From Nonlabens xylanidelens (GTDB lineage Bacteria; Bacteroidota; Bacteroidia; Flavobacteriales; Flavobacteriaceae), in the NCBI RefSeq assembly GCF_002934445.1, contig NZ_PTJE01000009.1, forward strand, positions 1-64,000: DNA of 64,000 nt, written 5' to 3'. The notes under the pieces are model-generated. The model saw only the letters and a program-made list of their open reading frames with translations. It was not told the DNA's origin and did not search any database. A program made the position numbers and the translations under genes. Position 1 is the stretch's first letter. The number at the start of each line of letters is the position of its first letter. Positions 1-64,000 of the stretch are shown here, in pieces.

Positions 1-120
1 GCAAATTATCCGGGACTAAGGCGAGGAGCCATTGAAACTCAAGATACTCAAAAGCTCCTTTCCTTAGACAAGGAAAGGTGGGCAAAATGAGCGGTAGCGA
101 GTTTTGGTCGGAAAGGATCG
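1..120. repeat. Two-part dispersed repeat, copy 1 (order A then B)
   Basis: Part A (about 3-63) and part B (about 70-120) both recur near 5.1-5.3 kb. A includes the string GGGACTAAGGCGAGGAGC, and its second copy has the same 61-bp length. B includes GCGGTAGCGAGTTTTGGTCGG and differs from its second copy at only a few bases. Between and within them is a perfect 9-bp hairpin (57-65 pairing with 70-78, loop AGAC). The copy may continue left of the window. No long coding frame is present. A 20-codon frame from 88 reads SGSEFWSER, and that frame is kept in the other copy, but I do not call a gene. Confidence 0.75.
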
Positions 121-192
121 ACGCGATGTTTGAAATGAATCATAAACCATAAAGAAGAAAAGAGCTATTTTTAAATCCTGAAACCAATTAAT

Positions 193-609
193 ATGAAACC
201 TCTTTTCAAGAATATAATAGCCGTTATCGCTGGCTGGCTAACAGGTAGTGCCGTAAACATGGGCTTCATTACTTTAGGTCACAGCATCTACCCTATAGAA
301 GGTTTAGATCCTAACGACATGGAGGCTTTTGCACAAGTTATGCCTACTCTAGATGCTCAATATTTTACATTTCCATTTCTAGCACACGCACTAGGCACGC
401 TGGTAGGTGCTATCATTGCAGCACTTATCGCGGCAAATCATAAAATGAAATTTGCTCTAGCCATTGGTGTTTTGTTCTTATTGGGTGGTATTGCCATAAA
501 CATTATGTTGCCTGGACCGCTATGGTTTACTGCGCTAGATATAATAATTGCTTACATTCCTATGGCATTTATAGGTGGCAAAATAGCTTTAAGTTTTACT
601 AAAAATTAA
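193..609 (+). CDS. Hypothetical four-helix membrane protein
   Basis: The product is 138 residues and mostly hydrophobic, with likely membrane segments near residues 5-25, 60-82, 85-107 and 112-134. A short outward or inward loop rich in Asp/Glu/Pro (about 30-50) separates the first two. I recognise no enzyme motif. Small proteins of this style are common in Flavobacteriaceae, usually annotated only as membrane proteins. It starts at ATG and follows a repeat-filled spacer, so it probably has its own promoter. The next gene is convergent. Function is unknown; a real gene is very likely from its composition and length. Confidence 0.8.
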   Translation: MKPLFKNIIAVIAGWLTGSAVNMGFITLGHSIYPIEGLDPNDMEAFAQVMPTLDAQYFTFPFLAHALGTLVGAIIAALIAANHKMKFALAIGVLFLLGGIAINIMLPGPLWFTALDIIIAYIPMAFIGGKIALSFTKN

Positions 610-647
610 TAACACAACTCTTATGAAGAAAAGGATGGTTGTGATCT

Positions 648-663
648 CGCTTTCGCGAAAGCG
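648..663. repeat. 16-bp palindrome CGCTTTCGCGAAAGCG
   Basis: This is a perfect copy in the spacer between two convergent genes. Flanks are GATCT on the left and GAATC on the right, matching the flanks of the other intergenic copies. Confidence 0.95.
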
Positions 664-708
664 GAATCTAAAAAACTCTTTTAAATCTGTAAAATCTAAT
701 TACTTAGA

Positions 709-1299
709 TCAAGCAAATTTTTCTTTCAACTTAGAAATATTACAAGCCAATTTAGGAGTAAACTGTGACTGTGCATAATGGGTATAGAAATGATGATTTT
801 CTAGAAAGGACAGATTTAAATCTAACCATTCTTTATCTGTAAAATCTAAAGACATCGTGTGCTGCCACTCTGCACGTAAACTGCTGTTTAAATCCATAAA
901 ATTTACACTACCTAAATGACTTAAATCAGAATCACACATGATTTTTTCTAGGTGATTTTGAGGAGTCTGCGGTAGTTTAGTCACTTTAATTAAATTCTTT
1001 ATGGTAAGGATTTTATCTTCTGGATAATCATGCTTTTTGAGAAATCTCTCGGCAAATGTGCAACTCAACTCTTCGTGACCTTCTATAGTTATCGCGTTAC
1101 CTGTATCATGAAAATAGGCAGCAATAATCAGTAACTCTCTAGAGGTGTTATCCATTTCTTCTTGCTGTGCAATTAGAGAGCAAGCAAGAGCGACATTGCG
1201 AGTATGCAACCAGTTATGAAAAGAATAGTTTTTACAATGACTATTCTCGATAAGGTTTTTACAATACTCTTTTACTATTTCAATTAATTGATCATTCAT
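709..1299 (-). CDS. HD-domain metal-dependent phosphohydrolase
   Basis: The 196-residue protein carries an HD-superfamily metal site. His28 and His32 lie in HNWLH, the His-Asp pair is at about 64-65 in YFHDTG, a further His is near 75, and an Asp sits in CDSDLSHLG near 123-125. HD proteins usually hydrolyse phosphate esters of nucleotides or signalling nucleotides; the substrate here cannot be read from the sequence. There is no signal peptide or membrane segment, so it is probably cytosolic. It stands alone, convergent with the small membrane protein gene and divergent from meaB. Related flavobacterial proteins are sometimes linked to nucleotide-signalling defence, but nothing around it supports that here. 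Confidence 0.85.
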   Translation of the reverse strand: MNDQLIEIVKEYCKNLIENSHCKNYSFHNWLHTRNVALACSLIAQQEEMDNTSRELLIIAAYFHDTGNAITIEGHEELSCTFAERFLKKHDYPEDKILTIKNLIKVTKLPQTPQNHLEKIMCDSDLSHLGSVNFMDLNSSLRAEWQHTMSLDFTDKEWLDLNLSFLENHHFYTHYAQSQFTPKLACNISKLKEKFA

Positions 1300-1490
1300 A
1301 AAAATGTACTTTATAAATTGGCCTCATCAATTATGAATAATAAGACCACAATTTTAACGGCCGTTAAAGTCATATATTATTTAAAATGGTGGATTTTATC
1401 GTAAGAATTTACGCTGTAATATTCAAGTGCCTATAAGTATTGTATAGAAATTTTAAAGTGCGTCATTTAATTTTATAACTTCACTTAAAT

Positions 1491-2537
1491 TTGTTAATCA
1501 ATCAGCCTTTAAACACCACCGACTTGTCTCAAAATCCTCATATCAATCCTAATTTAAAACGTAAGAAAGAAGCGGTAAATGTGAATCGCCTTTTTAACGA
1601 CCTACATTCAGGACAGGTAAGCGCATTGAGTCGTGCGATAACTCTAGTGGAGAGTACAGCTGGTAGTGATTCCGCTTTCGCGAAAGCAATAATTAAGCAA
1701 GCTCTACCCTACTCAGGAAACTCCTTTAGATTAGGAATTACCGGTGTGCCAGGTGTGGGAAAATCTACCTTTATAGAATCGCTAGGAAGACAGCTCATAG
1801 AACACGGCAAGAAAGTAGCCGTGCTCGCCATAGATCCATCCAGTAACATCTCACGAGGCAGTATTCTAGGCGATAAAACTAGAATGGAAGAACTGGTTAA
1901 AAGTGACCAAGCCTTTATCAGACCGAGTCCAGCCGGTACCACATTAGGCGGCGTGGCACGCAAAACACGTGAGGCGATCATCTTATGTGAGGCCGCAGGA
2001 TACGACTTTATCATAGTAGAAACCGTAGGTGTAGGACAAAGCGAGACCGCAGTCCACTCCATGACCGATTTCTTTTTACTCCTAAAACTGGCAGGCGCTG
2101 GAGACGACTTACAAGGCATCAAACGCGGCATCATGGAAATGGCAGACGCCATAATCATCAACAAAGCCGATGGCGATAACCAACTAGCCGCAAAACACGC
2201 TAGACGCGAATTCAAAAATGCGGTACATTTAATGCCTAGCAAAGATCACGGCTGGCCTACACAAGTATTGACTTGTAGTGGTTTAAATAGCGTTGGAATA
2301 ACAGAAGTCATAGAAGAAATCAACAACTACAAAGCACACGCAACCGATAACCAAAGCTTTACCAAAAAACGCAACGCACAAGAACTCTACTGGTTCCATC
2401 AGACCATAGAAGACGCCATTAAAACCAACTTCTACAACCAACCAGAAGTGATCGCAAAACTAGTAGTTCTAGAAAAAGAGGTTTTGAATAAAGTGAAAAG
2501 TCCTTTTGATGCTGCTGGAGAATTGCTGGAAATTTAG
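1491..2537 (+). CDS. meaB: Methylmalonyl-CoA mutase-associated GTPase MeaB/ArgK
   Basis: This is a G3E-family P-loop GTPase that loads and protects adenosylcobalamin-dependent methylmalonyl-CoA mutase. The Walker A loop GVPGVGKST is at about 85-93, followed by DPSS and GDKTRM, then ETVGVGQSE and NKADGD for guanine recognition. The 348-residue length fits the family. The start chosen is TTG at 1491, because INPNLKRKK just after it resembles flavobacterial relatives and no ATG is available. The mutase genes are not in this window. A copy of the 16-bp palindrome encodes SAFAKA at residues 61-66. By eye, the segment aligns with E. coli ArgK without a gap, so the palindrome replaced sequence and was not inserted. 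Confidence 0.95.
   Translation: MLINQPLNTTDLSQNPHINPNLKRKKEAVNVNRLFNDLHSGQVSALSRAITLVESTAGSDSAFAKAIIKQALPYSGNSFRLGITGVPGVGKSTFIESLGRQLIEHGKKVAVLAIDPSSNISRGSILGDKTRMEELVKSDQAFIRPSPAGTTLGGVARKTREAIILCEAAGYDFIIVETVGVGQSETAVHSMTDFFLLLKLAGAGDDLQGIKRGIMEMADAIIINKADGDNQLAAKHARREFKNAVHLMPSKDHGWPTQVLTCSGLNSVGITEVIEEINNYKAHATDNQSFTKKRNAQELYWFHQTIEDAIKTNFYNQPEVIAKLVVLEKEVLNKVKSPFDAAGELLEI
1673..1687. repeat. Palindrome copy inside meaB (15 of 16 bases)
   Basis: CGCTTTCGCGAAAGC lies in frame and encodes AFAKA. The last G of the 16-mer is replaced by A. Confidence 0.9.
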
Positions 2538-2639
2538 AATCGCATATTACTTTTAGGAAAACCAGATTACGCGTAAAAACCATTCTCAAATACTACCTAC
2601 CTTTGATATGTAAAAATAATAACCTAAACATTTAACTAA

Positions 2640-3098
2640 ATGGTAATAGATATACGTGCAGCTCTAGAAACAGAAATTGAAACTCTATTAAGTTTTGAAG
2701 AAGGAATTATAGTCGCTGAAAGACCCTATGATAATACATTAAAGGAAGGAGAGATTCATTATTATAACCTTATAGAACTTATAAAAAGTAATGATGCTGA
2801 AGTATTAGTGGCAACCGTTAATGACGAAATAGTAGGTTCTGGTTATGCTAAAATTCTAAAAGGCCAACCTTACCAAAAACACAGTGAATATGCTTATTTA
2901 GGTTTTATGTATGTAAAGCCTGAATTTCGCAATCAAGGTGTTAATCAAAAAGTGGTAAAACAACTTATTGAATGGGCTAAAGATAGAAACCTGACAGAAG
3001 TACGTTTAGAAGTCTATGATGAAAACTCCATAGCAAAAAACGCATATCTTAAAGCAGGCTTTAAACCTAACTTAGTCGAAATGCGTGTAGAAATATAA
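2640..3098 (+). CDS. GNAT family N-acetyltransferase
   Basis: The 152-residue protein has the GNAT fold pattern. A beta-strand with YLGFMYVKPEFR leads into the acetyl-CoA pyrophosphate-binding turn RNQGVNQK (about 97-104), followed by a helix. Near the C terminus, LEVYDENSIAKNAYLKAGF is the usual motif B region. It transfers an acetyl group from acetyl-CoA to an amine; the acceptor is unknown. It starts at ATG after a TACCTTTG hexamer-like -7 element (2598-2605), so it is probably its own transcription unit. It is followed closely by the M1 peptidase gene. Confidence 0.9.
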   Translation: MVIDIRAALETEIETLLSFEEGIIVAERPYDNTLKEGEIHYYNLIELIKSNDAEVLVATVNDEIVGSGYAKILKGQPYQKHSEYAYLGFMYVKPEFRNQGVNQKVVKQLIEWAKDRNLTEVRLEVYDENSIAKNAYLKAGFKPNLVEMRVEI

Positions 3099-3151
3099 AA
3101 GAAACAACTAACTCTTCTTTCCTTAATTTAGTCGTTATAAAATCACTTCAA

Positions 3152-5014
3152 ATGAAAAACCTTTTCCTACTAGCCATAATAAGTATATCTATTCTCACCA
3201 GCTGTCAAGATAAAAAACAATCCATAGAAGTCATCAAGGAAGCAAAAACCTATCTAGAAGAATCCCATTCCTACGCACAACCTAATGATGCGGTAATTAC
3301 TCATCTAGATTTAGACATCAATGTAGATTTTGAGACGCAAGTTATTAGTGGTACCGCTACTTATGATATTGTAAATAACGGTAGTGAGCAAATCATTCTA
3401 GACAGTAAATTCTTAGAAATTGAAAGTGTTACTCAAAATGGTGAAGAAACTGAGTTTGAATTAGGTGATTTTGATGAATCATTAGGGCAACCGTTAACCG
3501 TTGTTATTAAAGAAGACACTAAACAAATTGCTGTCACCTACTCTACCACGGCAAAAACAGAAGCCTTACAATGGCTCAACGCTCAACAAACAGCAGATAA
3601 GACGAATCCGTTTTTATTCACACAAGGACAAGCGATTTTAACTAGAACGTGGATACCTATTCAGGACAGTCCGCAAATACGTATTACTTATGATGCGACT
3701 GTAAAAGTTCCTAAAGAACTTATGGCAGTTATGAGTGCTGAGAATCCTAAGGAGAAAATAGCAGATGGCGTTTACAAATTCAAAATGGAACAACCTATTC
3801 CGGCATACCTCATCGCTCTTGCCGTTGGTGATATTGAATACAAAGCGATAAGCAAACGTACTGGTGTTTATGCGGAGAAATCCATGCTAGACAAAGTACA
3901 CGAAGAGTTTTCTGATATGGAAAAAATGGTTGTTGCAGCAGAGAATTTATACGGTGCTTATGATTGGGAACAGTTTGATGTGATCGTGTTGCCACCTAGT
4001 TTTCCTTTCGGTGGTATGGAAAATCCGCGATTGACCTTTGCGACTCCTACGGTTATTGCAGGCGATAAAAGTTTGACATCGCTGGTGGCGCATGAGTTGG
4101 CGCATTCGTGGTCCGGTAATTTGGTGACCAACGCCACTTGGAACGACTTCTGGCTCAATGAAGGTTTTACCGTTTATTTTGAAACTAGAATTATGGAAGC
4201 GCTTTACGGTAAGGACCGAGCTAATATGCTTGCATTAATAGGTCGTCAAGATCTTGAAGATGAGTTAGAAGCATTGAGCGAGTCACCTAATGACACAAAG
4301 TTAAAACTAGATCTAAAAGGCCGCAATCCAGATGATGGTATGAACAGCATCGCTTATGATAAAGGGTATTTATTTTTAAGAACTTTAGAAGAAAAAGTAG
4401 GCCGTGAAAAAATGGATGCATTCTTAAAAGCATATTTTAAGAAAAATGCATTCTCCACTACAAATACAGAAGACTTTATCACCTACCTCAACGAAAATTT
4501 ACTGGAGAAAAACAACGTTACTTTCAATACTGAGGAATGGATTTACCAGCCTGGTGTGCCAGAAAATGCAGCAATCATAGAGTCTGATGCGTTTTCTAAT
4601 GTAGAAATTACACTAGAGCAGTTCTTAGAAACAAATAAAATAGACACTGCCGTAACACAAAACTGGACACCACAAGAATGGGTGCATTTTGTACGCAATT
4701 TTCCTCCAGGAATAACTTTAGAGCAAATGAAACAACTGGACGACACCTTTGATTTTACCAACTCTAGCAATTCATATATCAGTATGGTATGGTTTGAACA
4801 GTCTATTTTAAACGGTTATGATGGTAATAAAGTTGATTCTAAAATTTCAGAATTCTTGAATACAGTAGGAAGACGTTGGTATGTTACTACTCTTTTTAAC
4901 GCTTTCGCGAAAGCGGACAGAATAGACGAAGCCCTAGAAATTTACAAAACCGCTAGAGGCAACTATCACAGTGTGACCGCAAATACAGTTGATGAGATGT
5001 TGGGGTACAAATAG
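3152..5014 (+). CDS. M1 family aminopeptidase, lipoprotein (LTA4-hydrolase type)
   Basis: This zinc aminopeptidase of the M1 family is probably anchored in the outer membrane or periplasm. Residues 1-18 form a lipoprotein signal ending in ILTSC. The exopeptidase motif GGMEN is at about 287-291, and the zinc ligands HELAH (314-318) and the Glu of LNEGF (about 337) are intact. The C-terminal helical third resembles the leukotriene-A4-hydrolase C-terminal domain, and the 620-residue length matches that branch. It likely releases N-terminal residues from imported peptides. A palindrome copy encodes AFAKA near residues 584-588 in the helical domain. Confidence 0.93.
   Translation: MKNLFLLAIISISILTSCQDKKQSIEVIKEAKTYLEESHSYAQPNDAVITHLDLDINVDFETQVISGTATYDIVNNGSEQIILDSKFLEIESVTQNGEETEFELGDFDESLGQPLTVVIKEDTKQIAVTYSTTAKTEALQWLNAQQTADKTNPFLFTQGQAILTRTWIPIQDSPQIRITYDATVKVPKELMAVMSAENPKEKIADGVYKFKMEQPIPAYLIALAVGDIEYKAISKRTGVYAEKSMLDKVHEEFSDMEKMVVAAENLYGAYDWEQFDVIVLPPSFPFGGMENPRLTFATPTVIAGDKSLTSLVAHELAHSWSGNLVTNATWNDFWLNEGFTVYFETRIMEALYGKDRANMLALIGRQDLEDELEALSESPNDTKLKLDLKGRNPDDGMNSIAYDKGYLFLRTLEEKVGREKMDAFLKAYFKKNAFSTTNTEDFITYLNENLLEKNNVTFNTEEWIYQPGVPENAAIIESDAFSNVEITLEQFLETNKIDTAVTQNWTPQEWVHFVRNFPPGITLEQMKQLDDTFDFTNSSNSYISMVWFEQSILNGYDGNKVDSKISEFLNTVGRRWYVTTLFNAFAKADRIDEALEIYKTARGNYHSVTANTVDEMLGYK
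4900..4915. repeat. Palindrome copy inside the M1 peptidase gene
   Basis: A perfect CGCTTTCGCGAAAGCG, read in the frame that gives NAFAKADR within the C-terminal helical domain. Confidence 0.95.
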
Positions 5015-5061
5015 TTCATTTCCAAATTCACTATTTATTCTAACAGCTCATTTTCTAATTT

Positions 5062-5297
5062 AAGGAAAGGAGGACAAAACAAGCGGTAGCGAGTTTTGGT
5101 CGGATAGGTTGATATGGTGTTGGTAATTAAATCTAAGCTTTTCTTTATACAAGCATCCTTCAACCACTCCTGATTGCATCACGGCTGCTGCCGCGAGGCC
5201 AATCTGTCCTCGCACATCCCAGAAATTTGCTCAAGTAAATTATCAGGGACTAAGGCGAGGAGCATCTGGTATTCTTGATACTTATAAGATCCTTTCC
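5062..5297. repeat. Two-part dispersed repeat, copy 2 (order B then A)
   Basis: Part B (5062-5112) and part A (5237-5297) match the copy at the left edge of the window, but in the opposite order and separated by about 125 bp. The A copies have the same length. The interval holds a hairpin, GCGAGG/CCTCGC, near 5193-5213, and is richer in G+C than the surroundings. The 395-bp spacer from 5015 to 5409 contains this repeat and otherwise nothing I can identify. It may carry the promoter of the downstream flavoenzyme gene. Confidence 0.75.
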
Positions 5298-5409
5298 ATA
5301 GGTGAGAAAAGAACTCAATTCATAGAATACGTTAAATATTGGTTCATAATTAATTTTTAAAGTATCTTTTATCATTCTTAAATCGCATTGATCATTTAAA
5401 ATAAAAAGC

Positions 5410-7710
5410 ATGTCAGTTTCCATACAAGATCCCTTATTACCATTCTTACCTTTATTATATATCGCCTGGGCTGATGGTGTTCTGGAAGAGACCGAAATAA
5501 ATTTTATCAATAAAAAGATTAATGAGAACAAAACCATAAAACCAGAAACCAAAGATATGGTTTGTAAATGGTTGAATCCTCAAAATCCACCATCTGCTAG
5601 AGTACTGGCTTATTGGAAAAACTACATAAAACAAAATGCAGATCTTTTAAATCCATCTGAAAAATCAGATTTATTTTCCATTGGTGCACAACTTGCAAAG
5701 AAGGAAGACACAGAGGATTGGGTAAATGATGAAACTAAAGAATCGCTCCATTTAATAGAAGATTATCTGGGAATAGTAAGTCGTGAAGCACTGCGATCTG
5801 TTTATGAAAACGATCCTGTCACCTCAACATACTTACCTACAGAAAACTTATCTGAAAAGGCATATTCTAAACCTTTAAAAGCTCTTTTACAACATGGTTA
5901 TCCGGACATTAAATCTAGAGTCCAAAGTATTCTTGACCCTCATAAAGAAGCTATAGAAAGTTATGACGACGATTTAAAAACGCGCAAAGAAAAAGTACTA
6001 AAATGGTGTAAAGAACTAGCAAACGCAGGTTTAGGAAACCTAGCCTATCCGCCAGCTTATGGTGGATCTGGTTCTATGCCAAAATACGCTGCTGTTTTTG
6101 AAGAGGTATCTAAGTATGATTTGAGTCTAACAATCAAGTTTGGAGTTCATTTTGGATTATTCGGTGGTAGTGTAGAATCTTTAGGTACTAAAATCCATCA
6201 TGATAAGTATTTAAAAGATATAGGTACGATGGCATTACCAGGTTGTTTTGCCATGACTGAAATGCACCATGGTAGTAATGTAAAAGCATTACAGACCACA
6301 GCTATTTATCAACCAGATGATAAGACCTTTATCATTAATACTCCATCACAATACGATAGAAAAACATACATAGGTAATGCTGGCATGCATGCTCAAATGG
6401 CAACCGTGTTTGCTCAACTTATAGTGAATGAAGAAGAGCACGGTATTCATGCCTTTTTAGTGCCTATTAGAGATAGTAAAGGAAATACCTTAGATAATAT
6501 TACAATAGGTGATAATGGTCATAAGATGGGATTAAATGGTGTGGATAATGGTACATTACATTTCAACTCTGTAAAAATTCCAAAAGAAAATTTGCTGAAT
6601 AAATTTGGTGATGTGGACGAAGACGGTAAATACAACAGCCCTATAAGCAGTTCTTCAAAACGTTTCTTTACCATGCTAGGAACTCTAGTGGGTGGTAGAC
6701 TTTGTGTCCCTATTGCAGGACAATCTGCTGCAAAAAAAGCTTTGAATATGGCTGTTTATTTTGCACTAGAACGCAAACAATTCGGACCACCAGGGAAAGA
6801 AGAGCAATCTGTTATGGATTATCCTACACATCAAAAGAAATTGATGCCGTTAATTGCAAATGTCTTTGCTTATGACTTTGCTCATGATTTCTTATTAAAT
6901 GATTATTCAAATAATAAAGAAGCAGATAGCCAGCAAGTAGAAGCACTTGCAGCAGGATTAAAAGCACTGAGCACATGGAACACTACAGAAACTATACAGA
7001 TATGTAGAGAATCTTGTGGAGGAAAAGGCTATTTAAGTGAAATGTATTTTGATCTACTTAAAGCAGATACAGACATATTTACCACATTTGAAGGAGATAA
7101 TACCGTGTTGTTACAACTAACAGCTAAAAGTCGTTTGACCTATTTTAAAAAGCAATTTGGTAAAATGGACTGGTGGGATACTCTCAAATATATATCTAGT
7201 ATTGCTTCCACTAATTTGAGTGAGTTGAATCCTCTCGTGACTAGAGACACGTCTGAAGATCATTTATTAAGCGACGATTTTCAGATCGATGCCTTTACGT
7301 ATCGAGAAGAATTCTCATTACGCACACTTGCTATGCGATTAAATAAGAAAATTAAAAATGGAATGGATAGTTATGACGCCTTCCTAGATGTTCAAGTACA
7401 TTTAATTGATATGGCGAGCGCCTATATAGATCGAGTTGTTCTAGAACGATTTATTGTTACTATCGATGAACAAAAGGACGATAGTGTTAAAGAAGTACTC
7501 ACATCACTTAAAAACCTATATGCTTTACACCTAATTGAGAAAAATAAAGGCTGGTACTTAGAACATGATTACATATCAGGATCAAAGTCGTTGGCCATAA
7601 ATAAGCTTGTTGCAAAGCTTTGTAAAGAGTTAAAAGAAGAAAGTCAGCAGTTAGTAGATGCCTTTGATATACCTAGACACATGACAAAAACAGCTTTGAA
7701 GTTTTATTAA
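5410..7710 (+). CDS. Acyl-CoA oxidase/dehydrogenase-like flavoenzyme with TerB-like N-terminus
   Basis: The 766-residue protein has two parts. Residues 1 to about 120 are helical and include YIAWADGVLEETEI, reminiscent of TerB-like helices. The rest follows the acyl-CoA oxidase plan: GCFAMTEMHHGSNV (about 278-291) binds flavin and substrate, KTYIGNAG follows, and FEGDN (about 560-564) supplies the expected catalytic Glu. These motifs are closer to eukaryotic-type ACOX than to short acyl-CoA dehydrogenases. It probably carries out the first, alpha-beta desaturating step of fatty-acid oxidation. Whether oxygen or an electron-transfer flavoprotein takes the electrons cannot be told here. No other beta-oxidation gene is adjacent. 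Confidence 0.88.
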   Translation: MSVSIQDPLLPFLPLLYIAWADGVLEETEINFINKKINENKTIKPETKDMVCKWLNPQNPPSARVLAYWKNYIKQNADLLNPSEKSDLFSIGAQLAKKEDTEDWVNDETKESLHLIEDYLGIVSREALRSVYENDPVTSTYLPTENLSEKAYSKPLKALLQHGYPDIKSRVQSILDPHKEAIESYDDDLKTRKEKVLKWCKELANAGLGNLAYPPAYGGSGSMPKYAAVFEEVSKYDLSLTIKFGVHFGLFGGSVESLGTKIHHDKYLKDIGTMALPGCFAMTEMHHGSNVKALQTTAIYQPDDKTFIINTPSQYDRKTYIGNAGMHAQMATVFAQLIVNEEEHGIHAFLVPIRDSKGNTLDNITIGDNGHKMGLNGVDNGTLHFNSVKIPKENLLNKFGDVDEDGKYNSPISSSSKRFFTMLGTLVGGRLCVPIAGQSAAKKALNMAVYFALERKQFGPPGKEEQSVMDYPTHQKKLMPLIANVFAYDFAHDFLLNDYSNNKEADSQQVEALAAGLKALSTWNTTETIQICRESCGGKGYLSEMYFDLLKADTDIFTTFEGDNTVLLQLTAKSRLTYFKKQFGKMDWWDTLKYISSIASTNLSELNPLVTRDTSEDHLLSDDFQIDAFTYREEFSLRTLAMRLNKKIKNGMDSYDAFLDVQVHLIDMASAYIDRVVLERFIVTIDEQKDDSVKEVLTSLKNLYALHLIEKNKGWYLEHDYISGSKSLAINKLVAKLCKELKEESQQLVDAFDIPRHMTKTALKFY

Positions 7711-7721
7711 AATCTAAAAAT

Positions 7722-7768
7722 CCATCTTTAAAAACGAGATTCAAATCCTGTTTTTAAAGATGGTTTTT
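7722..7768 (+). terminator. Rho-independent terminator after the acyl-CoA oxidase-like gene
   Basis: A 14-bp inverted repeat (7722-7735 with 7750-7763) is followed by five T on the plus strand. An A-run on its left side could let it also serve the convergent SCO1 gene. Confidence 0.8.
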
Positions 7769-7786
7769 ATAATCAAAATAATATTA

Positions 7787-8527
7787 TTATTCGTTTTGCA
7801 ACGTCTTTACATCTGCTATAAGATGGTTTATAGATGTGGTATTTAGACCATTATAAATACCTCGTATATGTCGGTTTTTATCTACTAGAATAAAGTTCTC
7901 TGTATGTAAAAAATCATCATTACTTTTTATTTCTCCCAGATCTTCTTCTACAAAGTATTCATTTCTTCCTAGATTATAAATGACTTCTTTATCACCAGTA
8001 ACAAGATGCCATTTATTAGGATTCACCTTTTTTCTTTCCGCATATTTTTGTAAAACCTCTGGCGTATCAAAATCTGGAGTTACAGAATGAGAAAGTAACA
8101 TGACATCTTCACTTTGTAAAAACTCCTCTTGAATAAGAGTCATATTTTCGGCCATTTTAGGACATATACCTGGACATACTGTAAAAAAGAAATCTGTGAT
8201 ATAGATTTTATTATCAAAGGTCTTATTAGTAACGATTTCCCCATTTTGATTAGTCAACTCAAAATCAGGAATTTTATGAAAATCTTTTAGAGAATCGCTA
8301 TCACTAGAAAACCATTGTGGAGTAAAACTAGCCTCACCATAATATGGCAGTGCCTCTACTCTACTTTCATTTTTTTGTATTCTTAATGTCGTTGTTTTTT
8401 CAGGTTCTGTTTTACAACTAGAAATAAATAAAACACTACAAAGTATCAGACACCACAGACTGGTTCTCGAGGTTAAAGCAAAGAGTTGCTCTTTTAAGAC
8501 CAAAGATTCTGCCATTTTTTGCTTCAT
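7787..8527 (-). CDS. SCO1/SenC family copper/redox lipoprotein
   Basis: This is a thioredoxin-fold protein of the SCO family, which delivers copper or controls thiol redox state during cytochrome oxidase assembly. The copper-binding CPGIC is in FFTVCPGICPKM and the distal His is in DFLHTENF. A lipoprotein-type signal ends in LFISSC, so it faces the periplasm. The start is uncertain. ATG at 8527 (MKQKMAES) or 8515 gives a plausible n-region, while an in-frame ATG at 8587 gives a long, non-signal-like leader. With either preferred start the gene overlaps the end of the upstream MORN gene by 80-92 bp. It follows YHYH and MORN genes on the same strand, suggesting co-transcription. Confidence 0.88.
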   Translation of the reverse strand: MKQKMAESLVLKEQLFALTSRTSLWCLILCSVLFISSCKTEPEKTTTLRIQKNESRVEALPYYGEASFTPQWFSSDSDSLKDFHKIPDFELTNQNGEIVTNKTFDNKIYITDFFFTVCPGICPKMAENMTLIQEEFLQSEDVMLLSHSVTPDFDTPEVLQKYAERKKVNPNKWHLVTGDKEVIYNLGRNEYFVEEDLGEIKSNDDFLHTENFILVDKNRHIRGIYNGLNTTSINHLIADVKTLQNE

Positions 8528-8957
8528 AATTATTGTAGATTTTTCCGTTTTCGCGATAAGCGGTTTGCATACCATCTTCACGTCCATTAAGTAGATTCAT
8601 TTCTTTAAAAATAGAACCAGACTTGTAATATTGAGTCTGTTTACCTTGTGCTATACCATTTTCAAATAAAGCTACAGATCTTAAATTCCCATTGCTCCAC
8701 CACGATCTAGTGGTTCCATCTTGTAAACCGTCTTTATAATTAGATTCAAAACTGAGCAACCCTGTTTCAAACCACTTTTTATAAATTCCATTACGTTTAC
8801 CATTAAGGTAGGCGATCTTCTCTGCCATGAAATCATTATTATAATGTTGCACTGCATATCCTGTAAAGGGCTGCTCATTAATAAGAAGAAGCCCTTCATT
8901 AGGTTTTAAAGTCAATTCCTTTTTATCCACTTCTACCAGCTGTATTGAATTCTCCAT
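8436..8957 (-). CDS. MORN/YwqK-repeat lipoprotein
   Basis: The 173-residue frame contains several MORN-like repeats of the form NGxxxGxxxxWxxxG, for example YLNGKRNGIYKKWFETG, YKDGLQDGTTRSWWSNG and YRENGKIYNNYEAKNG. Such proteins are often labelled YwqK-type antitoxins, but the repeat only implies a beta-hairpin scaffold. Codons upstream of the ATG at 8957 stay open and encode IFLFIIALTIGCKND, a convincing lipoprotein signal with Cys. The real protein therefore probably begins near 9023, where no ATG, GTG or TTG exists. The gene lies between the YHYH and SCO1 genes and overlaps the latter. Confidence 0.8.
   Translation of the reverse strand: MENSIQLVEVDKKELTLKPNEGLLLINEQPFTGYAVQHYNNDFMAEKIAYLNGKRNGIYKKWFETGLLSFESNYKDGLQDGTTRSWWSNGNLRSVALFENGIAQGKQTQYYKSGSIFKEMNLLNGREDGMQTAYRENGKIYNNYEAKNGRIFGLKRATLCFNLENQSVVSDTL
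8543..8562. repeat. Degenerate copy of the 16-bp palindrome
   Basis: CCGTTTTCGCGATAAGCGG resembles the palindrome with several mismatches. It lies in the MORN gene, just outside the preferred SCO1 start. Confidence 0.4.
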
Positions 8958-9009
8958 TTGAGAATCATTTTTACAACCTATCGTTAAAGCGATAATAAAT
9001 AAGAATATA

Positions 9010-9867
9010 CTACTGTATGTTATTTGCTGTACCTTGATAATCTCCTGGGAATATGATGTAATACTGACTTAAATATAACTCGTTTTGAATGTGGTAATGA
9101 TACTCTGCAGTAGTTGCGTGCTGCGTTGTAGATGTATGACCGCCAGACGCATCAAGATCTGTAGGATATGTACCTGTAGAGTTACATTTTCTACCGTAGA
9201 TAAAGAAACCATCAGATATAATACCTATCAATGCATCATCATCATCAGAAAAAGCCTTAGGTTCTAAATGGTAATGATAACTCTGTGGACCTGTGTGTGC
9301 AGCTGTATAATCTAGAGAACCTACTGCATTATCAAGAGGTACATTAGGACCTTCTTCATCATTATAAATAACAGAACCACTTACAGCAATTCCTATAGCA
9401 CCTAATCCTGTAGCAGATGAACTAGAAGCTAACGCTGGAGATGCAGGAACCGTTAATGTGTAAGAACCATTAAAATCGTCAATATTACCAGGTGCCATTT
9501 CTGCCTCACTAGTTACAGTAGGGTCTACATATAATACGTGATCTGTAGCCGCTGGCCCAGTTACTACCACGTTTCCATCTGGACCTGTTAAAGAACGTGT
9601 GTTTGTATTAGACCAGTATGGAGAAGTATGATTAGGCAAACCGTTAGTTTCTATAACAAAATTAGAACCACTTACCATCGCTGTCACATTATTAGAATCA
9701 AAGTCTGTAAAGGCAGCGTGTAATTCTGTAGTGGCAACACCACCGTCATCATCTGTAGGAGTGCCTGATGACGCATCGTCGTCAGACCCACATGAAGTTA
9801 ATAGAGCTCCTGAAGTTAACCCTAGTACTAGTAGGTTCAACATTAATTTTTTTGAAAGTAATTTCAT
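9010..9867 (-). CDS. YHYH-domain lipoprotein
   Basis: From ATG at 9867 the product starts with a lipoprotein signal ending in LLTSC, followed by an acidic linker (GSDDDASSGTPTDDDGG). The C-terminal half carries the YHYH signature twice, in PQSYHYHLEP and TAEYHYHIQNE, with FFIYGRKC between them. YHYH proteins are secreted proteins of unknown biochemical role. The histidine clusters suggest metal binding, which fits the neighbouring SCO1 copper protein, but that is inference. An upstream in-frame ATG at 9909 would place 14 extra residues before the signal and is unlikely. It leads the YHYH-MORN-SCO1 run. Confidence 0.9.
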   Translation of the reverse strand: MKLLSKKLMLNLLVLGLTSGALLTSCGSDDDASSGTPTDDDGGVATTELHAAFTDFDSNNVTAMVSGSNFVIETNGLPNHTSPYWSNTNTRSLTGPDGNVVVTGPAATDHVLYVDPTVTSEAEMAPGNIDDFNGSYTLTVPASPALASSSSATGLGAIGIAVSGSVIYNDEEGPNVPLDNAVGSLDYTAAHTGPQSYHYHLEPKAFSDDDDALIGIISDGFFIYGRKCNSTGTYPTDLDASGGHTSTTQHATTAEYHYHIQNELYLSQYYIIFPGDYQGTANNIQ

Positions 9868-9961
9868 AGTCAATAATTTTAAGTGAAAGAGGTACTTCCC
9901 GTACGTCATTAAACAATTAGACTTACAAAATACATAAAGGTTTAATTAATTCTTAAATAAA

Positions 9962-10411
9962 TTATAAAATATTAATCTTAACAGTTATTTTAATCTTAAA
10001 ATTAATAGAATTTGCAATAAAACAAAGTTGGTGTGCTTTTTCATGCAAGCTTATCGCTAGAGATTTTTGATCGCTATTTTTAATAGTAACTACAGGATTT
10101 AACTGGACTGTTTTAAAACCGCCACTAGCATCAGGATGTAACTCGAGTATTCCATTTGCTGTGTCTTTATAGCCCATAATTTCTATCCCTTCCTGCTGGC
10201 ATACATAGAAGTAAGACATCATATGACAGGAAGAAAGTGCGCTAAGTAGTAAATCTTCTGGATTACGTTTATCTGGCTCGCCTTTAAATTCTCTAGCGGC
10301 GCTGACGTTTATACTCTCCTTTCCATCAATTGTAGAAGTATGAGTTTTAGGATTAACAAATTGATTTTTTTGCCATTGGGTATGGACTTCAAAATGAAAT
10401 TCCTTTTTCAT
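9962..10411 (-). CDS. OsmC/Ohr family peroxiredoxin-like protein
   Basis: OsmC-family proteins reduce organic hydroperoxides with two cysteines. Here the pair is seen in ALSSCHMMSYF (near residue 62) and HQLCFIANS (near 130), the usual positions for a protein of 149 residues. NPEDLLLSALSSC is the family hallmark. There is no signal peptide, so it acts in the cytosol. It lies 6 bp downstream of the PAP2 phosphatase gene on the same strand and probably forms an operon with it and the small acidic protein gene. Confidence 0.92.
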   Translation of the reverse strand: MKKEFHFEVHTQWQKNQFVNPKTHTSTIDGKESINVSAAREFKGEPDKRNPEDLLLSALSSCHMMSYFYVCQQEGIEIMGYKDTANGILELHPDASGGFKTVQLNPVVTIKNSDQKSLAISLHEKAHQLCFIANSINFKIKITVKINIL

Positions 10412-10417
10412 CTATTT

Positions 10418-10996
10418 TTAAATTATCGTTGTAGATATTCCGTATCTCGCTTTCGCGAAAGCGTAAAACCAGACAAAAATTAAACCTAAAATAAGCCCCA
10501 TAAAAGCGCCCATAAGCACATCTCCTAAATAGTGAACCCCTAGGTAGACACGGCTATAGGCTACTAATACTGACCAGACGATCATAACTATACCTATCGT
10601 TTTATGTTTTCTCTTTAATAGAAACCACAAGAATGTGGCTAGCGCAACGGCGCTGCTGGCATGACCACTATAAAACCCATAAGTACCGCCACTCTTACCT
10701 ACTTTAGAAATAAGTCCTTCTAATGCTGGCTCTCTAAAAGGGCGGAATCTTTCCATGCTGTCTTTAAAGAAACTAGCTAGTTGATCGCTACAGGTTATTA
10801 GTAACGCTATAGCTATTAATGCAATAACTAGATTGCGTGTACCCAGTTTCTTATATAAAATATATAAAACAAAGAGATATAAAGGAATCGCGTACAGCTT
10901 ATGGGTGATAACGTTGAAGAATAAATCTACAGCATCATTACCCCAGTCGTTAAGAAAAAGTGTCGCGTCCCAGTCTAATTGTTTGATATCTTCCAT
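10418..10996 (-). CDS. PAP2-family membrane phosphatase
   Basis: An integral membrane phosphatase of 192 residues with all three PAP2 motifs: KDSMERFRP (K-x6-RP), FYSGHAS and SRVYLGVHYLGD (SR-x5-H-x3-D). About five hydrophobic segments surround them. Such enzymes dephosphorylate lipid phosphates such as undecaprenyl pyrophosphate or phosphatidic acid at the outer face of the inner membrane. The exact lipid is not determined by sequence. Its start directly follows the stop of the small acidic protein gene. A palindrome copy encodes AFAKA near the C terminus. Confidence 0.92.
   Translation of the reverse strand: MEDIKQLDWDATLFLNDWGNDAVDLFFNVITHKLYAIPLYLFVLYILYKKLGTRNLVIALIAIALLITCSDQLASFFKDSMERFRPFREPALEGLISKVGKSGGTYGFYSGHASSAVALATFLWFLLKRKHKTIGIVMIVWSVLVAYSRVYLGVHYLGDVLMGAFMGLILGLIFVWFYAFAKARYGISTTII
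10448..10463. repeat. Palindrome copy inside the PAP2 gene
   Basis: A perfect 16-mer encoding AFAKAR in the cytoplasmic C-terminal tail, after the last membrane segment. Confidence 0.95.
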
Positions 10997-11224
10997 TTAC
11001 TTTTCGTAAAGTTCCATTTGCTCATCATAGAATCTGCTCGCTTCTTCGATAAGATTTTTAGTTTCTTCTTCTAGCTCCTCAGCATCTTCTTTAGTCACCT
11101 CTTCTAGAAACTCTACCTCATCATCTTTAAGGTTGATGATAAATCTTGGGTAATCTAGGTGAATGACAAAAATATCTTCAGGATAATGAACGTTATCGCC
11201 CATAAGAAATCTAGGAAGTTCCAT
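10997..11224 (-). CDS. Small conserved acidic protein
   Basis: The 75-residue protein has a mixed N-terminal half (YPEDIFVIHLDYPRFIIN) and a strongly acidic, probably helical C-terminal half (EEVTKEDAEELEEETKNLIEEA). No known motif is recognised. Its stop abuts the PAP2 start with no gap, so translation of the two is probably coupled. It is divergent from lptB with about 140 bp between. Proteins like this recur beside PAP2 genes in flavobacteria as far as I recall, but no role is known. Confidence 0.75.
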   Translation of the reverse strand: MELPRFLMGDNVHYPEDIFVIHLDYPRFIINLKDDEVEFLEEVTKEDAEELEEETKNLIEEASRFYDEQMELYEK

Positions 11225-11366
11225 TAGTTGTTTTTATTAGGTAAAAATATCGTTTTAGTATCGATTAATCTCTTTTAAAACCAGCTTTACCTTATTTAAT
11301 GATGCAATCTAATAAATTCTGAATATAGAATTCACTATATAGAATTGAAAAAACTAAATTTGTTCC

Positions 11367-12113
11367 ATGCGAAAGAAACTAAGAGCTGATAATTTACAGA
11401 AATCCTATAAAGGTCGTCCGGTAGTTAAGGGCGTGTCTTATGAAGTGAATCAAGGAGAAATAGTAGGATTATTAGGACCTAACGGTGCTGGTAAAACCAC
11501 TTCTTTTTACATGACAGTAGGACTGGTAAAACCTACTGGTGGTGACGTGTGGCTGGACGATAAAAAAATCACACAATACCCTATGTACAAACGTGCGCAA
11601 AATGGTATAGGTTATCTAGCACAAGAGGCTTCTATCTTTAGAAAATTAACCGTAGAAGAAAATATACTAGGTGTATTACAACTGACTGACCTTTCTAAGA
11701 AAGAACAAAAAGAACGTTGTGAAAAACTTCTAGAAGAATTTAGTTTGCAAGACCGTCGCAATAGAAATGGTGATTTATTAAGTGGTGGTGAGCGACGCCG
11801 TACAGAAATAGCTCGCGCGCTAGCAACAGACCCTACTTTTATATTACTAGATGAGCCGTTTGCAGGTGTAGATCCAGTTGCGGTAGAAGACATACAGAGA
11901 ATAGTTGCACAACTGACTAAGAAAAACATAGGTATTCTTATTACTGACCATAACGTGCAAGAAACGCTCGCTATTACTGACCGCACGTACTTAATGTTTG
12001 AAGGTAAAATACTAAAACACGGTTCTCCAGAAGAACTTGCTGAAGATGAAGTGGTACGTAGAGTTTATTTAGGACAGAATTTTGAATTGAGAAAGAAGAA
12101 GATTTTTGAGTAG
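11367..12113 (+). CDS. lptB: LPS export ABC transporter ATP-binding protein LptB
   Basis: This cytoplasmic ATPase powers lipopolysaccharide extraction from the inner membrane with LptFG. The Walker [10 protein letters not shown] is at about 37-45, the signature is [15 protein letters not shown], the Walker B is [12 protein letters not shown], and the switch His is in ITDHN. The C-terminal [10 protein letters not shown] is typical of LptB. The 248-residue length is normal. A TAAATTTG -7-like element sits only 5 bp before the ATG, implying a very short leader if it is used. The permease genes are elsewhere. Confidence 0.95.
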
Positions 12114-12146
12114 AAATCATTTGTTTGAAAAATCTAATATTTAAGT

Positions 12147-12743
12147 ATGGGCCTAGATTCTGTTGAATTATTAGTTACTGTTGAGAGAAAATTTAAGATT
12201 GAAATACCGAACCAGGAAAGTGAAAGAATAAATACAGTACAAGAATTTGTAAATTCCGTATTTGATAAAATTAATATCGCTACAATAAATGAAGAGTCAA
12301 TCAAAGAAAATGTTTTTTTAAGGCTTATAAAATGTCTAAATCAATTGGGGATTTCATGTTCTCCATTGGATGGTAATATTCTTATTAAAGATTTATTTAT
12401 AACATCTCACTTGCATGACCTTTGGACACGTTTACAGTTTTCCCTCGAATTATTTCTACCAGCATTATCCGATAATGACATAGATCCAAATCTAGATACA
12501 CACGTAAAAATTTTCGGCTTTAAAACTATTAAACGCAATCAACCTATAACATCTGGGACTTTAAATCAATTAGTGGATTGGATTATTTCTATAAATTTTG
12601 AAAGTCTTATTAATTTCAATTCTATCTCCAATCTATATGAGATAGAAAGAACCATTTGCGGTTTAATAAATAGAAATATCGGAATACCAATTAACGAGAT
12701 TGAAATGCATCACTCAATAAATGCTGACTTAGGAATAGATTGA
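12147..12743 (+). CDS. Acyl-carrier-like protein with split (permuted) ends
   Basis: The 198-residue protein begins MGLDSVELLVTVERKFKIEI, the second half of an acyl carrier protein from the phosphopantetheine serine (Ser5) through helices II-IV. It ends IGIPINEIEMHHSINADLGID, which reads like the first half of an acyl carrier protein up to the residue before that serine. The middle (about 50-150) is unassigned, with a segment QPITSGTLNQLVDWIISINF. In-frame stops rule out an N-terminal extension, and the stop TGA abuts the stop of the convergent pssA gene. It could be a permuted carrier, two partial carriers, or a decayed remnant. Base composition is more A+T-rich than lptB. Confidence 0.7.
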   Translation: MGLDSVELLVTVERKFKIEIPNQESERINTVQEFVNSVFDKINIATINEESIKENVFLRLIKCLNQLGISCSPLDGNILIKDLFITSHLHDLWTRLQFSLELFLPALSDNDIDPNLDTHVKIFGFKTIKRNQPITSGTLNQLVDWIISINFESLINFNSISNLYEIERTICGLINRNIGIPINEIEMHHSINADLGID

Positions 12744-13508
12744 TTATTGATTTGCCTTCTTCTTACTCATCACATTATTCACCACACTCATCAAAATATA
12801 AATGACAATAATGCAAGGCACTGCATAAATTTGAAGCGTTGCTATCAATGTAATACACAAAGCGATAAAAATCCAGCGTATTTCATTTCCTTTCCAGCCG
12901 AAGCTTTTAAACTTTAAAGCAAATAGAGGCAATTCTGCATTAAGAATATAAACACTGAAAAGAGTGATAATGGTTAATACATAAGGATTAGTCAGCGCCT
13001 CTGTAACCCAGCCAGCGTTATAATCTTGTGCGATAATACCTAATGAAATAATCAAAATCGCATTTGCCGGTGTCGGTACTCCTATAAAAGAATCAGTCTG
13101 TCTGGTATCTATATTGAATTTGGCCAGTCGGTAACAACTACCTAAAGTGATTAAAAAACCTATTACTGGCACAAATGGATGTGCATACCACTGCTCTGGT
13201 GATGGTGCCTCAAAACTTGTTATCGTATTTGTCAGGTTATATCCTACAGCATCGCTCAACATTTGATACATGACTATTCCTGGTACAAGACCACTAGTAA
13301 CCATATCTGCAAGAGAGTCCAGTTGTTTACCTAGCTCGCTAGAAACGTGGAGCAATCTCGCGGCAAGACCATCAAAAAAGTCAAAAAATATTCCAGCTGC
13401 TACAAAAATCCCAGCCAGAATAAGCTGGTCATTAAACGCATAAATAGCTCCTATACATCCACAAAGCAGATTCAATAATGTAATAATATTAGGTACCCAA
13501 TTCTTCAT
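12744..13508 (-). CDS. pssA: CDP-diacylglycerol-serine O-phosphatidyltransferase
   Basis: This integral membrane enzyme makes phosphatidylserine, the precursor of phosphatidylethanolamine, from CDP-diacylglycerol and serine. The CDP-alcohol phosphotransferase motif is complete: Asp43, Asp46-Gly47, Ala50-Arg51, Gly60, Asp64 and Asp68. Several hydrophobic helices follow, and the length is 254 residues. It is convergent with the acyl-carrier-like gene with no spacer, and divergent from the PorV-like gene. The partner decarboxylase is not in this window. Confidence 0.93.
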   Translation of the reverse strand: MKNWVPNIITLLNLLCGCIGAIYAFNDQLILAGIFVAAGIFFDFFDGLAARLLHVSSELGKQLDSLADMVTSGLVPGIVMYQMLSDAVGYNLTNTITSFEAPSPEQWYAHPFVPVIGFLITLGSCYRLAKFNIDTRQTDSFIGVPTPANAILIISLGIIAQDYNAGWVTEALTNPYVLTIITLFSVYILNAELPLFALKFKSFGWKGNEIRWIFIALCITLIATLQIYAVPCIIVIYILMSVVNNVMSKKKANQ

Positions 13509-13625
13509 GATACAAATATGCAGTTTTTTACTGATGTGTTTTGCCTACTTTTGAGGCAATATCCACAGATTATCATAGTTATTAACTCAGAAACTAAGAT
13601 ATTTGTGACTTACTAAAATTTGTAC

Positions 13626-14696
13626 TTGAAAAATTATTACTTTTTACTATTTGCTTTATGCTCTGTATGTGCCCAAGCGCAGACATCTAGAGCCTATTCT
13701 AACGAATTTTTAAATATAGGAGTAGATGCCGCAGCTCTAGGAATGAGTAATGCTGTCGTGGCTAGTACAGATAATGTAAATTCTGTTTACTGGAATCCTG
13801 CTGGATTAATAAGAATGGAAGAGCAAGAACTATCCTTAATGCACTCGAGCTACTTTGCTAACATTGCTCAATTTAATTATGGAGCATATGCCATGCCTAT
13901 AGACGATCAAAGTGCTTTTGGCTTTTCTGTTATACGATTTTCTGTAGATGACATTTTAAATACCACACAGCTTATAGACGATCAAGGAAATATAAACTAC
14001 GATCGTATTTCTACCTTTTCTACCGCAGACTGGGCTTTTACATTCTCCTATGCTAGAGAGTCAAAACTAGATGGTTTTTCTTATGGCGCAAATGCCAAAG
14101 TTATACGCCGTGTCATAGGTGAATTTGCAAGCTCATGGGGTTTTGGATTTGATGTAGGGTTACAATTTAAACGTGGCGACTGGCAGGTAGGTTTTATGGC
14201 ACGCGACATTACAACTACCTACAACACATGGGCTATTGATGAAGAGAAGTTTGCCGAAATAAGCGGTGCTGTAGAAAATCAGAATCAGGAATTACCAGAA
14301 ACTACCGAGATTACATTACCTAAATTACAGCTAGGTCTAGCGAGAACATTTACATTTCACTACGACCACGTTCTTACTGCCGAGGTTGATCTGAACATGC
14401 GATTTATACAAACTAATGATATTATTTCTAGCAGTGCCGTAAGTGCTACACCAGCGCTAGGTCTAGAATATGGATTTACCGACTTAGTATTTGTGCGTGC
14501 AGGAGTAGGTAATTTTCAAAACGTGCAACAACTAGACGGTAACGACAGTGTCACCTTTCAACCTAATATAGGTATAGGTTTTAAGTACAAAGGAATCGCA
14601 GTAGACTATGCACTTACCGATATAGGAGATTCTAGCGAGGCGTTGTATTCTAATGTCTTTTCAGTCAATATCGACCTATCTGTTTTCAGTAAGTAA
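13626..14696 (+). CDS. PorV/PorQ family outer-membrane barrel protein
   Basis: The protein is secreted (signal peptide MKNYYFLLFALCSVCAQAQ) and then reads as a FadL-like barrel of about 335 residues. The family start is NIGVDAAALGMSNAVVASTDNVNSVYWNPAG, and aromatic beta-strands run to the C terminus. PorV and PorQ belong to the type IX secretion apparatus; this shorter relative is usually called PorV/PorQ family, and its exact role is unproved. I choose the TTG at 13626 because it places Lys directly before the hydrophobic core. A TTG two codons earlier (13620) is possible. It precedes lnt by 69 bp. Confidence 0.88.
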   Translation: MKNYYFLLFALCSVCAQAQTSRAYSNEFLNIGVDAAALGMSNAVVASTDNVNSVYWNPAGLIRMEEQELSLMHSSYFANIAQFNYGAYAMPIDDQSAFGFSVIRFSVDDILNTTQLIDDQGNINYDRISTFSTADWAFTFSYARESKLDGFSYGANAKVIRRVIGEFASSWGFGFDVGLQFKRGDWQVGFMARDITTTYNTWAIDEEKFAEISGAVENQNQELPETTEITLPKLQLGLARTFTFHYDHVLTAEVDLNMRFIQTNDIISSSAVSATPALGLEYGFTDLVFVRAGVGNFQNVQQLDGNDSVTFQPNIGIGFKYKGIAVDYALTDIGDSSEALYSNVFSVNIDLSVFSK

Positions 14697-14765
14697 GAGA
14701 TTAACTTCCTATTCGATTTTTAATTATATGCAAAGACCTTAACTTAGCAACAGATTAATTTATAC

Positions 14766-16391
14766 ATGAAACTTACCAGCATATTACTAGCCATTTTATC
14801 AGGAATTCTATTATGGTTAGGATGGCCTACTTATGGGTTTGCAGGGCTATTATTTGTCGCATTTGTGCCATTACTTATTTCAGAACGTAAATTGCGTTTA
14901 AGCGATGGTAAAAAAATCGCTGGAAAAGTATTCTTACACTCCTATCTTACTTTTTTCATTTGGAATATCGCAACAACATACTGGTTGTATTTCTCCACGC
15001 CATTTGGTATGTGGTTTGCTGTTTTAGTAAATACAGCGTTAATGAGTCTGGTTTTCTTAGGTTATCATTACCTAGCTAGAAAAGCAACACAAGGCGCAGC
15101 ACTTACCTTTCTCGCCTGTTTATGGATCAGTTTTGAGAGATTGCATTTGGACTGGGATTTTTCATGGCCTTGGCTCAATTTAGGTAACGGTTTTAGCGAG
15201 ACTACCTCTTGGATTCAGTGGTATGAGTATACTGGTACCTTTGGCGGTTCTTTATGGATATGGCTGGTTAATATATTTATTTTTATTGCTCTGTTACGCT
15301 TTCGCGAAAGCGGACTTACCACAAAGCGCAAATTCATTATCAAACGCTCTCTAGTACTTACAGCTATAGTCATAGTTCCTATACTTATTTCACAGGCCCT
15401 AGTCATAGATAGCATACCTTTTCAAAAAGGTGATGGTACAAATGTCGTGATCGTACAACCTAATATTGATCCATATCAGGAGAAATATTACCTCACTAAC
15501 GATAGTATTATTCAAACTATCATGAGTCTGGCAAAACCAGAAATGGACCAGTTTACCGATCTAATTATTACACCAGAAACCGTACTAGCAGATGACGTAC
15601 GGCTGAATAACCTCACTCAACTTAAATTCCACCCTACAGTACTTTCCGTAAGACAAGAATTATACGATTACCCTAATACCAATTATCTAGGTGGTATTTC
15701 TATAGATGAAGTGTTTACAGATAAACGTAGAGCGACCGGTCAGACTAATTTATTTAGAGATGGGAGAACGCTTTACAACAGTTACAATAGCGCTATGTTT
15801 CTATCTGCTAGTGGCTCTTTAGGATTGTATAATAAATCAAAACTAGTCGTAGGTGTTGAAAATTTCCCCTACAAGAGTATACTGCAACCTATTTTAGGTG
15901 ACGCTATGCTAGATTTAGGCGGTACCGTTTCTACTAAGACTACTCAAGAAGATAGAACTGTATTTACGGCTATCGATTCTACCGTGATCGCTCCGGTAAT
16001 ATGCTACGAGTCTGTTTATGGAGATTACGTAACTGATTATGTGAAAAATGGCGCACAAATTTTAGCCATTATTACTAATGATGCCTGGTGGAATGATACA
16101 CAAGGACACAAACAACATTTAAGTCTGGCTAGATTGCGAGCTATCGAGAATAGAAGATGGATAGCACGTAGTGCAAACACAGGTATAAGCGCTATAATAG
16201 ATGATCGTGGTGCTATTAAACAATCACTAGGTTATGAAAAGCAAGGTATTTTAAAAGGAACGTTACTCCCTAAAACAGAGCTCACATTTTACACCACTCA
16301 TGGAGATTATATTGCTAGAATAGCCACAGTAATGGGATTGTTTGTACTTCTCTTCAGTATTTTTAGAAGAGGAAAAATGAAGCGAAAATAA
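14766..16391 (+). CDS. lnt: Apolipoprotein N-acyltransferase
   Basis: Lnt transfers the third acyl chain to lipoproteins at the periplasmic face of the inner membrane. The first 200 residues give about seven membrane helices. The nitrilase domain has the Glu-Lys-Cys triad in ITPETVLA (Glu near 270), LYNKSKLV (Lys near 355) and VICYESVYGD (Cys near 412). A last helix closes the C terminus. The many lipoproteins in this window would be substrates. The palindrome encodes RFRESG (near 178-183) in the loop between the membrane domain and the catalytic domain. Its stop touches the stop of the convergent sugar transferase gene. Confidence 0.95.
   Translation: MKLTSILLAILSGILLWLGWPTYGFAGLLFVAFVPLLISERKLRLSDGKKIAGKVFLHSYLTFFIWNIATTYWLYFSTPFGMWFAVLVNTALMSLVFLGYHYLARKATQGAALTFLACLWISFERLHLDWDFSWPWLNLGNGFSETTSWIQWYEYTGTFGGSLWIWLVNIFIFIALLRFRESGLTTKRKFIIKRSLVLTAIVIVPILISQALVIDSIPFQKGDGTNVVIVQPNIDPYQEKYYLTNDSIIQTIMSLAKPEMDQFTDLIITPETVLADDVRLNNLTQLKFHPTVLSVRQELYDYPNTNYLGGISIDEVFTDKRRATGQTNLFRDGRTLYNSYNSAMFLSASGSLGLYNKSKLVVGVENFPYKSILQPILGDAMLDLGGTVSTKTTQEDRTVFTAIDSTVIAPVICYESVYGDYVTDYVKNGAQILAIITNDAWWNDTQGHKQHLSLARLRAIENRRWIARSANTGISAIIDDRGAIKQSLGYEKQGILKGTLLPKTELTFYTTHGDYIARIATVMGLFVLLFSIFRRGKMKRK
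15297..15312. repeat. Palindrome copy inside lnt
   Basis: A perfect 16-mer, read in the frame RFRES, in a polar loop between membrane helices. Confidence 0.95.
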
Positions 16392-17777
16392 CTACTGACC
16401 TTTAAAGAAGATTACTGTACTTAGTGTTTTTACTATTATTCTTATATCTAAAAACACACTGCGTTTTTTGATATAAAATAGATCGTACTGCAGTTTTCTT
16501 AAGTGATCTTCGTCAGTAACACCATATTTAGTCTTTACCTGTGCCCAACCTGTTAAACCTGGTTTTACGACATGGCGCGTTTCATAAAAAGGAATTTTTT
16601 CTGACAGTTGTTCTACAAATATCTCTCTTTCTGGTCTAGGGCCTATAACACTCATATCCCCTTTCAGGATGTTTAAAAATTGAGGAAATTCATCTATACG
16701 TGTAGCTCTCAAAAACTTACCGAACTTTGTAATACGTGCGTCATTCACAACAGCAAATTGTGCTCCAGATTTTTCTGCATCGGTAACCATTGTTCTGAAT
16801 TTAATAATCTTGAATAGTTTTCTATTAAGACCTACTCTTTCTTGTGTATAAAATAAAGGACCTCTATTGCCTATTAAATTCCCTAAAAAAACAAATGGAA
16901 CTAATGCTATACCTATAAGTATACCTAAAACAGAAGCTACTAAATCAAATAAACGATGATATACTAAATACAGTCTATTTTGATTATTACGTGCAAATGG
17001 AAAGTACCTATAAAAATCTTTACCTACATATTGTACAGGTACTCTATCTGTCATTTCTTCATACACTTGAGTGTATTCTCTAACAGAATAGCCGTTTTCT
17101 ACTAGTTCAATAAGCCATTTATAAAGATTAGAAGTTATTCCTTCTACCTCATTACTAGCCACGACTATCTCTGTAACGGACTGATCATGTAATAACTCGT
17201 GAGCATCTTTTATACCTATAGATTTAACTCCTACTATATGACCTTGCTCTATTGCTGGACCTGTATTTATAAAACCGCTTATATTATAATTAGGATCTAC
17301 GTCTTGCAAAGTTTGAGCTACCAATGCTGCATCACTGGAGTCTGCAATGATTATGATATTCTTGTTAAATCTAGAACTAGCAAATAATTTTATATAAACA
17401 GCTCTCCATAAAAGCAATGGTAAGGTAACTGCTAGATAGAAGTATAAAATCTGTATTCTATTTTCTGGTAGTACCGGTGTAAAAAACGGTGTCAGTAAAT
17501 ACACTAACGATGTTACCGATCCTGTACTTACAGCACTTCTTAGAGTACCAGTAATACGACTGGCTCTTTGAAGGTTATACATTTCAAATACTGTAGCAAA
17601 AAACAATAAATAACCTGCGAGAATCACAGACCACATCCACTGTCGCTCATTGATCAAAAAATAATCAAATTGAAAAATGATTCCTAATAAATACAAAGCA
17701 CATAAAACCACTATAACATCAATAAAACGCAACAGTATTTTGCGTTCAGACATTTCAAAATGAATAGGTTTTGACAC
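16392..17777 (-). CDS. Undecaprenyl-phosphate sugar phosphotransferase (WcaJ-like)
   Basis: A polyisoprenyl-phosphate hexose-1-phosphate transferase that starts exopolysaccharide or O-unit synthesis. The N-terminal part has about four membrane helices and a CoA-binding-like domain (NIIIIADSSDAALVAQTL). The C-terminal catalytic domain contains YHRLFDLVAS, KIIKFRTM, RATRIDEFPQFLNILKGDMSVIGPRPE and KPGLTGWAQV, the hallmark of bacterial sugar transferases. Length is 461 residues. It heads the minus-strand polysaccharide run with the glycosyltransferase and ligase upstream. Which sugar is used cannot be read here. Confidence 0.93.
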   Translation of the reverse strand: MSKPIHFEMSERKILLRFIDVIVVLCALYLLGIIFQFDYFLINERQWMWSVILAGYLLFFATVFEMYNLQRASRITGTLRSAVSTGSVTSLVYLLTPFFTPVLPENRIQILYFYLAVTLPLLLWRAVYIKLFASSRFNKNIIIIADSSDAALVAQTLQDVDPNYNISGFINTGPAIEQGHIVGVKSIGIKDAHELLHDQSVTEIVVASNEVEGITSNLYKWLIELVENGYSVREYTQVYEEMTDRVPVQYVGKDFYRYFPFARNNQNRLYLVYHRLFDLVASVLGILIGIALVPFVFLGNLIGNRGPLFYTQERVGLNRKLFKIIKFRTMVTDAEKSGAQFAVVNDARITKFGKFLRATRIDEFPQFLNILKGDMSVIGPRPEREIFVEQLSEKIPFYETRHVVKPGLTGWAQVKTKYGVTDEDHLRKLQYDLFYIKKRSVFLDIRIIVKTLSTVIFFKGQ

Positions 17778-17811
17778 TTTGGTTAAGCTTTAAGCATGTA
17801 AATATACATTT

Positions 17812-18825
17812 TTATACGTCTAGCAATGCTCTCCAATCTTTACTTACTTCACTCCATGAAAATTGATGAGCGTACTTTTTTGCTGTTTTAATGATGGTGT
17901 CACACTCTAACGGACTTGTTATCAACTCATCTACCGATTTCACCATCGCATTAACATCATTATCCGGAATTAATTTACCAGTAATTCCATTATCAATAAG
18001 ATAAGAAATACCACCTACATTAGTGGATATGATAGGTAAACCTAATGCCATAGCTTCTATTAAACTTACCGGTAAGTTGTCAAAATGCGTCGTATTGATA
18101 AATATGTTCTGTGATTTACTTAATTCTACCCATTGTTTTTTAGATAATAATCCTGTAAAAGTCACTTTTATATCTAGACTATTAGCCAGTCTTTTACATG
18201 CCATTTGGCTACCATCTTTATCTGGACCAACCATAGTTAGACTAGCTGTGGGATATTTTTCTTTAAGTTCTTTTAAAACCAGTACTGCCATTTGCGGATT
18301 ATAAATTTCGGCAAATGAACGTACCCAAAGTAATTTAGGCTCTGTTATTGATCTTTCTGTAAAAGGATAATTTTCTATTTCAATAAAGTTATTGATCTTA
18401 ATAATATTGTTAAACCCTGCATTTATAAATGCTGAACTTAAAAAATCACTTGGACTTATTACTTTATAAGCGTTATCAAGAAAATGTTTAATGGCTTTAG
18501 GATTTTTCTCTATCCTACTAGGTAAATTACCTCCATGTAATATAGGAATGTACTTAATATTCAAGGACTTACAAATACGCGAGATAGTGATTGCATACCA
18601 AAAGTTCTTAGTACTATACGTATCAATTAACACCACGTCTGCCCATTTTCTATTTAAGTAGGTCATGCGCATCATGTGCAACATGCGTTTGCTTATGTTT
18701 TTTACAGAAGAGGCATACCTAACCTGATAACCTTCTTTTTGTAACAATGGCCCTAAGGTATCTATAGTTGTAGCTGTTGCACCTTGTTGCGCTAGTTTGT
18801 TACCTATGTAGAGGATATTCTTCAT
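17812..18825 (-). CDS. GT4-type glycosyltransferase
   Basis: A 337-residue GT-B fold glycosyltransferase. The N-terminal domain begins ILYIGNKLAQQGATATTIDTL with the usual glycine-rich acceptor loop. The C-terminal group-1 domain has the nucleotide-sugar site: TGLLSKKQW, INTTHFDNLPVSLIEAMALGLPIISTNVGGI (the E-x7-E type motif). It would add a sugar to a lipid-linked exopolysaccharide precursor at the cytoplasmic face. Its ATG overlaps the stop of the ligase gene by one base, so the two are translationally coupled. Confidence 0.9.
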   Translation of the reverse strand: MKNILYIGNKLAQQGATATTIDTLGPLLQKEGYQVRYASSVKNISKRMLHMMRMTYLNRKWADVVLIDTYSTKNFWYAITISRICKSLNIKYIPILHGGNLPSRIEKNPKAIKHFLDNAYKVISPSDFLSSAFINAGFNNIIKINNFIEIENYPFTERSITEPKLLWVRSFAEIYNPQMAVLVLKELKEKYPTASLTMVGPDKDGSQMACKRLANSLDIKVTFTGLLSKKQWVELSKSQNIFINTTHFDNLPVSLIEAMALGLPIISTNVGGISYLIDNGITGKLIPDNDVNAMVKSVDELITSPLECDTIIKTAKKYAHQFSWSEVSKDWRALLDV

Positions 18826-20198
18826 TAAGCTACTGCAATAATGGGAGATTCTAATTCAGTTTTTTGTTTTTTCTTAACCTTAGGTTTAAATACATAAAGT
18901 AGTGATAATCCATAGAAAAAAGCAGGGGCTGCAATACGCATCGCACTGTGATTAATAGTAGCAATCCAGAAAATCAGGAACGCATAAAAATAGATATTTC
19001 CTTTATGTGAAAGCCGGAATATGAGTGGTGTAAATATTAAAACCAGTAAAGACAGTATACCTATACTGCCATGCTCAGAAAGTAATCTACTGGTCTCGTT
19101 ATGAGATGCGGCCAGAATACCATCTTTTTTTGCCCTATAGTATTTTACCTGACCTGCTCCTATACCTGCAATAGGATTCTCTAAAAAAGCCTCAATTTCT
19201 ATCGATATTAATTTTGCCCTTCCTGTAGATAAATCAGACTTAGCCCTTCCTGCCGCATCTTCATTTGCATATCGTTTATCTATAAGACCATTAGTTACAA
19301 GAGAAGTAAAACCCCATGCTAGTAATAGCCCTAAACCTATTACCGCTAACTTGGGTAAAAATGAAATCCTAAACTCAGATCTTTTTAAAATAAATAAGGT
19401 CACTATAACGGCTATAATCATTAAGAATGCCGTAATAACTCCACCACGTGAAAAGGTAACCCAACCTCTATATGTCATTCCTAATAATAGAGTAATATCC
19501 ATGACATTATACCACATATTTTTAATACGTAAAAAACGTACAAAGCAAATAAACATACCTATACCTAATGCTGTTGCGACCTGATTAGGCCCATAACCAC
19601 CAGAAGCTGCAAAGTTAGAAGCCGTATCTGTAATCACGTCACGTATATCTGGTGTCACCACAAATAGATAAAACATGAGCATGACTATAGGCCCTACACT
19701 CAATTTTAAAATCTCGTCTAGTCTATCAGTACTTATTCTACGCTGGAAACAGTAAATAGCGACTATACCTAGCGTTACCGGACCACTTAAATTAAAAGCT
19801 ACAGCTTTTCTTAAAGACTCTGATATAGGTATATTTTGTGATGCAACCACGATACTGGGGACCAACAGCAGTAAGTAGAACACAAAGGGAATCGATTTCA
19901 GTGAAAAACCGCGCAGTAATATACCAGCCAGCATAAAGGCTATCACTAGATATTTAATCATCTCATAGAAAAACAGCGCACTATTCATACGCAAGAAAAC
20001 CTCTAAGCAGGATAGATAACAACAGGCCAGTATAACCTCCATGTTCTTATCTGCACTCGTAAATAGTCTTAGTATAAAATATATAATTGCTCCATAAAAA
20101 AACACCTTAATTAAAAATGGAAAAGCGATCATAAAGATCGTGATCAGAATATGGCCTGCTATTATAAACGGATAAGGCAGTTTCTCAAACTTGATCAT
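18825..20198 (-). CDS. O-antigen ligase/polymerase family membrane protein
   Basis: The 457-residue protein has roughly 10-12 hydrophobic helices and a large periplasmic loop with the Wzy_C/WaaL pattern. The loop shows RAKLISIEIEAFLENPIAGIGAGQVKYY and ASHNETSRLLSEHG, where the His and Arg are typical of ligases. It ligates or polymerises polysaccharide repeats on the periplasmic side. It sits with the glycosyltransferase and sugar transferase genes, which supports a role in surface polysaccharide. Ligase and polymerase cannot be told apart by sequence alone. Confidence 0.88.
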   Translation of the reverse strand: MIKFEKLPYPFIIAGHILITIFMIAFPFLIKVFFYGAIIYFILRLFTSADKNMEVILACCYLSCLEVFLRMNSALFFYEMIKYLVIAFMLAGILLRGFSLKSIPFVFYLLLLVPSIVVASQNIPISESLRKAVAFNLSGPVTLGIVAIYCFQRRISTDRLDEILKLSVGPIVMLMFYLFVVTPDIRDVITDTASNFAASGGYGPNQVATALGIGMFICFVRFLRIKNMWYNVMDITLLLGMTYRGWVTFSRGGVITAFLMIIAVIVTLFILKRSEFRISFLPKLAVIGLGLLLAWGFTSLVTNGLIDKRYANEDAAGRAKSDLSTGRAKLISIEIEAFLENPIAGIGAGQVKYYRAKKDGILAASHNETSRLLSEHGSIGILSLLVLIFTPLIFRLSHKGNIYFYAFLIFWIATINHSAMRIAAPAFFYGLSLLYVFKPKVKKKQKTELESPIIAVA

Positions 20199-20282
20199 TA
20201 AAAATGGGAGGAATTAAGTGTCATCACAAAACGCAAATTTACTGTAATAAAAATAAGGCTTATTATTTTTGGTAAATCTAGA

Positions 20283-20609
20283 TTATAACTGTGCTTTAAT
20301 TTTAAGCAACTCGGCTTTAACATGTTCTAGTTTGCTTATTATTTCAAAGGTATTAAGCTCATTTTTATGATTTTTCATATAATCTTGAGCACCGTCTAGT
20401 GTAAAACCTTTTTCTTTTACTAGATGATAGATGGTTTTAAGGTTTTCTATATCTGTTTTAGAAAACTTGCGATTACCTCTTGAATTTTTTTTAGGCTTTA
20501 AAACGTCAAATTCTTTTTCCCAAAAACGCACCAAAGATGCATTTACTTGAAATGCTTTGGTTACTTCTCCCATGGAGTAGTATAATTTTTCTGGAAGTTC
20601 TATATGCAT
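20283..20609 (-). CDS. MerR-family transcriptional regulator
   Basis: The 108-residue protein carries a MerR-type winged helix: YYSMGEVTKAFQVNASLVRFWEKEF is the helix-turn-helix, and NSRGNRKFSKTDIENLKTIYHLVKEKGFTLDGAQ is the wing plus second helix pair. A short coiled coil ends the protein, with no effector domain or cysteine metal site. It therefore probably dimerises and binds DNA without a known ligand. It lies directly downstream of the M23 peptidase gene on the same strand (about 35 bp apart) and may be co-transcribed with it. Confidence 0.9.
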   Translation of the reverse strand: MHIELPEKLYYSMGEVTKAFQVNASLVRFWEKEFDVLKPKKNSRGNRKFSKTDIENLKTIYHLVKEKGFTLDGAQDYMKNHKNELNTFEIISKLEHVKAELLKIKAQL

Positions 20610-20644
20610 GATATGCTTATAACGTGTTTAAATATACTTTCATA

Positions 20645-21625
20645 TTAATCTAGAGAAATATTTTCCTGTTGCGATTTTTGTAGCAACGCATTGAACTCAT
20701 CTGGTGTTAGATTACCATAATAAAAGTTGATAGGGTTAATACGTTCTTTGTCTTTAAAGACCTCATAATGTAAATGTGGCGCTTGTGACCTACCGGTACT
20801 ACCTACATAACCTATAATATCACCACGTTTCACCTTTTGTCCCGGACGCACATTATAAGGTTTGGACCTTCTTAAATGCGCATAAAGCGATACATAACCA
20901 AAACCGTGGTCTATTCTTATATGGTTTCCATAACCAGAGCTATTAGCATCTGCTCTTTCTACCAAACCATCTCCTGTTGCAAATACTGGTGTCCCTCGTG
21001 GCGCTGTAAAATCCATACCAAAGTGAAATTTTCTAGTCTTGTTAAAAGGATCTGTACGGTAACCATAACCACTCGCCATACGAGTTAAATCTTGATTACG
21101 CACCGGTTGTATAGCAGGTATAGATGCCAGTAATTTCTCTTTATCTTCTGCTAGAACTGCTATTTCTTCTAGCGATTGTGACTGTATTGCTGTTCTTTTT
21201 TTAAGTCTATCTATAGATTCTCTTAACGCAATTATCTTTTTTGCACTAGGTTCTCCCTCATATTCCTTATAACGATTCACCCCACCAAAACCTGCCTGAC
21301 GCTGCTCTGCAGGAATAGGGTTTGCGTCAAAGTAAATGCGATAAATATTATTATCACGATCTTCTATATTTTCAATAACTGTAGACAGTCTAACCACATC
21401 ATCCTGTACATCATCTAGTTGCAGCTTTAGATATTCTATTTTATCGCGTGATTTTTTTAATTCTGGAGATTCTAAGAAAGCATCAGCAAAGAAAAAACAT
21501 CCCAAACCGAAACAAAAACTCACTACTAAAAACAGCAAGCTGCGGAAAAAAAACCTCCTTTTCTTAGTCTCTACCTTACGGTAAGAAAGCGTTTCAGAAT
21601 CGTAGTAATACTTGACCTTTGACAT
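20645..21625 (-). CDS. M23 (LytM-type) peptidase
   Basis: An inner-membrane-anchored peptidoglycan endopeptidase or divisome activator. It has a basic cytoplasmic start, one membrane helix (about 25-48), a coiled coil (about 55-110) and a C-terminal LytM domain. Zinc-binding motifs are visible in FHFGMDFTAPRGTPV (H-x3-D) and APHLHYEVF (HxH). The 326-residue layout is that of the flavobacterial M23 family. It is divergent from alaS, and the spacer contains one palindrome copy. Confidence 0.93.
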   Translation of the reverse strand: MSKVKYYYDSETLSYRKVETKKRRFFFRSLLFLVVSFCFGLGCFFFADAFLESPELKKSRDKIEYLKLQLDDVQDDVVRLSTVIENIEDRDNNIYRIYFDANPIPAEQRQAGFGGVNRYKEYEGEPSAKKIIALRESIDRLKKRTAIQSQSLEEIAVLAEDKEKLLASIPAIQPVRNQDLTRMASGYGYRTDPFNKTRKFHFGMDFTAPRGTPVFATGDGLVERADANSSGYGNHIRIDHGFGYVSLYAHLRRSKPYNVRPGQKVKRGDIIGYVGSTGRSQAPHLHYEVFKDKERINPINFYYGNLTPDEFNALLQKSQQENISLD

Positions 21626-21695
21626 ATGGTTTATTATGCTATTTTTGTGACACTCTACGAGATAAAAATAAGTAGAAAAAAGTTAGTAATTATTC

Positions 21696-21711
21696 CGCTT
21701 TCGCGAAAGCG
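21696..21711. repeat. Palindrome copy between the M23 gene and alaS
   Basis: A perfect 16-mer in the divergent spacer, flanked by ATTC on the left and AGATC on the right. These are the flanks of the copy at 648 in reverse orientation. Confidence 0.95.
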
Positions 21712-21779
21712 AGATCATAACCTACTTTATCACGTATAGCAAAAATAAGAAAATTGAATTAACCGCTAGTATAGCCAGA

Positions 21780-24401
21780 ATGAAGTCAAAACAAATACGC
21801 CAAACATTTCTTGAGTTTTTTGAAAACAAAAAACACCAAATCGTTCCAAGTGCACCCATGGTGATCAAAAATGATCCTACCCTGATGTTTACTAACGCTG
21901 GTATGAATCAATTTAAAGAATACTTCTTAGGAAATTCTGATCCTAAAAATAACCGTATTACAGATTCTCAAAAATGCTTGAGAGTAAGCGGTAAACATAA
22001 CGATCTAGAAGAAGTAGGTGTAGATACGTATCACCACACGATGTTTGAGATGCTGGGTAACTGGAGTTTTGGCGATTACTTTAAGAAAGATGCGATTTCA
22101 TGGGCGTGGGAATTACTGACTGAAGTTTATGGTATCGATAAAGACTGCCTTTATGTAACCATTTTTGAAGGTGATAAAAGTGAAGGCCTAGAACGTGATA
22201 CAGAAGCTTATGATTACTGGAAAGAACTCATAGACGAAGACCGTATTCTTAACGGAAATAAAGCAGATAACTTTTGGGAAATGGGCGCACAAGGACCTTG
22301 TGGACCATGTTCTGAAATACACGTAGACATAAGAAGTAAAGAAGAAAAAGCAGCAGTAGATGGCGCTACTCTTGTTAATATGGATCACCCACAGGTGGTA
22401 GAAATATGGAATCTAGTTTTCATGCAATACAACCGCATGGCAGACAGTTCTCTTAAAAATCTACCTAACCAACATGTGGATACCGGTATGGGATTTGAGC
22501 GTCTTGCTATGGTATTACAAAATGTACAGTCTAATTATGATACAGATGTTTTTACACCTCTTATTAGAGAAATAGAAACCATAACTGGACATACTTATGG
22601 AAAAACAACTCAAGAAGATATCGCAATACGTGTTATTGCAGACCATTTGAGAGCTGTTTCATTCTCTATTGCAGACGGACAACTGCCTTCTAACAATGGT
22701 GCTGGTTATGTAATACGTATGATATTGCGTCGTGCGATACGTTATGGATTTACTTACCTAGGTAAAAAAGAACCATTTATTTACCAGTTAGTAAATACAC
22801 TTTCTAAGCAAATGGGTGATGCGTTCCCAGAGCTTAAATCTCAAAAGAACTTAATACTTAATGTGATTAAAGAAGAAGAAGCTTCTTTTTTAAGAACACT
22901 AGAAAATGGACTTACTCTTCTAGATTCTATGATCTCGGGCATGAAGTCTGCTGGTTCTAAAACTCTAGATGGTAAAAAAGCATTTGAGCTTAATGATACT
23001 TATGGGTTCCCTAAAGAATTAACGCGTCTTATATTAAGCGAGCAAGGTCTAGAAATGGACGAAGAAGGATTTGCCATTGCTCTTAAAAAACAACAAGACG
23101 ACTCTCGTAAAGCTAGCGCGACAGAAACTAGTGACTGGACTGTTCTAGTAGATGACGATACACAAGAGTTTATAGGTTATGATAAACTAGAGGCAGATGT
23201 GCGTATATCTCAATACCGTAAGGTAACGAGTAAGAAAGATGGCGAGTTATACCAAATAGTATTTAACATGACTCCGTTTTATGGAGAAAGTGGTGGACAG
23301 ACAGGTGATAAAGGTTATCTAGAAAGTGCTAGTGGTGACACGGTTTACATCATAGATACTAAAAAAGAAAACGGCCAGACCGTACATTTAACTAAGAACC
23401 TACCTAAAGAAATAGGTGGTACTCATAAAGTAGTGGTAGATGCAAAGCAACGTGCACGTACTGCTGCAAATCATACAGCTACTCACCTACTGCACCAGGC
23501 GATGCGTAAGATATTAGGTACTCATGTAGAGCAAAAAGGTTCTATGGTAAGAAGTGCTAGTTTAAGATTTGACTTCTCACACTTCTCTAAAGTAAGTGCA
23601 GAAGAACTAGTAGAAATAGAAAACTTTGTAAACGCACGTATTAGAGAACAATTATCTCTAGAAGAAAATCGCGATAACACATATGACCAGGCAATGGAAG
23701 ATGGTGCTATAGGATTATTTGGCGAGAAATATGGTGACGTAGTTCGTACCATTAAATTCGGTGAGAGTAACGAGCTTTGTGGTGGTACTCATGTAAAAAA
23801 CACTGGAGACATCTGGCATTTTAAAATCACTAGTGAAAGTGCTGTTGCATCTGGAATACGACGTATAGAGGCAATTACTAGCGACGCAGTAAAAGATTTC
23901 TTTACAGAGCAATCAAAAAGCTTTGAAGAAATTAAAGCCGTTTTAAAGAACCCTACTAAAAACCCAGCAGAATCTATTGCTGCGCTACAAGATGAAAATG
24001 CTTCTTTGAAAAAAGAAATCGAGCAACTTCTTAAAGCTAAAGCTGGAAACCTAAAAGGTGATTTAATAGCAAGTGCAAAAAGCATTAATGGAGTGAACTT
24101 TATCGCTACAAAAACCGATCTAGATGCAAAGTCTGTTAAGGAGCTAGTTTTTGATATTGAGAGAGAAATGGAAAATCTTTTCTTAATCATAGGAGCAGCA
24201 AACGGAGAGAAAGCAACTCTAACGGTAATTCTAAGTAAGAATCTAGTAGAAGAAAAATCACTAGACGCTGGTAAAATAGTTAGAGAACTAGGTAAACACA
24301 TTCAAGGTGGTGGCGGTGGCCAGTCTCATTTTGCAACGGCTGGTGGTAAAAATGCTGCTGGAATAGATGTGGCTCTTGCTGCTGCTGAAGGGTTGATCTA
24401 A
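21780..24401 (+). CDS. alaS: Alanyl-tRNA synthetase
   Basis: This class II synthetase charges tRNA-Ala. The N-terminal catalytic core is intact ([49 protein letters not shown]). The editing domain has the zinc motif [11 protein letters not shown] and the distal [12 protein letters not shown]. The C-terminal domain ends with [16 protein letters not shown], the usual C-Ala signature. Length 873 residues is normal. It is monocistronic, divergent from the M23 peptidase gene. Confidence 0.97.
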
Positions 24402-24499
24402 TTTTCTTTTTATTATTACAAAATGAAAGGAGTAGAGATAAATTGATTTTATAAAACATCCTGATATTAATAACAGAAAAACTCATAATAATAAGCTAC

Positions 24500-25009
24500 A
24501 TGAAAAAAGTATTCCTAATTATTTTTCTTATCGTAATCTCATCTTGTTCATCTGATGACGAAAACTGTCTTAATTCACTTACTACACTTAGAGAAACGGT
24601 AAGACCTACAGAATTAAAAGAAATATATAGCGATGTAAATTATAAAATCAATTTGTCGCGTTTTATTACTCCTAACGGTGATGCTGTAAATGATATTTAC
24701 GTAATTTACATAGAGGATTTAGTTAATAACACATTTTACGTTTCAGATGACTTTGGTATTAATGGAAATATCATTGACGCTAATTCTAGTGAAGATCCTA
24801 CTTTATTTTTTACCACAATTGATTTAAAAGTATCGACAAATTGTACCACTGTTTATGAATCATCTGACATCAATGATTATTTGTGGCGTCTCGATTTTCA
24901 AAATCCAGTCGATGAAGGAAATTATAATCTAGACCTTACACTTACTATGTTTAATAGCGATGTAATTACAGTCTCAGACAACTTCGATTTATACTACACA
25001 CTACAATAA
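24500..25009 (+). CDS. Lipoprotein with gliding-motility-type 'TPNGD' motif
   Basis: The 169-residue protein has a lipoprotein signal ending in VISSC and a short acidic linker. It contains RFITPNGDAVNDIYVIYI, the motif seen at the start of CHU_C / gliding-motility-associated C-terminal domains, here placed at about residues 54-65. The following beta-rich stretch is too short for a full domain, and there is no sorting tail at the end. It is probably an outer-membrane lipoprotein of unknown function. Confidence 0.75.
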   Translation: MKKVFLIIFLIVISSCSSDDENCLNSLTTLRETVRPTELKEIYSDVNYKINLSRFITPNGDAVNDIYVIYIEDLVNNTFYVSDDFGINGNIIDANSSEDPTLFFTTIDLKVSTNCTTVYESSDINDYLWRLDFQNPVDEGNYNLDLTLTMFNSDVITVSDNFDLYYTLQ

Positions 25010-25136
25010 TATTGAGTTAAAAAGACTCCAAAAACTTGTGGCCTATTTTATTTCAAATAATCCATTTAATTTGTTTTTAGAGTTTGATTTTCCACTCAAA
25101 CTGTAACATTTCTTCATCAAAAGCTACTCATATTAT

Positions 25137-25430
25137 ATGGGAATAGCCACTAAACATTTACTCGATAAAATAGACCGCATACGTGCAAAGGGTGACCAGC
25201 GTAGAGCAGACCGTATACATGACGCACGTTTTGCTACTGCATCTTTGTATAAGACAGCTGGCACATGCAAGGTTTTCACAGCACGAGAAGTAACAGCTGC
25301 CAAAGAAGTATACCAACAGAAATTACAAAAAAGTAGAATAAAACACAAAATCATCTGGATCTTAACCATAATCCTAACACCAGTGTGCTTTTATCTAGGT
25401 TATTTATTTCTATTCATGTTTGACTTTTAA
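25137..25430 (+). CDS. Small membrane protein, member 1 of a paralogous pair
   Basis: The 97-residue protein has a basic N-terminal half and one or two C-terminal membrane helices (about 72-95). The region FTAREVTAAKEVYQQKLQK followed by a hydrophobic segment resembles the next gene's FSPEQIQAAKDAFQLQVKA plus hydrophobic segment, so the two look like ancient duplicates. They are 11 bp apart and surely co-transcribed. Neither shows a known motif. Confidence 0.7.
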   Translation: MGIATKHLLDKIDRIRAKGDQRRADRIHDARFATASLYKTAGTCKVFTAREVTAAKEVYQQKLQKSRIKHKIIWILTIILTPVCFYLGYLFLFMFDF

Positions 25431-25441
25431 AATTATAGATA

Positions 25442-25720
25442 ATGGGATCGCTAGCATTTATTACAGCCATAAAAACTAATGCAAAACAGTTAAAATCTAG
25501 ATCTAAATTTAAAGGACTAGATGCTGAAACTGGCATCTACAAAGGAAATATTAATAAAAAAGACTTTTCACCAGAACAAATACAGGCCGCAAAAGATGCC
25601 TTTCAATTGCAGGTAAAAGCAGAGAAAAAGAAAACACTTATAGTACTACTCCTTACCATAGTATTAGTCCCTATTTTGATATATGGACTTATAAAACTCT
25701 ATCTATTTACATTTGTTTAA
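25442..25720 (+). CDS. Small membrane protein, member 2 of a paralogous pair
   Basis: The 92-residue protein has a basic soluble start and a C-terminal membrane segment (about 66-90). It resembles the preceding gene product in order of parts, spacing and the pattern F-x-x-x-x-x-x-AAK before the membrane region. The soluble part (FKGLDAETGIYKGNINKKDFSPEQIQAAK) is reminiscent of small flavobacterial proteins of unknown role. The GSCFA gene follows 47 bp downstream. Confidence 0.7.
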   Translation: MGSLAFITAIKTNAKQLKSRSKFKGLDAETGIYKGNINKKDFSPEQIQAAKDAFQLQVKAEKKKTLIVLLLTIVLVPILIYGLIKLYLFTFV

Positions 25721-25767
25721 ACCTTAAATTAAGATCGTACCTTTGAATGAATTGATCTTAATATCCC

Positions 25768-26685
25768 ATGAAACTTAGCACACCTGTTCCTGTTTTAAAA
25801 CTATCTAGCCCTATAGATTACAACTCTAAAGTGGTTCTATTAGGTAGCTGTTTTACCGAGAACATAGGTTCTAAGCTATCCTATTATGGCTTTGATACGA
25901 GTATAAATCCTTTTGGGATTATTTTTAATTCCACTAGTTTGAGAGTATTAATAGATCGAGCTATTCACCATAATCCGTTTACACGAGAAGATATAGAAGG
26001 TGATTATTCTTATCTAGTGCATTCTGATCTTAATAACAAAGATCAAAATCTACTATTAGATCAATTAAACACAGCTTTAAAAAAACTAGAAACAGATTTA
26101 AAACAAGCCACTCATCTATTTATAACTCTGGGTACTGCATGGGTCTATCGTCATATAGAAAAGGATATAATAGTTGCCAACTGTCATAAACAACCGCAAC
26201 AATTGTTTATTAAAGAACTGCTCGATACAGAATCCATAAATAAGGATCTAACGTATATTTATCAATGGATAACAGAGGTGAATCCAAAAATAAACATCAC
26301 CTACACCCTATCGCCGGTGCGTCATATTAAAGACGGTTTTATAGAAAACACACGTAGTAAATCGAGATTGCACGACGCGATACAGACTCAGGTCGATTTA
26401 ACTAACGCCACTTATTTCCCTGCTTATGAAATTGCGATGGACGAGTTGAGAGATTATAGATTCTATGCTCGTGATATGGTACATCTTAATGAGATAGGTA
26501 TAGATTTTATATGGTCTCGCTTTCGCGAAAGCGGACTTAATAACAACACCCTAACACAACAAAAAGCGGTAGAGAAATATAGAAAACTATCTCAACATCG
26601 TGCTACAGATACAGAGGCACATCAACTGCAAATGCAACAGATGCATGCTAAAATAAGTAGGCAATATCCTGATATAAAATTATAA
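25768..26685 (+). CDS. GSCFA-domain protein (SGNH-like hydrolase)
   Basis: The product (305 residues) has the family-naming motif GSCFTENIG near residue 27, which carries the presumed nucleophile Ser, then SYYGFDTSINPFGIIFN. Later YTLSPVRHIKDG and the ARDMVHLNEIGIDFIW block supply the Asp and His expected of an SGNH-type esterase. No signal peptide is visible. Substrates of the family are not established. A palindrome copy encodes RFRESG directly after the last conserved block. The stop overlaps the start of the DUF4230-like gene by one base. Confidence 0.9.
   Translation: MKLSTPVPVLKLSSPIDYNSKVVLLGSCFTENIGSKLSYYGFDTSINPFGIIFNSTSLRVLIDRAIHHNPFTREDIEGDYSYLVHSDLNNKDQNLLLDQLNTALKKLETDLKQATHLFITLGTAWVYRHIEKDIIVANCHKQPQQLFIKELLDTESINKDLTYIYQWITEVNPKINITYTLSPVRHIKDGFIENTRSKSRLHDAIQTQVDLTNATYFPAYEIAMDELRDYRFYARDMVHLNEIGIDFIWSRFRESGLNNNTLTQQKAVEKYRKLSQHRATDTEAHQLQMQQMHAKISRQYPDIKL
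26518..26533. repeat. Palindrome copy inside the GSCFA gene
   Basis: A perfect 16-mer read as RFRESG; flanks are GGTCT on the left and GACTT on the right. Confidence 0.95.
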
Positions 26686-27308
26686 TGAAAGACATATTTA
26701 AATATATCATAAGTGGTTTAATAGCGGTTTCTATATTTTATTTGGGCTCTAGATTGCTAGATAGAAATGAAGATCGTGAGTTATTACTAGCGCAAACGGC
26801 ACTGATACAAAAGGAAATTAACAACACGAGTAAACTGGTGGTCACAGAGATGAAATATGCTAAGGTATTTACCTATGAAGGTACAAAATCCTATGGTTGG
26901 GACTTTTTTAGAAGTCAAAAAAGCGCGATAATAATTTCAAATGCCGAGGCTCAAATATCATATGACCTTAAGCAGTTAAAACATGAACTAGATCCTGAAT
27001 CAAAAACTATTTTTATTACTTACATACCTCAACCAGAAATTAAGGTTAATCCCCATTTAGATTATTTTAAAATGGATGATGGTATTTTAAACAAATTTGA
27101 AGGTAGAGACATTAATAAGATGGAGAGACAGATAACGGCAAAAATTAAGGAAGATATTCTAAAAGATGAAGTTATAAAAAATGCTCAAAACAGATTATTA
27201 ACTGAATTGAGCAATATTTATTTATTGAGCAGTTCTATGGGCTGGAAACTGGTTTATAATGATACAGAGATTAACAGCACAAAAGAAATGGATGCTATCC
27301 TATTCTAG
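26685..27308 (+). CDS. DUF4230-like membrane-anchored protein
   Basis: The 207-residue protein has one N-terminal membrane helix (about 7-23) and then a mixed soluble domain. LVVTEMKYAKVFTYEG, then IISNAEAQISYDLKQL and FITYIPQPEI, match the feel of the DUF4230 family, whose function is unknown. The C-terminal part is helical (IKEDILKDEVIKNAQNRLLTEL). It is translationally coupled to the GSCFA gene by a one-base overlap and is convergent with the next lipoprotein gene. Confidence 0.8.
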   Translation: MKDIFKYIISGLIAVSIFYLGSRLLDRNEDRELLLAQTALIQKEINNTSKLVVTEMKYAKVFTYEGTKSYGWDFFRSQKSAIIISNAEAQISYDLKQLKHELDPESKTIFITYIPQPEIKVNPHLDYFKMDDGILNKFEGRDINKMERQITAKIKEDILKDEVIKNAQNRLLTELSNIYLLSSSMGWKLVYNDTEINSTKEMDAILF

Positions 27309-27313
27309 AGATC

Positions 27314-27649
27314 TTATTCTGTGATTTCATAAGCCTCTGCAGCTTTATCAAATTCTGCTTCTAGTAACTGGTAATATTTATTATAAATCTCCTTTTTAAT
27401 ATTACACAATTTACCATTGCTCTCTAAAGCGGTAGAAAATTCTTCTTGAGTAATTTTCTTATCCATAAAGTCTTTAGTTAACTGCGGGCGTTCTTGTTTA
27501 CATGCTGCATAATTGTTGTATGCCTGTACATATAACTTATACGTTTCACTGCTTTTTATAGGATCTTGTGTATCATTTTGAGAATCTGACGGCGTTGTAT
27601 TGCAGCTGGTAAATAATGCGATACAAAGAATGATAAGAACTTTTTTCAT
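27314..27649 (-). CDS. Small hypothetical lipoprotein
   Basis: The 111-residue protein has a signal ending in LFTSC and an acidic linker (NTTPSDSQNDTQD). A helical body with two cysteines (AACKQERP and KLCNIKKE) could form a disulfide in the periplasm. No domain is recognised. It sits alone between convergent neighbours on one side and the ECF sigma operon's terminator on the other. Confidence 0.7.
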   Translation of the reverse strand: MKKVLIILCIALFTSCNTTPSDSQNDTQDPIKSSETYKLYVQAYNNYAACKQERPQLTKDFMDKKITQEEFSTALESNGKLCNIKKEIYNKYYQLLEAEFDKAAEAYEITE

Positions 27650-27730
27650 TAGGTATAGTTTTATGCGTTAAAAATAAAGACTTGTTATTTTTAATCAAAA
27701 TTAGAACTACACAAAATAGGTCCTAAAAGC

Positions 27731-27762
27731 GAAAATCCCTTTCTGAACCAACAGAAAGGGAT
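27731..27762 (-). terminator. Terminator of the ECF sigma operon
   Basis: An 11-bp perfect inverted repeat (ATCCCTTTCTG at 27735-27745 with its complement at 27752-27762). On the minus strand it is followed by a T-rich run. Confidence 0.75.
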
Positions 27763-27784
27763 GTTCTAAACTAACCAAACCAAA

Positions 27785-28255
27785 TTATTTATTACGTCTA
27801 CGCTCTTTGTATTCTCTAATCATTTTACGCCTGAAATCTAATTCGGCCTTTTTTAATTTGAGAAACCTCTTTGCTCCTATAACATTTATTATTTCATCGT
27901 GCTTATAATCTAAATTAGTAGCACTTATTTTTTGATCATAAGTTACCATCTGGTTTACATAAGCAACTGCTTGCTTTTCAGTCATGGTATCAAATTCACC
28001 TTCTAGCTTATTGATAAGCTTCTTTTTTTCTTTTTCTAGACGGTCTCGTTCATCTTTTACCTCATTATATAAAGGCCAGAATTTTTGAGCCTCTTCAGAA
28101 GTTAGGTCTAACTCTTTATTAATGTGTGCTATGGCAAGAGTTTTAATCTTATCATGCATTTCTTTATTACTGTGTCTATCACGATCTCCTTCTGGACCTT
28201 GTGCTTTTACCATAAAGGAAAAAAGCAATACTAATACTATTATTAAATTTTTCAT
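27785..28255 (-). CDS. Spy/CpxP-like periplasmic helical protein
   Basis: The 156-residue protein has a signal peptide (about 1-18, cleavage near VKAQ) and is otherwise a charged helical protein. The stretch ELDLTSEEAQKFWPLYNEVKDERDRLEKEKK resembles the LTxxQ-type helices of Spy, CpxP and zinc-resistance proteins. Such proteins chaperone or sense misfolded envelope proteins. Its start overlaps the stop of the anti-sigma-like gene by 4 bp (ATGA), so it is the last gene of the sigma operon. Confidence 0.8.
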   Translation of the reverse strand: MKNLIIVLVLLFSFMVKAQGPEGDRDRHSNKEMHDKIKTLAIAHINKELDLTSEEAQKFWPLYNEVKDERDRLEKEKKKLINKLEGEFDTMTEKQAVAYVNQMVTYDQKISATNLDYKHDEIINVIGAKRFLKLKKAELDFRRKMIREYKERRRNK

Positions 28256-28764
28256 TCTCTTATAATTTGATCTAATGTTGCGTCTTCCATAAGGTAGTCT
28301 AACAACTCGTTATCTGTAAATTCTTGTTCTATTTCAGTATCGTTAAGTATGCTATTATCTGCATATAATATCTCTACAGACTCTTCATCTTGTAAAAAAT
28401 TAACGTCTACTATGTAATCTCTCAACTCTTGATCATTAAGGTCTGCAAAAGTAACTTCGTCTGTAGAAAACAGACCATTAATAGTTACAAAACCTATAAA
28501 TATAGCTGCCATTGCTAACAATGGATACACCCATGTATTATTTTTTGAAGTTTTTAAAGTAACTACTTTTACCTCCTTATCTTCTTGTACTTCTTTTAAA
28601 ATACGATCTTCTAGAGTAGAAAAATAATCTTTAGGAACACTAAAACCAGCGTGCTCTACTGCCTTATCTTTTTGTGTGTTTTCTAACACACGATCTGTAA
28701 GTGAATCAAAGTAACCCTCTGGCACTTTAAACCCTGCTTGTGTATGTTGATTATTGTTTTTCAT
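28252..28764 (-). CDS. Putative anti-sigma factor with two tandem N-terminal motifs
   Basis: The 170-residue protein has one membrane helix (about 80-97). The cytoplasmic part holds two copies of a short motif: AGFKVPEGYFDSLTDRVLENTQ near residues 11-32 and AGFSVPKDYFSTLEDRILKEVQ near 39-60. The periplasmic part is acidic. Its position directly after the ECF sigma gene and before a Spy-like gene is typical of an anti-sigma factor, though it lacks a recognisable zinc-type anti-sigma domain. The doubled motif may be the sigma-binding element; this is inference. Confidence 0.75.
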   Translation of the reverse strand: MKNNNQHTQAGFKVPEGYFDSLTDRVLENTQKDKAVEHAGFSVPKDYFSTLEDRILKEVQEDKEVKVVTLKTSKNNTWVYPLLAMAAIFIGFVTINGLFSTDEVTFADLNDQELRDYIVDVNFLQDEESVEILYADNSILNDTEIEQEFTDNELLDYLMEDATLDQIIRE

Positions 28765-28794
28765 ATCCTTATGACTGTGTTTAAGTCAATTAGT

Positions 28795-29343
28795 TTAATT
28801 CACTTTAATAAATTGTTCTACTTTCTTTGCTGCTATGTGGTACGTACTTTTTACAGCACCTTCACTTAAATCCAGTATCGTCGCAATATCTTTAAATTTA
28901 AGATCGTCGTAATACCTATAGTTAAATACCTCTCGCTGTCTATCTGGTAATTGTGCAAGTGCTTTTTTAAGAGCTAGTTCTATCTCATCACTTGTAAAAT
29001 AAACATCTGCCTCTAGTTTTTCAGTTAAATGATCTTGCAGTTCTTGAGAAGATATTTGTAAAGTCTTTCCTTTCTTAGTTAAAAAAGTCATGCTTTCATT
29101 ATAGGCTATCCTAAACATCCATGTAGATAATTTACTATCTCCTTTAAAGTTTTTTACTCCTTTAAAGATTTTAATAAACACATTTTGCAACACATCGTCA
29201 GCGTCATCATGGACTACTACCATTTTTCTCACCTGCCAGTATAACTGTTCTTGGTATTGAGATACCAGCAGTCTAAACCCTTTATTAGCCGTAGCTTCAT
29301 TAAGGATCAAAGAAATTATTTCTTGGTCTGGTGTTTTACTCAT
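28795..29343 (-). CDS. ECF RNA polymerase sigma factor
   Basis: A 182-residue sigma-70 family factor with only regions 2 and 4. Region 2 includes LYWQVRKMVVVHDDADDVLQNVFIKIFKGVKNF and SKLSTWMFRIAYN. Region 4 includes QLPDRQREVFNYRYYDDLKFKDIATILDLSEGAVKSTYHIAAKK, a clear helix-turn-helix. It heads an operon with a membrane protein likely to hold it inactive and a Spy-like periplasmic protein, so an envelope signal is likely. The upstream region does not show the house-keeping promoter form, which fits self-activation. Confidence 0.93.
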   Translation of the reverse strand: MSKTPDQEIISLILNEATANKGFRLLVSQYQEQLYWQVRKMVVVHDDADDVLQNVFIKIFKGVKNFKGDSKLSTWMFRIAYNESMTFLTKKGKTLQISSQELQDHLTEKLEADVYFTSDEIELALKKALAQLPDRQREVFNYRYYDDLKFKDIATILDLSEGAVKSTYHIAAKKVEQFIKVN

Positions 29344-29454
29344 ATATCTAAGACTCGCGCAAAGTGTAAAGGTTTAACAACTATAAAAATAATTTAAATC
29401 ATTCATTAACATTAGGATAAAACATAATAATTATCTTCACGTTTTAATATAACT

Positions 29455-30186
29455 ATGAATCAAGACCACACATCACATTACGACACCTCTTTCCAGCCAC
29501 TATCTATAGTGAATGACGAGGCAAGAGCAATTTTTTATAAAAAGACCTATGGACATGTTGCTATCGCTACATTACTATTTGTGATTATAGAAGCAATTTT
29601 ATTGCGCATAGAACCCCTAGTTAATTTTATGTTTAGTCTAACACAGGGCTGGACATGGTTGCTAGTATTAGGTGCATTTATGATGGCTACCTCTTATGCA
29701 GAAAAGATGGCGCATAAATCACATGACCGTACCCAACAGTATCTAGGCCTGTTATTATTTGTAGTTGCAGAGGCTGTTATATTCCTACCACTAATAGCTA
29801 TTGCATTGCAATATCAGGCAGCTCTACAAGGTGGAGAAAGCAATTTATTAAGTCAGGCAGCCATCCTTACATTGGCTCTTTTTGCAGCGTTAAGCGCTGT
29901 AGTTTTAATTACTAAAAAAGACTTTTCATTCCTTAAAAGTATTTTATCTGTAGGTTTTATTATCGCAATAGGATTAATCATCGCAGGAATGATTTTCGGA
30001 TTTGATTTAGGACTTTTCTTTAGCGGTGCTATGGTACTTCTTGCTGCTGGTTCTATACTTTACCAGACATCTAATCTGGTACATAAATACCACACAGATC
30101 AGTACGTAGGTGCAGCTTTAGGTTTATTCTCTTCTTTGATGTTACTTTTTTGGTACATCTTAAGAATTTTTATGTCTCGCGATTAA
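29455..30186 (+). CDS. Bax inhibitor-1/YccA family membrane protein
   Basis: The 243-residue protein has about seven membrane helices and the BI-1 layout. A soluble N-terminal stretch is followed by FYKKTYGHVAIATLLFVIIEA, then helices with AILTLALFAALSAVVLITKKDFSFL, typical of the family. BI-1 proteins are calcium-leak channels or modulators of membrane protein turnover; the bacterial role is not settled. It is divergent from the sigma operon and precedes the MtfA-like peptidase gene by 52 bp. Confidence 0.88.
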   Translation: MNQDHTSHYDTSFQPLSIVNDEARAIFYKKTYGHVAIATLLFVIIEAILLRIEPLVNFMFSLTQGWTWLLVLGAFMMATSYAEKMAHKSHDRTQQYLGLLLFVVAEAVIFLPLIAIALQYQAALQGGESNLLSQAAILTLALFAALSAVVLITKKDFSFLKSILSVGFIIAIGLIIAGMIFGFDLGLFFSGAMVLLAAGSILYQTSNLVHKYHTDQYVGAALGLFSSLMLLFWYILRIFMSRD

Positions 30187-30238
30187 TTTCTTAAATCTCA
30201 TATCGCTTCAAGCAAATCCTAATAGTGAAACATTATGG

Positions 30239-31039
30239 ATGGGACCTTATGTCATAGCTGGTATGATAATAGGGCTAGTTCTAGTAATAATTCATTTAAG
30301 TCTACGTGTTCTTCAAAGAAAGCGCGACTTTATATGGTACAGACAGTTATGGAGCAATGCACGGTTACCGCTTTCGCGAAAGCGAGTCCTAGAAACATAT
30401 CCTTTTTACATCCATCTCTCTGAAAAATATAAAAAGCAATTTGAACATAGGGTGGCCACCTTTATAAAACAGAAAGATTTTAAACACAGGTATCAAGACA
30501 CGGTAACTGATGAACAAGTGGTTTTAATAGCTTGTGTTGCATGTCGTTTAACCTTCGGTAGGCGCAATTACCTTTTTCCCAGGTTAAATACTTTATTACT
30601 TTTTCCAGAACCGTTTAAAAGTCCTGCTACACAAGAATACCATAAAGGTGAATACAATCCTATAGCAAAAGTTCTTGCTTTTTCATGGCCCGATTTTAAA
30701 GAAGGAATGGATATCGTAAATGATAACCTGCACTTAGGCCTGCATGAATTTACACACGTACTTCATATAGAAAGTGAGCGCAGTAGTGAGATAGATGCTT
30801 TACGTTTCAAAAAATTTACACGCAATATTCTTAGAGAACTCATGAAGCCGGCAGTGCGCAGCAAACTAGACAACACAAAGTTTTTTAGGGATTATGCTTT
30901 TACAAATCAGTACGAATTCATGGCTGTTCTTATAGAGTACTACTTTGAATCTAATAAAGATTTTAAAGAACAATTTCCATTAATGTATAGTCATCTAACT
31001 AAGGCACTTCTTTATGAAGAAGAATGGATTATTTCTTAA
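30239..31039 (+). CDS. MtfA-like zinc metallopeptidase
   Basis: The 266-residue protein has an N-terminal membrane anchor (about 3-22) and a catalytic domain containing GLHEFTHVLHIESE, the HExxH zinc site of MtfA-family peptidases. The third ligand is likely the Glu in AFTNQYEFMAVLIEYYFE. MtfA in E. coli links to glucose uptake through Mlc, but the flavobacterial substrate is unknown. A palindrome copy encodes PLSRKR near residues 44-49, just after the membrane anchor. Confidence 0.88.
   Translation: MGPYVIAGMIIGLVLVIIHLSLRVLQRKRDFIWYRQLWSNARLPLSRKRVLETYPFYIHLSEKYKKQFEHRVATFIKQKDFKHRYQDTVTDEQVVLIACVACRLTFGRRNYLFPRLNTLLLFPEPFKSPATQEYHKGEYNPIAKVLAFSWPDFKEGMDIVNDNLHLGLHEFTHVLHIESERSSEIDALRFKKFTRNILRELMKPAVRSKLDNTKFFRDYAFTNQYEFMAVLIEYYFESNKDFKEQFPLMYSHLTKALLYEEEWIIS
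30369..30384. repeat. Palindrome copy inside the MtfA-like gene
   Basis: A perfect 16-mer read in the third frame, LSRK. Confidence 0.95.
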
Positions 31040-31108
31040 TAGGCATTTAAAATATTAAGATTGTAAAAAAATCGACCGAGTAGACTTACTCTATTTATAA
31101 AAGATCAC

Positions 31109-31474
31109 CTAATATCGACGCATATCATTACGACCTAAAAAGATAGCGCCTAGACCTGCTATAATAGGTGTGCTTATCAACCATGTACTTAAACCCTTAC
31201 TTAAAAAAAGAGATATAACTGGTAATAATAAACCTAGAACAATAGCCACTATACCTCCATAAAACAATGCTTTACCTCTACTATGCAGGCCTTTTAATTG
31301 ATCTAGACGTATAGCTCTTTTATCCACTCTTTTAACTATGTGTGCTATATCTTTTTGATCTGTGCCTTGTTCTTTTAGTGTATTGCGCAATTTTGAAAAA
31401 TCCATTCTCTTTTCAGAAATTTCTTTTGCATAATGTTCTATCTGTACTGAAATGTCGGTATACTTATCAACCAT
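31109..31474 (-). CDS. Small hypothetical membrane protein
   Basis: The 121-residue protein has a charged helical N-terminal half and two adjacent C-terminal membrane helices (about 68-87 and 94-114) ending with GRNDMRRY. No domain is recognised. It is convergent with the MtfA-like gene and lies downstream of the EttA gene, but a strong terminator separates it from EttA, so it is probably its own unit. Confidence 0.65.
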   Translation of the reverse strand: MVDKYTDISVQIEHYAKEISEKRMDFSKLRNTLKEQGTDQKDIAHIVKRVDKRAIRLDQLKGLHSRGKALFYGGIVAIVLGLLLPVISLFLSKGLSTWLISTPIIAGLGAIFLGRNDMRRY

Positions 31475-31550
31475 TATTTAAACTATTAAGGAGTAAATCT
31501 AACTTATTAATAGAGAACCTAATTTAATATTAATGCCAAATAGTCGCATT

Positions 31551-31583
31551 AAAAAACCCCAAAGGTTTTAAAAACCTTTGGGG
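31551..31583 (-). terminator. Terminator of the ettA transcript
   Basis: A perfect 13-bp stem (CCCCAAAGGTTTT, 31557-31569, with its complement ending at 31583) is followed on the minus strand by six T (31556-31551). Confidence 0.9.
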
Positions 31584-31609
31584 TAGTTATATAACAACTA
31601 AGAAAAGAA

Positions 31610-33301
31610 CTAGTCTCTAGTTAATTTCTTATAACGTATTCTCTTAGGAGCGTGATCACCTAAACGTTTTTTCTTATTCTCTTCATACTCAGTAAAACTA
31701 CCTTCAAAAGAATAGATTTGAGAATCTCCTTCAAATGCAATGATATGCGTACAAACTCTATCTAAGAACCATCTATCATGCGATATAATTACTGCACAAC
31801 CAGCAAAGTTATCAAGACCTTCTTCTAGTGCTCTCAAAGTGTTTACATCTAGATCGTTTGTAGGTTCATCAAGAAGTAAAACATTTCCTTCTTCTTTAAG
31901 CGTCATGGCTAGGTGTAAACGGTTGCGCTCTCCACCAGAAAGCGTTGCTACCTTTTTGTTTTGCTCACTACCTGAGAAATTAAAACGACTTAAATATGCT
32001 CTAGAATTAACCATTTTACCACCCATCATGATCATGTCTTGACCATCAGAAAAGTTTTCCCAAATAGATTTATTTGCATCTATATTAGAGTGCGATTGAT
32101 CTACATAAGCCAGTTGTACTGTTTCTCCTACCGTAAAAGATCCTTTATCCGGTTGTTCTTGATCCATGATCATTTTGAAAATGGTCGTTTTACCAGCACC
32201 GTTAGGTCCTATAATACCTACTATACCATTTTGTGGTAATACAAAGTTCAAGTCTTCATAAAGCAATTTATCGCCAAAGGCTTTACTCACTCCATTTGCC
32301 TCAATAACATTTGTACCTAAACGTGGCCCATTAGGAATATAGATCTCTAGCTTTTCTTCTTTAACTTTTTGATCTTCATTTAAAAGCTTATCATAATTAC
32401 TTAGACGTGCTTTTTGTTTCGTCTGGCGACCTTTAGCTCCCTGACGTACCCAGTCCAGTTCTCGTTTAAGAGTTTTTTGTCTTTTAGACTCTGACTTTTC
32501 TTCTTTTGCAAGACGGTCTCCTTTTTGCTCTAACCAGCTAGAATAATTCCCTTTCCATGGAATACCTTCTCCACGGTCCAGTTCTAGAATCCATCCTGCT
32601 ACGTTATCTAAGAAATATCTATCGTGAGTTACCGCAATTACAGTTCCTTTATATTGAGCAAGGTGTTGTTCTAACCATAATACAGATTCTGCATCAAGGT
32701 GGTTAGTAGGCTCATCCAGTAATAGAATTTCTGGTTGTTGTAATAATAATCTACAAAGTGCTACACGACGTCGTTCACCACCAGACAGGTTTTTAATTTC
32801 TGCATCTCCAGGTGGAGTACGCAATGCATCCATGGCTATTTCTAGTTTAGTATCTAGTTCCCATGCGTTTAATGCATCTATTTTATCTTGAAGAACAGCC
32901 TGACGATTCATCAGTTTCTCCATTTTATCTGCATCAGTATAAACCTCTTCTAGACCGAAGTCGTCGTTGATTTTATTATACTCATCTAGTACAGCAACAG
33001 TCTCTGCCACACCTTCACGTACTATTTCCATTACGGTTTTAGTCTCGTCTAATTGTGGTTCTTGTTCTAGATAACCTACATTATAACCTGGCAAGAAATT
33101 AATATCACCTTGATAGTTCTTTTCTATCCCAGCGATAATCTTCATCAGTGTAGATTTACCAGAACCGTTCAGTCCTAGAATACCTATTTTTGCACCATAG
33201 AAAAAACTAAGGTGAATATTTTTTAAAACTTGTTTTCCAGTACTTTGATAGGTCTTTGAAAGACCTGACATGGAAAAAATTACTTGTTTATCGTCGCTCA
33301 T
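31610..33301 (-). CDS. ettA: Energy-dependent translational throttle protein EttA
   Basis: An ABC-F ATPase with two nucleotide-binding domains and no membrane segments; EttA binds the ribosomal E site and gates translation by ATP/ADP ratio. The first domain has GLNGSGKST and [11 protein letters not shown], the second GPNGAGKTT and LSGGERNRLHL. Between them lies the basic linker RELDWVRQGAKGRQTKQKARLSNYDKL that reaches the peptidyl-transferase region. Length is 563 residues. Its start overlaps the end of the 139-residue membrane protein gene by 14 bp. Confidence 0.95.
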   Translation of the reverse strand: MSDDKQVIFSMSGLSKTYQSTGKQVLKNIHLSFFYGAKIGILGLNGSGKSTLMKIIAGIEKNYQGDINFLPGYNVGYLEQEPQLDETKTVMEIVREGVAETVAVLDEYNKINDDFGLEEVYTDADKMEKLMNRQAVLQDKIDALNAWELDTKLEIAMDALRTPPGDAEIKNLSGGERRRVALCRLLLQQPEILLLDEPTNHLDAESVLWLEQHLAQYKGTVIAVTHDRYFLDNVAGWILELDRGEGIPWKGNYSSWLEQKGDRLAKEEKSESKRQKTLKRELDWVRQGAKGRQTKQKARLSNYDKLLNEDQKVKEEKLEIYIPNGPRLGTNVIEANGVSKAFGDKLLYEDLNFVLPQNGIVGIIGPNGAGKTTIFKMIMDQEQPDKGSFTVGETVQLAYVDQSHSNIDANKSIWENFSDGQDMIMMGGKMVNSRAYLSRFNFSGSEQNKKVATLSGGERNRLHLAMTLKEEGNVLLLDEPTNDLDVNTLRALEEGLDNFAGCAVIISHDRWFLDRVCTHIIAFEGDSQIYSFEGSFTEYEENKKKRLGDHAPKRIRYKKLTRD

Positions 33302-33707
33302 TTGATGTGCTTTTTTCTTGTAATATTTTATGTAATTGGGTTAAGGAATTGTCTTGATATCGCTTTCGCGAAAGCGTAACCGCATCCATCCCTTTAGATT
33401 TAATATAAAGACCTTTTTCAGAAAGATCCAGTTGTTCTAATTCTTTAAAGGTAAAACCAAAAGTTTTTCTACCTATTAATTTTACCGTAATCGATTTAAG
33501 ACTGTAAGAAACAGAATTGCGTGTGGTAAAACCATCAAAATTAAGAAAGTAAAATAAAGTTACTGCTATAAGTGCTGTTATAGAACTGTACATTCTTAAG
33601 TCATTAAAGAAGAATACCGCAGCGCAAATAAGCATTATAAAGGCCAGCCCTAATATAACTTTATGACGCAAGGTGTTTAAATCTTTAAAATGAATAACTT
33701 CTCTCAC
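33288..33707 (-). CDS. Hypothetical membrane protein upstream of EttA
   Basis: The 139-residue protein has two N-terminal membrane helices (about 18-34 and 38-54) and a soluble C-terminal part with FTFKELEQLDLSEKGLYIKSKGMDAVTL. Nothing is recognised. The start is a GTG at 33707, immediately after the stop of the preceding 59-residue gene with no base between, and its end overlaps ettA. The three genes are thus tightly coupled. A palindrome copy encodes LSRKR. Confidence 0.75.
   Translation of the reverse strand: MREVIHFKDLNTLRHKVILGLAFIMLICAAVFFFNDLRMYSSITALIAVTLFYFLNFDGFTTRNSVSYSLKSITVKLIGRKTFGFTFKELEQLDLSEKGLYIKSKGMDAVTLSRKRYQDNSLTQLHKILQEKSTSNERR
33361..33376. repeat. Palindrome copy inside the gene before ettA
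   Basis: A perfect 16-mer read in the LSRK frame. Confidence 0.95.
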
Positions 33708-33887
33708 TTACACTCTACCTTTAAGTGCATTAAAAACCCAGGCTATTGCAAAGAAACCTAGTCCTATTGCTGCAAAACCAAATCCTACATCTGTATAACG
33801 GTATGCGCCTAATGCTATTAAACCTATTCCTATAATTATCATGACTAACGTAGCCCAACCTAATACCCCATTCTTGTTCAATGCCAT
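33708..33887 (-). CDS. Small two-helix membrane protein (CAL67264-like)
   Basis: A 59-residue gene that is easy to miss. It begins MALNKNGVLGWATLVMIIIG and ends WVFNALKGRV, with two membrane helices (about 8-26 and 34-52) separated by a short turn, AYRYTDV. I recall a conserved family of this size and sequence in Flavobacteriaceae labelled CAL67264 family membrane protein; function unknown. It starts at ATG 33887. Its TAA is immediately followed by the GTG of the next gene, so it is the first gene of the run leading to ettA. Confidence 0.8.
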   Translation of the reverse strand: MALNKNGVLGWATLVMIIIGIGLIALGAYRYTDVGFGFAAIGLGFFAIAWVFNALKGRV

Positions 33888-34031
33888 AGTTCAAAATTAG
33901 TTTGCAAATATACATAGTAAACTAAAGCTTTAGGCTTTTTAAGCAATCGTTAAACGGTACTTTATATGGATAGATAGAAATACCTTAAACTTGTTTTGAG
34001 GTTTTATTAGAAATGTAGATGTAAAATAAAT

Positions 34032-34820
34032 TTACCAGCTACCACCAGCGCCACCGCCACCAAAACCACCGCCGCCGAAGCCGCCAAAACCACCACCGCC
34101 AAAGCCACCTGAAGAGCCACCACCGAAGCTACCGCCGCCAAAACCGCCGCGCCCCATATTACTTAAAATAATAATGTCGAGTAATGAACCACCAGAACCA
34201 CCTCTACCTCCATTATTGTCATTTCCTTTGTTTTTAACATTCATAATAATGAAAAATAAAAACACTGCAAATATTAACAAAACACTCCATGGAAATGGTT
34301 GTCCACTGCCAGCTGTACCTTGAAACTCGCCTTGTAGGGTTTCAAAAATAGCGTCTGCACCTAGGTTTAAACCGTTGTAATAATTGCTATTCTTAAAATT
34401 AGGAATTAAAACTCTATTTACTATACGCTCTGCATCTCTATCTGACATTATAGATTCTATACCATAACCTGTATTGATATCTACCTGTCTATCATTTATA
34501 GCTAGAATGAGCAATATACCATTATCCTTACCTTTCTGGCCTATACCCCACTCTTGTCCCCATCTAGCGCCTAAACGATCTAGCTCTTCACCATTTGATG
34601 ATTTTATGGTTGCAAAAACTAGTTGAGTAGATGTGGTGTCTGCATAGCGTTTCAGTTTATTATTGAGAGATGTTCTTTGAACAGGTGTAAGCACCTGGCC
34701 AGCATCATAAACATATGGTGTTTGTGAACTGCTACCTGGCTTTGCTGGAATGGCAAATTGTCCAAAAGCAAGATTTGAAAACCCTATGAATACGATTATG
34801 ATTAGGAATAAGTACCTCAT
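34032..34820 (-). CDS. TPM-domain protein with glycine-rich tail
   Basis: The 262-residue protein has a signal peptide (cleavage near AFGQ), a TPM domain with VFATIKSSNGEELDRLGARWGQEWGIGQKGKDNGILLILAINDRQVDINTGYGIE, and a membrane helix (about 175-195). It ends in a glycine-rich tail of about 60 residues with repeated GGFGGG units. TPM domains bind phosphate compounds or act in photosystem repair in plants; the bacterial role is poorly known. It is the last gene of the LemA-TPM-TPM operon, with a one-base overlap to its neighbour. Confidence 0.9.
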   Translation of the reverse strand: MRYLFLIIIVFIGFSNLAFGQFAIPAKPGSSSQTPYVYDAGQVLTPVQRTSLNNKLKRYADTTSTQLVFATIKSSNGEELDRLGARWGQEWGIGQKGKDNGILLILAINDRQVDINTGYGIESIMSDRDAERIVNRVLIPNFKNSNYYNGLNLGADAIFETLQGEFQGTAGSGQPFPWSVLLIFAVFLFFIIMNVKNKGNDNNGGRGGSGGSLLDIIILSNMGRGGFGGGSFGGGSSGGFGGGGFGGFGGGGFGGGGAGGSW

Positions 34821-35257
34821 TAACTTACAGATATTTCGTCAGGCAATTCATTAACATCATTTACATCCCATGGAAAATAGGTCGCAAGTTTTTCACCCAC
34901 GAGCTCTATTCCTTGAACAAGTCCGTTTTGGAATTCGCTTTCGCGAAAGCGAGACAAAACAACATCTCTAACAGACGTCCAGAAGTCATCACCTACTCTA
35001 GCGTGTATTCCTTTATCACCTATGAGGGCAAATTTCTTATCATCCACGGCTACATAGAAAAGAATTCCATTCTCTTCTTTAGTATTATCCATTTTTAATA
35101 AATGAAACAATTCTTGTGCGCGAGTGATAGGCTCATCACAGTGCGATTCTAGATGCACACGTATCTCACCACTGGTTAGCGACTCTGCTTTACGTATAGC
35201 ATCTACTATTGCTTTTTCTTGTGATGCTGTAAGGAAATCTTCTACTTTAACTGACAT
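34820..35257 (-). CDS. TPM-domain protein, short form
   Basis: The 145-residue protein contains the TPM core AIVDAIRKAESLTSGEIRVHLESHC and NGILFYVAVDDKKFALIGDKGIHARVG, without an evident signal peptide. It is the middle gene of the LemA-TPM-TPM set. Its stop overlaps the next ATG, and it lies 2 bp after the LemA gene. A palindrome copy encodes RFRESE inside the conserved C-terminal part, replacing what is usually a variable helix. Confidence 0.88.
   Translation of the reverse strand: MSVKVEDFLTASQEKAIVDAIRKAESLTSGEIRVHLESHCDEPITRAQELFHLLKMDNTKEENGILFYVAVDDKKFALIGDKGIHARVGDDFWTSVRDVVLSRFRESEFQNGLVQGIELVGEKLATYFPWDVNDVNELPDEISVS
34936..34951. repeat. Palindrome copy inside the short TPM gene
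   Basis: A perfect 16-mer read as SRFRESE. Confidence 0.95.
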
Positions 35258-35259
35258 GA

Positions 35260-35871
35260 TTAATCGTCGCCAAATAAGTCACCTACATCTGGAGCTTTTT
35301 CTGAACCTGCGTCTGCCTGATAGAATCCTGAAGGATTAAAATCAAAAATGCCTGCTAGTAAATTACCAGGGAATTTTTTAATGTGAATATTATAAGATCC
35401 TACAGCGCCATTATAGCGATTGCGCTCTACGTTAATGCGGTTTTCTGTGCGCTCTAATTCATTGATTAATTCAAAGAAATTTTCATTTGCTTTTAAATCT
35501 GGATAGTTTTCATAAGTAGCAAGTAATCTACCTAAACCAGAACTTACCTGACTCTGCGCCTGTGAGAATGCCGCAAGGTTTTCTTCAGTAAGATTAGTTG
35601 CATCTACATCTATAGCTACTTGAGTAGCTTTGGCTCTTGCTTCTATAACACCTATTAAAGTTTCCTGCTCAAACTCTGCATATTTCTTAGCTGTAGAAAC
35701 AATGTTAGGAATTAAGTCGTTACGACGTTGATAACTACTCTCTACATTTGCCCATGCGCCGCCTACACCTTCACTTAAACTTACTGCACTATTGTACCAG
35801 TAAATACCATAAATAACTATTAATCCTAGTATTATTCCAGCTAGACCTAATCCACCACCTATTTTTTGCAT
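35260..35871 (-). CDS. LemA family protein
   Basis: The 203-residue protein has an N-terminal membrane helix (about 8-27) followed by the LemA core: LSEGVGGAWANVESSYQRRNDLIPNIVSTAKKYAEFEQETL, LLATYENYPDLKANENFFELINELERTENRINVERNRYNGAV. Residues are arranged as a helical bundle. LemA proteins are widespread and of unknown mechanism, often next to TPM genes, as here. It heads the three-gene operon. Confidence 0.93.
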   Translation of the reverse strand: MQKIGGGLGLAGIILGLIVIYGIYWYNSAVSLSEGVGGAWANVESSYQRRNDLIPNIVSTAKKYAEFEQETLIGVIEARAKATQVAIDVDATNLTEENLAAFSQAQSQVSSGLGRLLATYENYPDLKANENFFELINELERTENRINVERNRYNGAVGSYNIHIKKFPGNLLAGIFDFNPSGFYQADAGSEKAPDVGDLFGDD

Positions 35872-35940
35872 CTATATATTTTTTAATTCTTTTGTTAATT
35901 CTAAAATCAAAGTTACATGAAAATTAGAAATCTGTTTTTC

Positions 35941-36777
35941 TTAAATAGTTAAGTCGGTATTTTTAGGTTGTAAACTTTGTAAATACTCTGGCGTTTTTAA
36001 CAGTCTAGAACCGTACCAAGAGAACAACTCACCATCTACCACCTTAAAATCTGGTGTAACGTTAGGTTTTATAGGGTCTTGAGACGGTGCTGTTAGAAAG
36101 GCTAGTTTCATCTCAGCAATATCGTCTGTAGTAAATGGATAAGGTTCTGAAGATAAGAAAACAGCATCTGGCTGTAACTTAATCATCGCCTCCATATCAA
36201 GTTCTGGATATCTGGTAAGTTCTTGAGCCGCATTAGAAAAACCTGCTCTTGCCAGCATGTCATTAATAAATGTACCTGTACCGACTGCCATGTATGGCTT
36301 TTTCCAGATAAGGTAAAGAGCTTTATGATTTACTTCTGGCTTAGGCAATGTTTTAAATGCGCTAGAAATATTACGTATCAGGGATTTTGCTTTAAACTTA
36401 GTTCCTGTTATTTCTCCTACATCTGCTATCATCTCTAGAGCCTGTTCTAGAGTATCAATATCTGACACATAAGTAGGCGCTATGTGATCACAAAATTCAA
36501 CGATCTTTTGGTTATTTTCTTCTCTATTACAAATAATAAGATCTGGCTGTAATTCTATAATGCGAGATTCTACTATTTTTTTAGTTCCGCCTACTACGGT
36601 TTTCTCATCTATTAATCCTGCTGGGTGTATGCAGTAACGAGTCACACCTACCAGCCTGTCTGCTAGACCTAAGTCTATAAGTAATTCTGTCTGAGATGGT
36701 ACTAGTGATATGATACGTTGTGGTAGTTGATCTAACTCGATCATTCTACCTAATTGATCTGGTATTTTACAAAACAT
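35941..36777 (-). CDS. Helical-backbone metal receptor (BtuF-like), without signal peptide
   Basis: The 278-residue protein has the periplasmic-binding fold of cobalamin and siderophore receptors: PQRIISLVPSQTELLIDLGLADRLVGVTRYC at the start and LIWKKPYMAVGTGTFINDMLARAGF in the second lobe. Unlike true BtuF, no signal peptide or lipobox is seen, so it may be cytosolic or use a distant start. No transporter genes are adjacent. Its ATG overlaps the stop of a 50-residue gene by one base, so the two are coupled. Confidence 0.85.
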   Translation of the reverse strand: MFCKIPDQLGRMIELDQLPQRIISLVPSQTELLIDLGLADRLVGVTRYCIHPAGLIDEKTVVGGTKKIVESRIIELQPDLIICNREENNQKIVEFCDHIAPTYVSDIDTLEQALEMIADVGEITGTKFKAKSLIRNISSAFKTLPKPEVNHKALYLIWKKPYMAVGTGTFINDMLARAGFSNAAQELTRYPELDMEAMIKLQPDAVFLSSEPYPFTTDDIAEMKLAFLTAPSQDPIKPNVTPDFKVVDGELFSWYGSRLLKTPEYLQSLQPKNTDLTI

Positions 36778-36929
36778 TAATCTAGTGCATTTTTAGTTAC
36801 CCATAATTTGTATCCAAAAATTGCCATTTGCAATTTACTTGCTTTAGCTAGATCTAATCGCTTTTTTGTAAAGCTGGGTAAAACCGCTTTATTTAATCGA
36901 GCTAGTATCTTGAACACATCTTTCTTCAT
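36777..36929 (-). CDS. 50-residue conserved basic protein
   Basis: A short gene starting MKKDVFKILARLNKAVLPSF and ending GYKLWVTKNALD. It is basic and probably helical. I recall near-identical small proteins in Flavobacteriaceae, sometimes labelled SsrA-binding protein, but it is far too short to be SmpB (about 150 residues) and that label looks wrong. The stop TAA overlaps the ATG of the metal-receptor gene, indicating translational coupling. The start at 36929 gives a length of exactly 51 codons including stop. Confidence 0.75.
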   Translation of the reverse strand: MKKDVFKILARLNKAVLPSFTKKRLDLAKASKLQMAIFGYKLWVTKNALD

Positions 36930-36970
36930 ACACCAAATGTAAGGTTTTGTAAGCCTTTACTTAAGTATTA

Positions 36971-37007
36971 AATAGTAAAACCCATTCTAAAGGCTAGAAT
37001 GGGTTTT
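36971..37007 (-). terminator. Terminator after the BlaR1 gene
   Basis: Inverted repeat AAAACCCATTCTA (36977-36989) with its complement at 36995-37007. On the minus strand it ends in a T-rich run. It lies just downstream of the BlaR1-like stop at 37033. Confidence 0.75.
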
Positions 37008-37032
37008 ACAGGTAATCCAAATGAAGTTTTAA

Positions 37033-39390
37033 TTACTTAAACGGCACCATGCTTATAGATGGCGAGTCTGATCCTTCTTTAAAGACAATTTTTAATTCTT
37101 TATAGCCAGCAGTAGATTGATATGCATATTGAGCACCATCGATATCAAACTTTAATTTCACTAAGCGATCGTTTTTCATGCGATGTGTTTTTAGTTTAAA
37201 AGTATGCCCAGCATCTTCAAGTCTCTCTCTCAGCTTTTCAAAACGCTCTTCTGACATATCATCAAAGTGGAATTCTGATTCGATATTATCGCTTGGGTAA
37301 ACATAAACAACATTTGTATCTCCATACCCAACTCTACTTACTCTTTTAGAACCTATCTTTTCCAGCAATTCTGCACGTCTCGCTTCTTTAACTTCTGTCC
37401 TTTTACTTATTAAGGAATCTCTACGAGCCGCATAGCCAGCTTTTATTTCTTCGCGTTTTTGAAGCATTTCTTGTTTTTTGGATATTATCAAAGCTCGACG
37501 ATTATCTATATCAGTATTTTTAGTGGTGATAAGAACGACACCATTTGTTGCTTTCTCACCATAAAGAGAAGTAGCTTCTTTATTTTTAAGAACAGAAACA
37601 CTCTCAATAAGCTTAGGGTCGATAAGATTTGCAATTTCTGCATTGGTCTCTTTTCCATTAACTATCATTAAAGCTGAATTTTCACCTAGATCTAACTTTT
37701 CAATACTGACGTTTTCTGTTATAGTAGTAGAAACACCGTTCTTACTCGTGTGCACAGTTTTTGGATAATCAAAATAGATAACATTTAAAGAGTCTAGCTG
37801 AACGTTTTTCAATCTTGCCTGTATCTTATTTTTAAGAGAATCTACATCATCAAATTGAAATGAATCACTGTTTAACAAGCTATCTATATTTTTGCCATTA
37901 GTAGATTCCATCATTGAAAAAATAACTGCATTCCTTGCTTCTTCTCGAGCAATCAGCTCTTCCATTTGTGCTATTGTTATTAAGCTGTCACCACTTTTCA
38001 CTAAAGAATCAGAATCTGATGTATACGTGTAAGATGAGGTAATGGTAGAATAAGAGTTTTTATTTGCTACACCTGTACAGTCTCCCATACTCCACGACTT
38101 AGAATCTCCCTCAATCTCTCCTTTTACACAAATGGATTTTATACCACTTGTAGCACTGTATTCCTGAGAACCTTTGTAACCGTTATTGTCATCTAGCGAA
38201 ATCTTGATTCTTACTATTTTCCCTCTTTTGATTTTTAACTTACTGTAATTAAAATCTACATTGTATTCTTTCTTTAAATAAGTCTTCTTTTCATCAAGAT
38301 ATTCTTTTGTAGAAGTAGGTTCTATTGAGAAATTTATGGTGTGGTCAAAATCTATAATAGGATCTTCACTCCACAGTTCTTGTGCTATTCCTACCTCTTC
38401 TTCTGAAGTAGTTGTTGCATTTTCAATTGTATCAATAACAGAGGATTCATCATTATTATTTGTGACAGAATCCATTTGTCGAGCATTTTCATTTTTAACA
38501 TACTCTATTTCTTCTACTACATTAAAACTGTAGAGAAAAAGTACGATAACTGGTAGTATCAATGCATATTTATAGGCATTCCAGTTGGCAGACGCTTCTT
38601 TTTGTAACATAACAATTCGTTTTTTGATAAATGGTGTGAAAAAATTATTAGCCAGTGCTGGTTGCATATGACTTGCAGCAGCACTTAATAAAGTGCGCTC
38701 GTAGCTTATTCCTGTAGTGTTTTTAACTTTGGCTTTTGAGTCGGCAATAAATTCTAAGTTCTCACCTATCTGCCTCTTTAACAACCACACTAGTGGATTG
38801 ATCCAGAATAGGGCTTTAAAAAGATGCGACGCAATTAAATCTATAGAATGCCATTCTCTAGCGTGGACTTTCTCGTGTTCTAGAATTAAATCTAGTTCTG
38901 GCGATTGCTGGTCTGACGTAGAGTAACATATATAGTTAAAGAAACTGAAAGGTGTCAGCTTTCGCGAAAGCGTAACTATAACAAACTTACCAGATCTCTT
39001 TTTATCACCAGAACGTATTAAGCTGCGCAGCGAACTTAATTCTACTATCATTTTACCTATAAAAAATATAGAAATGGCAATGTATAGATAGAAGAATAGC
39101 ATGGCATAGTCAAAGGCTACTGCAGTTTCTTCTACCATAGACTGTTGTAAAACAGATACCATAGGTGTCGCTAGTTGTTGGGGCAAATAGACCACTTGTT
39201 CTGGTTGCTCTACATAAACGGTTTGGGTAATTTCTACTAGCGGAAACAATATACTTGCTGCTATACCTGCCAGTAAAAACCATCTGTTTGCGTTAAAAAA
39301 TGTGAGCCTGCGTAGTAAGAAATGATAAACAAGTACAAATATGCTAAGTACTCCGGCGCTTTTTAAAAGATATTCTATAGCTGTTTCCAT
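37033..39390 (-). CDS. BlaR1-like M56 sensor peptidase with TonB-plug-like segment
   Basis: The 785-residue protein starts with four membrane helices and an M56 peptidase domain with LILEHEKVHAREWHSIDLIASHLFKALFWINPLVW; HEKVH is the zinc motif. The periplasmic part is long. Near residues 580-625 it has SVSVLKNKEATSLYGEKATNGVVLITTK, a TonB-receptor-plug-like motif, and then a charged helical stretch. Instead of a penicillin-sensor domain it therefore carries a different sensor. It is paired with a BlaI-type repressor 1 bp upstream. The palindrome encodes TLSRKL at about 141-146. Confidence 0.9.
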   Translation of the reverse strand: METAIEYLLKSAGVLSIFVLVYHFLLRRLTFFNANRWFLLAGIAASILFPLVEITQTVYVEQPEQVVYLPQQLATPMVSVLQQSMVEETAVAFDYAMLFFYLYIAISIFFIGKMIVELSSLRSLIRSGDKKRSGKFVIVTLSRKLTPFSFFNYICYSTSDQQSPELDLILEHEKVHAREWHSIDLIASHLFKALFWINPLVWLLKRQIGENLEFIADSKAKVKNTTGISYERTLLSAAASHMQPALANNFFTPFIKKRIVMLQKEASANWNAYKYALILPVIVLFLYSFNVVEEIEYVKNENARQMDSVTNNNDESSVIDTIENATTTSEEEVGIAQELWSEDPIIDFDHTINFSIEPTSTKEYLDEKKTYLKKEYNVDFNYSKLKIKRGKIVRIKISLDDNNGYKGSQEYSATSGIKSICVKGEIEGDSKSWSMGDCTGVANKNSYSTITSSYTYTSDSDSLVKSGDSLITIAQMEELIAREEARNAVIFSMMESTNGKNIDSLLNSDSFQFDDVDSLKNKIQARLKNVQLDSLNVIYFDYPKTVHTSKNGVSTTITENVSIEKLDLGENSALMIVNGKETNAEIANLIDPKLIESVSVLKNKEATSLYGEKATNGVVLITTKNTDIDNRRALIISKKQEMLQKREEIKAGYAARRDSLISKRTEVKEARRAELLEKIGSKRVSRVGYGDTNVVYVYPSDNIESEFHFDDMSEERFEKLRERLEDAGHTFKLKTHRMKNDRLVKLKFDIDGAQYAYQSTAGYKELKIVFKEGSDSPSISMVPFK
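38957..38972. repeat. Palindrome copy inside the BlaR1-like gene (15 of 16)
   Basis: AGCTTTCGCGAAAGCG, with A in place of the first C, in the LSRK frame. Confidence 0.9.
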
Positions 39391-39391
39391 C

Positions 39392-39751
39392 TTATTTTTC
39401 TTTAGATTCTATCATTTCTAAAATCTCTCTCAACTCTGTCGCGCTTATTTTCTCTTCTTTGGCAAAAAAGGAAACCATGTTTTTATAAGAGTCGTTAAAG
39501 TAACTAGTCATGGCATTATTTACAAACTTGTTGCGATAGTCATCTTTTTTTACCACTGGAAAATAACGATGTGTTTTACCGAATGCCTCATAACCCACAT
39601 ACTTCTTCTCTTCTAGCTTGCGCACAATAGTAGAAACCGTATTATAATGATTAGTCCCTTTTAAATGAGGTACTATTTCTTTTACAAAGGCTTTTTCTAG
39701 ATCCCAAAGCGCCTGCATTACCTCTTCTTCTTTTTGCGTTAATTTTTCCAT
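39392..39751 (-). CDS. BlaI/MecI/CopY family repressor
   Basis: A 119-residue winged-helix repressor. TQKEEEVMQALWDLEKAFVKEIVPHL and TVSTIVRKLEEKKYVGYEAFGKTHRYFPVVKKDDYR match the BlaI/MecI DNA-binding fold, and a C-terminal dimerisation helix follows. When its sensor peptidase is triggered, such a repressor is cleaved and released. It is the first gene of the blaI-blaR1 pair. Its promoter is covered by three equally spaced candidate operators, so autoregulation is strongly implied. Confidence 0.93.
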   Translation of the reverse strand: MEKLTQKEEEVMQALWDLEKAFVKEIVPHLKGTNHYNTVSTIVRKLEEKKYVGYEAFGKTHRYFPVVKKDDYRNKFVNNAMTSYFNDSYKNMVSFFAKEEKISATELREILEMIESKEK

Positions 39752-39791
39752 TTCTATATGATTTACTTTGAAACTACTTTTATTGATGAAA

Positions 39792-39822
39792 CAAACATAT
39801 AACTATTATTATAGTTATCAAA
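39792..39822 (-). promoter_or_regulatory. Promoter of the blaI-blaR1 operon
   Basis: On the minus strand, TTTG (39822-39819) is followed by 19 bp and then TATGTTTG (39799-39792), an exact Bacteroidota house-keeping promoter. The first operator occupies the 19-bp spacer. Confidence 0.85.
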
Positions 39823-39856
39823 CTATTTATGTAGTTATTAAACTAATCGCATAGTT
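39801..39856. promoter_or_regulatory. Three tandem BlaI-type operators, 20-bp spacing
   Basis: AACTA-N6-TAGTT occurs at 39801-39816, 39821-39836 and 39841-39856. The start-to-start spacing is exactly 20 bp. The first is extended to an 8-bp perfect inverted repeat (39799-39818). The sites resemble the dyad form of BlaI/MecI/CopY operators, though the core bases are not the TACA/TGTA of Gram-positive ones. Confidence 0.8.
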
Positions 39857-39931
39857 AATTATTGTTATTGACTGTTTATTTTTCTTTTAACAACTTACAA
39901 TTCCTTTAACTTTGCATTAAAATCAAGTATC

Positions 39932-40612
39932 GTGCGCATAGACATTATAACCGTATTACCAGAATTAATAAAAAGTCCCTTTGAAGCATCCATTTTAAAA
40001 CGTGGTATAGAAAAAGGTCTTGTAGAAGTGCACATGCATGATTTAAGAAAATACGGACTTAATAAATACAATCAAGTAGACGACTATCAATATGGTGGTG
40101 GCGCTGGTATGGTAATGATGATTGAGCCACTGGATAAATTAATACATGAGCTTAAAGAAGGTCGTGAATATGACGAGGTTATCTATATGACACCAGATGG
40201 TGTGACTCTTAATCAAGGAATGGCAAACCATTTATCCCTTAAAGAGAACATCATGATTATTTGTGGTCATTATAAAGGAATCGATCAACGTGTGAGAGAT
40301 CTTTATATTACTAGAGAGATTTCTATAGGTGATTATGTACTGTCTGGCGGTGAGTTAGGTGCTGCCGTTTTATGCGATGCATTGATAAGATTAATTCCTG
40401 GCGTGATTAGTGATGAGACTAGTGCATTAACCGATAGTTTTCAAGATGGTTTACTTGCTCCACCGGTTTACACGCGTCCTGCCGATTATAAAGGACATAA
40501 AGTGCCGGATATTTTATTAAGCGGTCATTTAAAAGCGATAGAAGAATGGAGAGAAGAAAAAGCCTTTGAAAGAACACGTGAACGAAGACCTGACCTTTTA
40601 AATGAGGATTAG
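39932..40612 (+). CDS. trmD: tRNA (guanine37-N1)-methyltransferase
   Basis: A SPOUT-class methyltransferase that adds a methyl group to G37 next to the anticodon, preventing frameshifts. It starts with GTG at 39932. The family blocks are all present: [29 protein letters not shown] and [16 protein letters not shown], which forms the knot holding AdoMet. Length is 226 residues. It precedes a sorting-tail protein gene and rplS; trmD and rplS are neighbours in many bacteria. Confidence 0.96.
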
Positions 40613-40659
40613 TATCAAAAATCGGTTAAAAAGTTTTAACTTTACGATACAATATTATT

Positions 40660-41022
40660 ATGAATAGAATTTTACTCTTTATTTTATTAAGCGTTTTTAC
40701 GTTATCACAGAGCACTGCTACTTTGCAAAAAGACAGTAATGACTCTACTATTACTGTGAAAACAGATAAGGAAAAAGAAAAATTAACCGTTCTTACTAAT
40801 CCTGTAAAGGATGGCTATTTAAAAATAACTTTTACTAGTGCTCATAGTAACGACATTACTCTTACTATAATTAACTCCTTAGGTAAACAAGTGTATAATG
40901 CAAAAAGAGGTGTAAACAGCGATGTACAAACCTTTGATGTATCTAAGCTTACTGCTGGTATATACTTCTTAAGAGTGAGTACTTCTTCTTCTAACTTTGT
41001 AAAAAAGCTGATCATACGATAA
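40660..41022 (+). CDS. Minimal protein with type IX secretion sorting tail
   Basis: The 120-residue protein has a signal peptide (about 1-20), a 25-residue charged linker and then only a type A sorting domain: LTNPVKDGYLKITFTS, TLTIINSLGKQVYNAKRG and FDVSKLTAGIYFLRVS-KKLIIR. Such domains are normally the C-terminal address label of a large secreted enzyme or adhesin; here the passenger is missing. It may be a secreted mini-protein or a competitor for the secretion machine. It lies between trmD and rplS. Confidence 0.85.
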   Translation: MNRILLFILLSVFTLSQSTATLQKDSNDSTITVKTDKEKEKLTVLTNPVKDGYLKITFTSAHSNDITLTIINSLGKQVYNAKRGVNSDVQTFDVSKLTAGIYFLRVSTSSSNFVKKLIIR

Positions 41023-41048
41023 TTGATATTTAAAAACTCTTGTTTTTA

Positions 41049-41079
41049 TTTGTCAGTTTATAACAAGTTTGTATTTTTG
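41049..41079 (+). promoter_or_regulatory. rplS promoter
   Basis: TTTG (41049-41052), 19 bp, then TATTTTTG (41072-41079): the complete Bacteroidota promoter consensus, 75 bp upstream of the rplS ATG. Confidence 0.8.
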
Positions 41080-41153
41080 CAGCTCGTAAAAATTAACCTC
41101 TGACGATAATCGTGCATGTTATTCATTACTCAATCTAATTAATTCCTATTTAC

Positions 41154-41507
41154 ATGGAAAAGTTAATAAAATTCGTACAAGACGAATTCGTAGAAAAAAA
41201 AGATTTACCTAAATTCTCAGCTGGAGATACTATCACTGTATACTATGAGATTAAAGAAGGTGAAAAAAGTCGTACTCAGTTCTTCCGTGGAGTTGTTCTT
41301 CAATTAAGAGGTACTGGAGCTACAAAAACTTTTACAATTAGAAAAATGTCTGGTAACATAGGTGTAGAGCGTATCTTCCCATTAAACTTACCAGCTATTC
41401 AGAAAATCGAAGTGAACAAGTATGGAGCTGTACGTAGAAAGCGTATCTTCTACTTCAGAGAACTTACTGGAAAGAAAGCACGTATCAAAGAAGCGCGCAG
41501 AAAGTAA
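41154..41507 (+). CDS. rplS: 50S ribosomal protein L19
   Basis: L19 sits at the 30S-50S interface. The 117-residue sequence shows FSAGDTITVYYEIKEGEKSRTQFFRGVVLQLRG, TFTIRKMSGNIGVERIFPLNLPAIQKIEV and FYFRELTGKKARIKEARRK, as expected for the family. It has its own strong promoter and a clear terminator, so it is transcribed alone and independently of trmD. Confidence 0.97.
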   Translation: MEKLIKFVQDEFVEKKDLPKFSAGDTITVYYEIKEGEKSRTQFFRGVVLQLRGTGATKTFTIRKMSGNIGVERIFPLNLPAIQKIEVNKYGAVRRKRIFYFRELTGKKARIKEARRK

Positions 41508-41526
41508 TCTTTCTTCAACATATTTT

Positions 41527-41557
41527 AAAAAGCTGTCCACATCGGACAGCTTTTTTT
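41527..41557 (+). terminator. rplS terminator
   Basis: Stem AAAAAGCTGTCC (41527-41538) pairs with GGACAGCTTTTT, loop ACATC, ending in seven T. Confidence 0.92.
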
Positions 41558-44112
<2,555 letters not shown>

Positions 44113-44150
44113 TTATAAAAGTATAAAAGCTTTTTTAATTATCAGTTTCA

Positions 44151-44183
44151 AAAATCCTCAAGCTTTGCTTGAGGATTTTTTTT
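44151..44183 (+). terminator. Isocitrate dehydrogenase terminator
   Basis: ATCCTCAAGC (44154-44163), loop TTT, then the complement, followed by a run of T. Confidence 0.9.
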
Positions 44184-44285
44184 ATCTCTCGATATGACAA
44201 TTCAGTAATCTATTTATACAAGTCAGGTAATTATTAAATATCAAAGCTACTCCATACATTTATATTTGATAAAAAATCTACCAAC

Positions 44286-44690
44286 ATGGAAAACCACTAC
44301 ACCACGTTATATTACACTTTAATGTACATACATTTAATCACGGTAATCCCATGTGTATTTATAGGTGCCTACCTTCTACTATTCAGTAAAGGGACTATCT
44401 GGCACAGAAATTTAGGTAAGTATTACATGATCTCTATGATGGTAACCGCTATAGTTTCTCTTTTTATGCCTGCCATGGTAGGACCGCAATTCTTAAACCA
44501 CTTTGGTTACATTCACTTATTCAGCCTTCTTACTCTATGGTCGGTTCCTACTGCCTACATCGCAATTAGAAAAGGACAGGTTAAAAAGCATAAATTAAAA
44601 ATGATTTTTCTTTACATAGGTGCATTAATCATAGCAGGCGGCTTTACATTCGTACCTGGTCGTTTTATGTACGAAGTCTTTTTTGGGTAA
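44286..44690 (+). CDS. DUF2306-like four-helix membrane protein
   Basis: The 134-residue protein has four membrane helices (about 10-30, 46-65, 76-93, 105-126). HLITVIPCVFIGAYLLLFSKGTIWHRNLGKYYMISM is the usual DUF2306 start, where the second His region WHRNLGK is conserved. The family's function is not known; some relatives bind heme. It has its own spacer on both sides, with a palindrome copy downstream. Confidence 0.85.
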   Translation: MENHYTTLYYTLMYIHLITVIPCVFIGAYLLLFSKGTIWHRNLGKYYMISMMVTAIVSLFMPAMVGPQFLNHFGYIHLFSLLTLWSVPTAYIAIRKGQVKKHKLKMIFLYIGALIIAGGFTFVPGRFMYEVFFG

Positions 44691-44707
44691 TATGATTTTG
44701 TGGATCT

Positions 44708-44722
44708 CGCTTTCGCGAAAGC
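44708..44722. repeat. Palindrome copy between convergent genes (15 of 16)
   Basis: CGCTTTCGCGAAAGC followed by A instead of G, flanked on the left by GGATCT, as for the copy at 648. Confidence 0.9.
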
Positions 44723-44743
44723 AGAATAAACATCATTATCCTA

Positions 44744-46009
44744 TTAAAAATACTGCCCTATCCCAAAGACAAAACCCTGCGTAGCGTCAGGCGTGACTCC
44801 TGCACCGTAATCTATTCTAAAAATAGTATTGAAGATACGTTTATGAATAAAACGCAAACCTATACCTGGATATACTCTTATGTTTTGAGACTCACCAAAA
44901 TCGGTTAATTCTCCTCCTGGATTTCTCCACGTCCCAGCATCTACAAAGGCATTTCCTTGCAGTACAAACCAGTCCTTATCTATAAAAGAATGACGGTATT
45001 CTGTATTTAAAACAATTGCCGCCGTACCTCTATCGATGGTATTACCGACACCGCGTATATTCAAATTATTATCTACCGCAAATGGCGCAAAAGGAGAATC
45101 GTCATTAGTAGAAAAACCTACTCTTAAACGATTTGCCCAGTTACCACGCTCTCCTATTCTATGAAAATAGGTAAAATCATTTCGCCATATAGTAAAACTA
45201 GGCAACGCACTATCAGAACTATCTACATATTGTAAATTAAAGAGACTCTTAAATCCTTCATGATACTGGTAGTAACTATTTACACCATTGTATTCATAAA
45301 TTAACTTAGCTAAAAATTTACTTACCTCTAAGTTTTGTGGGACCGTAGTAGATGTGGCGCCACTTAAATAATTGTATTTCTCAGTAAAGGTGCTCAACGC
45401 TATTTCGGCACGATGATTTAAACTTAACTGATGTAAAACACCAGCGGTAAAAGAGACATTATTATATTTATACTGCGCTACCTGATTATTAAAAAAAACA
45501 GGCTCTTCAGTTGTGAGCGATTGCGCCATAAAGGATAATCCCCAATTTTTATTAATTAAATAAGGTGCTCTTACATTAAGACCATAAGAATCAAAGATGT
45601 CTTTTTGATAAAAAATACCTACGGCTACACCTTTGCCAAATGTATTGAACTCGGTAACACCTAATCGGTAAGCTACCTCATCTTCATCTGTGGTATAAAA
45701 ATTAAAATATGGGATAATGGTAAAATTCTCTTGTACACCGTAAACTATTTTATAATCACTATCTACTTTATGCACTTGATAATAAGCATGTGCAATCCCA
45801 GCTTCACGTTTTAATCTTATAATATCATTTTCTAATAGTGTGCTATCTAGTTGCTGTCCTATCTTTAAATTAATGATAGATTTTATATAAGGTGTTTTAG
45901 TCTTTTTATTATCCTGTATTACTATTTCTTGGATAGTCTGACTATAAGAAAAGACACTTACCACTAGCATCGCTAGAGTGATAAATGTCTTAAATTCTTT
46001 ATGAAACAA
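44744..46009 (-). CDS. BamA/TamA-family outer-membrane protein
   Basis: The 421-residue protein has a signal peptide (cleavage near SYSQ), one POTRA-like segment (about 25-95, TIQEIVIQDNKKTK and NDIIRLKREAGIAHAYYQ), and a C-terminal beta barrel ending in aromatic GIGQYF. NLNIRGVGNTIDRGTAAIVLNTEYRHSF includes the RG-x-G like loop 6 motif of Omp85 proteins. It is smaller than BamA and likely a specialised relative, not the essential assembly factor. It is the last gene of the DUF547-barrel-BamA run. Confidence 0.88.
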   Translation of the reverse strand: MFHKEFKTFITLAMLVVSVFSYSQTIQEIVIQDNKKTKTPYIKSIINLKIGQQLDSTLLENDIIRLKREAGIAHAYYQVHKVDSDYKIVYGVQENFTIIPYFNFYTTDEDEVAYRLGVTEFNTFGKGVAVGIFYQKDIFDSYGLNVRAPYLINKNWGLSFMAQSLTTEEPVFFNNQVAQYKYNNVSFTAGVLHQLSLNHRAEIALSTFTEKYNYLSGATSTTVPQNLEVSKFLAKLIYEYNGVNSYYQYHEGFKSLFNLQYVDSSDSALPSFTIWRNDFTYFHRIGERGNWANRLRVGFSTNDDSPFAPFAVDNNLNIRGVGNTIDRGTAAIVLNTEYRHSFIDKDWFVLQGNAFVDAGTWRNPGGELTDFGESQNIRVYPGIGLRFIHKRIFNTIFRIDYGAGVTPDATQGFVFGIGQYF

Positions 46010-46020
46010 TGTTTCTATTT

Positions 46021-46935
46021 TTAAAGTACAAGTCGCAAACCTAAATTAAAAGTCTCTCCTAGTCCTGTATTATTACCTCTTACAAAGTTAGTATAAAGTG
46101 TCTCTACATTAAGCTCTTTAGTTAATTGATATTTAAGACCACCACCTAATGCCGTAAAATCCTGTTCAAAATTATTTCCTAAATCGATACGTTGCGAGTG
46201 TTGTGCTAGTGCGAGAATAGTAAATTTAGAAGACGGGAAATAACTCAAGAATATACCTGGTGTTAAGTTTAAACTGTTATTTGCAAAACTACCATCTACT
46301 TGTACACCATCGCTATTAAACTCTGCATCTTTACCTAAGCTGAATTCAGAATTCAACTCAGCAAATATTTGCCAGTCTTTACTTGGGAAAGTGTAATCGT
46401 AGAAAAATCTATTCTGAATACGGAAACTTTTCTGAGCTAGAAAAACACCATCCTTTACCTCATCTTTAACGAGCGGTATAAACACAGAACTCTGAATAGA
46501 AAAATTATTTATAGATTCAAAAGGAACGAATTTTACAGAAGGTGCAAATGCAGTAAGACCAGATGCTCGCTCACCTTCTATATTCTGAAAACGTAAAGTT
46601 TCTAACGGCCATTTATCTCTTATTACATTACTACGCAATTCTAGAATTACACCTACATTCCATTTCTTATTATTACCTACTCCGGTATATGCCTCTAGAG
46701 TAGAAGTAAAAAATGTCTGTCTTGCTTCTCTCCCATCACTGAAGGTACTTTCTGTCTGAGTATAAAGGTTATTGAACCACTTTATATCATATTGTCCTTT
46801 ACCTATCAACTTTGATGGTGTTAGTGTCTGTATTACAGACCCTTCTTCTTCACTACTCTCTTGTGCCTGTACATTTACGCATAAAGAAATTACAAATGCT
46901 GCAAGCAGCCATAAGTTGGTTGTTTGAATTTTCAT
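46021..46935 (-). CDS. Outer-membrane beta-barrel-like protein
   Basis: From ATG 46935 the protein has a signal peptide (about 1-24, cleavage near VQAQ) and about 280 residues of alternating beta-strands such as WQIFAELNSEFSLG, FTILALAQHSQRIDLG and ETFNLGLRLVL ending with an outer-membrane-like C terminus. I recognise no named family beyond a barrel-like transporter. An earlier in-frame ATG at 46998 would overlap the DUF547 gene and give a charged leader, which is unlikely. It sits between the DUF547 and BamA-like genes. Confidence 0.8.
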   Translation of the reverse strand: MKIQTTNLWLLAAFVISLCVNVQAQESSEEEGSVIQTLTPSKLIGKGQYDIKWFNNLYTQTESTFSDGREARQTFFTSTLEAYTGVGNNKKWNVGVILELRSNVIRDKWPLETLRFQNIEGERASGLTAFAPSVKFVPFESINNFSIQSSVFIPLVKDEVKDGVFLAQKSFRIQNRFFYDYTFPSKDWQIFAELNSEFSLGKDAEFNSDGVQVDGSFANNSLNLTPGIFLSYFPSSKFTILALAQHSQRIDLGNNFEQDFTALGGGLKYQLTKELNVETLYTNFVRGNNTGLGETFNLGLRLVL

Positions 46936-46939
46936 GGTT

Positions 46940-47647
46940 TTATTTTTTATTGATTTTCCAGTTATATGGGTAATATGTGATTTTTGTTTTAGCGGCAAAA
47001 GGCTCTTTTCTATACTTATTTATAAAATCTATAGTTTTGCCATCTTGCTCAAAGTCTGCCTTGTACCATTCAAATATTTGAGATACTGCTACTTTCTTAC
47101 CTGGCTTTATAAATTTATCGTTATTAATTGCAAGCTTAGTCTGTTGCTCTAATTGTGCATTTAGTGTAGCCGGCAAATAAGCCTTAGATATTAAAGGTGG
47201 ACAACCTACAGCGCCACAAACTAATACAAAATGAAATCTTGCATCCTTAAATTTTGCACGCAGCATCTTATTCTCAATATCATTTAAAGTAATGTTCTCA
47301 CCAGCGATGGAGTACTTTGTCTTATCAAAAAAACCAGACTTATCTAGTGGCGAAGAAATAGGATAATTATCTACCAGACCTTTTATTACATGTAGATTAT
47401 AAGCATTAATCCAGAATGCTTGAAAATCACTCGCACTAGATGTCTTAACTCTGATCTCCTGAGATAAAGAAACTAATTGATCTAATTCACTTCTATCAGC
47501 ATGTATAGCGCTATAATCTACTCTACCACTTTTTACATGTTTCCCTAAAAAGGAATCTAGTTTACTGTGAAAAGAACTTAAATTCTGTGCGGTTCCCGTA
47601 CTTGCTATGAGCAGTATTATTAAGAAACTATATAATTGGTTTTTCAT
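46940..47647 (-). CDS. DUF547-domain secreted protein
   Basis: From ATG 47647 the protein has a signal peptide (MKNQLYSFLIILLIASTGTA) and the DUF547 core: FQAFWINAYNLHVIKGLVDNYP, TLNDIENKMLRAKFKDARFHFVLVCGAVGCPPL. The WINAYN and GCPPL motifs suggest a catalytic or binding site, but the function is unknown. It leads the three-gene envelope run. An ATG at 47665 is 6 codons earlier and also possible. Confidence 0.88.
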   Translation of the reverse strand: MKNQLYSFLIILLIASTGTAQNLSSFHSKLDSFLGKHVKSGRVDYSAIHADRSELDQLVSLSQEIRVKTSSASDFQAFWINAYNLHVIKGLVDNYPISSPLDKSGFFDKTKYSIAGENITLNDIENKMLRAKFKDARFHFVLVCGAVGCPPLISKAYLPATLNAQLEQQTKLAINNDKFIKPGKKVAVSQIFEWYKADFEQDGKTIDFINKYRKEPFAAKTKITYYPYNWKINKK

Positions 47648-47881
47648 GTTTTTAATTTTTATCAAAATTAGACTTGTTTGTTATAATTAGCGTTCTTTAA
47701 GTTATCATTTAAACTTCAAGTATTATCACAAGAGTATAACAGTTAGTTACCACCTTACTTATAACGCTAGATTACACTGCAAACATAGTTTCATATACCG
47801 GTTGCTATTTGACATATTATGCCTTTACGATGCTATATTTTTCCCGTTTAATGGTTTATGACTATGTAATTTTAAGATACA

Positions 47882-47897
47882 CGCTTTCGCGAAAGCG
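47882..47897. repeat. Palindrome copy in the spacer before DUF547
   Basis: A perfect 16-mer, about 35 bp from the terminator of the MBL gene. Confidence 0.95.
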
Positions 47898-47931
47898 AGA
47901 ACAACACCATCAATATCACATATTAAGACAT

Positions 47932-47967
47932 AAAAAAAAGGGAAACACTACTAGAGCATTTCCCTTT
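47932..47967 (-). terminator. Terminator of the MBL-fold lipoprotein gene
   Basis: GGGAAA / TTTCCC stem with a long A-run on the plus strand, giving a T-run on the minus strand. Confidence 0.75.
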
Positions 47968-47992
47968 TATTTTAAAGCTTAAAAATCCTAAA

Positions 47993-48793
47993 CTATTCTG
48001 TAGCTGCAGGATACCAGTCTAGAAGAGTTACCTCTATATCACTGTTGGTATCATTAATCATTTGTTTAAATTTTTCTACATCTTGAAAACCGTCTGTACC
48101 GCGGTAGTGATATGGCACTACTTCTTTAGGCTGAAATTCTAAAACAGCATTTGCCGCCTGATCTATGTCCATAGTGTATGGTAAATTCATACATACAAAA
48201 GCTTTGTCTATATTTTTCAAAGCTCTCATTTCTGGAATATCTTCCGTATCGCCAGATATATAGATACGGTATCCGTTTTTCTCTAGCACATATCCATTAC
48301 CTCTACCTTTTACATGTTTATCTAATCGACCTTCAGTAAGGTTATACATAGGTATCGCTTCTATAGTTAATTCATTAACCGTAGTAGTATCACCATTATT
48401 AAGTACAAATGCATCCTGATCTTCTTTAATCTTTTCATTTACAGCGCTAGGCACAACTAGCTCTGTACCGTCAGTTCTTACTGCCGCTAGAGTTTCTGCA
48501 TTGAGATGATCTCCATGAATATCTGTTACTAGAACAAGGTCTGCGGCAGGCATTCCTTCAAAGGCAGCAGCGCCACCTATTGGGTCTATATAAATAATTT
48601 GCCCATTCCAGTCCAGTACAAATGTAGCGTGTGATATAGGTGTCACTTTTACATCATTAGTCTTAACAGCATCCTTCATATCTACTTGCTCCATCGTAGA
48701 AGTTGCGTCTTCTATAATTGTTTCTTCCTTGTTTTCTTTACAAGAGATTGCCATTATAGAAACAGCTGTTAATGTGATCCATACTTTTTTCAT
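47993..48793 (-). CDS. MBL-fold (UlaG-like) lipoprotein hydrolase
   Basis: From ATG 48793 the protein has a lipoprotein signal ending in MAISC and a metallo-beta-lactamase fold: TFVLDWNGQIIYIDPIGG, VTDIHGDHLNAETL, RGNGYVLEKNGYRIYISGDTEDIPEM and VVPYHYRG. The first metal motif reads DxHxDH; the first His of HxHxDH is an Asp. Metal binding may still be possible, as this variant occurs in UlaG-like proteins I recall. Substrate is unknown. An earlier ATG at 48817 is less likely because it moves the signal inward. Confidence 0.87.
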   Translation of the reverse strand: MKKVWITLTAVSIMAISCKENKEETIIEDATSTMEQVDMKDAVKTNDVKVTPISHATFVLDWNGQIIYIDPIGGAAAFEGMPAADLVLVTDIHGDHLNAETLAAVRTDGTELVVPSAVNEKIKEDQDAFVLNNGDTTTVNELTIEAIPMYNLTEGRLDKHVKGRGNGYVLEKNGYRIYISGDTEDIPEMRALKNIDKAFVCMNLPYTMDIDQAANAVLEFQPKEVVPYHYRGTDGFQDVEKFKQMINDTNSDIEVTLLDWYPAATE

Positions 48794-49056
48794 CGTTTCT
48801 TTTTTTAAGTAAATCAAATTTAAGAACAGTACAATTGGTTTTACATAAAAAAAACTAAAATGATTGATTCAACAACTAACACTTTAAGATTAAGTAAGAT
48901 AAACACATTCTATAAACCTTAAATTAAAATAGATAACCATTCTATAACTTTAAACAGGGCGATCGATAACAAATTTGTAAAACAAGCTTCATCTTGAGTT
49001 CTCATGTTTTAAATCAGTTAAAAATAAATTTGGCCAACTAAAAAACAACTAATAAA

Positions 49057-50523
49057 ATGAAAACAAAATCTTTACTTTTTGCTGCTGCAGGAATAATAGG
49101 ACTAACAGCATGTAATGATGACGATAATCAAGTTATCAATCCACAAGCTGAAAACGTAGAATTAAGAGCACACTCAATTACACCTAATTTCTTAAAAACT
49201 ACTTCAGATTTTTCTTCTGTAAATGTTTACCCTATACTTTCCAGTGAAGATCAACTAACAGAAACTCCAGAATTCGTTTACGGTTCTATGGCAGACGGTC
49301 TAGGATTAATTTATAATGCAGACCAGCAAGACTACACTCTAATTAACAATATAGAAGCTGACTATTCTATAGCACGTATAACATTAGATAACACATTTAA
49401 ACCAGTTGCTGGAGAATATATATTAAATGAAGAAGCAACAGGTTCTACAGCACAATGCTCTGGTTCTTTAATTACAGTAGATGAGCATGGTTTCGGTCCT
49501 CTTTACCTTTCTGGTGGAGAATGGGGTGGCGCATCAAAAGGTGTTTTTGCAACTGAAATCACTAAACACACTTCTTCCAGAATGTTTCCAGAAATGCTTA
49601 CCGCAATGGGACAGTGGAGTACAGAAAACGCAGTAGCAATAGGTAAAGATGCTTATGATGATAAAACTGTAGTATTTATAGGTGATGACCACTCAGATAA
49701 CAACACACCATCTGGACAGTTAGGTATGTATGTAGGTGATCGTGGTGATTTATACAATGGTAGTGTTTATGGTTTAAAAGTAGATACTGCAGGCATCAAC
49801 TTTGAGATGGATATGGTAGAAGGACAGTCTTATGACGCTTCTTTTGTTGAATTAACAGAAAAAAACATAGACCTACTAGATGCTGAGGCAAAAACTAAAG
49901 GCGTTATGGGCTTTTCTAGACTAGAAGACATAGACTGGAGACGTGGCGATGACGGTAATCAAAGAGAGATTTACTTTGCAGTAACTGGACGTAAACAAGA
50001 CGCTCTAGTAGGTAAAGGGTCTTTATACGGTCGTGTATATAAGGTAGAATTAAATGAAACTGATCCTACTGGACCTGCAAAAATTACTTGCGTTCTAGAT
50101 GGTGATAAAATAGGTGGCGCTGCATGGGGTTTCCATAGTCCAGATAACATTCTTGTGACAGAGAACTATGCTTATATTCAAGAAGATCCTAATGGTTATT
50201 TTGATGATGCTGTAAGAAATCACTACGCTAGATTATATCAATATAATTTAAACACTGGTGAACTTAAAGTAGTCTTAGAATGTGACCAGGTTAGTGCAAC
50301 TGCAGCAGGAATAGGTAGTGAAACAAGTGTATGGGAAATAACTGGAATGATAGACGTATCTGAACAGGTAGGAATAGACGGTACTTTTATGGTAGTTACC
50401 CAAAATCACGGTTGGGAGCCTGCAGACGGTAGTTCTTTTTCTGACCCTAATGCGGTAACTAACGTTGCTAGCAGTAGAAAAGAAGGTAGTATGTTATATG
50501 TTCTAACTGGATTAGATAGATAA
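49057..50523 (+). CDS. PhoX/DUF839-like lipoprotein phosphatase
   Basis: The 488-residue protein has a lipoprotein signal (GLTAC) and an acidic linker. The family block GFSRLEDIDWRRG matches the PhoX motif with the metal-binding Glu and Asp, and SVWEITGMIDVS and HSPDNILVTENYAYIQEDPNG follow. PhoX enzymes release phosphate from organic esters using iron and calcium. It is followed after one base by a cytochrome c peroxidase gene whose first codons contain a terminator-like hairpin. Confidence 0.85.
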   Translation: MKTKSLLFAAAGIIGLTACNDDDNQVINPQAENVELRAHSITPNFLKTTSDFSSVNVYPILSSEDQLTETPEFVYGSMADGLGLIYNADQQDYTLINNIEADYSIARITLDNTFKPVAGEYILNEEATGSTAQCSGSLITVDEHGFGPLYLSGGEWGGASKGVFATEITKHTSSRMFPEMLTAMGQWSTENAVAIGKDAYDDKTVVFIGDDHSDNNTPSGQLGMYVGDRGDLYNGSVYGLKVDTAGINFEMDMVEGQSYDASFVELTEKNIDLLDAEAKTKGVMGFSRLEDIDWRRGDDGNQREIYFAVTGRKQDALVGKGSLYGRVYKVELNETDPTGPAKITCVLDGDKIGGAAWGFHSPDNILVTENYAYIQEDPNGYFDDAVRNHYARLYQYNLNTGELKVVLECDQVSATAAGIGSETSVWEITGMIDVSEQVGIDGTFMVVTQNHGWEPADGSSFSDPNAVTNVASSRKEGSMLYVLTGLDR

Positions 50524-50524
50524 G

Positions 50525-52357
50525 ATGACACTATTTTACTTAAATGTAATAAAGAAGACCTGCTTTACCGCAGGTCTTCTCTTATTAATGATATCTTGTA
50601 AACAAGAGTCACCTCAATACGTTACACAAGTAGAGCTGCAGCCCTCTTTACAACTGCAAGAACTATTTATCAATGACCTTACCACGTGCAACAGCTATAT
50701 AGATTCTCTTAAATCAACGACTCATACAGACAGCTTAAAATTCTATTTTAAAAAAGCACGTGTAGAGTTCAAAAAGATGGAACCTATTCTATCTTTTCAA
50801 GATTTAAATAATTATAATTTTTTAAACGCTCCTAATATTGTTAAAGTAGAAGAAGAAGATCTTACTGATATAAAAATCAGCAACCCTAGTAGCTTTCAGA
50901 CACTAGAAGAAAACATCTTTAGCGATGCTCCAGACGTTGCATCTATTCATAATACAGCTGCTAAATTACAGTCTAGATTACAGGTTCTAATAAGAAATAC
51001 CGACATAAAATTTTTTAAACCTTACCACGTTTTATGGTTGATACGTAAACAGTTTATACGCACCGCGACTACTGGGGTAACCGGTTTTGACTCACCTGTT
51101 TTAGAAAACAGTTTGATGGATGCTGTTACCGCTTTCGCGAAAGCGGAACAAATATTAAACCTTTATGATCATAACTTTAAAAACGACCAATTAAAAAGAA
51201 CCTGGAAGCAAAAATTCCAAGATTCAAAAGAATTCCTAGAAGCTAGTAACTTTGAGGAATTTAATAGGTATGAATTCATAAAACTACACATAGATCCCAT
51301 GTTGGTATTATGGAACAAAACCGCAAAAGACTGGCAGGTGCAATTCCCTTTACAAATGGCCATAGATAATAACGCCACTAGCTTATTCTCTAAAGAAGCT
51401 CTCTCTATAGATTATTTTGCAGGGCATAAAGTAACACCATTAACAGAGGATAAAATAGCTTTAGGAAAACGTCTTTTTAATGATAATCAATTATCTACTT
51501 CTAAAGAAATAAGCTGTGCCACTTGCCATAAAAGTGATATCGCTTTTACTGACGGACTAGCCATACCCAAAGGTCTTACTCGCAATAGTCCTAGCCTCAC
51601 CTACAGCTCTTATCAACAAGATTTTTTCTATGATAAAAGAGCCGGTAGTCTAGAAGGACAAATAGTATCTGTTATTAATAATACACAAGAATTTCATTCA
51701 GATTTAAAACGCTTTACAGAGCATATTAATGAAGATGCAGAATACATAACAGCCTTTAAAACCGCTTACAACACTACTATCGATCAAAATACGGTAAGAA
51801 CAGCTATCGCAAATTATGTGCGCAGCCTTAATTATTGGAATTCAAAATGGGATCGCAATATCAGAAATGAGGTCAATACGCTTACCTATTCAGAAATTAA
51901 TGGTTTTAACCTCTTTAATGGTAAAGCAAAATGTGCTACCTGTCATTTTGCCCCTGTATTTAACGGTACCGTTCCACCAGATTTTATGGAAACCGAATTA
52001 GAACACTTAGGTGTACCTACAAAATCTGTGACCGAAAATGCTGTTATTGATAAAGATCTAGGAAGATTTAATGTCTATAAAACAGAGAATAGAAAACACT
52101 TCTTTAAAACACCTAGCCTTAGAAATGTAGCTATTACTGGACCATATATGCATAATGGAGCATACAACACTCTAGAAGAGGTTATTGAATTTTACGATCT
52201 AGGTGGCGGTTATGGAATAGGCATTACAGATCAAGAATACCAGACGCTCGCGACAGACCCATTGAACTTAACAGATCAGGAAAAAACAGATCTTATTAAT
52301 TTCATGAATACACTGACTGACGAAGAGTTTTTAAAAGAATCCTACACAACTAAGTAG
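50525..52357 (+). CDS. Di-heme cytochrome c peroxidase lipoprotein (MauG/CcpA type)
   Basis: The 610-residue protein has a lipoprotein signal ending in LMISC, an N-terminal helical region of about 230 residues that resembles imelysin-type domains, and a C-terminal peroxidase domain with two heme sites, CATCHKSD and CATCHFAP, followed by PYMHNGAYNTLEEVIEFYD, where the Met is a likely heme ligand. It detoxifies peroxide or acts on partner proteins in the periplasm. It is 1 bp after the PhoX-like gene. A palindrome copy encodes AFAKAE in the helical part. Confidence 0.9.
   Translation: MTLFYLNVIKKTCFTAGLLLLMISCKQESPQYVTQVELQPSLQLQELFINDLTTCNSYIDSLKSTTHTDSLKFYFKKARVEFKKMEPILSFQDLNNYNFLNAPNIVKVEEEDLTDIKISNPSSFQTLEENIFSDAPDVASIHNTAAKLQSRLQVLIRNTDIKFFKPYHVLWLIRKQFIRTATTGVTGFDSPVLENSLMDAVTAFAKAEQILNLYDHNFKNDQLKRTWKQKFQDSKEFLEASNFEEFNRYEFIKLHIDPMLVLWNKTAKDWQVQFPLQMAIDNNATSLFSKEALSIDYFAGHKVTPLTEDKIALGKRLFNDNQLSTSKEISCATCHKSDIAFTDGLAIPKGLTRNSPSLTYSSYQQDFFYDKRAGSLEGQIVSVINNTQEFHSDLKRFTEHINEDAEYITAFKTAYNTTIDQNTVRTAIANYVRSLNYWNSKWDRNIRNEVNTLTYSEINGFNLFNGKAKCATCHFAPVFNGTVPPDFMETELEHLGVPTKSVTENAVIDKDLGRFNVYKTENRKHFFKTPSLRNVAITGPYMHNGAYNTLEEVIEFYDLGGGYGIGITDQEYQTLATDPLNLTDQEKTDLINFMNTLTDEEFLKESYTTK
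50553..50580 (+). promoter_or_regulatory. Terminator-like hairpin inside the peroxidase signal-peptide codons
   Basis: AGAAGACCTGC (50553-50563), loop TTTACC, then its exact complement (50570-50580), followed by TTA-rich sequence. It starts 30 bp after the PhoX-like stop and lies wholly within codons 10-19 of the peroxidase. It may terminate or attenuate the transcript, or protect the PhoX message end. Confidence 0.6.
51130..51145. repeat. Palindrome copy inside the peroxidase gene
   Basis: A perfect 16-mer read as TAFAKAEQ in the N-terminal helical region. Confidence 0.95.
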
Positions 52358-52370
52358 ATCTAACTTATTC

Positions 52371-52401
52371 AAGAAGCGCAATTCAAAAAATTGCGCTTCT
52401 T
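52371..52401. terminator. Bidirectional terminator between convergent genes
   Basis: AGAAGCGCAATT (52372-52383) and its complement (52389-52400) form a 12-bp stem between the peroxidase and a minus-strand gene. Confidence 0.8.
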
Positions 52402-52403
52402 AT

Positions 52404-52667
52404 CTATTGTTTTAGTATAAAGTAAACAGCTATATATAAAAGTATGCCGACTATAAGCGCTATTATAGAACGCCATATATATTTCTTCTTTAAATCCTCG
52501 AGCAGCAACACACCTAATTCTGAAGATCTATCTCTCCTCTCCATCTTTTGAAACTCTTTTCTAAAAGACGACAGATTCCTTAAAACATAAAGCAACCAGA
52601 AAACAATTAAAAAAACCGGTAAAAACATAAACTGCCATTCTTCAATAAGCGTAGTAGATTGCATCAT
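52404..52667 (-). CDS. Small two-helix membrane protein after hutG
   Basis: The protein has an N-terminal helix (FMFLPVFLIVFWLLYVL), a charged middle (SSFRKEFQKMERRDRSSE) and a C-terminal helix (IIALIVGILLYIAVYFIL). Start at ATG 52667 sits one base after the hutG stop; an ATG at 52682 would overlap hutG by 14 bp. The gene is the last of the hutI-hutG run, and nothing ties it to histidine degradation except position. Function unknown. Confidence 0.7.
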   Translation of the reverse strand: MMQSTTLIEEWQFMFLPVFLIVFWLLYVLRNLSSFRKEFQKMERRDRSSELGVLLLEDLKKKYIWRSIIALIVGILLYIAVYFILKQ

Positions 52668-52668
52668 A

Positions 52669-53688
52669 TTATGGAAGATCATTAACTAGAGTAGCAAGTG
52701 CTTTACCTACCTGATTTGGGTAACCATACTTAGGCGCAGCCTCACAAATATGAATGTATCTAGGTAATCGATTTGATTGTTTAATTATTTCATTAATCAA
52801 ATTTCTCATTTCCTGAAAAGAATACCCCACAGGTGATTGTGCACTAGATGGAAAATTTGCAACGGCATCCATGTCTACTTCTAGAGCAAAATAATCAGAA
52901 TCTATATGCTGTAACGCCATTTTTACTTCTGCATTCACATCCACATATTGATGATTAAACTTACTGTAATCGATAACATCATTCTTACTAATTAGATCAA
53001 TCATGGGCTGGCTCAAATAATTCTCTTGAATCCCTATCATAAAATAAGATTTCAAATATCCTTCTTGAATCGCGTGACTAAAACCGTTACCACTATGCCT
53101 TCCTTTTGCTGCTCTCAAATCTGTATGTGCATCTATATTGATACAGTCTATAGGTCTTGTATAACCAAATGCTCTCAATAAGGGATAACAATTATTATGT
53201 CCTCCACCTATCACCACTGGTATTTTACCAGCTTCTATAATTTTTAATGCAATTTCACTCACACGTTGATCCAGCACCTGTACAAGGTGACTTAATTGTA
53301 TCCTATTATCATGTAGGGAAGAATCTAGACCAGCAGCTCGTGACATAAGATCTTCGGTAATTACATTTCCTAAAACGCAAAATCTATTCACAGCATTTAA
53401 AGATGTATTCTGTAAACCTAGAAAGGAATTTAAAAAAGAAGACCATGCCTCACTCGCTCCTGCTCTACCTAAATTTGCTCGCACTCCTATATCTTCAGGT
53501 ATTCCTATTATAATATAAGTAGCTTTTAAATCAGCTAGATTTTCTAAATCATCACTGATTTCTATTTCTTGGGCATAAGTTCTAGAAGTATCTTCTAATT
53601 CAGAAACACCTTCTTCATTAAGGTCAAATCGCTTAGAAACATATTGATCTAAATTTTCTCTGGTAAATAACTCAAAATGCGACTTCAT
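52669..53688 (-). CDS. hutG: Formimidoylglutamase
   Basis: An arginase-fold hydrolase that turns N-formimidoyl-L-glutamate into glutamate and formamide, the last step of the short histidine degradation route. The manganese motifs are present: GGGHNNCYPLL, NIDAHTDLRAAKGRHSGNGFSHA and EVDMDAVANFPSSAQSPVGY. The 339-residue length is normal. It follows hutI with a 5-bp gap; hutH and hutU are not in this window. Confidence 0.9.
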   Translation of the reverse strand: MKSHFELFTRENLDQYVSKRFDLNEEGVSELEDTSRTYAQEIEISDDLENLADLKATYIIIGIPEDIGVRANLGRAGASEAWSSFLNSFLGLQNTSLNAVNRFCVLGNVITEDLMSRAAGLDSSLHDNRIQLSHLVQVLDQRVSEIALKIIEAGKIPVVIGGGHNNCYPLLRAFGYTRPIDCINIDAHTDLRAAKGRHSGNGFSHAIQEGYLKSYFMIGIQENYLSQPMIDLISKNDVIDYSKFNHQYVDVNAEVKMALQHIDSDYFALEVDMDAVANFPSSAQSPVGYSFQEMRNLINEIIKQSNRLPRYIHICEAAPKYGYPNQVGKALATLVNDLP

Positions 53689-53693
53689 AGACT

Positions 53694-54944
53694 TTAAATA
53701 AATTCACCATCAACAACAACCTGATCAATAATCACCTGACCAAAGTTATAAGGTAGAGCAGCAATACCATCTATATTTTTAAATACCATTAAATTAGCTC
53801 TTTTGCCTATCGTTATACTACCCAACTCATCATGAACTTCTAGCGCATGTGCTGCATTTACAGTCAGCGCATTAAAAGCACGTTGTGGTGTCATTCTCAT
53901 TTTAATACAAGCAAGAGAAAAAACAAAGTTCAAATTACCTGATGGTGTACTACCAGGGTTATAATCACTCGCAAGAGAAACAGCTACATTTTGATCAATC
54001 ATTTCATTCACTGGAGCATAATCTAACCCTAAGAAAAATGAACAACTAGGTAAAGCTGTGGCAATAGTCTTTGCCCCAGATAACGCAGTAAAGTCTTCAT
54101 TTCCCATTACTTCTAGATGGTCTACACTTACCGCACCTGCTTTAACAGCTGCATCTATAGCACCTAATGATGTGAACTGATTCACATGTACCTTAGATTT
54201 AAGACCATAAGCACTACCTGCTTCTATAATACGCAACATTTCATCTACAGTAAAATAATTCTTTTCACAAAACACATCTACATAATCTGCCAGTTGCTCC
54301 TCAGCTATTTTAGGCAGCATTTCTTCAATTATCAACTTAATATATCCTTCACGATTTTCTTTGTACTTGACCGGAAAAGCGTGTGCTCCCAAGAATGTAG
54401 CTTTAATAGGTATGATACAATTATTACTAGTACCACTTTTTTTCAATCGTGATATAACTCTTAAAATTTTTAATTCGCTTTCTACACTTAAGCCATAACC
54501 ACTTTTAATCTCTATAGCAGTTGTTCCTTGCGCCACTACATTATCCAGCCTCAGGCGTGCTTGTTCATAAAGCTCATCTTCCGTCATTTTCTCTAACGAT
54601 GCAGCACTATTTAAAATCCCTCCACCACGAGCAGCTATTTCTTCATAAGTAAGACCATGGATTCTATCCTCAAATTCTCGCTCGCGTGTAGCTGCAAAAA
54701 CTAAATGGGTATGACTATCGACATATCCAGGTGTGATGATTTTATCCGTACAATCATAAACCTCTTCTGCAGGATGTGGTAAAAAGTCGTCCATGCTCCC
54801 ATAATCCTTAATTAAACCATCTTCTAGCCATAAATAAGCATTTTTAATAGACGGTAAATCATCCATCTCTTTCCCTCGTAAAGGTTCATTGGTATGTTCC
54901 CTTACTTGTAATAGTTCTTTTATATTGGTAAATAGTATACTCAT
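53694..54944 (-). CDS. hutI: Imidazolonepropionase
   Basis: An amidohydrolase that opens imidazolone-propionate to formiminoglutamate. The metal and substrate sites are seen: DSHTHLVFAATREREFEDRIHGLTYEEIAARGGGI, SGYGLSVESELK, SKVHVNQFTSLGAI and ASDYNPGSTPSGNLNF. Length is 416 residues. It begins the hutI-hutG run and probably makes the substrate used by the next gene product. Position and strand agree with an operon. Confidence 0.95.
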   Translation of the reverse strand: MSILFTNIKELLQVREHTNEPLRGKEMDDLPSIKNAYLWLEDGLIKDYGSMDDFLPHPAEEVYDCTDKIITPGYVDSHTHLVFAATREREFEDRIHGLTYEEIAARGGGILNSAASLEKMTEDELYEQARLRLDNVVAQGTTAIEIKSGYGLSVESELKILRVISRLKKSGTSNNCIIPIKATFLGAHAFPVKYKENREGYIKLIIEEMLPKIAEEQLADYVDVFCEKNYFTVDEMLRIIEAGSAYGLKSKVHVNQFTSLGAIDAAVKAGAVSVDHLEVMGNEDFTALSGAKTIATALPSCSFFLGLDYAPVNEMIDQNVAVSLASDYNPGSTPSGNLNFVFSLACIKMRMTPQRAFNALTVNAAHALEVHDELGSITIGKRANLMVFKNIDGIAALPYNFGQVIIDQVVVDGEFI

Positions 54945-54962
54945 ATTTAAAAAATTAACTTA

Positions 54963-55526
54963 TTAAAAATTAAATTTTGATTTAATTTTTTTCCAAATGG
55001 AATTATCATTCTTTGCAGTTTTTTTGATTTCGATATATTTTTTTATTTTATCGAATTCAAAATATCTTGTTTCACCTTGATAAATCGATGATTCAAATGC
55101 TCCCACTATTTTCTGATCATCTTCAAATACTGCAGACACACCATAGATGGAATTTAAATTTTTTATTTCAATCAGTTCATAATTCATATTTAAAATGTAA
55201 AAAGCTGACCAATCAACTAACAAACATTCCTGATTATTTATCTTAGAAATAAAAATAACGTTATCCAGATTAATTTTTGATTTCAGAGAGTTAGAATCAT
55301 TATCAATTACATAACCTATTCCTCCAGCAATTATTACAACTTTACCTTCATCTTGTTCTAAAATCGACCTAACTTCAGATTCGCCACATTCGAAACTACC
55401 TCTCCAAATAGAATGATCAGATTTTTGAAACTCCACCCACATATTAACTGGCATGATTCTTCCAAAATGATATTCAGGTGTAGAATCAGAAATTGGTACA
55501 ACATTTAATTCTTCAGCATAACTCAT
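54963..55526 (-). CDS. Hypothetical soluble protein upstream of hutI
   Basis: The 187-residue protein is A+T-rich in coding sequence and has no signal peptide. The middle contains EQDEGKVVIIAGGIGYVIDNDSN and LLVDWSAFYILNMNYELIEIKNL, giving alternating beta strands. No domain is recognised; shapes of this sort occur in small immunity-like or SMI1-like proteins, but I cannot support that. It ends 18 bp before hutI, yet may have its own promoter. Function is unknown. Confidence 0.7.
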   Translation of the reverse strand: MSYAEELNVVPISDSTPEYHFGRIMPVNMWVEFQKSDHSIWRGSFECGESEVRSILEQDEGKVVIIAGGIGYVIDNDSNSLKSKINLDNVIFISKINNQECLLVDWSAFYILNMNYELIEIKNLNSIYGVSAVFEDDQKIVGAFESSIYQGETRYFEFDKIKKYIEIKKTAKNDNSIWKKIKSKFNF

Positions 55527-55658
55527 TTTTAATTTCTTATAAAGATGTGAAGATAATTAACTCATTAAAAAAATACTATTATTATTTACTAGTTAGACAA
55601 TTATATATTTCACTTTTAATTTACATTTAGCAAGAACTATCTTATTAATTTCGGCAAC

Positions 55659-56816
55659 ATGAAAGAAAAACACAACTATAACTACCTCTGTGTTCACGCA
55701 GGTCAGCTTAAAGATGACGTTTACGGTGGTGCAACTGCTCCTATATACACCTCAACTGCTTATGATTACCGCGGCGAGGGAACAAATTTATACCCACGAT
55801 ATTTCAATACGCCTAATCAGATCGCATTAGGTAAAAAAATGGCCGCTCTAGAAAATACTGAAGCTGGTATGATATTCGGTAGCGGTATGGCAGCTATCAG
55901 TGCCGTTTTCTTAGCGTTTCTTAAAACAGGTGATCACGTAATTATTCAACGTGCTATTTATGGTGGTACTGCACATTTCATATCAGCCGAATTTAAAAAT
56001 CTCGGCATAGAGTACACCATGATAGAACATGTAGATCAACAGAGTTTAGATGCTAGCAAGCAGCCTAACACAAAAATGATCTATATGGAGACACCTAGTA
56101 ATCCTTTGTTAGAAGTTACAGACATGGATTTGGTTTCCGCTTTCGCGAAAGCGAACTCCTTAACAAGTGTTATAGATAATACTTTTGCCTCACCTATTAA
56201 CCAGAATCCTGCAGATTTTGGAATCGATATAATCATACATAGTGCTACTAAATATTTAGGCGGTCACAGCGATATTTGCGCCGGTACCGTTAGTTGCAGT
56301 CAGGTAAACATGGATAGAATATGGAATACTGCAAAAAATTATGGCGGTAGTTTAAGCGATCAAACTGTGTGGCTTTTAGAACGCAGCATAAAAACTCTTG
56401 CTTTGAGAGTTAAAAAACAATCCAAAAACGCTAAGAAAATTGCTAAGTTCTTAGAAAAACATCCAGATATTAAAACGGTTAATTATCCTGGTTTAAAATC
56501 TCATCCACAATATCAACTGGCCAAAAAGCAAATGAGAGCATTTGGTGGTATGATGTCTTTTGAGTTGAAAAACCATATAAATCAAACTGAGTTTTTAGAA
56601 AATCTCAACATTATATTCCCAGCACTTAGCCTTGCAGGTGTAGAAAGTACAATTCTAGCCCCTAGCACAACATCTCACAGTTTATTAACTCCACAAGAAA
56701 GGTCAGAACAAGGCATTTCAGATAAATTACTTAGGTTTTCTGTAGGTATTGAAGAGGTAGATATTCTTATTGAAGATTTAGAAGGAGCCATGGAAAAGAG
56801 TCGTAAAAAAAAATAA
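55659..56816 (+). CDS. PLP-dependent trans-sulfuration enzyme (methionine gamma-lyase type)
   Basis: The 385-residue enzyme is in the Cys/Met metabolism PLP family. IYGGTAHFI, IYMETPSNPLLEVTD, VIDNTFASPINQNPADFGIDIIIHSATKYLGGHSD (the PLP lysine is in ATKYLGG) and a final SVGIEEVDILIEDLEGAM are hallmarks. It could be methionine gamma-lyase, cystathionine gamma-synthase or beta-lyase; the sequence alone does not decide. It is 1 bp before bshB1, a thiol-synthesis gene, so a link to sulfur or thiol supply is attractive. A palindrome copy encodes AFAKAN. Confidence 0.9.
   Translation: MKEKHNYNYLCVHAGQLKDDVYGGATAPIYTSTAYDYRGEGTNLYPRYFNTPNQIALGKKMAALENTEAGMIFGSGMAAISAVFLAFLKTGDHVIIQRAIYGGTAHFISAEFKNLGIEYTMIEHVDQQSLDASKQPNTKMIYMETPSNPLLEVTDMDLVSAFAKANSLTSVIDNTFASPINQNPADFGIDIIIHSATKYLGGHSDICAGTVSCSQVNMDRIWNTAKNYGGSLSDQTVWLLERSIKTLALRVKKQSKNAKKIAKFLEKHPDIKTVNYPGLKSHPQYQLAKKQMRAFGGMMSFELKNHINQTEFLENLNIIFPALSLAGVESTILAPSTTSHSLLTPQERSEQGISDKLLRFSVGIEEVDILIEDLEGAMEKSRKKK
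56138..56153. repeat. Palindrome copy inside the trans-sulfuration gene
   Basis: A perfect 16-mer read as SAFAKANS, in place of a helix that aligns without gap to family members. Confidence 0.95.
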
Positions 56817-56817
56817 T

Positions 56818-57534
56818 ATGAAATTAGACATACTTGCCATAGGCGCACATCCAGATGATATAGAATTAAGCTGTTCTGGTGTACTACTTAAAGAACAGTC
56901 TTTAGGAAAAAAAACAGGAGTACTAGACCTAACAAGAGGTGAATTAGGCTCAAGAGGTAGCGCTGAAATAAGAGATCAAGAAGCTGCTGCTGCTGCAAAA
57001 ACCCTTAAACTATCAGTTAGAGAAAATCTAGCCTTCAAAGATGGTTTCTTTACAAATGATGAAGCACACCAATTAGAGATTATCAAAATAATTAGAAAGT
57101 ACCGTCCAGAAATCATACTCTGTAACGCTGTTAAAGACAGGCATCCTGATCATGCTAAAGGTTCTGAATTAACTAGTGTCAGCTGTTTTCTATCCGGATT
57201 AAAAAGAATAGAAACTACATTAGATGGTATAGCACAAGAACACTGGAGACCTAAGCATGTCTATCATTATATTCAGTGGTTAGATATAGAGCCTGATTTT
57301 GTAGTTGACATATCTGGATTCATGGATCAAAAAATGGCATCAGTTCAAGCTTATGGAACACAATTTTTTAATCCCAATGATAGTGGACCTAAAACACCTA
57401 TCAACTCAAAGAACTTTTTAGATTCTATAATGTATCGCAGCGCAAATTTCGGTAGGCTTATAGGTACTGAATATGCAGAAGGCTTTACATCTGAAAGATA
57501 TCCTGCAGTGAATAGTATTTTTGATTTGAAATAA
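56818..57534 (+). CDS. bshB1: Bacillithiol biosynthesis deacetylase BshB1
   Basis: A zinc-dependent deacetylase of the PIG-L/LmbE family that removes the acetyl group from GlcNAc-malate in bacillithiol synthesis. AIGAHPDDIELSCSGVL carries the AHPDDxE zinc site and KDRHPDHAKGSELTS the second. LTRGELGSRG matches BshB1 more than generic LmbE. Length is 238 residues. It lies 1 bp after the trans-sulfuration gene, which fits a shared thiol theme. Confidence 0.9.
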   Translation: MKLDILAIGAHPDDIELSCSGVLLKEQSLGKKTGVLDLTRGELGSRGSAEIRDQEAAAAAKTLKLSVRENLAFKDGFFTNDEAHQLEIIKIIRKYRPEIILCNAVKDRHPDHAKGSELTSVSCFLSGLKRIETTLDGIAQEHWRPKHVYHYIQWLDIEPDFVVDISGFMDQKMASVQAYGTQFFNPNDSGPKTPINSKNFLDSIMYRSANFGRLIGTEYAEGFTSERYPAVNSIFDLK

Positions 57535-57581
57535 ATTTCAAAAAAAAACAAGAAATTCGTTCACAGTATTAAGAATTATAT

Positions 57582-57589
57582 TAAATTTG
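57582..57589 (+). promoter_or_regulatory. Candidate -7 element of the tRNA-His promoter
   Basis: TAAATTTG fits TAnnTTTG and is followed by GCATCCGC, a form common before stable RNA genes in this phylum. No -33 TTTG is clear. Confidence 0.45.
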
Positions 57590-57650
57590 CATCCGCTAAA
57601 CGCGAGTGGTTGAATTCTAGAGTTCCACTTTAAAAAACTCACATTGATAT

Positions 57651-57725
57651 GGTGGTTGTAGCTCAGTTGGTTAGAGCGCTGGTTTGTGGTGCCGGAAGTC
57701 GCGGGTTCGAATCCCGTCTTCCACC
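57651..57725 (+). tRNA. tRNA-His (GTG anticodon)
   Basis: The cloverleaf fits: D stem GCTC/GAGC, anticodon stem with loop TTGTGGT (anticodon GTG at 57686-57688), and T loop TTCGAAT at 57706-57712. An extra G at position -1 (57651) pairs with C73 (57725), the identity mark of tRNA-His. CCA is not encoded. Acceptor pairs 5-68 and 6-67 are both T opposite T. A terminator follows directly. Confidence 0.95.
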
Positions 57726-57730
57726 CTAAA

Positions 57731-57760
57731 AGGTCTTAGTTTTTACTAAGACCTTTTTTT
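57731..57760 (+). terminator. tRNA-His terminator
   Basis: AGGTCTTAGT pairs with ACTAAGACCT (57731-57753) followed by seven T. Confidence 0.92.
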
Positions 57761-58434
57761 ATTTTATAGAATCTCAAACTATAACATTGTACTTCTACTC
57801 TATTAAAAAAATAAATTAGAACATAATACAGTTCTTTTATTGCTACATAAATACTCAGTGATTTATTATAAGATTCTTAATATTATCAGATAAACGTAAA
57901 CTATCCTTAAAACAAAGTTACAAAGCAATAAAGTGCACAAATGATAATCAAAATAAGCACTATTTATTCTACATTAATTCATTGCCACCTCAATTCAATA
58001 AAATAACATTTGTTAAAATTTATTACATGTGGATCATATTTTCGTTTACAATAGGTATTTAAAATCGAACAAAACATACACTATTAAACCCCTTAAAACT
58101 TCCTATTAGAGCTTTATTGATAGAATTCTCGGTTCTAACCAACTTAATCCTACTAAATTAATAGGGAAATAAACTTAAATCTGTTAACCATCGATAAATT
58201 TTAACACACTTATCGATCGTATATTTTAAATCAAAAATGTATTTCATCGAAAAAAAACGACGTTTAAAAGTATAAAAAAAAACCTCTGATCCATGACTAT
58301 CAATAGGAATATGATAATATTTACGTTAAATAAGACTATTTCAAGTTTTATTTAAATTTCTAGAATCATATGAAATTTCCTATACTTTTAAATCACCAAA
58401 TAAATAATTTTTCAAACCCTTAAATCTTTTTATT
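57761..58434. other. Long AT-rich spacer with no recognised feature
   Basis: Nearly 675 bp with many stops in all frames. I see no tRNA, repeat, palindrome copy or convincing small gene. The part nearest 58435 must carry the promoter and leader of the M57 protease gene; no full TTTG-N19-TAnnTTTG was found. Confidence 0.5.
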
Positions 58435-59277
58435 ATGAAAAAATCACTAATCAAACTTTCATTAATCGGACTAGCATCCTTTGCAATGCTATTTACTTCA
58501 TGTGAACAAGATCAAGAAATCACAGTTGATCAAAAGGAAAGTACCTTAGAATTAGCTAAAAAACACGCTGAAGAAATAGGTTATAATCCAGACGATATTG
58601 ACATCCGTGATTTTCACTATCCAGACGGTACCATTGAAAAAAGAATCTATATAGAAGATGACATCGCTCTATTAGAAGAACAGTTTTTTGCACTAGAACA
58701 AATTAACAGTTTCACAAAACAGTTCAGAACTAACAACCTTGTTACAGGTAATAACAGGACTATAGACATAGTAGGCTATACAGGTAATAATCAATACGGT
58801 CTTTCTAGCAAAGCTCAAACAGGTCTTAGATGGGCAGTAGCTAACTACAACAGACTTAACAATGTGACCCTAAATTTCAGATTAACTTTCGGAACTAATT
58901 TAAACAATGCAGATATGTATGTTTACGACACTTCGTTTAACACTTCTGATCAGGGTGGTGTTGCAGGTTTCCCTGATTCTAGCGGTAGACCTCATGATGC
59001 TATTCAAATTTACAACCTAGAAAGCTTTTCAACTAATGTAAATGAACACGTTATCACTCATGAAATAGGTCACTCTATAGGCTTTCGTCACAGTGATTGG
59101 TTTTCAAGACAGTCTTGTGGACAGAGTGGTGAGTCTGCAGGGTCTAATGGTGCAAACTACATCAGCGGTACTGTCAATGGATGGGACCCTACTAGTTTAA
59201 TGAATGCTTGCTTCTCTGCTCAAAGTGATGGAGAATTTAATGCTAATGATAAAATTGCATTAGATCAAATGTACTAA
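58435..59277 (+). CDS. M57-like (HEIGH) metalloprotease lipoprotein
   Basis: The 280-residue protein has a lipoprotein signal (MLFTSC), a propeptide-like acidic segment with DIDIRDFHYPDGTIEKRIYIEDDI, and a catalytic domain with ITHEIGHSIGFRHSDW, the extended zinc motif HExxHxxGxxH. NGWDPTSLMNACFS contains the Met-turn-like segment. Family members are secreted dual-action peptidases. Two cysteines (QSCGQS, NACFS) may pair. It has its own long upstream spacer and terminator. Confidence 0.88.
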   Translation: MKKSLIKLSLIGLASFAMLFTSCEQDQEITVDQKESTLELAKKHAEEIGYNPDDIDIRDFHYPDGTIEKRIYIEDDIALLEEQFFALEQINSFTKQFRTNNLVTGNNRTIDIVGYTGNNQYGLSSKAQTGLRWAVANYNRLNNVTLNFRLTFGTNLNNADMYVYDTSFNTSDQGGVAGFPDSSGRPHDAIQIYNLESFSTNVNEHVITHEIGHSIGFRHSDWFSRQSCGQSGESAGSNGANYISGTVNGWDPTSLMNACFSAQSDGEFNANDKIALDQMY

Positions 59278-59304
59278 TCCAAAAATTATCATTCAATTAG
59301 CCTC

Positions 59305-59334
59305 AAGCTCGACCCTCACAGGTCGAGCTTTTTT
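59305..59334 (+). terminator. Terminator of the M57 protease gene
   Basis: AAGCTCGACC (59305-59314), loop CTCACA, then the complement to 59330, and a T-run to 59334. Confidence 0.9.
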
Positions 59335-59495
59335 AATTCCATTAATTCACATCCAATAAAACAATTTATCTATTTTCATCCTAATACTAATAACTTTAAG
59401 AGACATTTTTCAATAATCAACACTTCATTGACACTATGAAAAACCTTAAATAATCACACTAAATAACTTTTTTAACAATACCTTACATCTTAAAG

Positions 59496-59513
59496 GTTCG
59501 GTTTGTTCCGAAC
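59496..59513. promoter_or_regulatory. Candidate operator of the efflux regulator
   Basis: GTTCGG-N6-CCGAAC, a perfect 6-bp dyad 52 bp before the regulator ATG. It overlaps a TTG that could be the -33 element, so binding would block the promoter. Confidence 0.65.
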
Positions 59514-59529
59514 TTAATTAATACTTTTG
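59503..59529 (+). promoter_or_regulatory. Candidate promoter of the efflux operon
   Basis: TTG (59503-59505), 16 bp, TACTTTTG (59522-59529). The -7 element is a full TAnnTTTG, but the spacing is slightly short. Confidence 0.6.
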
Positions 59530-59565
59530 TACCATAAATATTGAACTTATAAATAAGTTTTAAAA

Positions 59566-60069
59566 ATGGAAAGTAACGTTTGTAAAAAAAGAATGGATTT
59601 AGTTGAGAAGCTAGGTGTACATTTAGAAGGTAGAGAACAACTTGCTCCTGTTGCGGCTCGCATCTTATCCTACATTATTCTAACTGGTAAAAAAGGAACC
59701 ACATTTGAAGATATGGTACTTACACTTTGCGCTAGTAAAAGCACAGTTTCAACTCATTTGAATCATTTACAAGATTTAAATAAGATTAAATACTTCACTA
59801 AAACTGGCGATCGTAAAAAATATTTCGTGATTAATAAAGATACCATCATCCAACACATTGATAAAATGGTAAAACATTGGCGAGAGGAACGTGAAATTCA
59901 TGAAGAAATAAAGGTGTACAAGGAATTACAAAACACCGATAAAATCGAAAATGAAGATGAAAAATTCGATTTGAGCTTTCATGATAATTATATCAACTTC
60001 ATAGAAGATGCAAGCGCCTCTATACAAGCTTTAAGAAAAAAAATAACTGAAAATAAAATCAATATTTAA
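59566..60069 (+). CDS. GbsR/MarR-type transcriptional regulator
   Basis: The 167-residue protein has a winged helix with LAPVAARILSYIILTGKKGTTFEDMVLTLCASKSTVSTHLNHLQDLNKI and the wing FTKTGDRKKYFVI, as in GbsR-like and MarR-like factors. A C-terminal coiled region may dimerise. It is 12 bp before the efflux adaptor, so it probably represses this pump operon, a usual arrangement. The inducer is unknown. Confidence 0.88.
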   Translation: MESNVCKKRMDLVEKLGVHLEGREQLAPVAARILSYIILTGKKGTTFEDMVLTLCASKSTVSTHLNHLQDLNKIKYFTKTGDRKKYFVINKDTIIQHIDKMVKHWREEREIHEEIKVYKELQNTDKIENEDEKFDLSFHDNYINFIEDASASIQALRKKITENKINI

Positions 60070-60081
60070 ATACAAATAATA

Positions 60082-61209
60082 ATGAAAAAGAATAATATAT
60101 ATTTTATACTAATGCTTAGTGTATTTTTCACATTAGCAGGTTGTGGTAGTAAAGAAGACCAAGCACCACCACAAGCACCACCTCCTAGCCTACCAATTAC
60201 TACATTACAATTAAAGACAGTGACAGGCTACACGGATTACCCAGCAACTATAGAAGGTATAGTAAACAGTGATGTGAGAGCAAAAACATCTGGGTATATT
60301 GAAAAAGTATATGTAGATGAAGGTCAAAAAGTGCGTAAAGGCCAGTTATTATTTAAACTAGAGACACAATCTCTAAGTCAAGATGCTAGTGCTGCTAAAG
60401 CACGAATTAACGTTGCACAAGTAGAAGTTGATAAACTGATACCTCTTGTTGAGAAAAATATCATTAGCCCTGTGCAATTAGAAACAGCTAAAGCAAATCT
60501 TGCTCAAGCTAAAGCTAATTATAGTGGCGTTGCAGCAAATATTGGTTACGCAACAATAAAGAGTCCTATAGATGGATATGTAGGTTCCATTAACTTTAGG
60601 GAAGGGGCATTAATAAGCCCTAATGATGCAACAGCGTTAACTACAGTAAGCGAAATTGATCAAGTTTATGCTTTTTTTAGTTTTAACGAAGCTCAATACA
60701 TAGATCATTTACAAAGATCTAAAGGAAAGAATAAAGAAGAACGTATTAAGAACTCACCTGACCTAAGCCTAATCTTAGCAAACGGAAAAGAATATTCTGA
60801 AAAAGGACGTATTCAAACTAGCACTGGGCAGATTAATCAAAATACAGGTACTATTCAAATAAGAGCAGCTTTTGCTAATCCTAATGAAATATTAACCAAC
60901 GGTAATAGTGGTAAAATTAGATTCCCTATAGAATATAAAGATGCGATAGTAGTTCCGCAAAGTGCAACTTTTGAACAACAAGGAGATATTTTAATATTCA
61001 AACTAGGTAAAGACAATACAGTTTCCACTACTATCTTAAAAGTACAAGGTAGTGTAGACAATTTATACGTTGTTGAATCTGGCTTAGAGATTAATGATAA
61101 AATCGTTATTTCAGGCGCTAGTAAATTGAAAAATGGAATGACCATTTCTCCGGTGGAAACTTCTTTTGAAGAAGCTACTAAACCTGTACCAACCTTATTT
61201 AGAAATTAG
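60082..61209 (+). CDS. RND efflux periplasmic adaptor (membrane fusion protein)
   Basis: The 375-residue lipoprotein (signal ending LAGC) bridges the inner-membrane pump and the outer-membrane channel. Hallmarks are the lipoyl hairpin (VNSDVRAKTSGYIEKVYVDEGQKVRKGQLLFKLE), the coiled coil with AKARINVAQVEVDKL, and SPIDGYVGSINFREGALISP. After the barrel a membrane-proximal domain follows. A proline-rich linker (PPQAPPPSLP) follows the Cys. It is the middle gene of the regulator-adaptor-pump set. The outer-membrane channel gene may lie beyond the window. Confidence 0.93.
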   Translation: MKKNNIYFILMLSVFFTLAGCGSKEDQAPPQAPPPSLPITTLQLKTVTGYTDYPATIEGIVNSDVRAKTSGYIEKVYVDEGQKVRKGQLLFKLETQSLSQDASAAKARINVAQVEVDKLIPLVEKNIISPVQLETAKANLAQAKANYSGVAANIGYATIKSPIDGYVGSINFREGALISPNDATALTTVSEIDQVYAFFSFNEAQYIDHLQRSKGKNKEERIKNSPDLSLILANGKEYSEKGRIQTSTGQINQNTGTIQIRAAFANPNEILTNGNSGKIRFPIEYKDAIVVPQSATFEQQGDILIFKLGKDNTVSTTILKVQGSVDNLYVVESGLEINDKIVISGASKLKNGMTISPVETSFEEATKPVPTLFRN

Positions 61210-61231
61210 ATTATAACTAAACATATTTATC

Positions 61232-64000
61232 ATGTTAAAAACATTTATTGAAAGACCAGTACTTTCAACAGTTATTTCTATAATCATAGTTTTGTTAGGT
61301 GCAATAAGCATCGGTACATTACCTATAGAAGAATATCCTGATATTGCTCCTCCTACTATAAAAGTAACAGCTAGTTACACAGGGGCAAATGCAGAAACCG
61401 TATTAGAAAGTGTAATCATACCGATAGAAGAACAAATCAACGGTGTAGAAGGTATGACCTACATCACATCAACTGCATCAAACAATGGTACAGCAGAAAT
61501 CACTGTTTACTTTGATCAAGAAATCGACGCAGATATTGCAGCTGTTAACGTTCAAAACCGTGTTGCTAGAGCAACACCTTTATTGCCACAAGAGGTTACA
61601 CAAACAGGTGTAATTACTCAAAAGCAAGAAACGAGTGCATTAATGTTTATATCAATGTATTCTGACAGTGAAAATTACGACGCTACTTTTATTCAGAATT
61701 ATTTAAAGATTAATGTAATTCCTGCTATGCAACGTATTAGTGGTGTTGGTGATGTGTCTGTATTCTCACAACAAGATTATGCAATGCGCATCTGGTTAAA
61801 CCCAGAAAAACTAGCTTCTTATAATTTAATTCCTTCTGATATTTCTGCTGTATTAGATGAACAGAATCTAGAAGCTGCCGCCGGTTCATTAGGTGAAAAT
61901 AATGGAGCCTCATTTTCATATGCTTTAACTTATAGCGGTCGTTTTAAAGACGAAAGTCAATACAGTGATATTGTAATAAAAGCACTTGGAAATGGTGAGT
62001 TTTTAAGACTAAAAGATGTTGCAACCATAGAGTTAGATGCACAATCTTACTCTTCAAATGCAATGAGTTTAGGCCACCCTGCCGTTTTCATGGGAATCTT
62101 TCAAACTAAAGGTTCTAATGCACAAGAAATCATAGAAAACATAAAAATAACATTAGATGGGATTGAAAAAGATCTTCCTGATGGCTTAAATATTTTTGTA
62201 CCTTATGATACTAGTTTATTTTTAAATGCATCCATTGAAAAAGTAATTCATACTTTACTAGAGGCATTTGTACTTGTTTTCTTAGTAGTTTTCTTATTCC
62301 TACAAGACTTTAGATCTACTCTAATTCCTGCGATTGCCGTACCAGTTTCAATAATAGGTACTTTCTTCTTCCTAAATATTTTTGGTTATTCAATTAACTT
62401 ACTAACGCTATTTGCATTAGTACTAGCGATAGGTATTGTGGTAGATGACGCCATTGTTGTTGTAGAAGCGGTTCATGCTAAACTAGATGAAGGTGAAAAG
62501 AATCCTAAGAATGCTACTCTAACTGCGATGAATGAAATCTCAGGTGCCATTATATCGATCACATTGGTAATGGCTGCTGTATTTATTCCAGTAACGTTTA
62601 TAACTGGTCCTACTGGAGTCTTTTATGAGCAATTTGGTGTTACTCTAATTATTGCAATTTTAATTTCTGCTGTTAATGCATTAACACTAAGTCCTGCTCT
62701 TTGTGCGCTATTATTAAAAGGCCACAATGAAGATGAAGAACTGAAAAGCAAAGGTCCTGTAAAACGTTTTTACGCTTTATTTAACCGTGGATTTAATGCT
62801 ACTATAGAAAGGTATGGAAGATCAATTCAGTTCTTGTATAAAAAGAAAATCATATCTGGAATATTATTGATTATTGCTGTGGTTGGAATCTATTGGGCTG
62901 CAAACACTACACCTACTGGTTTTGTACCTAATGAAGATAGAGGTATAATCTTTGCCAATATTGAACTTCCTGCTGGAGCATCATTAGATAGAACAGATGC
63001 TGTTGCGAGACAATTGTATTCTAAAATTGAAGGTTTAGAAGGTATAGTAGGTGTTAACTTTATTAAAGGTAGAAGTATCATTAATGGTTCTGGTAGTAAT
63101 TATGGTTTTGGAATTATTAAATTAGAAAACTGGAGTGATAGAGAAGATCCATCACTATCTGCTCAAGCTATTACTGGAAAACTATTTGGAATTTCAGCAA
63201 GTATACCTGAAGCAAATATCATTTTCTTCTCACCACCTAGTATTCGTGGGTTTGGTAATGCTTCTGGTTTTGAAGTAAATTTATTAGATAAATTTGGAGG
63301 TGAATTCAAAGACCTGGATCAAGCAAATAAAGATTTTGCTGCCGCGTTAATGCAACATCCAGAAGTGAAATATGCACAATCTGCATTTAGCACTAACTAT
63401 CCACAATACGAAATGGAAGTTAATGTACCATTAGCTAAAGAAAAAGGAGTGTCTGTATCGAGTATATTTTCAACACTACAAGGTTATATAGGTGGTGTTT
63501 ATGCCTCAGATTTTTCAAAATTCGGTAAACAATTCAGAGTATATATTCAGGCATTACCAGAAGATAGAGCTGATGTAAGTGCATTAAATAGCATGTATGT
63601 TAGAACGGACTCTGGCGAAATGACACCTATTACACAGTTTGTAAATTTAAAACGTGTTTATGGCCCACAGTCGGTAACTCGTTTCAACCTATTTAATTCT
63701 ACAAGTATTACTGGTGCTACTAACGATGGCTTTAGTACAGGTGATGCCATTAGAGTTATTGAAGAAGAAGCTGCAAAATTACCGAGTAATTATACCATTG
63801 CTTATTCTGGTTTAACTCGTGAAGAGGTGAGCGTTGGAAGTCAGACAATATTCATATTCATATTAAGTATTGTATTTGTTTACTTCTTGCTTAGTGCACA
63901 ATATGAAAGTTACTTATTACCATTTGCAGTCGTACTATCCCTACCTTTTGGAGTATTCGGAGCTTATATAAGTACTAAGTTGTTAGGACTGGAAAATAAT
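61232..64000 (+). CDS. RND efflux pump permease (AcrB-like), cut by the window end
   Basis: From ATG 61232 the frame is open to the last base, 923 codons seen; the family usually has about 1,030-1,060, so roughly 110-140 are missing. It starts MLKTFIERPVLSTVISIIIVLLGAISIG and has the proton-relay Asp pair in LAIGIVVDDAIVVVEAVH (about 405-422), plus the PYDTSLFLNASIEKVIHTL and ALTLSPALCALLL blocks. It exports drugs or other hydrophobic substances using proton flow. Substrate cannot be predicted. It follows the adaptor by 22 bp. Confidence 0.95.
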   Translation, partial: MLKTFIERPVLSTVISIIIVLLGAISIGTLPIEEYPDIAPPTIKVTASYTGANAETVLESVIIPIEEQINGVEGMTYITSTASNNGTAEITVYFDQEIDADIAAVNVQNRVARATPLLPQEVTQTGVITQKQETSALMFISMYSDSENYDATFIQNYLKINVIPAMQRISGVGDVSVFSQQDYAMRIWLNPEKLASYNLIPSDISAVLDEQNLEAAAGSLGENNGASFSYALTYSGRFKDESQYSDIVIKALGNGEFLRLKDVATIELDAQSYSSNAMSLGHPAVFMGIFQTKGSNAQEIIENIKITLDGIEKDLPDGLNIFVPYDTSLFLNASIEKVIHTLLEAFVLVFLVVFLFLQDFRSTLIPAIAVPVSIIGTFFFLNIFGYSINLLTLFALVLAIGIVVDDAIVVVEAVHAKLDEGEKNPKNATLTAMNEISGAIISITLVMAAVFIPVTFITGPTGVFYEQFGVTLIIAILISAVNALTLSPALCALLLKGHNEDEELKSKGPVKRFYALFNRGFNATIERYGRSIQFLYKKKIISGILLIIAVVGIYWAANTTPTGFVPNEDRGIIFANIELPAGASLDRTDAVARQLYSKIEGLEGIVGVNFIKGRSIINGSGSNYGFGIIKLENWSDREDPSLSAQAITGKLFGISASIPEANIIFFSPPSIRGFGNASGFEVNLLDKFGGEFKDLDQANKDFAAALMQHPEVKYAQSAFSTNYPQYEMEVNVPLAKEKGVSVSSIFSTLQGYIGGVYASDFSKFGKQFRVYIQALPEDRADVSALNSMYVRTDSGEMTPITQFVNLKRVYGPQSVTRFNLFNSTSITGATNDGFSTGDAIRVIEEEAAKLPSNYTIAYSGLTREEVSVGSQTIFIFILSIVFVYFLLSAQYESYLLPFAVVLSLPFGVFGAYISTKLLGLENN

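Follow-up and report, generated by a model that had tools for sequence, protein, structure and literature searches.

A gene at positions 12147–12743 of the window, the 64,000-nucleotide stretch of Nonlabens xylanidelens DNA analyzed here (contig NZ_PTJE01000009.1, positions 1–64,000 of the forward strand), belongs to a protein family in which, as profile alignments show, the acyl carrier protein (ACP) has been circularly permuted by nature, with the chain opened exactly at the phosphopantetheine serine. We favor, with a probability of about 0.6, the view that this is a conserved permuted ACP opened at its serine, which would fold as a monomer and act as an arm-less mimic on ACP-client enzymes.

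The gene is located on the plus strand and encodes 198 amino acids followed by TGA. Its product starts with MGLDSVEL and ends with INADLGID, the stop codon following directly after Asp198, and three open codons precede Met1 before an in-frame stop is reached. The window ORF check bore out what the first-pass annotation had reported on the reading frame, namely its coordinates, its two termini and the stops on either side, and full-length relatives (aligned over residues 1–198) share both ends with the window protein. Upstream lies lptB, encoding the LPS export ABC ATPase (11367–12113, plus strand; TIGR04406, 361.4 bits at a cutoff of 240), and downstream a convergent pssA-like phosphatidyltransferase gene (12744–13508, minus strand; TIGR00473, 89.7 bits, below the cutoff of 107), whose stop codon abuts that of the permuted ACP gene.

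To place the two ends of the protein relative to an ordinary carrier, we used an ACP profile built from the canonical ACPs in the fetched loci. Residues 3–40 of the window protein matched profile columns 38–75 with 32.6 bits, and residues 165–198 matched columns 3–36 with 4.8 bits. Among 2000 shuffles of the window protein, 1569 obtained a score against the same profile, the best being 8.9; for the window protein alone, the N-terminal half exceeds by far what chance would give and the C-terminal half is within the shuffle range. Comparing family profiles with the ACP profile (hhalign) yielded E-values of 1.4e-22 for the N-terminal half and 1.7e-13 for the C-terminal half. The register was highly consistent in a set of 83 distinct members, in whose selection both ends had to pass a loose motif filter: the N-terminal half opened at residue 3, equivalent to column 38, in 83/83 members, and the C-terminal half ended at the last residue, equivalent to column 36, in 73 of the 82 members having a C-half match. 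The same register was obtained on the solved ACP 6u0j_B, where query residues 53–86 align to 3–36 and query residues 3–40 to 38–75.

Based on these alignments, the N-terminal piece corresponds to ACP residues 37–75 and the C-terminal piece to ACP residues 3 (approximately) to 35, and the position dropped between the pieces is ACP residue 36 (profile column 37), the phosphopantetheine serine. In the window protein, residues 3–44 (12153–12278, plus strand) would thus comprise ACP helices II, III and IV, from ACP residue 37 onward, as indicated by the profiles and the AF2 model, and residues 163–198 (12633–12740, plus strand) would comprise helix I and loop 1, the last residue being the one that precedes the serine. 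The attachment serine itself, which in the DSL motif marks the start of helix II, is not present: column 37 falls between the halves, and the profile register puts Gly2, encoded together with the chain start Met1 at 12147–12152 (plus strand), at its position. The earlier proposal that the ends are swapped, complementary ACP halves therefore stands, whereas its placement of the N terminus at the phosphopantetheine serine does not, as residue 3 is column 38. In such an arrangement the old ACP termini would be joined and the new chain break would lie just before the glycine at the serine position, provided that Met1 is removed; methionine is removed before glycine.

The permutation is most directly seen in seven minimal members of 81–88 amino acids, which by the same alignments are a permuted ACP and nothing else, and it is supported across the whole family. 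Upon de-permutation in silico all seven scored higher, with 48.9–71.1 bits as one domain compared to 39.4–61.7 bits in two pieces, and the window protein without its insert likewise rose to 53.0 bits from 39.7. General models capture the family only in part. The AcpP model TIGR00517 (cutoff 70.45) gave 37.6 bits for the window protein, aligning only residues 3–38 to positions 38–73, and 61.0 bits for the minimal form. The PP-binding model PF00550 was passed at its gathering score (23.0 bits vs 20.8), covering only profile positions 32–65 of 67, and was matched by 52/55 family members at E ≤ 1. The solved structures matched by sequence were named as ordinary ACPs, among the best 60 of 116 and the best 60 of 109 matches, and in five alignments to solved ACPs both halves occur in ordinary order. 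None of the homologues read had a single uninterrupted carrier at its N terminus.

The suggestion that the gene is one excised unit of a tandem array was not supported: ten full-length profile matches reside in open frames of only 197–209 codons, and the sole tandem pair seen consists of two separate, complete genes. The permutation itself probably arose when a tandem duplication acquired a new start and a new stop. It resembles in this respect the swaposins, which are natural circular permutants and would reflect the same kind of evolutionary event; unlike there, the cut in the present family hits exactly the active residue and removes it.

We next consider the predicted structure. The AF2 monomer model of the window protein, calculated with 55 family sequences, reached a pLDDT of 91.0 and a pTM of 0.88, with helices at residues 3–16, 22–25, 31–39 and 163–178 in the ACP part. 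A minimal member of 88 amino acids (L099), modeled with 45 sequences, gave a pLDDT of 89.7 and a pTM of 0.78. Within the predicted monomer, the C-terminal helix I would fold back onto the N-terminal helices II–IV, the joining of the halves being deduced from the high confidence values, and the insert would sit where the original N and C termini of the ACP meet. Foldseek superimposed the minimal model on the ACP 9a4c_A over 39 columns with 0.6 Å and 41% identity, the aligned range presumably being the N-terminal half, and returned no matches at E ≤ 0.001 for either the window model or the minimal model. The sequential aligner VIA gave Z-scores of 4.3–6.2 for the minimal model, with ACPs (up to 6.0) mixed with unrelated helical folds (up to 6.2); because unrelated folds score as high, we did not use these values as proof of the fold. 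For the full window model, the VIA matches to ACPs fall on the insert, residues 46–159.

The family divides into three size classes with common ends: the minimal forms, in which about 7–16 residues separate the two matched halves; proteins of about 173–202 amino acids with a soluble insert, including the window protein; and proteins of about 218–235 amino acids, whose insert, on inspection by eye, contains two hydrophobic stretches at about the place of residues 119–129 of the window protein. In the window protein this latter segment (12501–12533, plus strand) is a predicted β-hairpin within the insert according to DSSP analysis of the AF2 model. The first-pass annotation had described the middle of the protein as unknown; instead, both VIA and hhalign point to a degenerate ACP-like domain devoid of the DSL motif at residues 46–158 (12282–12620, plus strand). 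The insert matched the ACP profile with an E-value of 1.3e-4 and a probability of 53% (hhalign), and residues 46–159 yielded VIA Z-scores of 5.0–6.7 to 13 chains, in a range (Z < 8) that according to the tool may reflect a common arrangement only. Four of these chains are named ACP, one is a polyketide synthase module and eight others stem from respiratory complex I, which we take to be its ACP subunit. From sequence and model, the insert appears to be a second ACP domain in degenerate form, and most members would be permuted two-domain proteins with an ACP wrapped around a pseudo-ACP. Many members carry within the insert the motif C-[LT]-[ST]-Q-x-x-F-Y-x-[IL]-R, noted by eye. A divergent type, represented by L098 (223 amino acids), L111 (219 amino acids) and the 235-codon frames of L131 and L132, has lost both terminal signatures, MGLD at the start and DLGxD at the end, and shows degeneration of both ACP parts, with the hydrophobic hairpin present. 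L098 is homologous to the class of about 230 amino acids over nearly its full length and in the same permuted order (101.7 bits, profile positions 7–226).

The family comprises about 100 or more genes, mostly from Bacteroidota, and is rare but broad. Across 99 genomes, including that of N. xylanidelens, full-length matches besides the window protein occurred in one genome of the same genus (47% identity) and in one of another genus (42%). A pattern scan of named genomes detected 98 relatives, 80 of which were kept, mostly from Flavobacteriaceae, Cytophagales and Chitinophagaceae, with further relatives in MAGs titled Melainabacteria, Obscuribacterales, Gemmatimonadetes, Alphaproteobacteria, Methylococcaceae, Prosthecobacter, Acidobacteriaceae and Burkholderiaceae. 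One member (L017) is carried by the marine bacterium Leeuwenhoekiella blandensis MED217. Profile searches gave full-length matches in 10/397 genomes of the window's taxonomic family and 2/395 genomes of its phylum, while most of the remaining matches were to ordinary ACPs in their downstream half. Within the taxonomic family to which a Hymenobacter genome belongs, 17/150 genomes were found at the cut-off, 15 of them at full model length and one with an internal stop; in that of a Chitinophagales MAG, 11/195 genomes matched, five at full length; and the long-class profile matched 2/299 genomes in the phylum of an alphaproteobacterial MAG. When 395 genomes were searched with the minimal form, five matches were obtained, none over the full model. 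A separate ACP-like match starting at position 3 was also present in all 11 of the 11 genomes searched for it.

The family is under strong purifying selection, with a median dN/dS of 0.14 and a maximum of 0.29 (211 of 220 same-length pairs of 60–99% identity). Pseudogene decay, which had been raised as a way in which the permuted arrangement might be refuted, is thereby excluded for the family, the ends of which are constant. Single broken or odd copies do occur (L057, L072, L208, L212, L213 and L219).

The genomic surroundings were variable. The interval between lptB and pssA (window 12114–12743) differs within the genus: in the six same-genus loci compared it is empty in two (L175, L178) and other sequence precedes pssA in four (L173, L174, L176 and L177, with lptB of L174 outside the fetched stretch), including the nearest relative, L173, whose pssA is 96% identical and which carries a different predicted ORF in the gap. 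Clustering of ORFs identified no recurrent partner, as no other ORF family was present in more than 9 of 91 loci, some of which represent the same gene twice. A Pfam scan covered 73 of the 78 nearest neighbors, omitting both of L078 and one each of L079, L088 and L089, and yielded acyl-CoA dehydrogenases in 4/73 (mainly Hymenobacter loci) and CoA transferases in 2/73, given here as raw counts for which we claim no enrichment. Some immediate neighbors at the loci L042, L046, L052, L058, L070, L083, L077 and L081 are enzymes acting on CoA thioesters, those of the latter two being judged by eye. Integron attC-like repeats were seen by eye to flank the gene in a good part of 20 flavobacterial loci, and a strict attC-like pattern was found in 6/223 loci. 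Such repeats, of the form AACGTGTATAGC...GCCATACACAAAACCGTTG, were noted by eye at L014, L012, L022, L003, L016 and L090, with five attC-like sites within 7.5 kb at L014, resembling a cassette array. An inverted-repeat scan of two attC-like flanks found no arms, and Rfam gave 0 matches in six loci. The gene may travel as a single-gene cassette. Among plasmids, 27 records matched, one of them over most of the protein; this member resides on a 358-kb Persicobacter plasmid record (H1, CP012863.1, 192394–192970; 88% of the query covered, in two pieces). No relative was detected in the viral_contigs set by peptide patterns. A role as defence system found no support from the PADLOC anti-phage models: the window protein matched none, and five models were weakly matched by one or two of 55 members with a best E-value of 0.0024.

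Ser5 had been put forward as the loaded residue of a working permuted carrier. In its favor, the N-terminal MGLDS[VI] resembles the LGxDSL signature around the phosphopantetheine serine of carriers, and MGLDS would imitate LGxDS three residues downstream. To assess residues 2 and 5 we relied on profile searches, because the pattern scan had used MGLDSVEL and [KM][IV]FG[FI]KTI and is hence biased at the N terminus, including Ser5. Of the 39 loci found by profile, 13 share their first 40 residues with a pattern-found locus and 26 do not. Gly2 is present in 39/39 loci, and residue 5 is Ser at 25 loci, Thr at 13 and Ile at one; the 26 loci new to the pattern scan all have Gly2 (26/26), with residue 5 divided among Thr (13 loci), Ser (12) and Ile (one). 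The locus with Ile (L212) also lacks a normal C-terminal end. Glycine occurs at this position in one gene of the tandem pair L153/L162, two adjacent long-class genes in the genome of L089, one starting with MGLDS and the other with MGLDG and carrying one extra C-terminal residue. The register moreover aligns Ser5 with ACP residue 39, not with serine 36, in 83/83 members, a position at which 55 of 56 canonical rows containing the DSLD motif (47 distinct sequences) have Thr, and helix II of the AF2 model starts at residue 3 rather than 5. Together, the register and the Thr, Ile and Gly at that position led us to reject Ser5 as the phosphopantetheine site, and a working carrier loaded there appears highly doubtful. 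With the serine gone and Ser5 not its equivalent, we strongly infer that loading in the known way is impossible.

The constancy of the termini calls for other readings to be weighed. The C-terminal motif was present in 38/39 profile-found loci, and the chain ended at the Asp35 equivalent or one residue later in 78/80 pattern-found ORFs stopping inside the locus, a count unfiltered at this end since the scan patterns do not include the C terminus. The usual C-terminal end is missing in L057 and L072, and the ORFs of L059 and L087 are cut off by the contig end. That Gly2 is invariant and the terminal Asp highly constant exceeds the needs of a pure mimic, is the main fact left unexplained by that model, and could indicate that the termini take part in chemistry. 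For this reason we retain, as an unlikely reading, a carrier loaded at its terminus, in which, after Met removal, the free Gly2 amine and the C-terminal Asp carboxylate would lie where the serine used to be and one of them would serve as the attachment point for cargo in place of the phosphopantetheine arm; the break exactly at the attachment residue agrees with it, but no loading enzyme is linked to the gene among the neighbors examined, conservation of Asp35 may reflect no more than an inherited helix cap, and of 83 members five end in Asn, one in Tyr, one in Glu and one in an extra Thr. More generally, and also with low probability, the family might be a phosphopantetheine-free carrier, with the Gly amine or Asp carboxylate as attachment or catalytic group, or with the ends ligated into a cyclic ACP.

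Two further explanations assign the function to other parts or to an assembly. The permuted ACP could be only a platform for the insert or the hydrophobic hairpin as business end, as the insert motif and the relatives of the L098 type, which kept the insert upon losing both terminal signatures, might suggest; however, the minimal members lack the insert and keep both ACP ends, making this structural or regulatory scaffold role distinctly unlikely. The complementary ends would also be compatible with a head-to-tail oligomer, in which the halves of neighboring chains rebuild ACP domains. Such self-association is not needed, because the monomer is predicted with high confidence for both the window protein and the minimal form, and the short spacing between the halves in the minimal forms likewise stands against it; we regard it as very improbable.

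An arm-less ACP mimic binding ACP-client enzymes is the most likely function. The acidic helix II surface is the part by which ACPs are recognized, and the family retains by sequence the helix II residues L37-D38-[ST]39-V40-E41-L42, E47 and F50 (ACP numbering). As a competitor, sensor or scaffold, the protein would dock on the phosphopantetheinyl transferase or on one or several enzymes that use ACP, and the long class may dock at the membrane. It would act alone with the host machinery; the absence of a recurrent neighbor and the scattered, stand-alone distribution fit a protein that uses host enzymes. Besides this surface conservation, the mimic step draws on an analogy with apo-ACP. According to PMC4736557 an unmodifiable ACP has effects in cells: forced expression of an obligate apo-ACP (S39A) suppressed growth, and apo-ACP is said to inhibit glycerol-3-phosphate acyltransferase. 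Like apo-ACP and the serine-to-alanine mutants, the family would present an ACP without the arm, but those are laboratory or transient forms in normal order, whereas here the chain is permuted and the arm-less state apparently permanent. Compared with AcpP (PF00550, TIGR00517), the ACP segments on either side of the serine, the helix II residues and the predicted helix pattern are alike, whereas the order of the two parts is swapped, a chain break and Gly2 replace the phosphopantetheine serine, and a degenerate ACP-like domain is added in all but the minimal members. By title or start of abstract, no natural permuted or serine-less ACP was found in the searched literature, which covers the field in part.

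The ACP is among the best-studied folds, and its serine-bound arm is regarded as its raison d'être. Annotation from the half-match would label the present family as plain 'acyl carrier protein', which would be misleading. As a naturally permuted ACP, the family lends itself to studies of folding and recognition, and it makes testable the idea of an arm-less ACP mimic regulating enzymes of fatty acid or phospholipid metabolism. Its occurrence in many genera and, judging from MAG titles, several phyla suggests that the ACP fold is used beyond carrying the phosphopantetheine arm.
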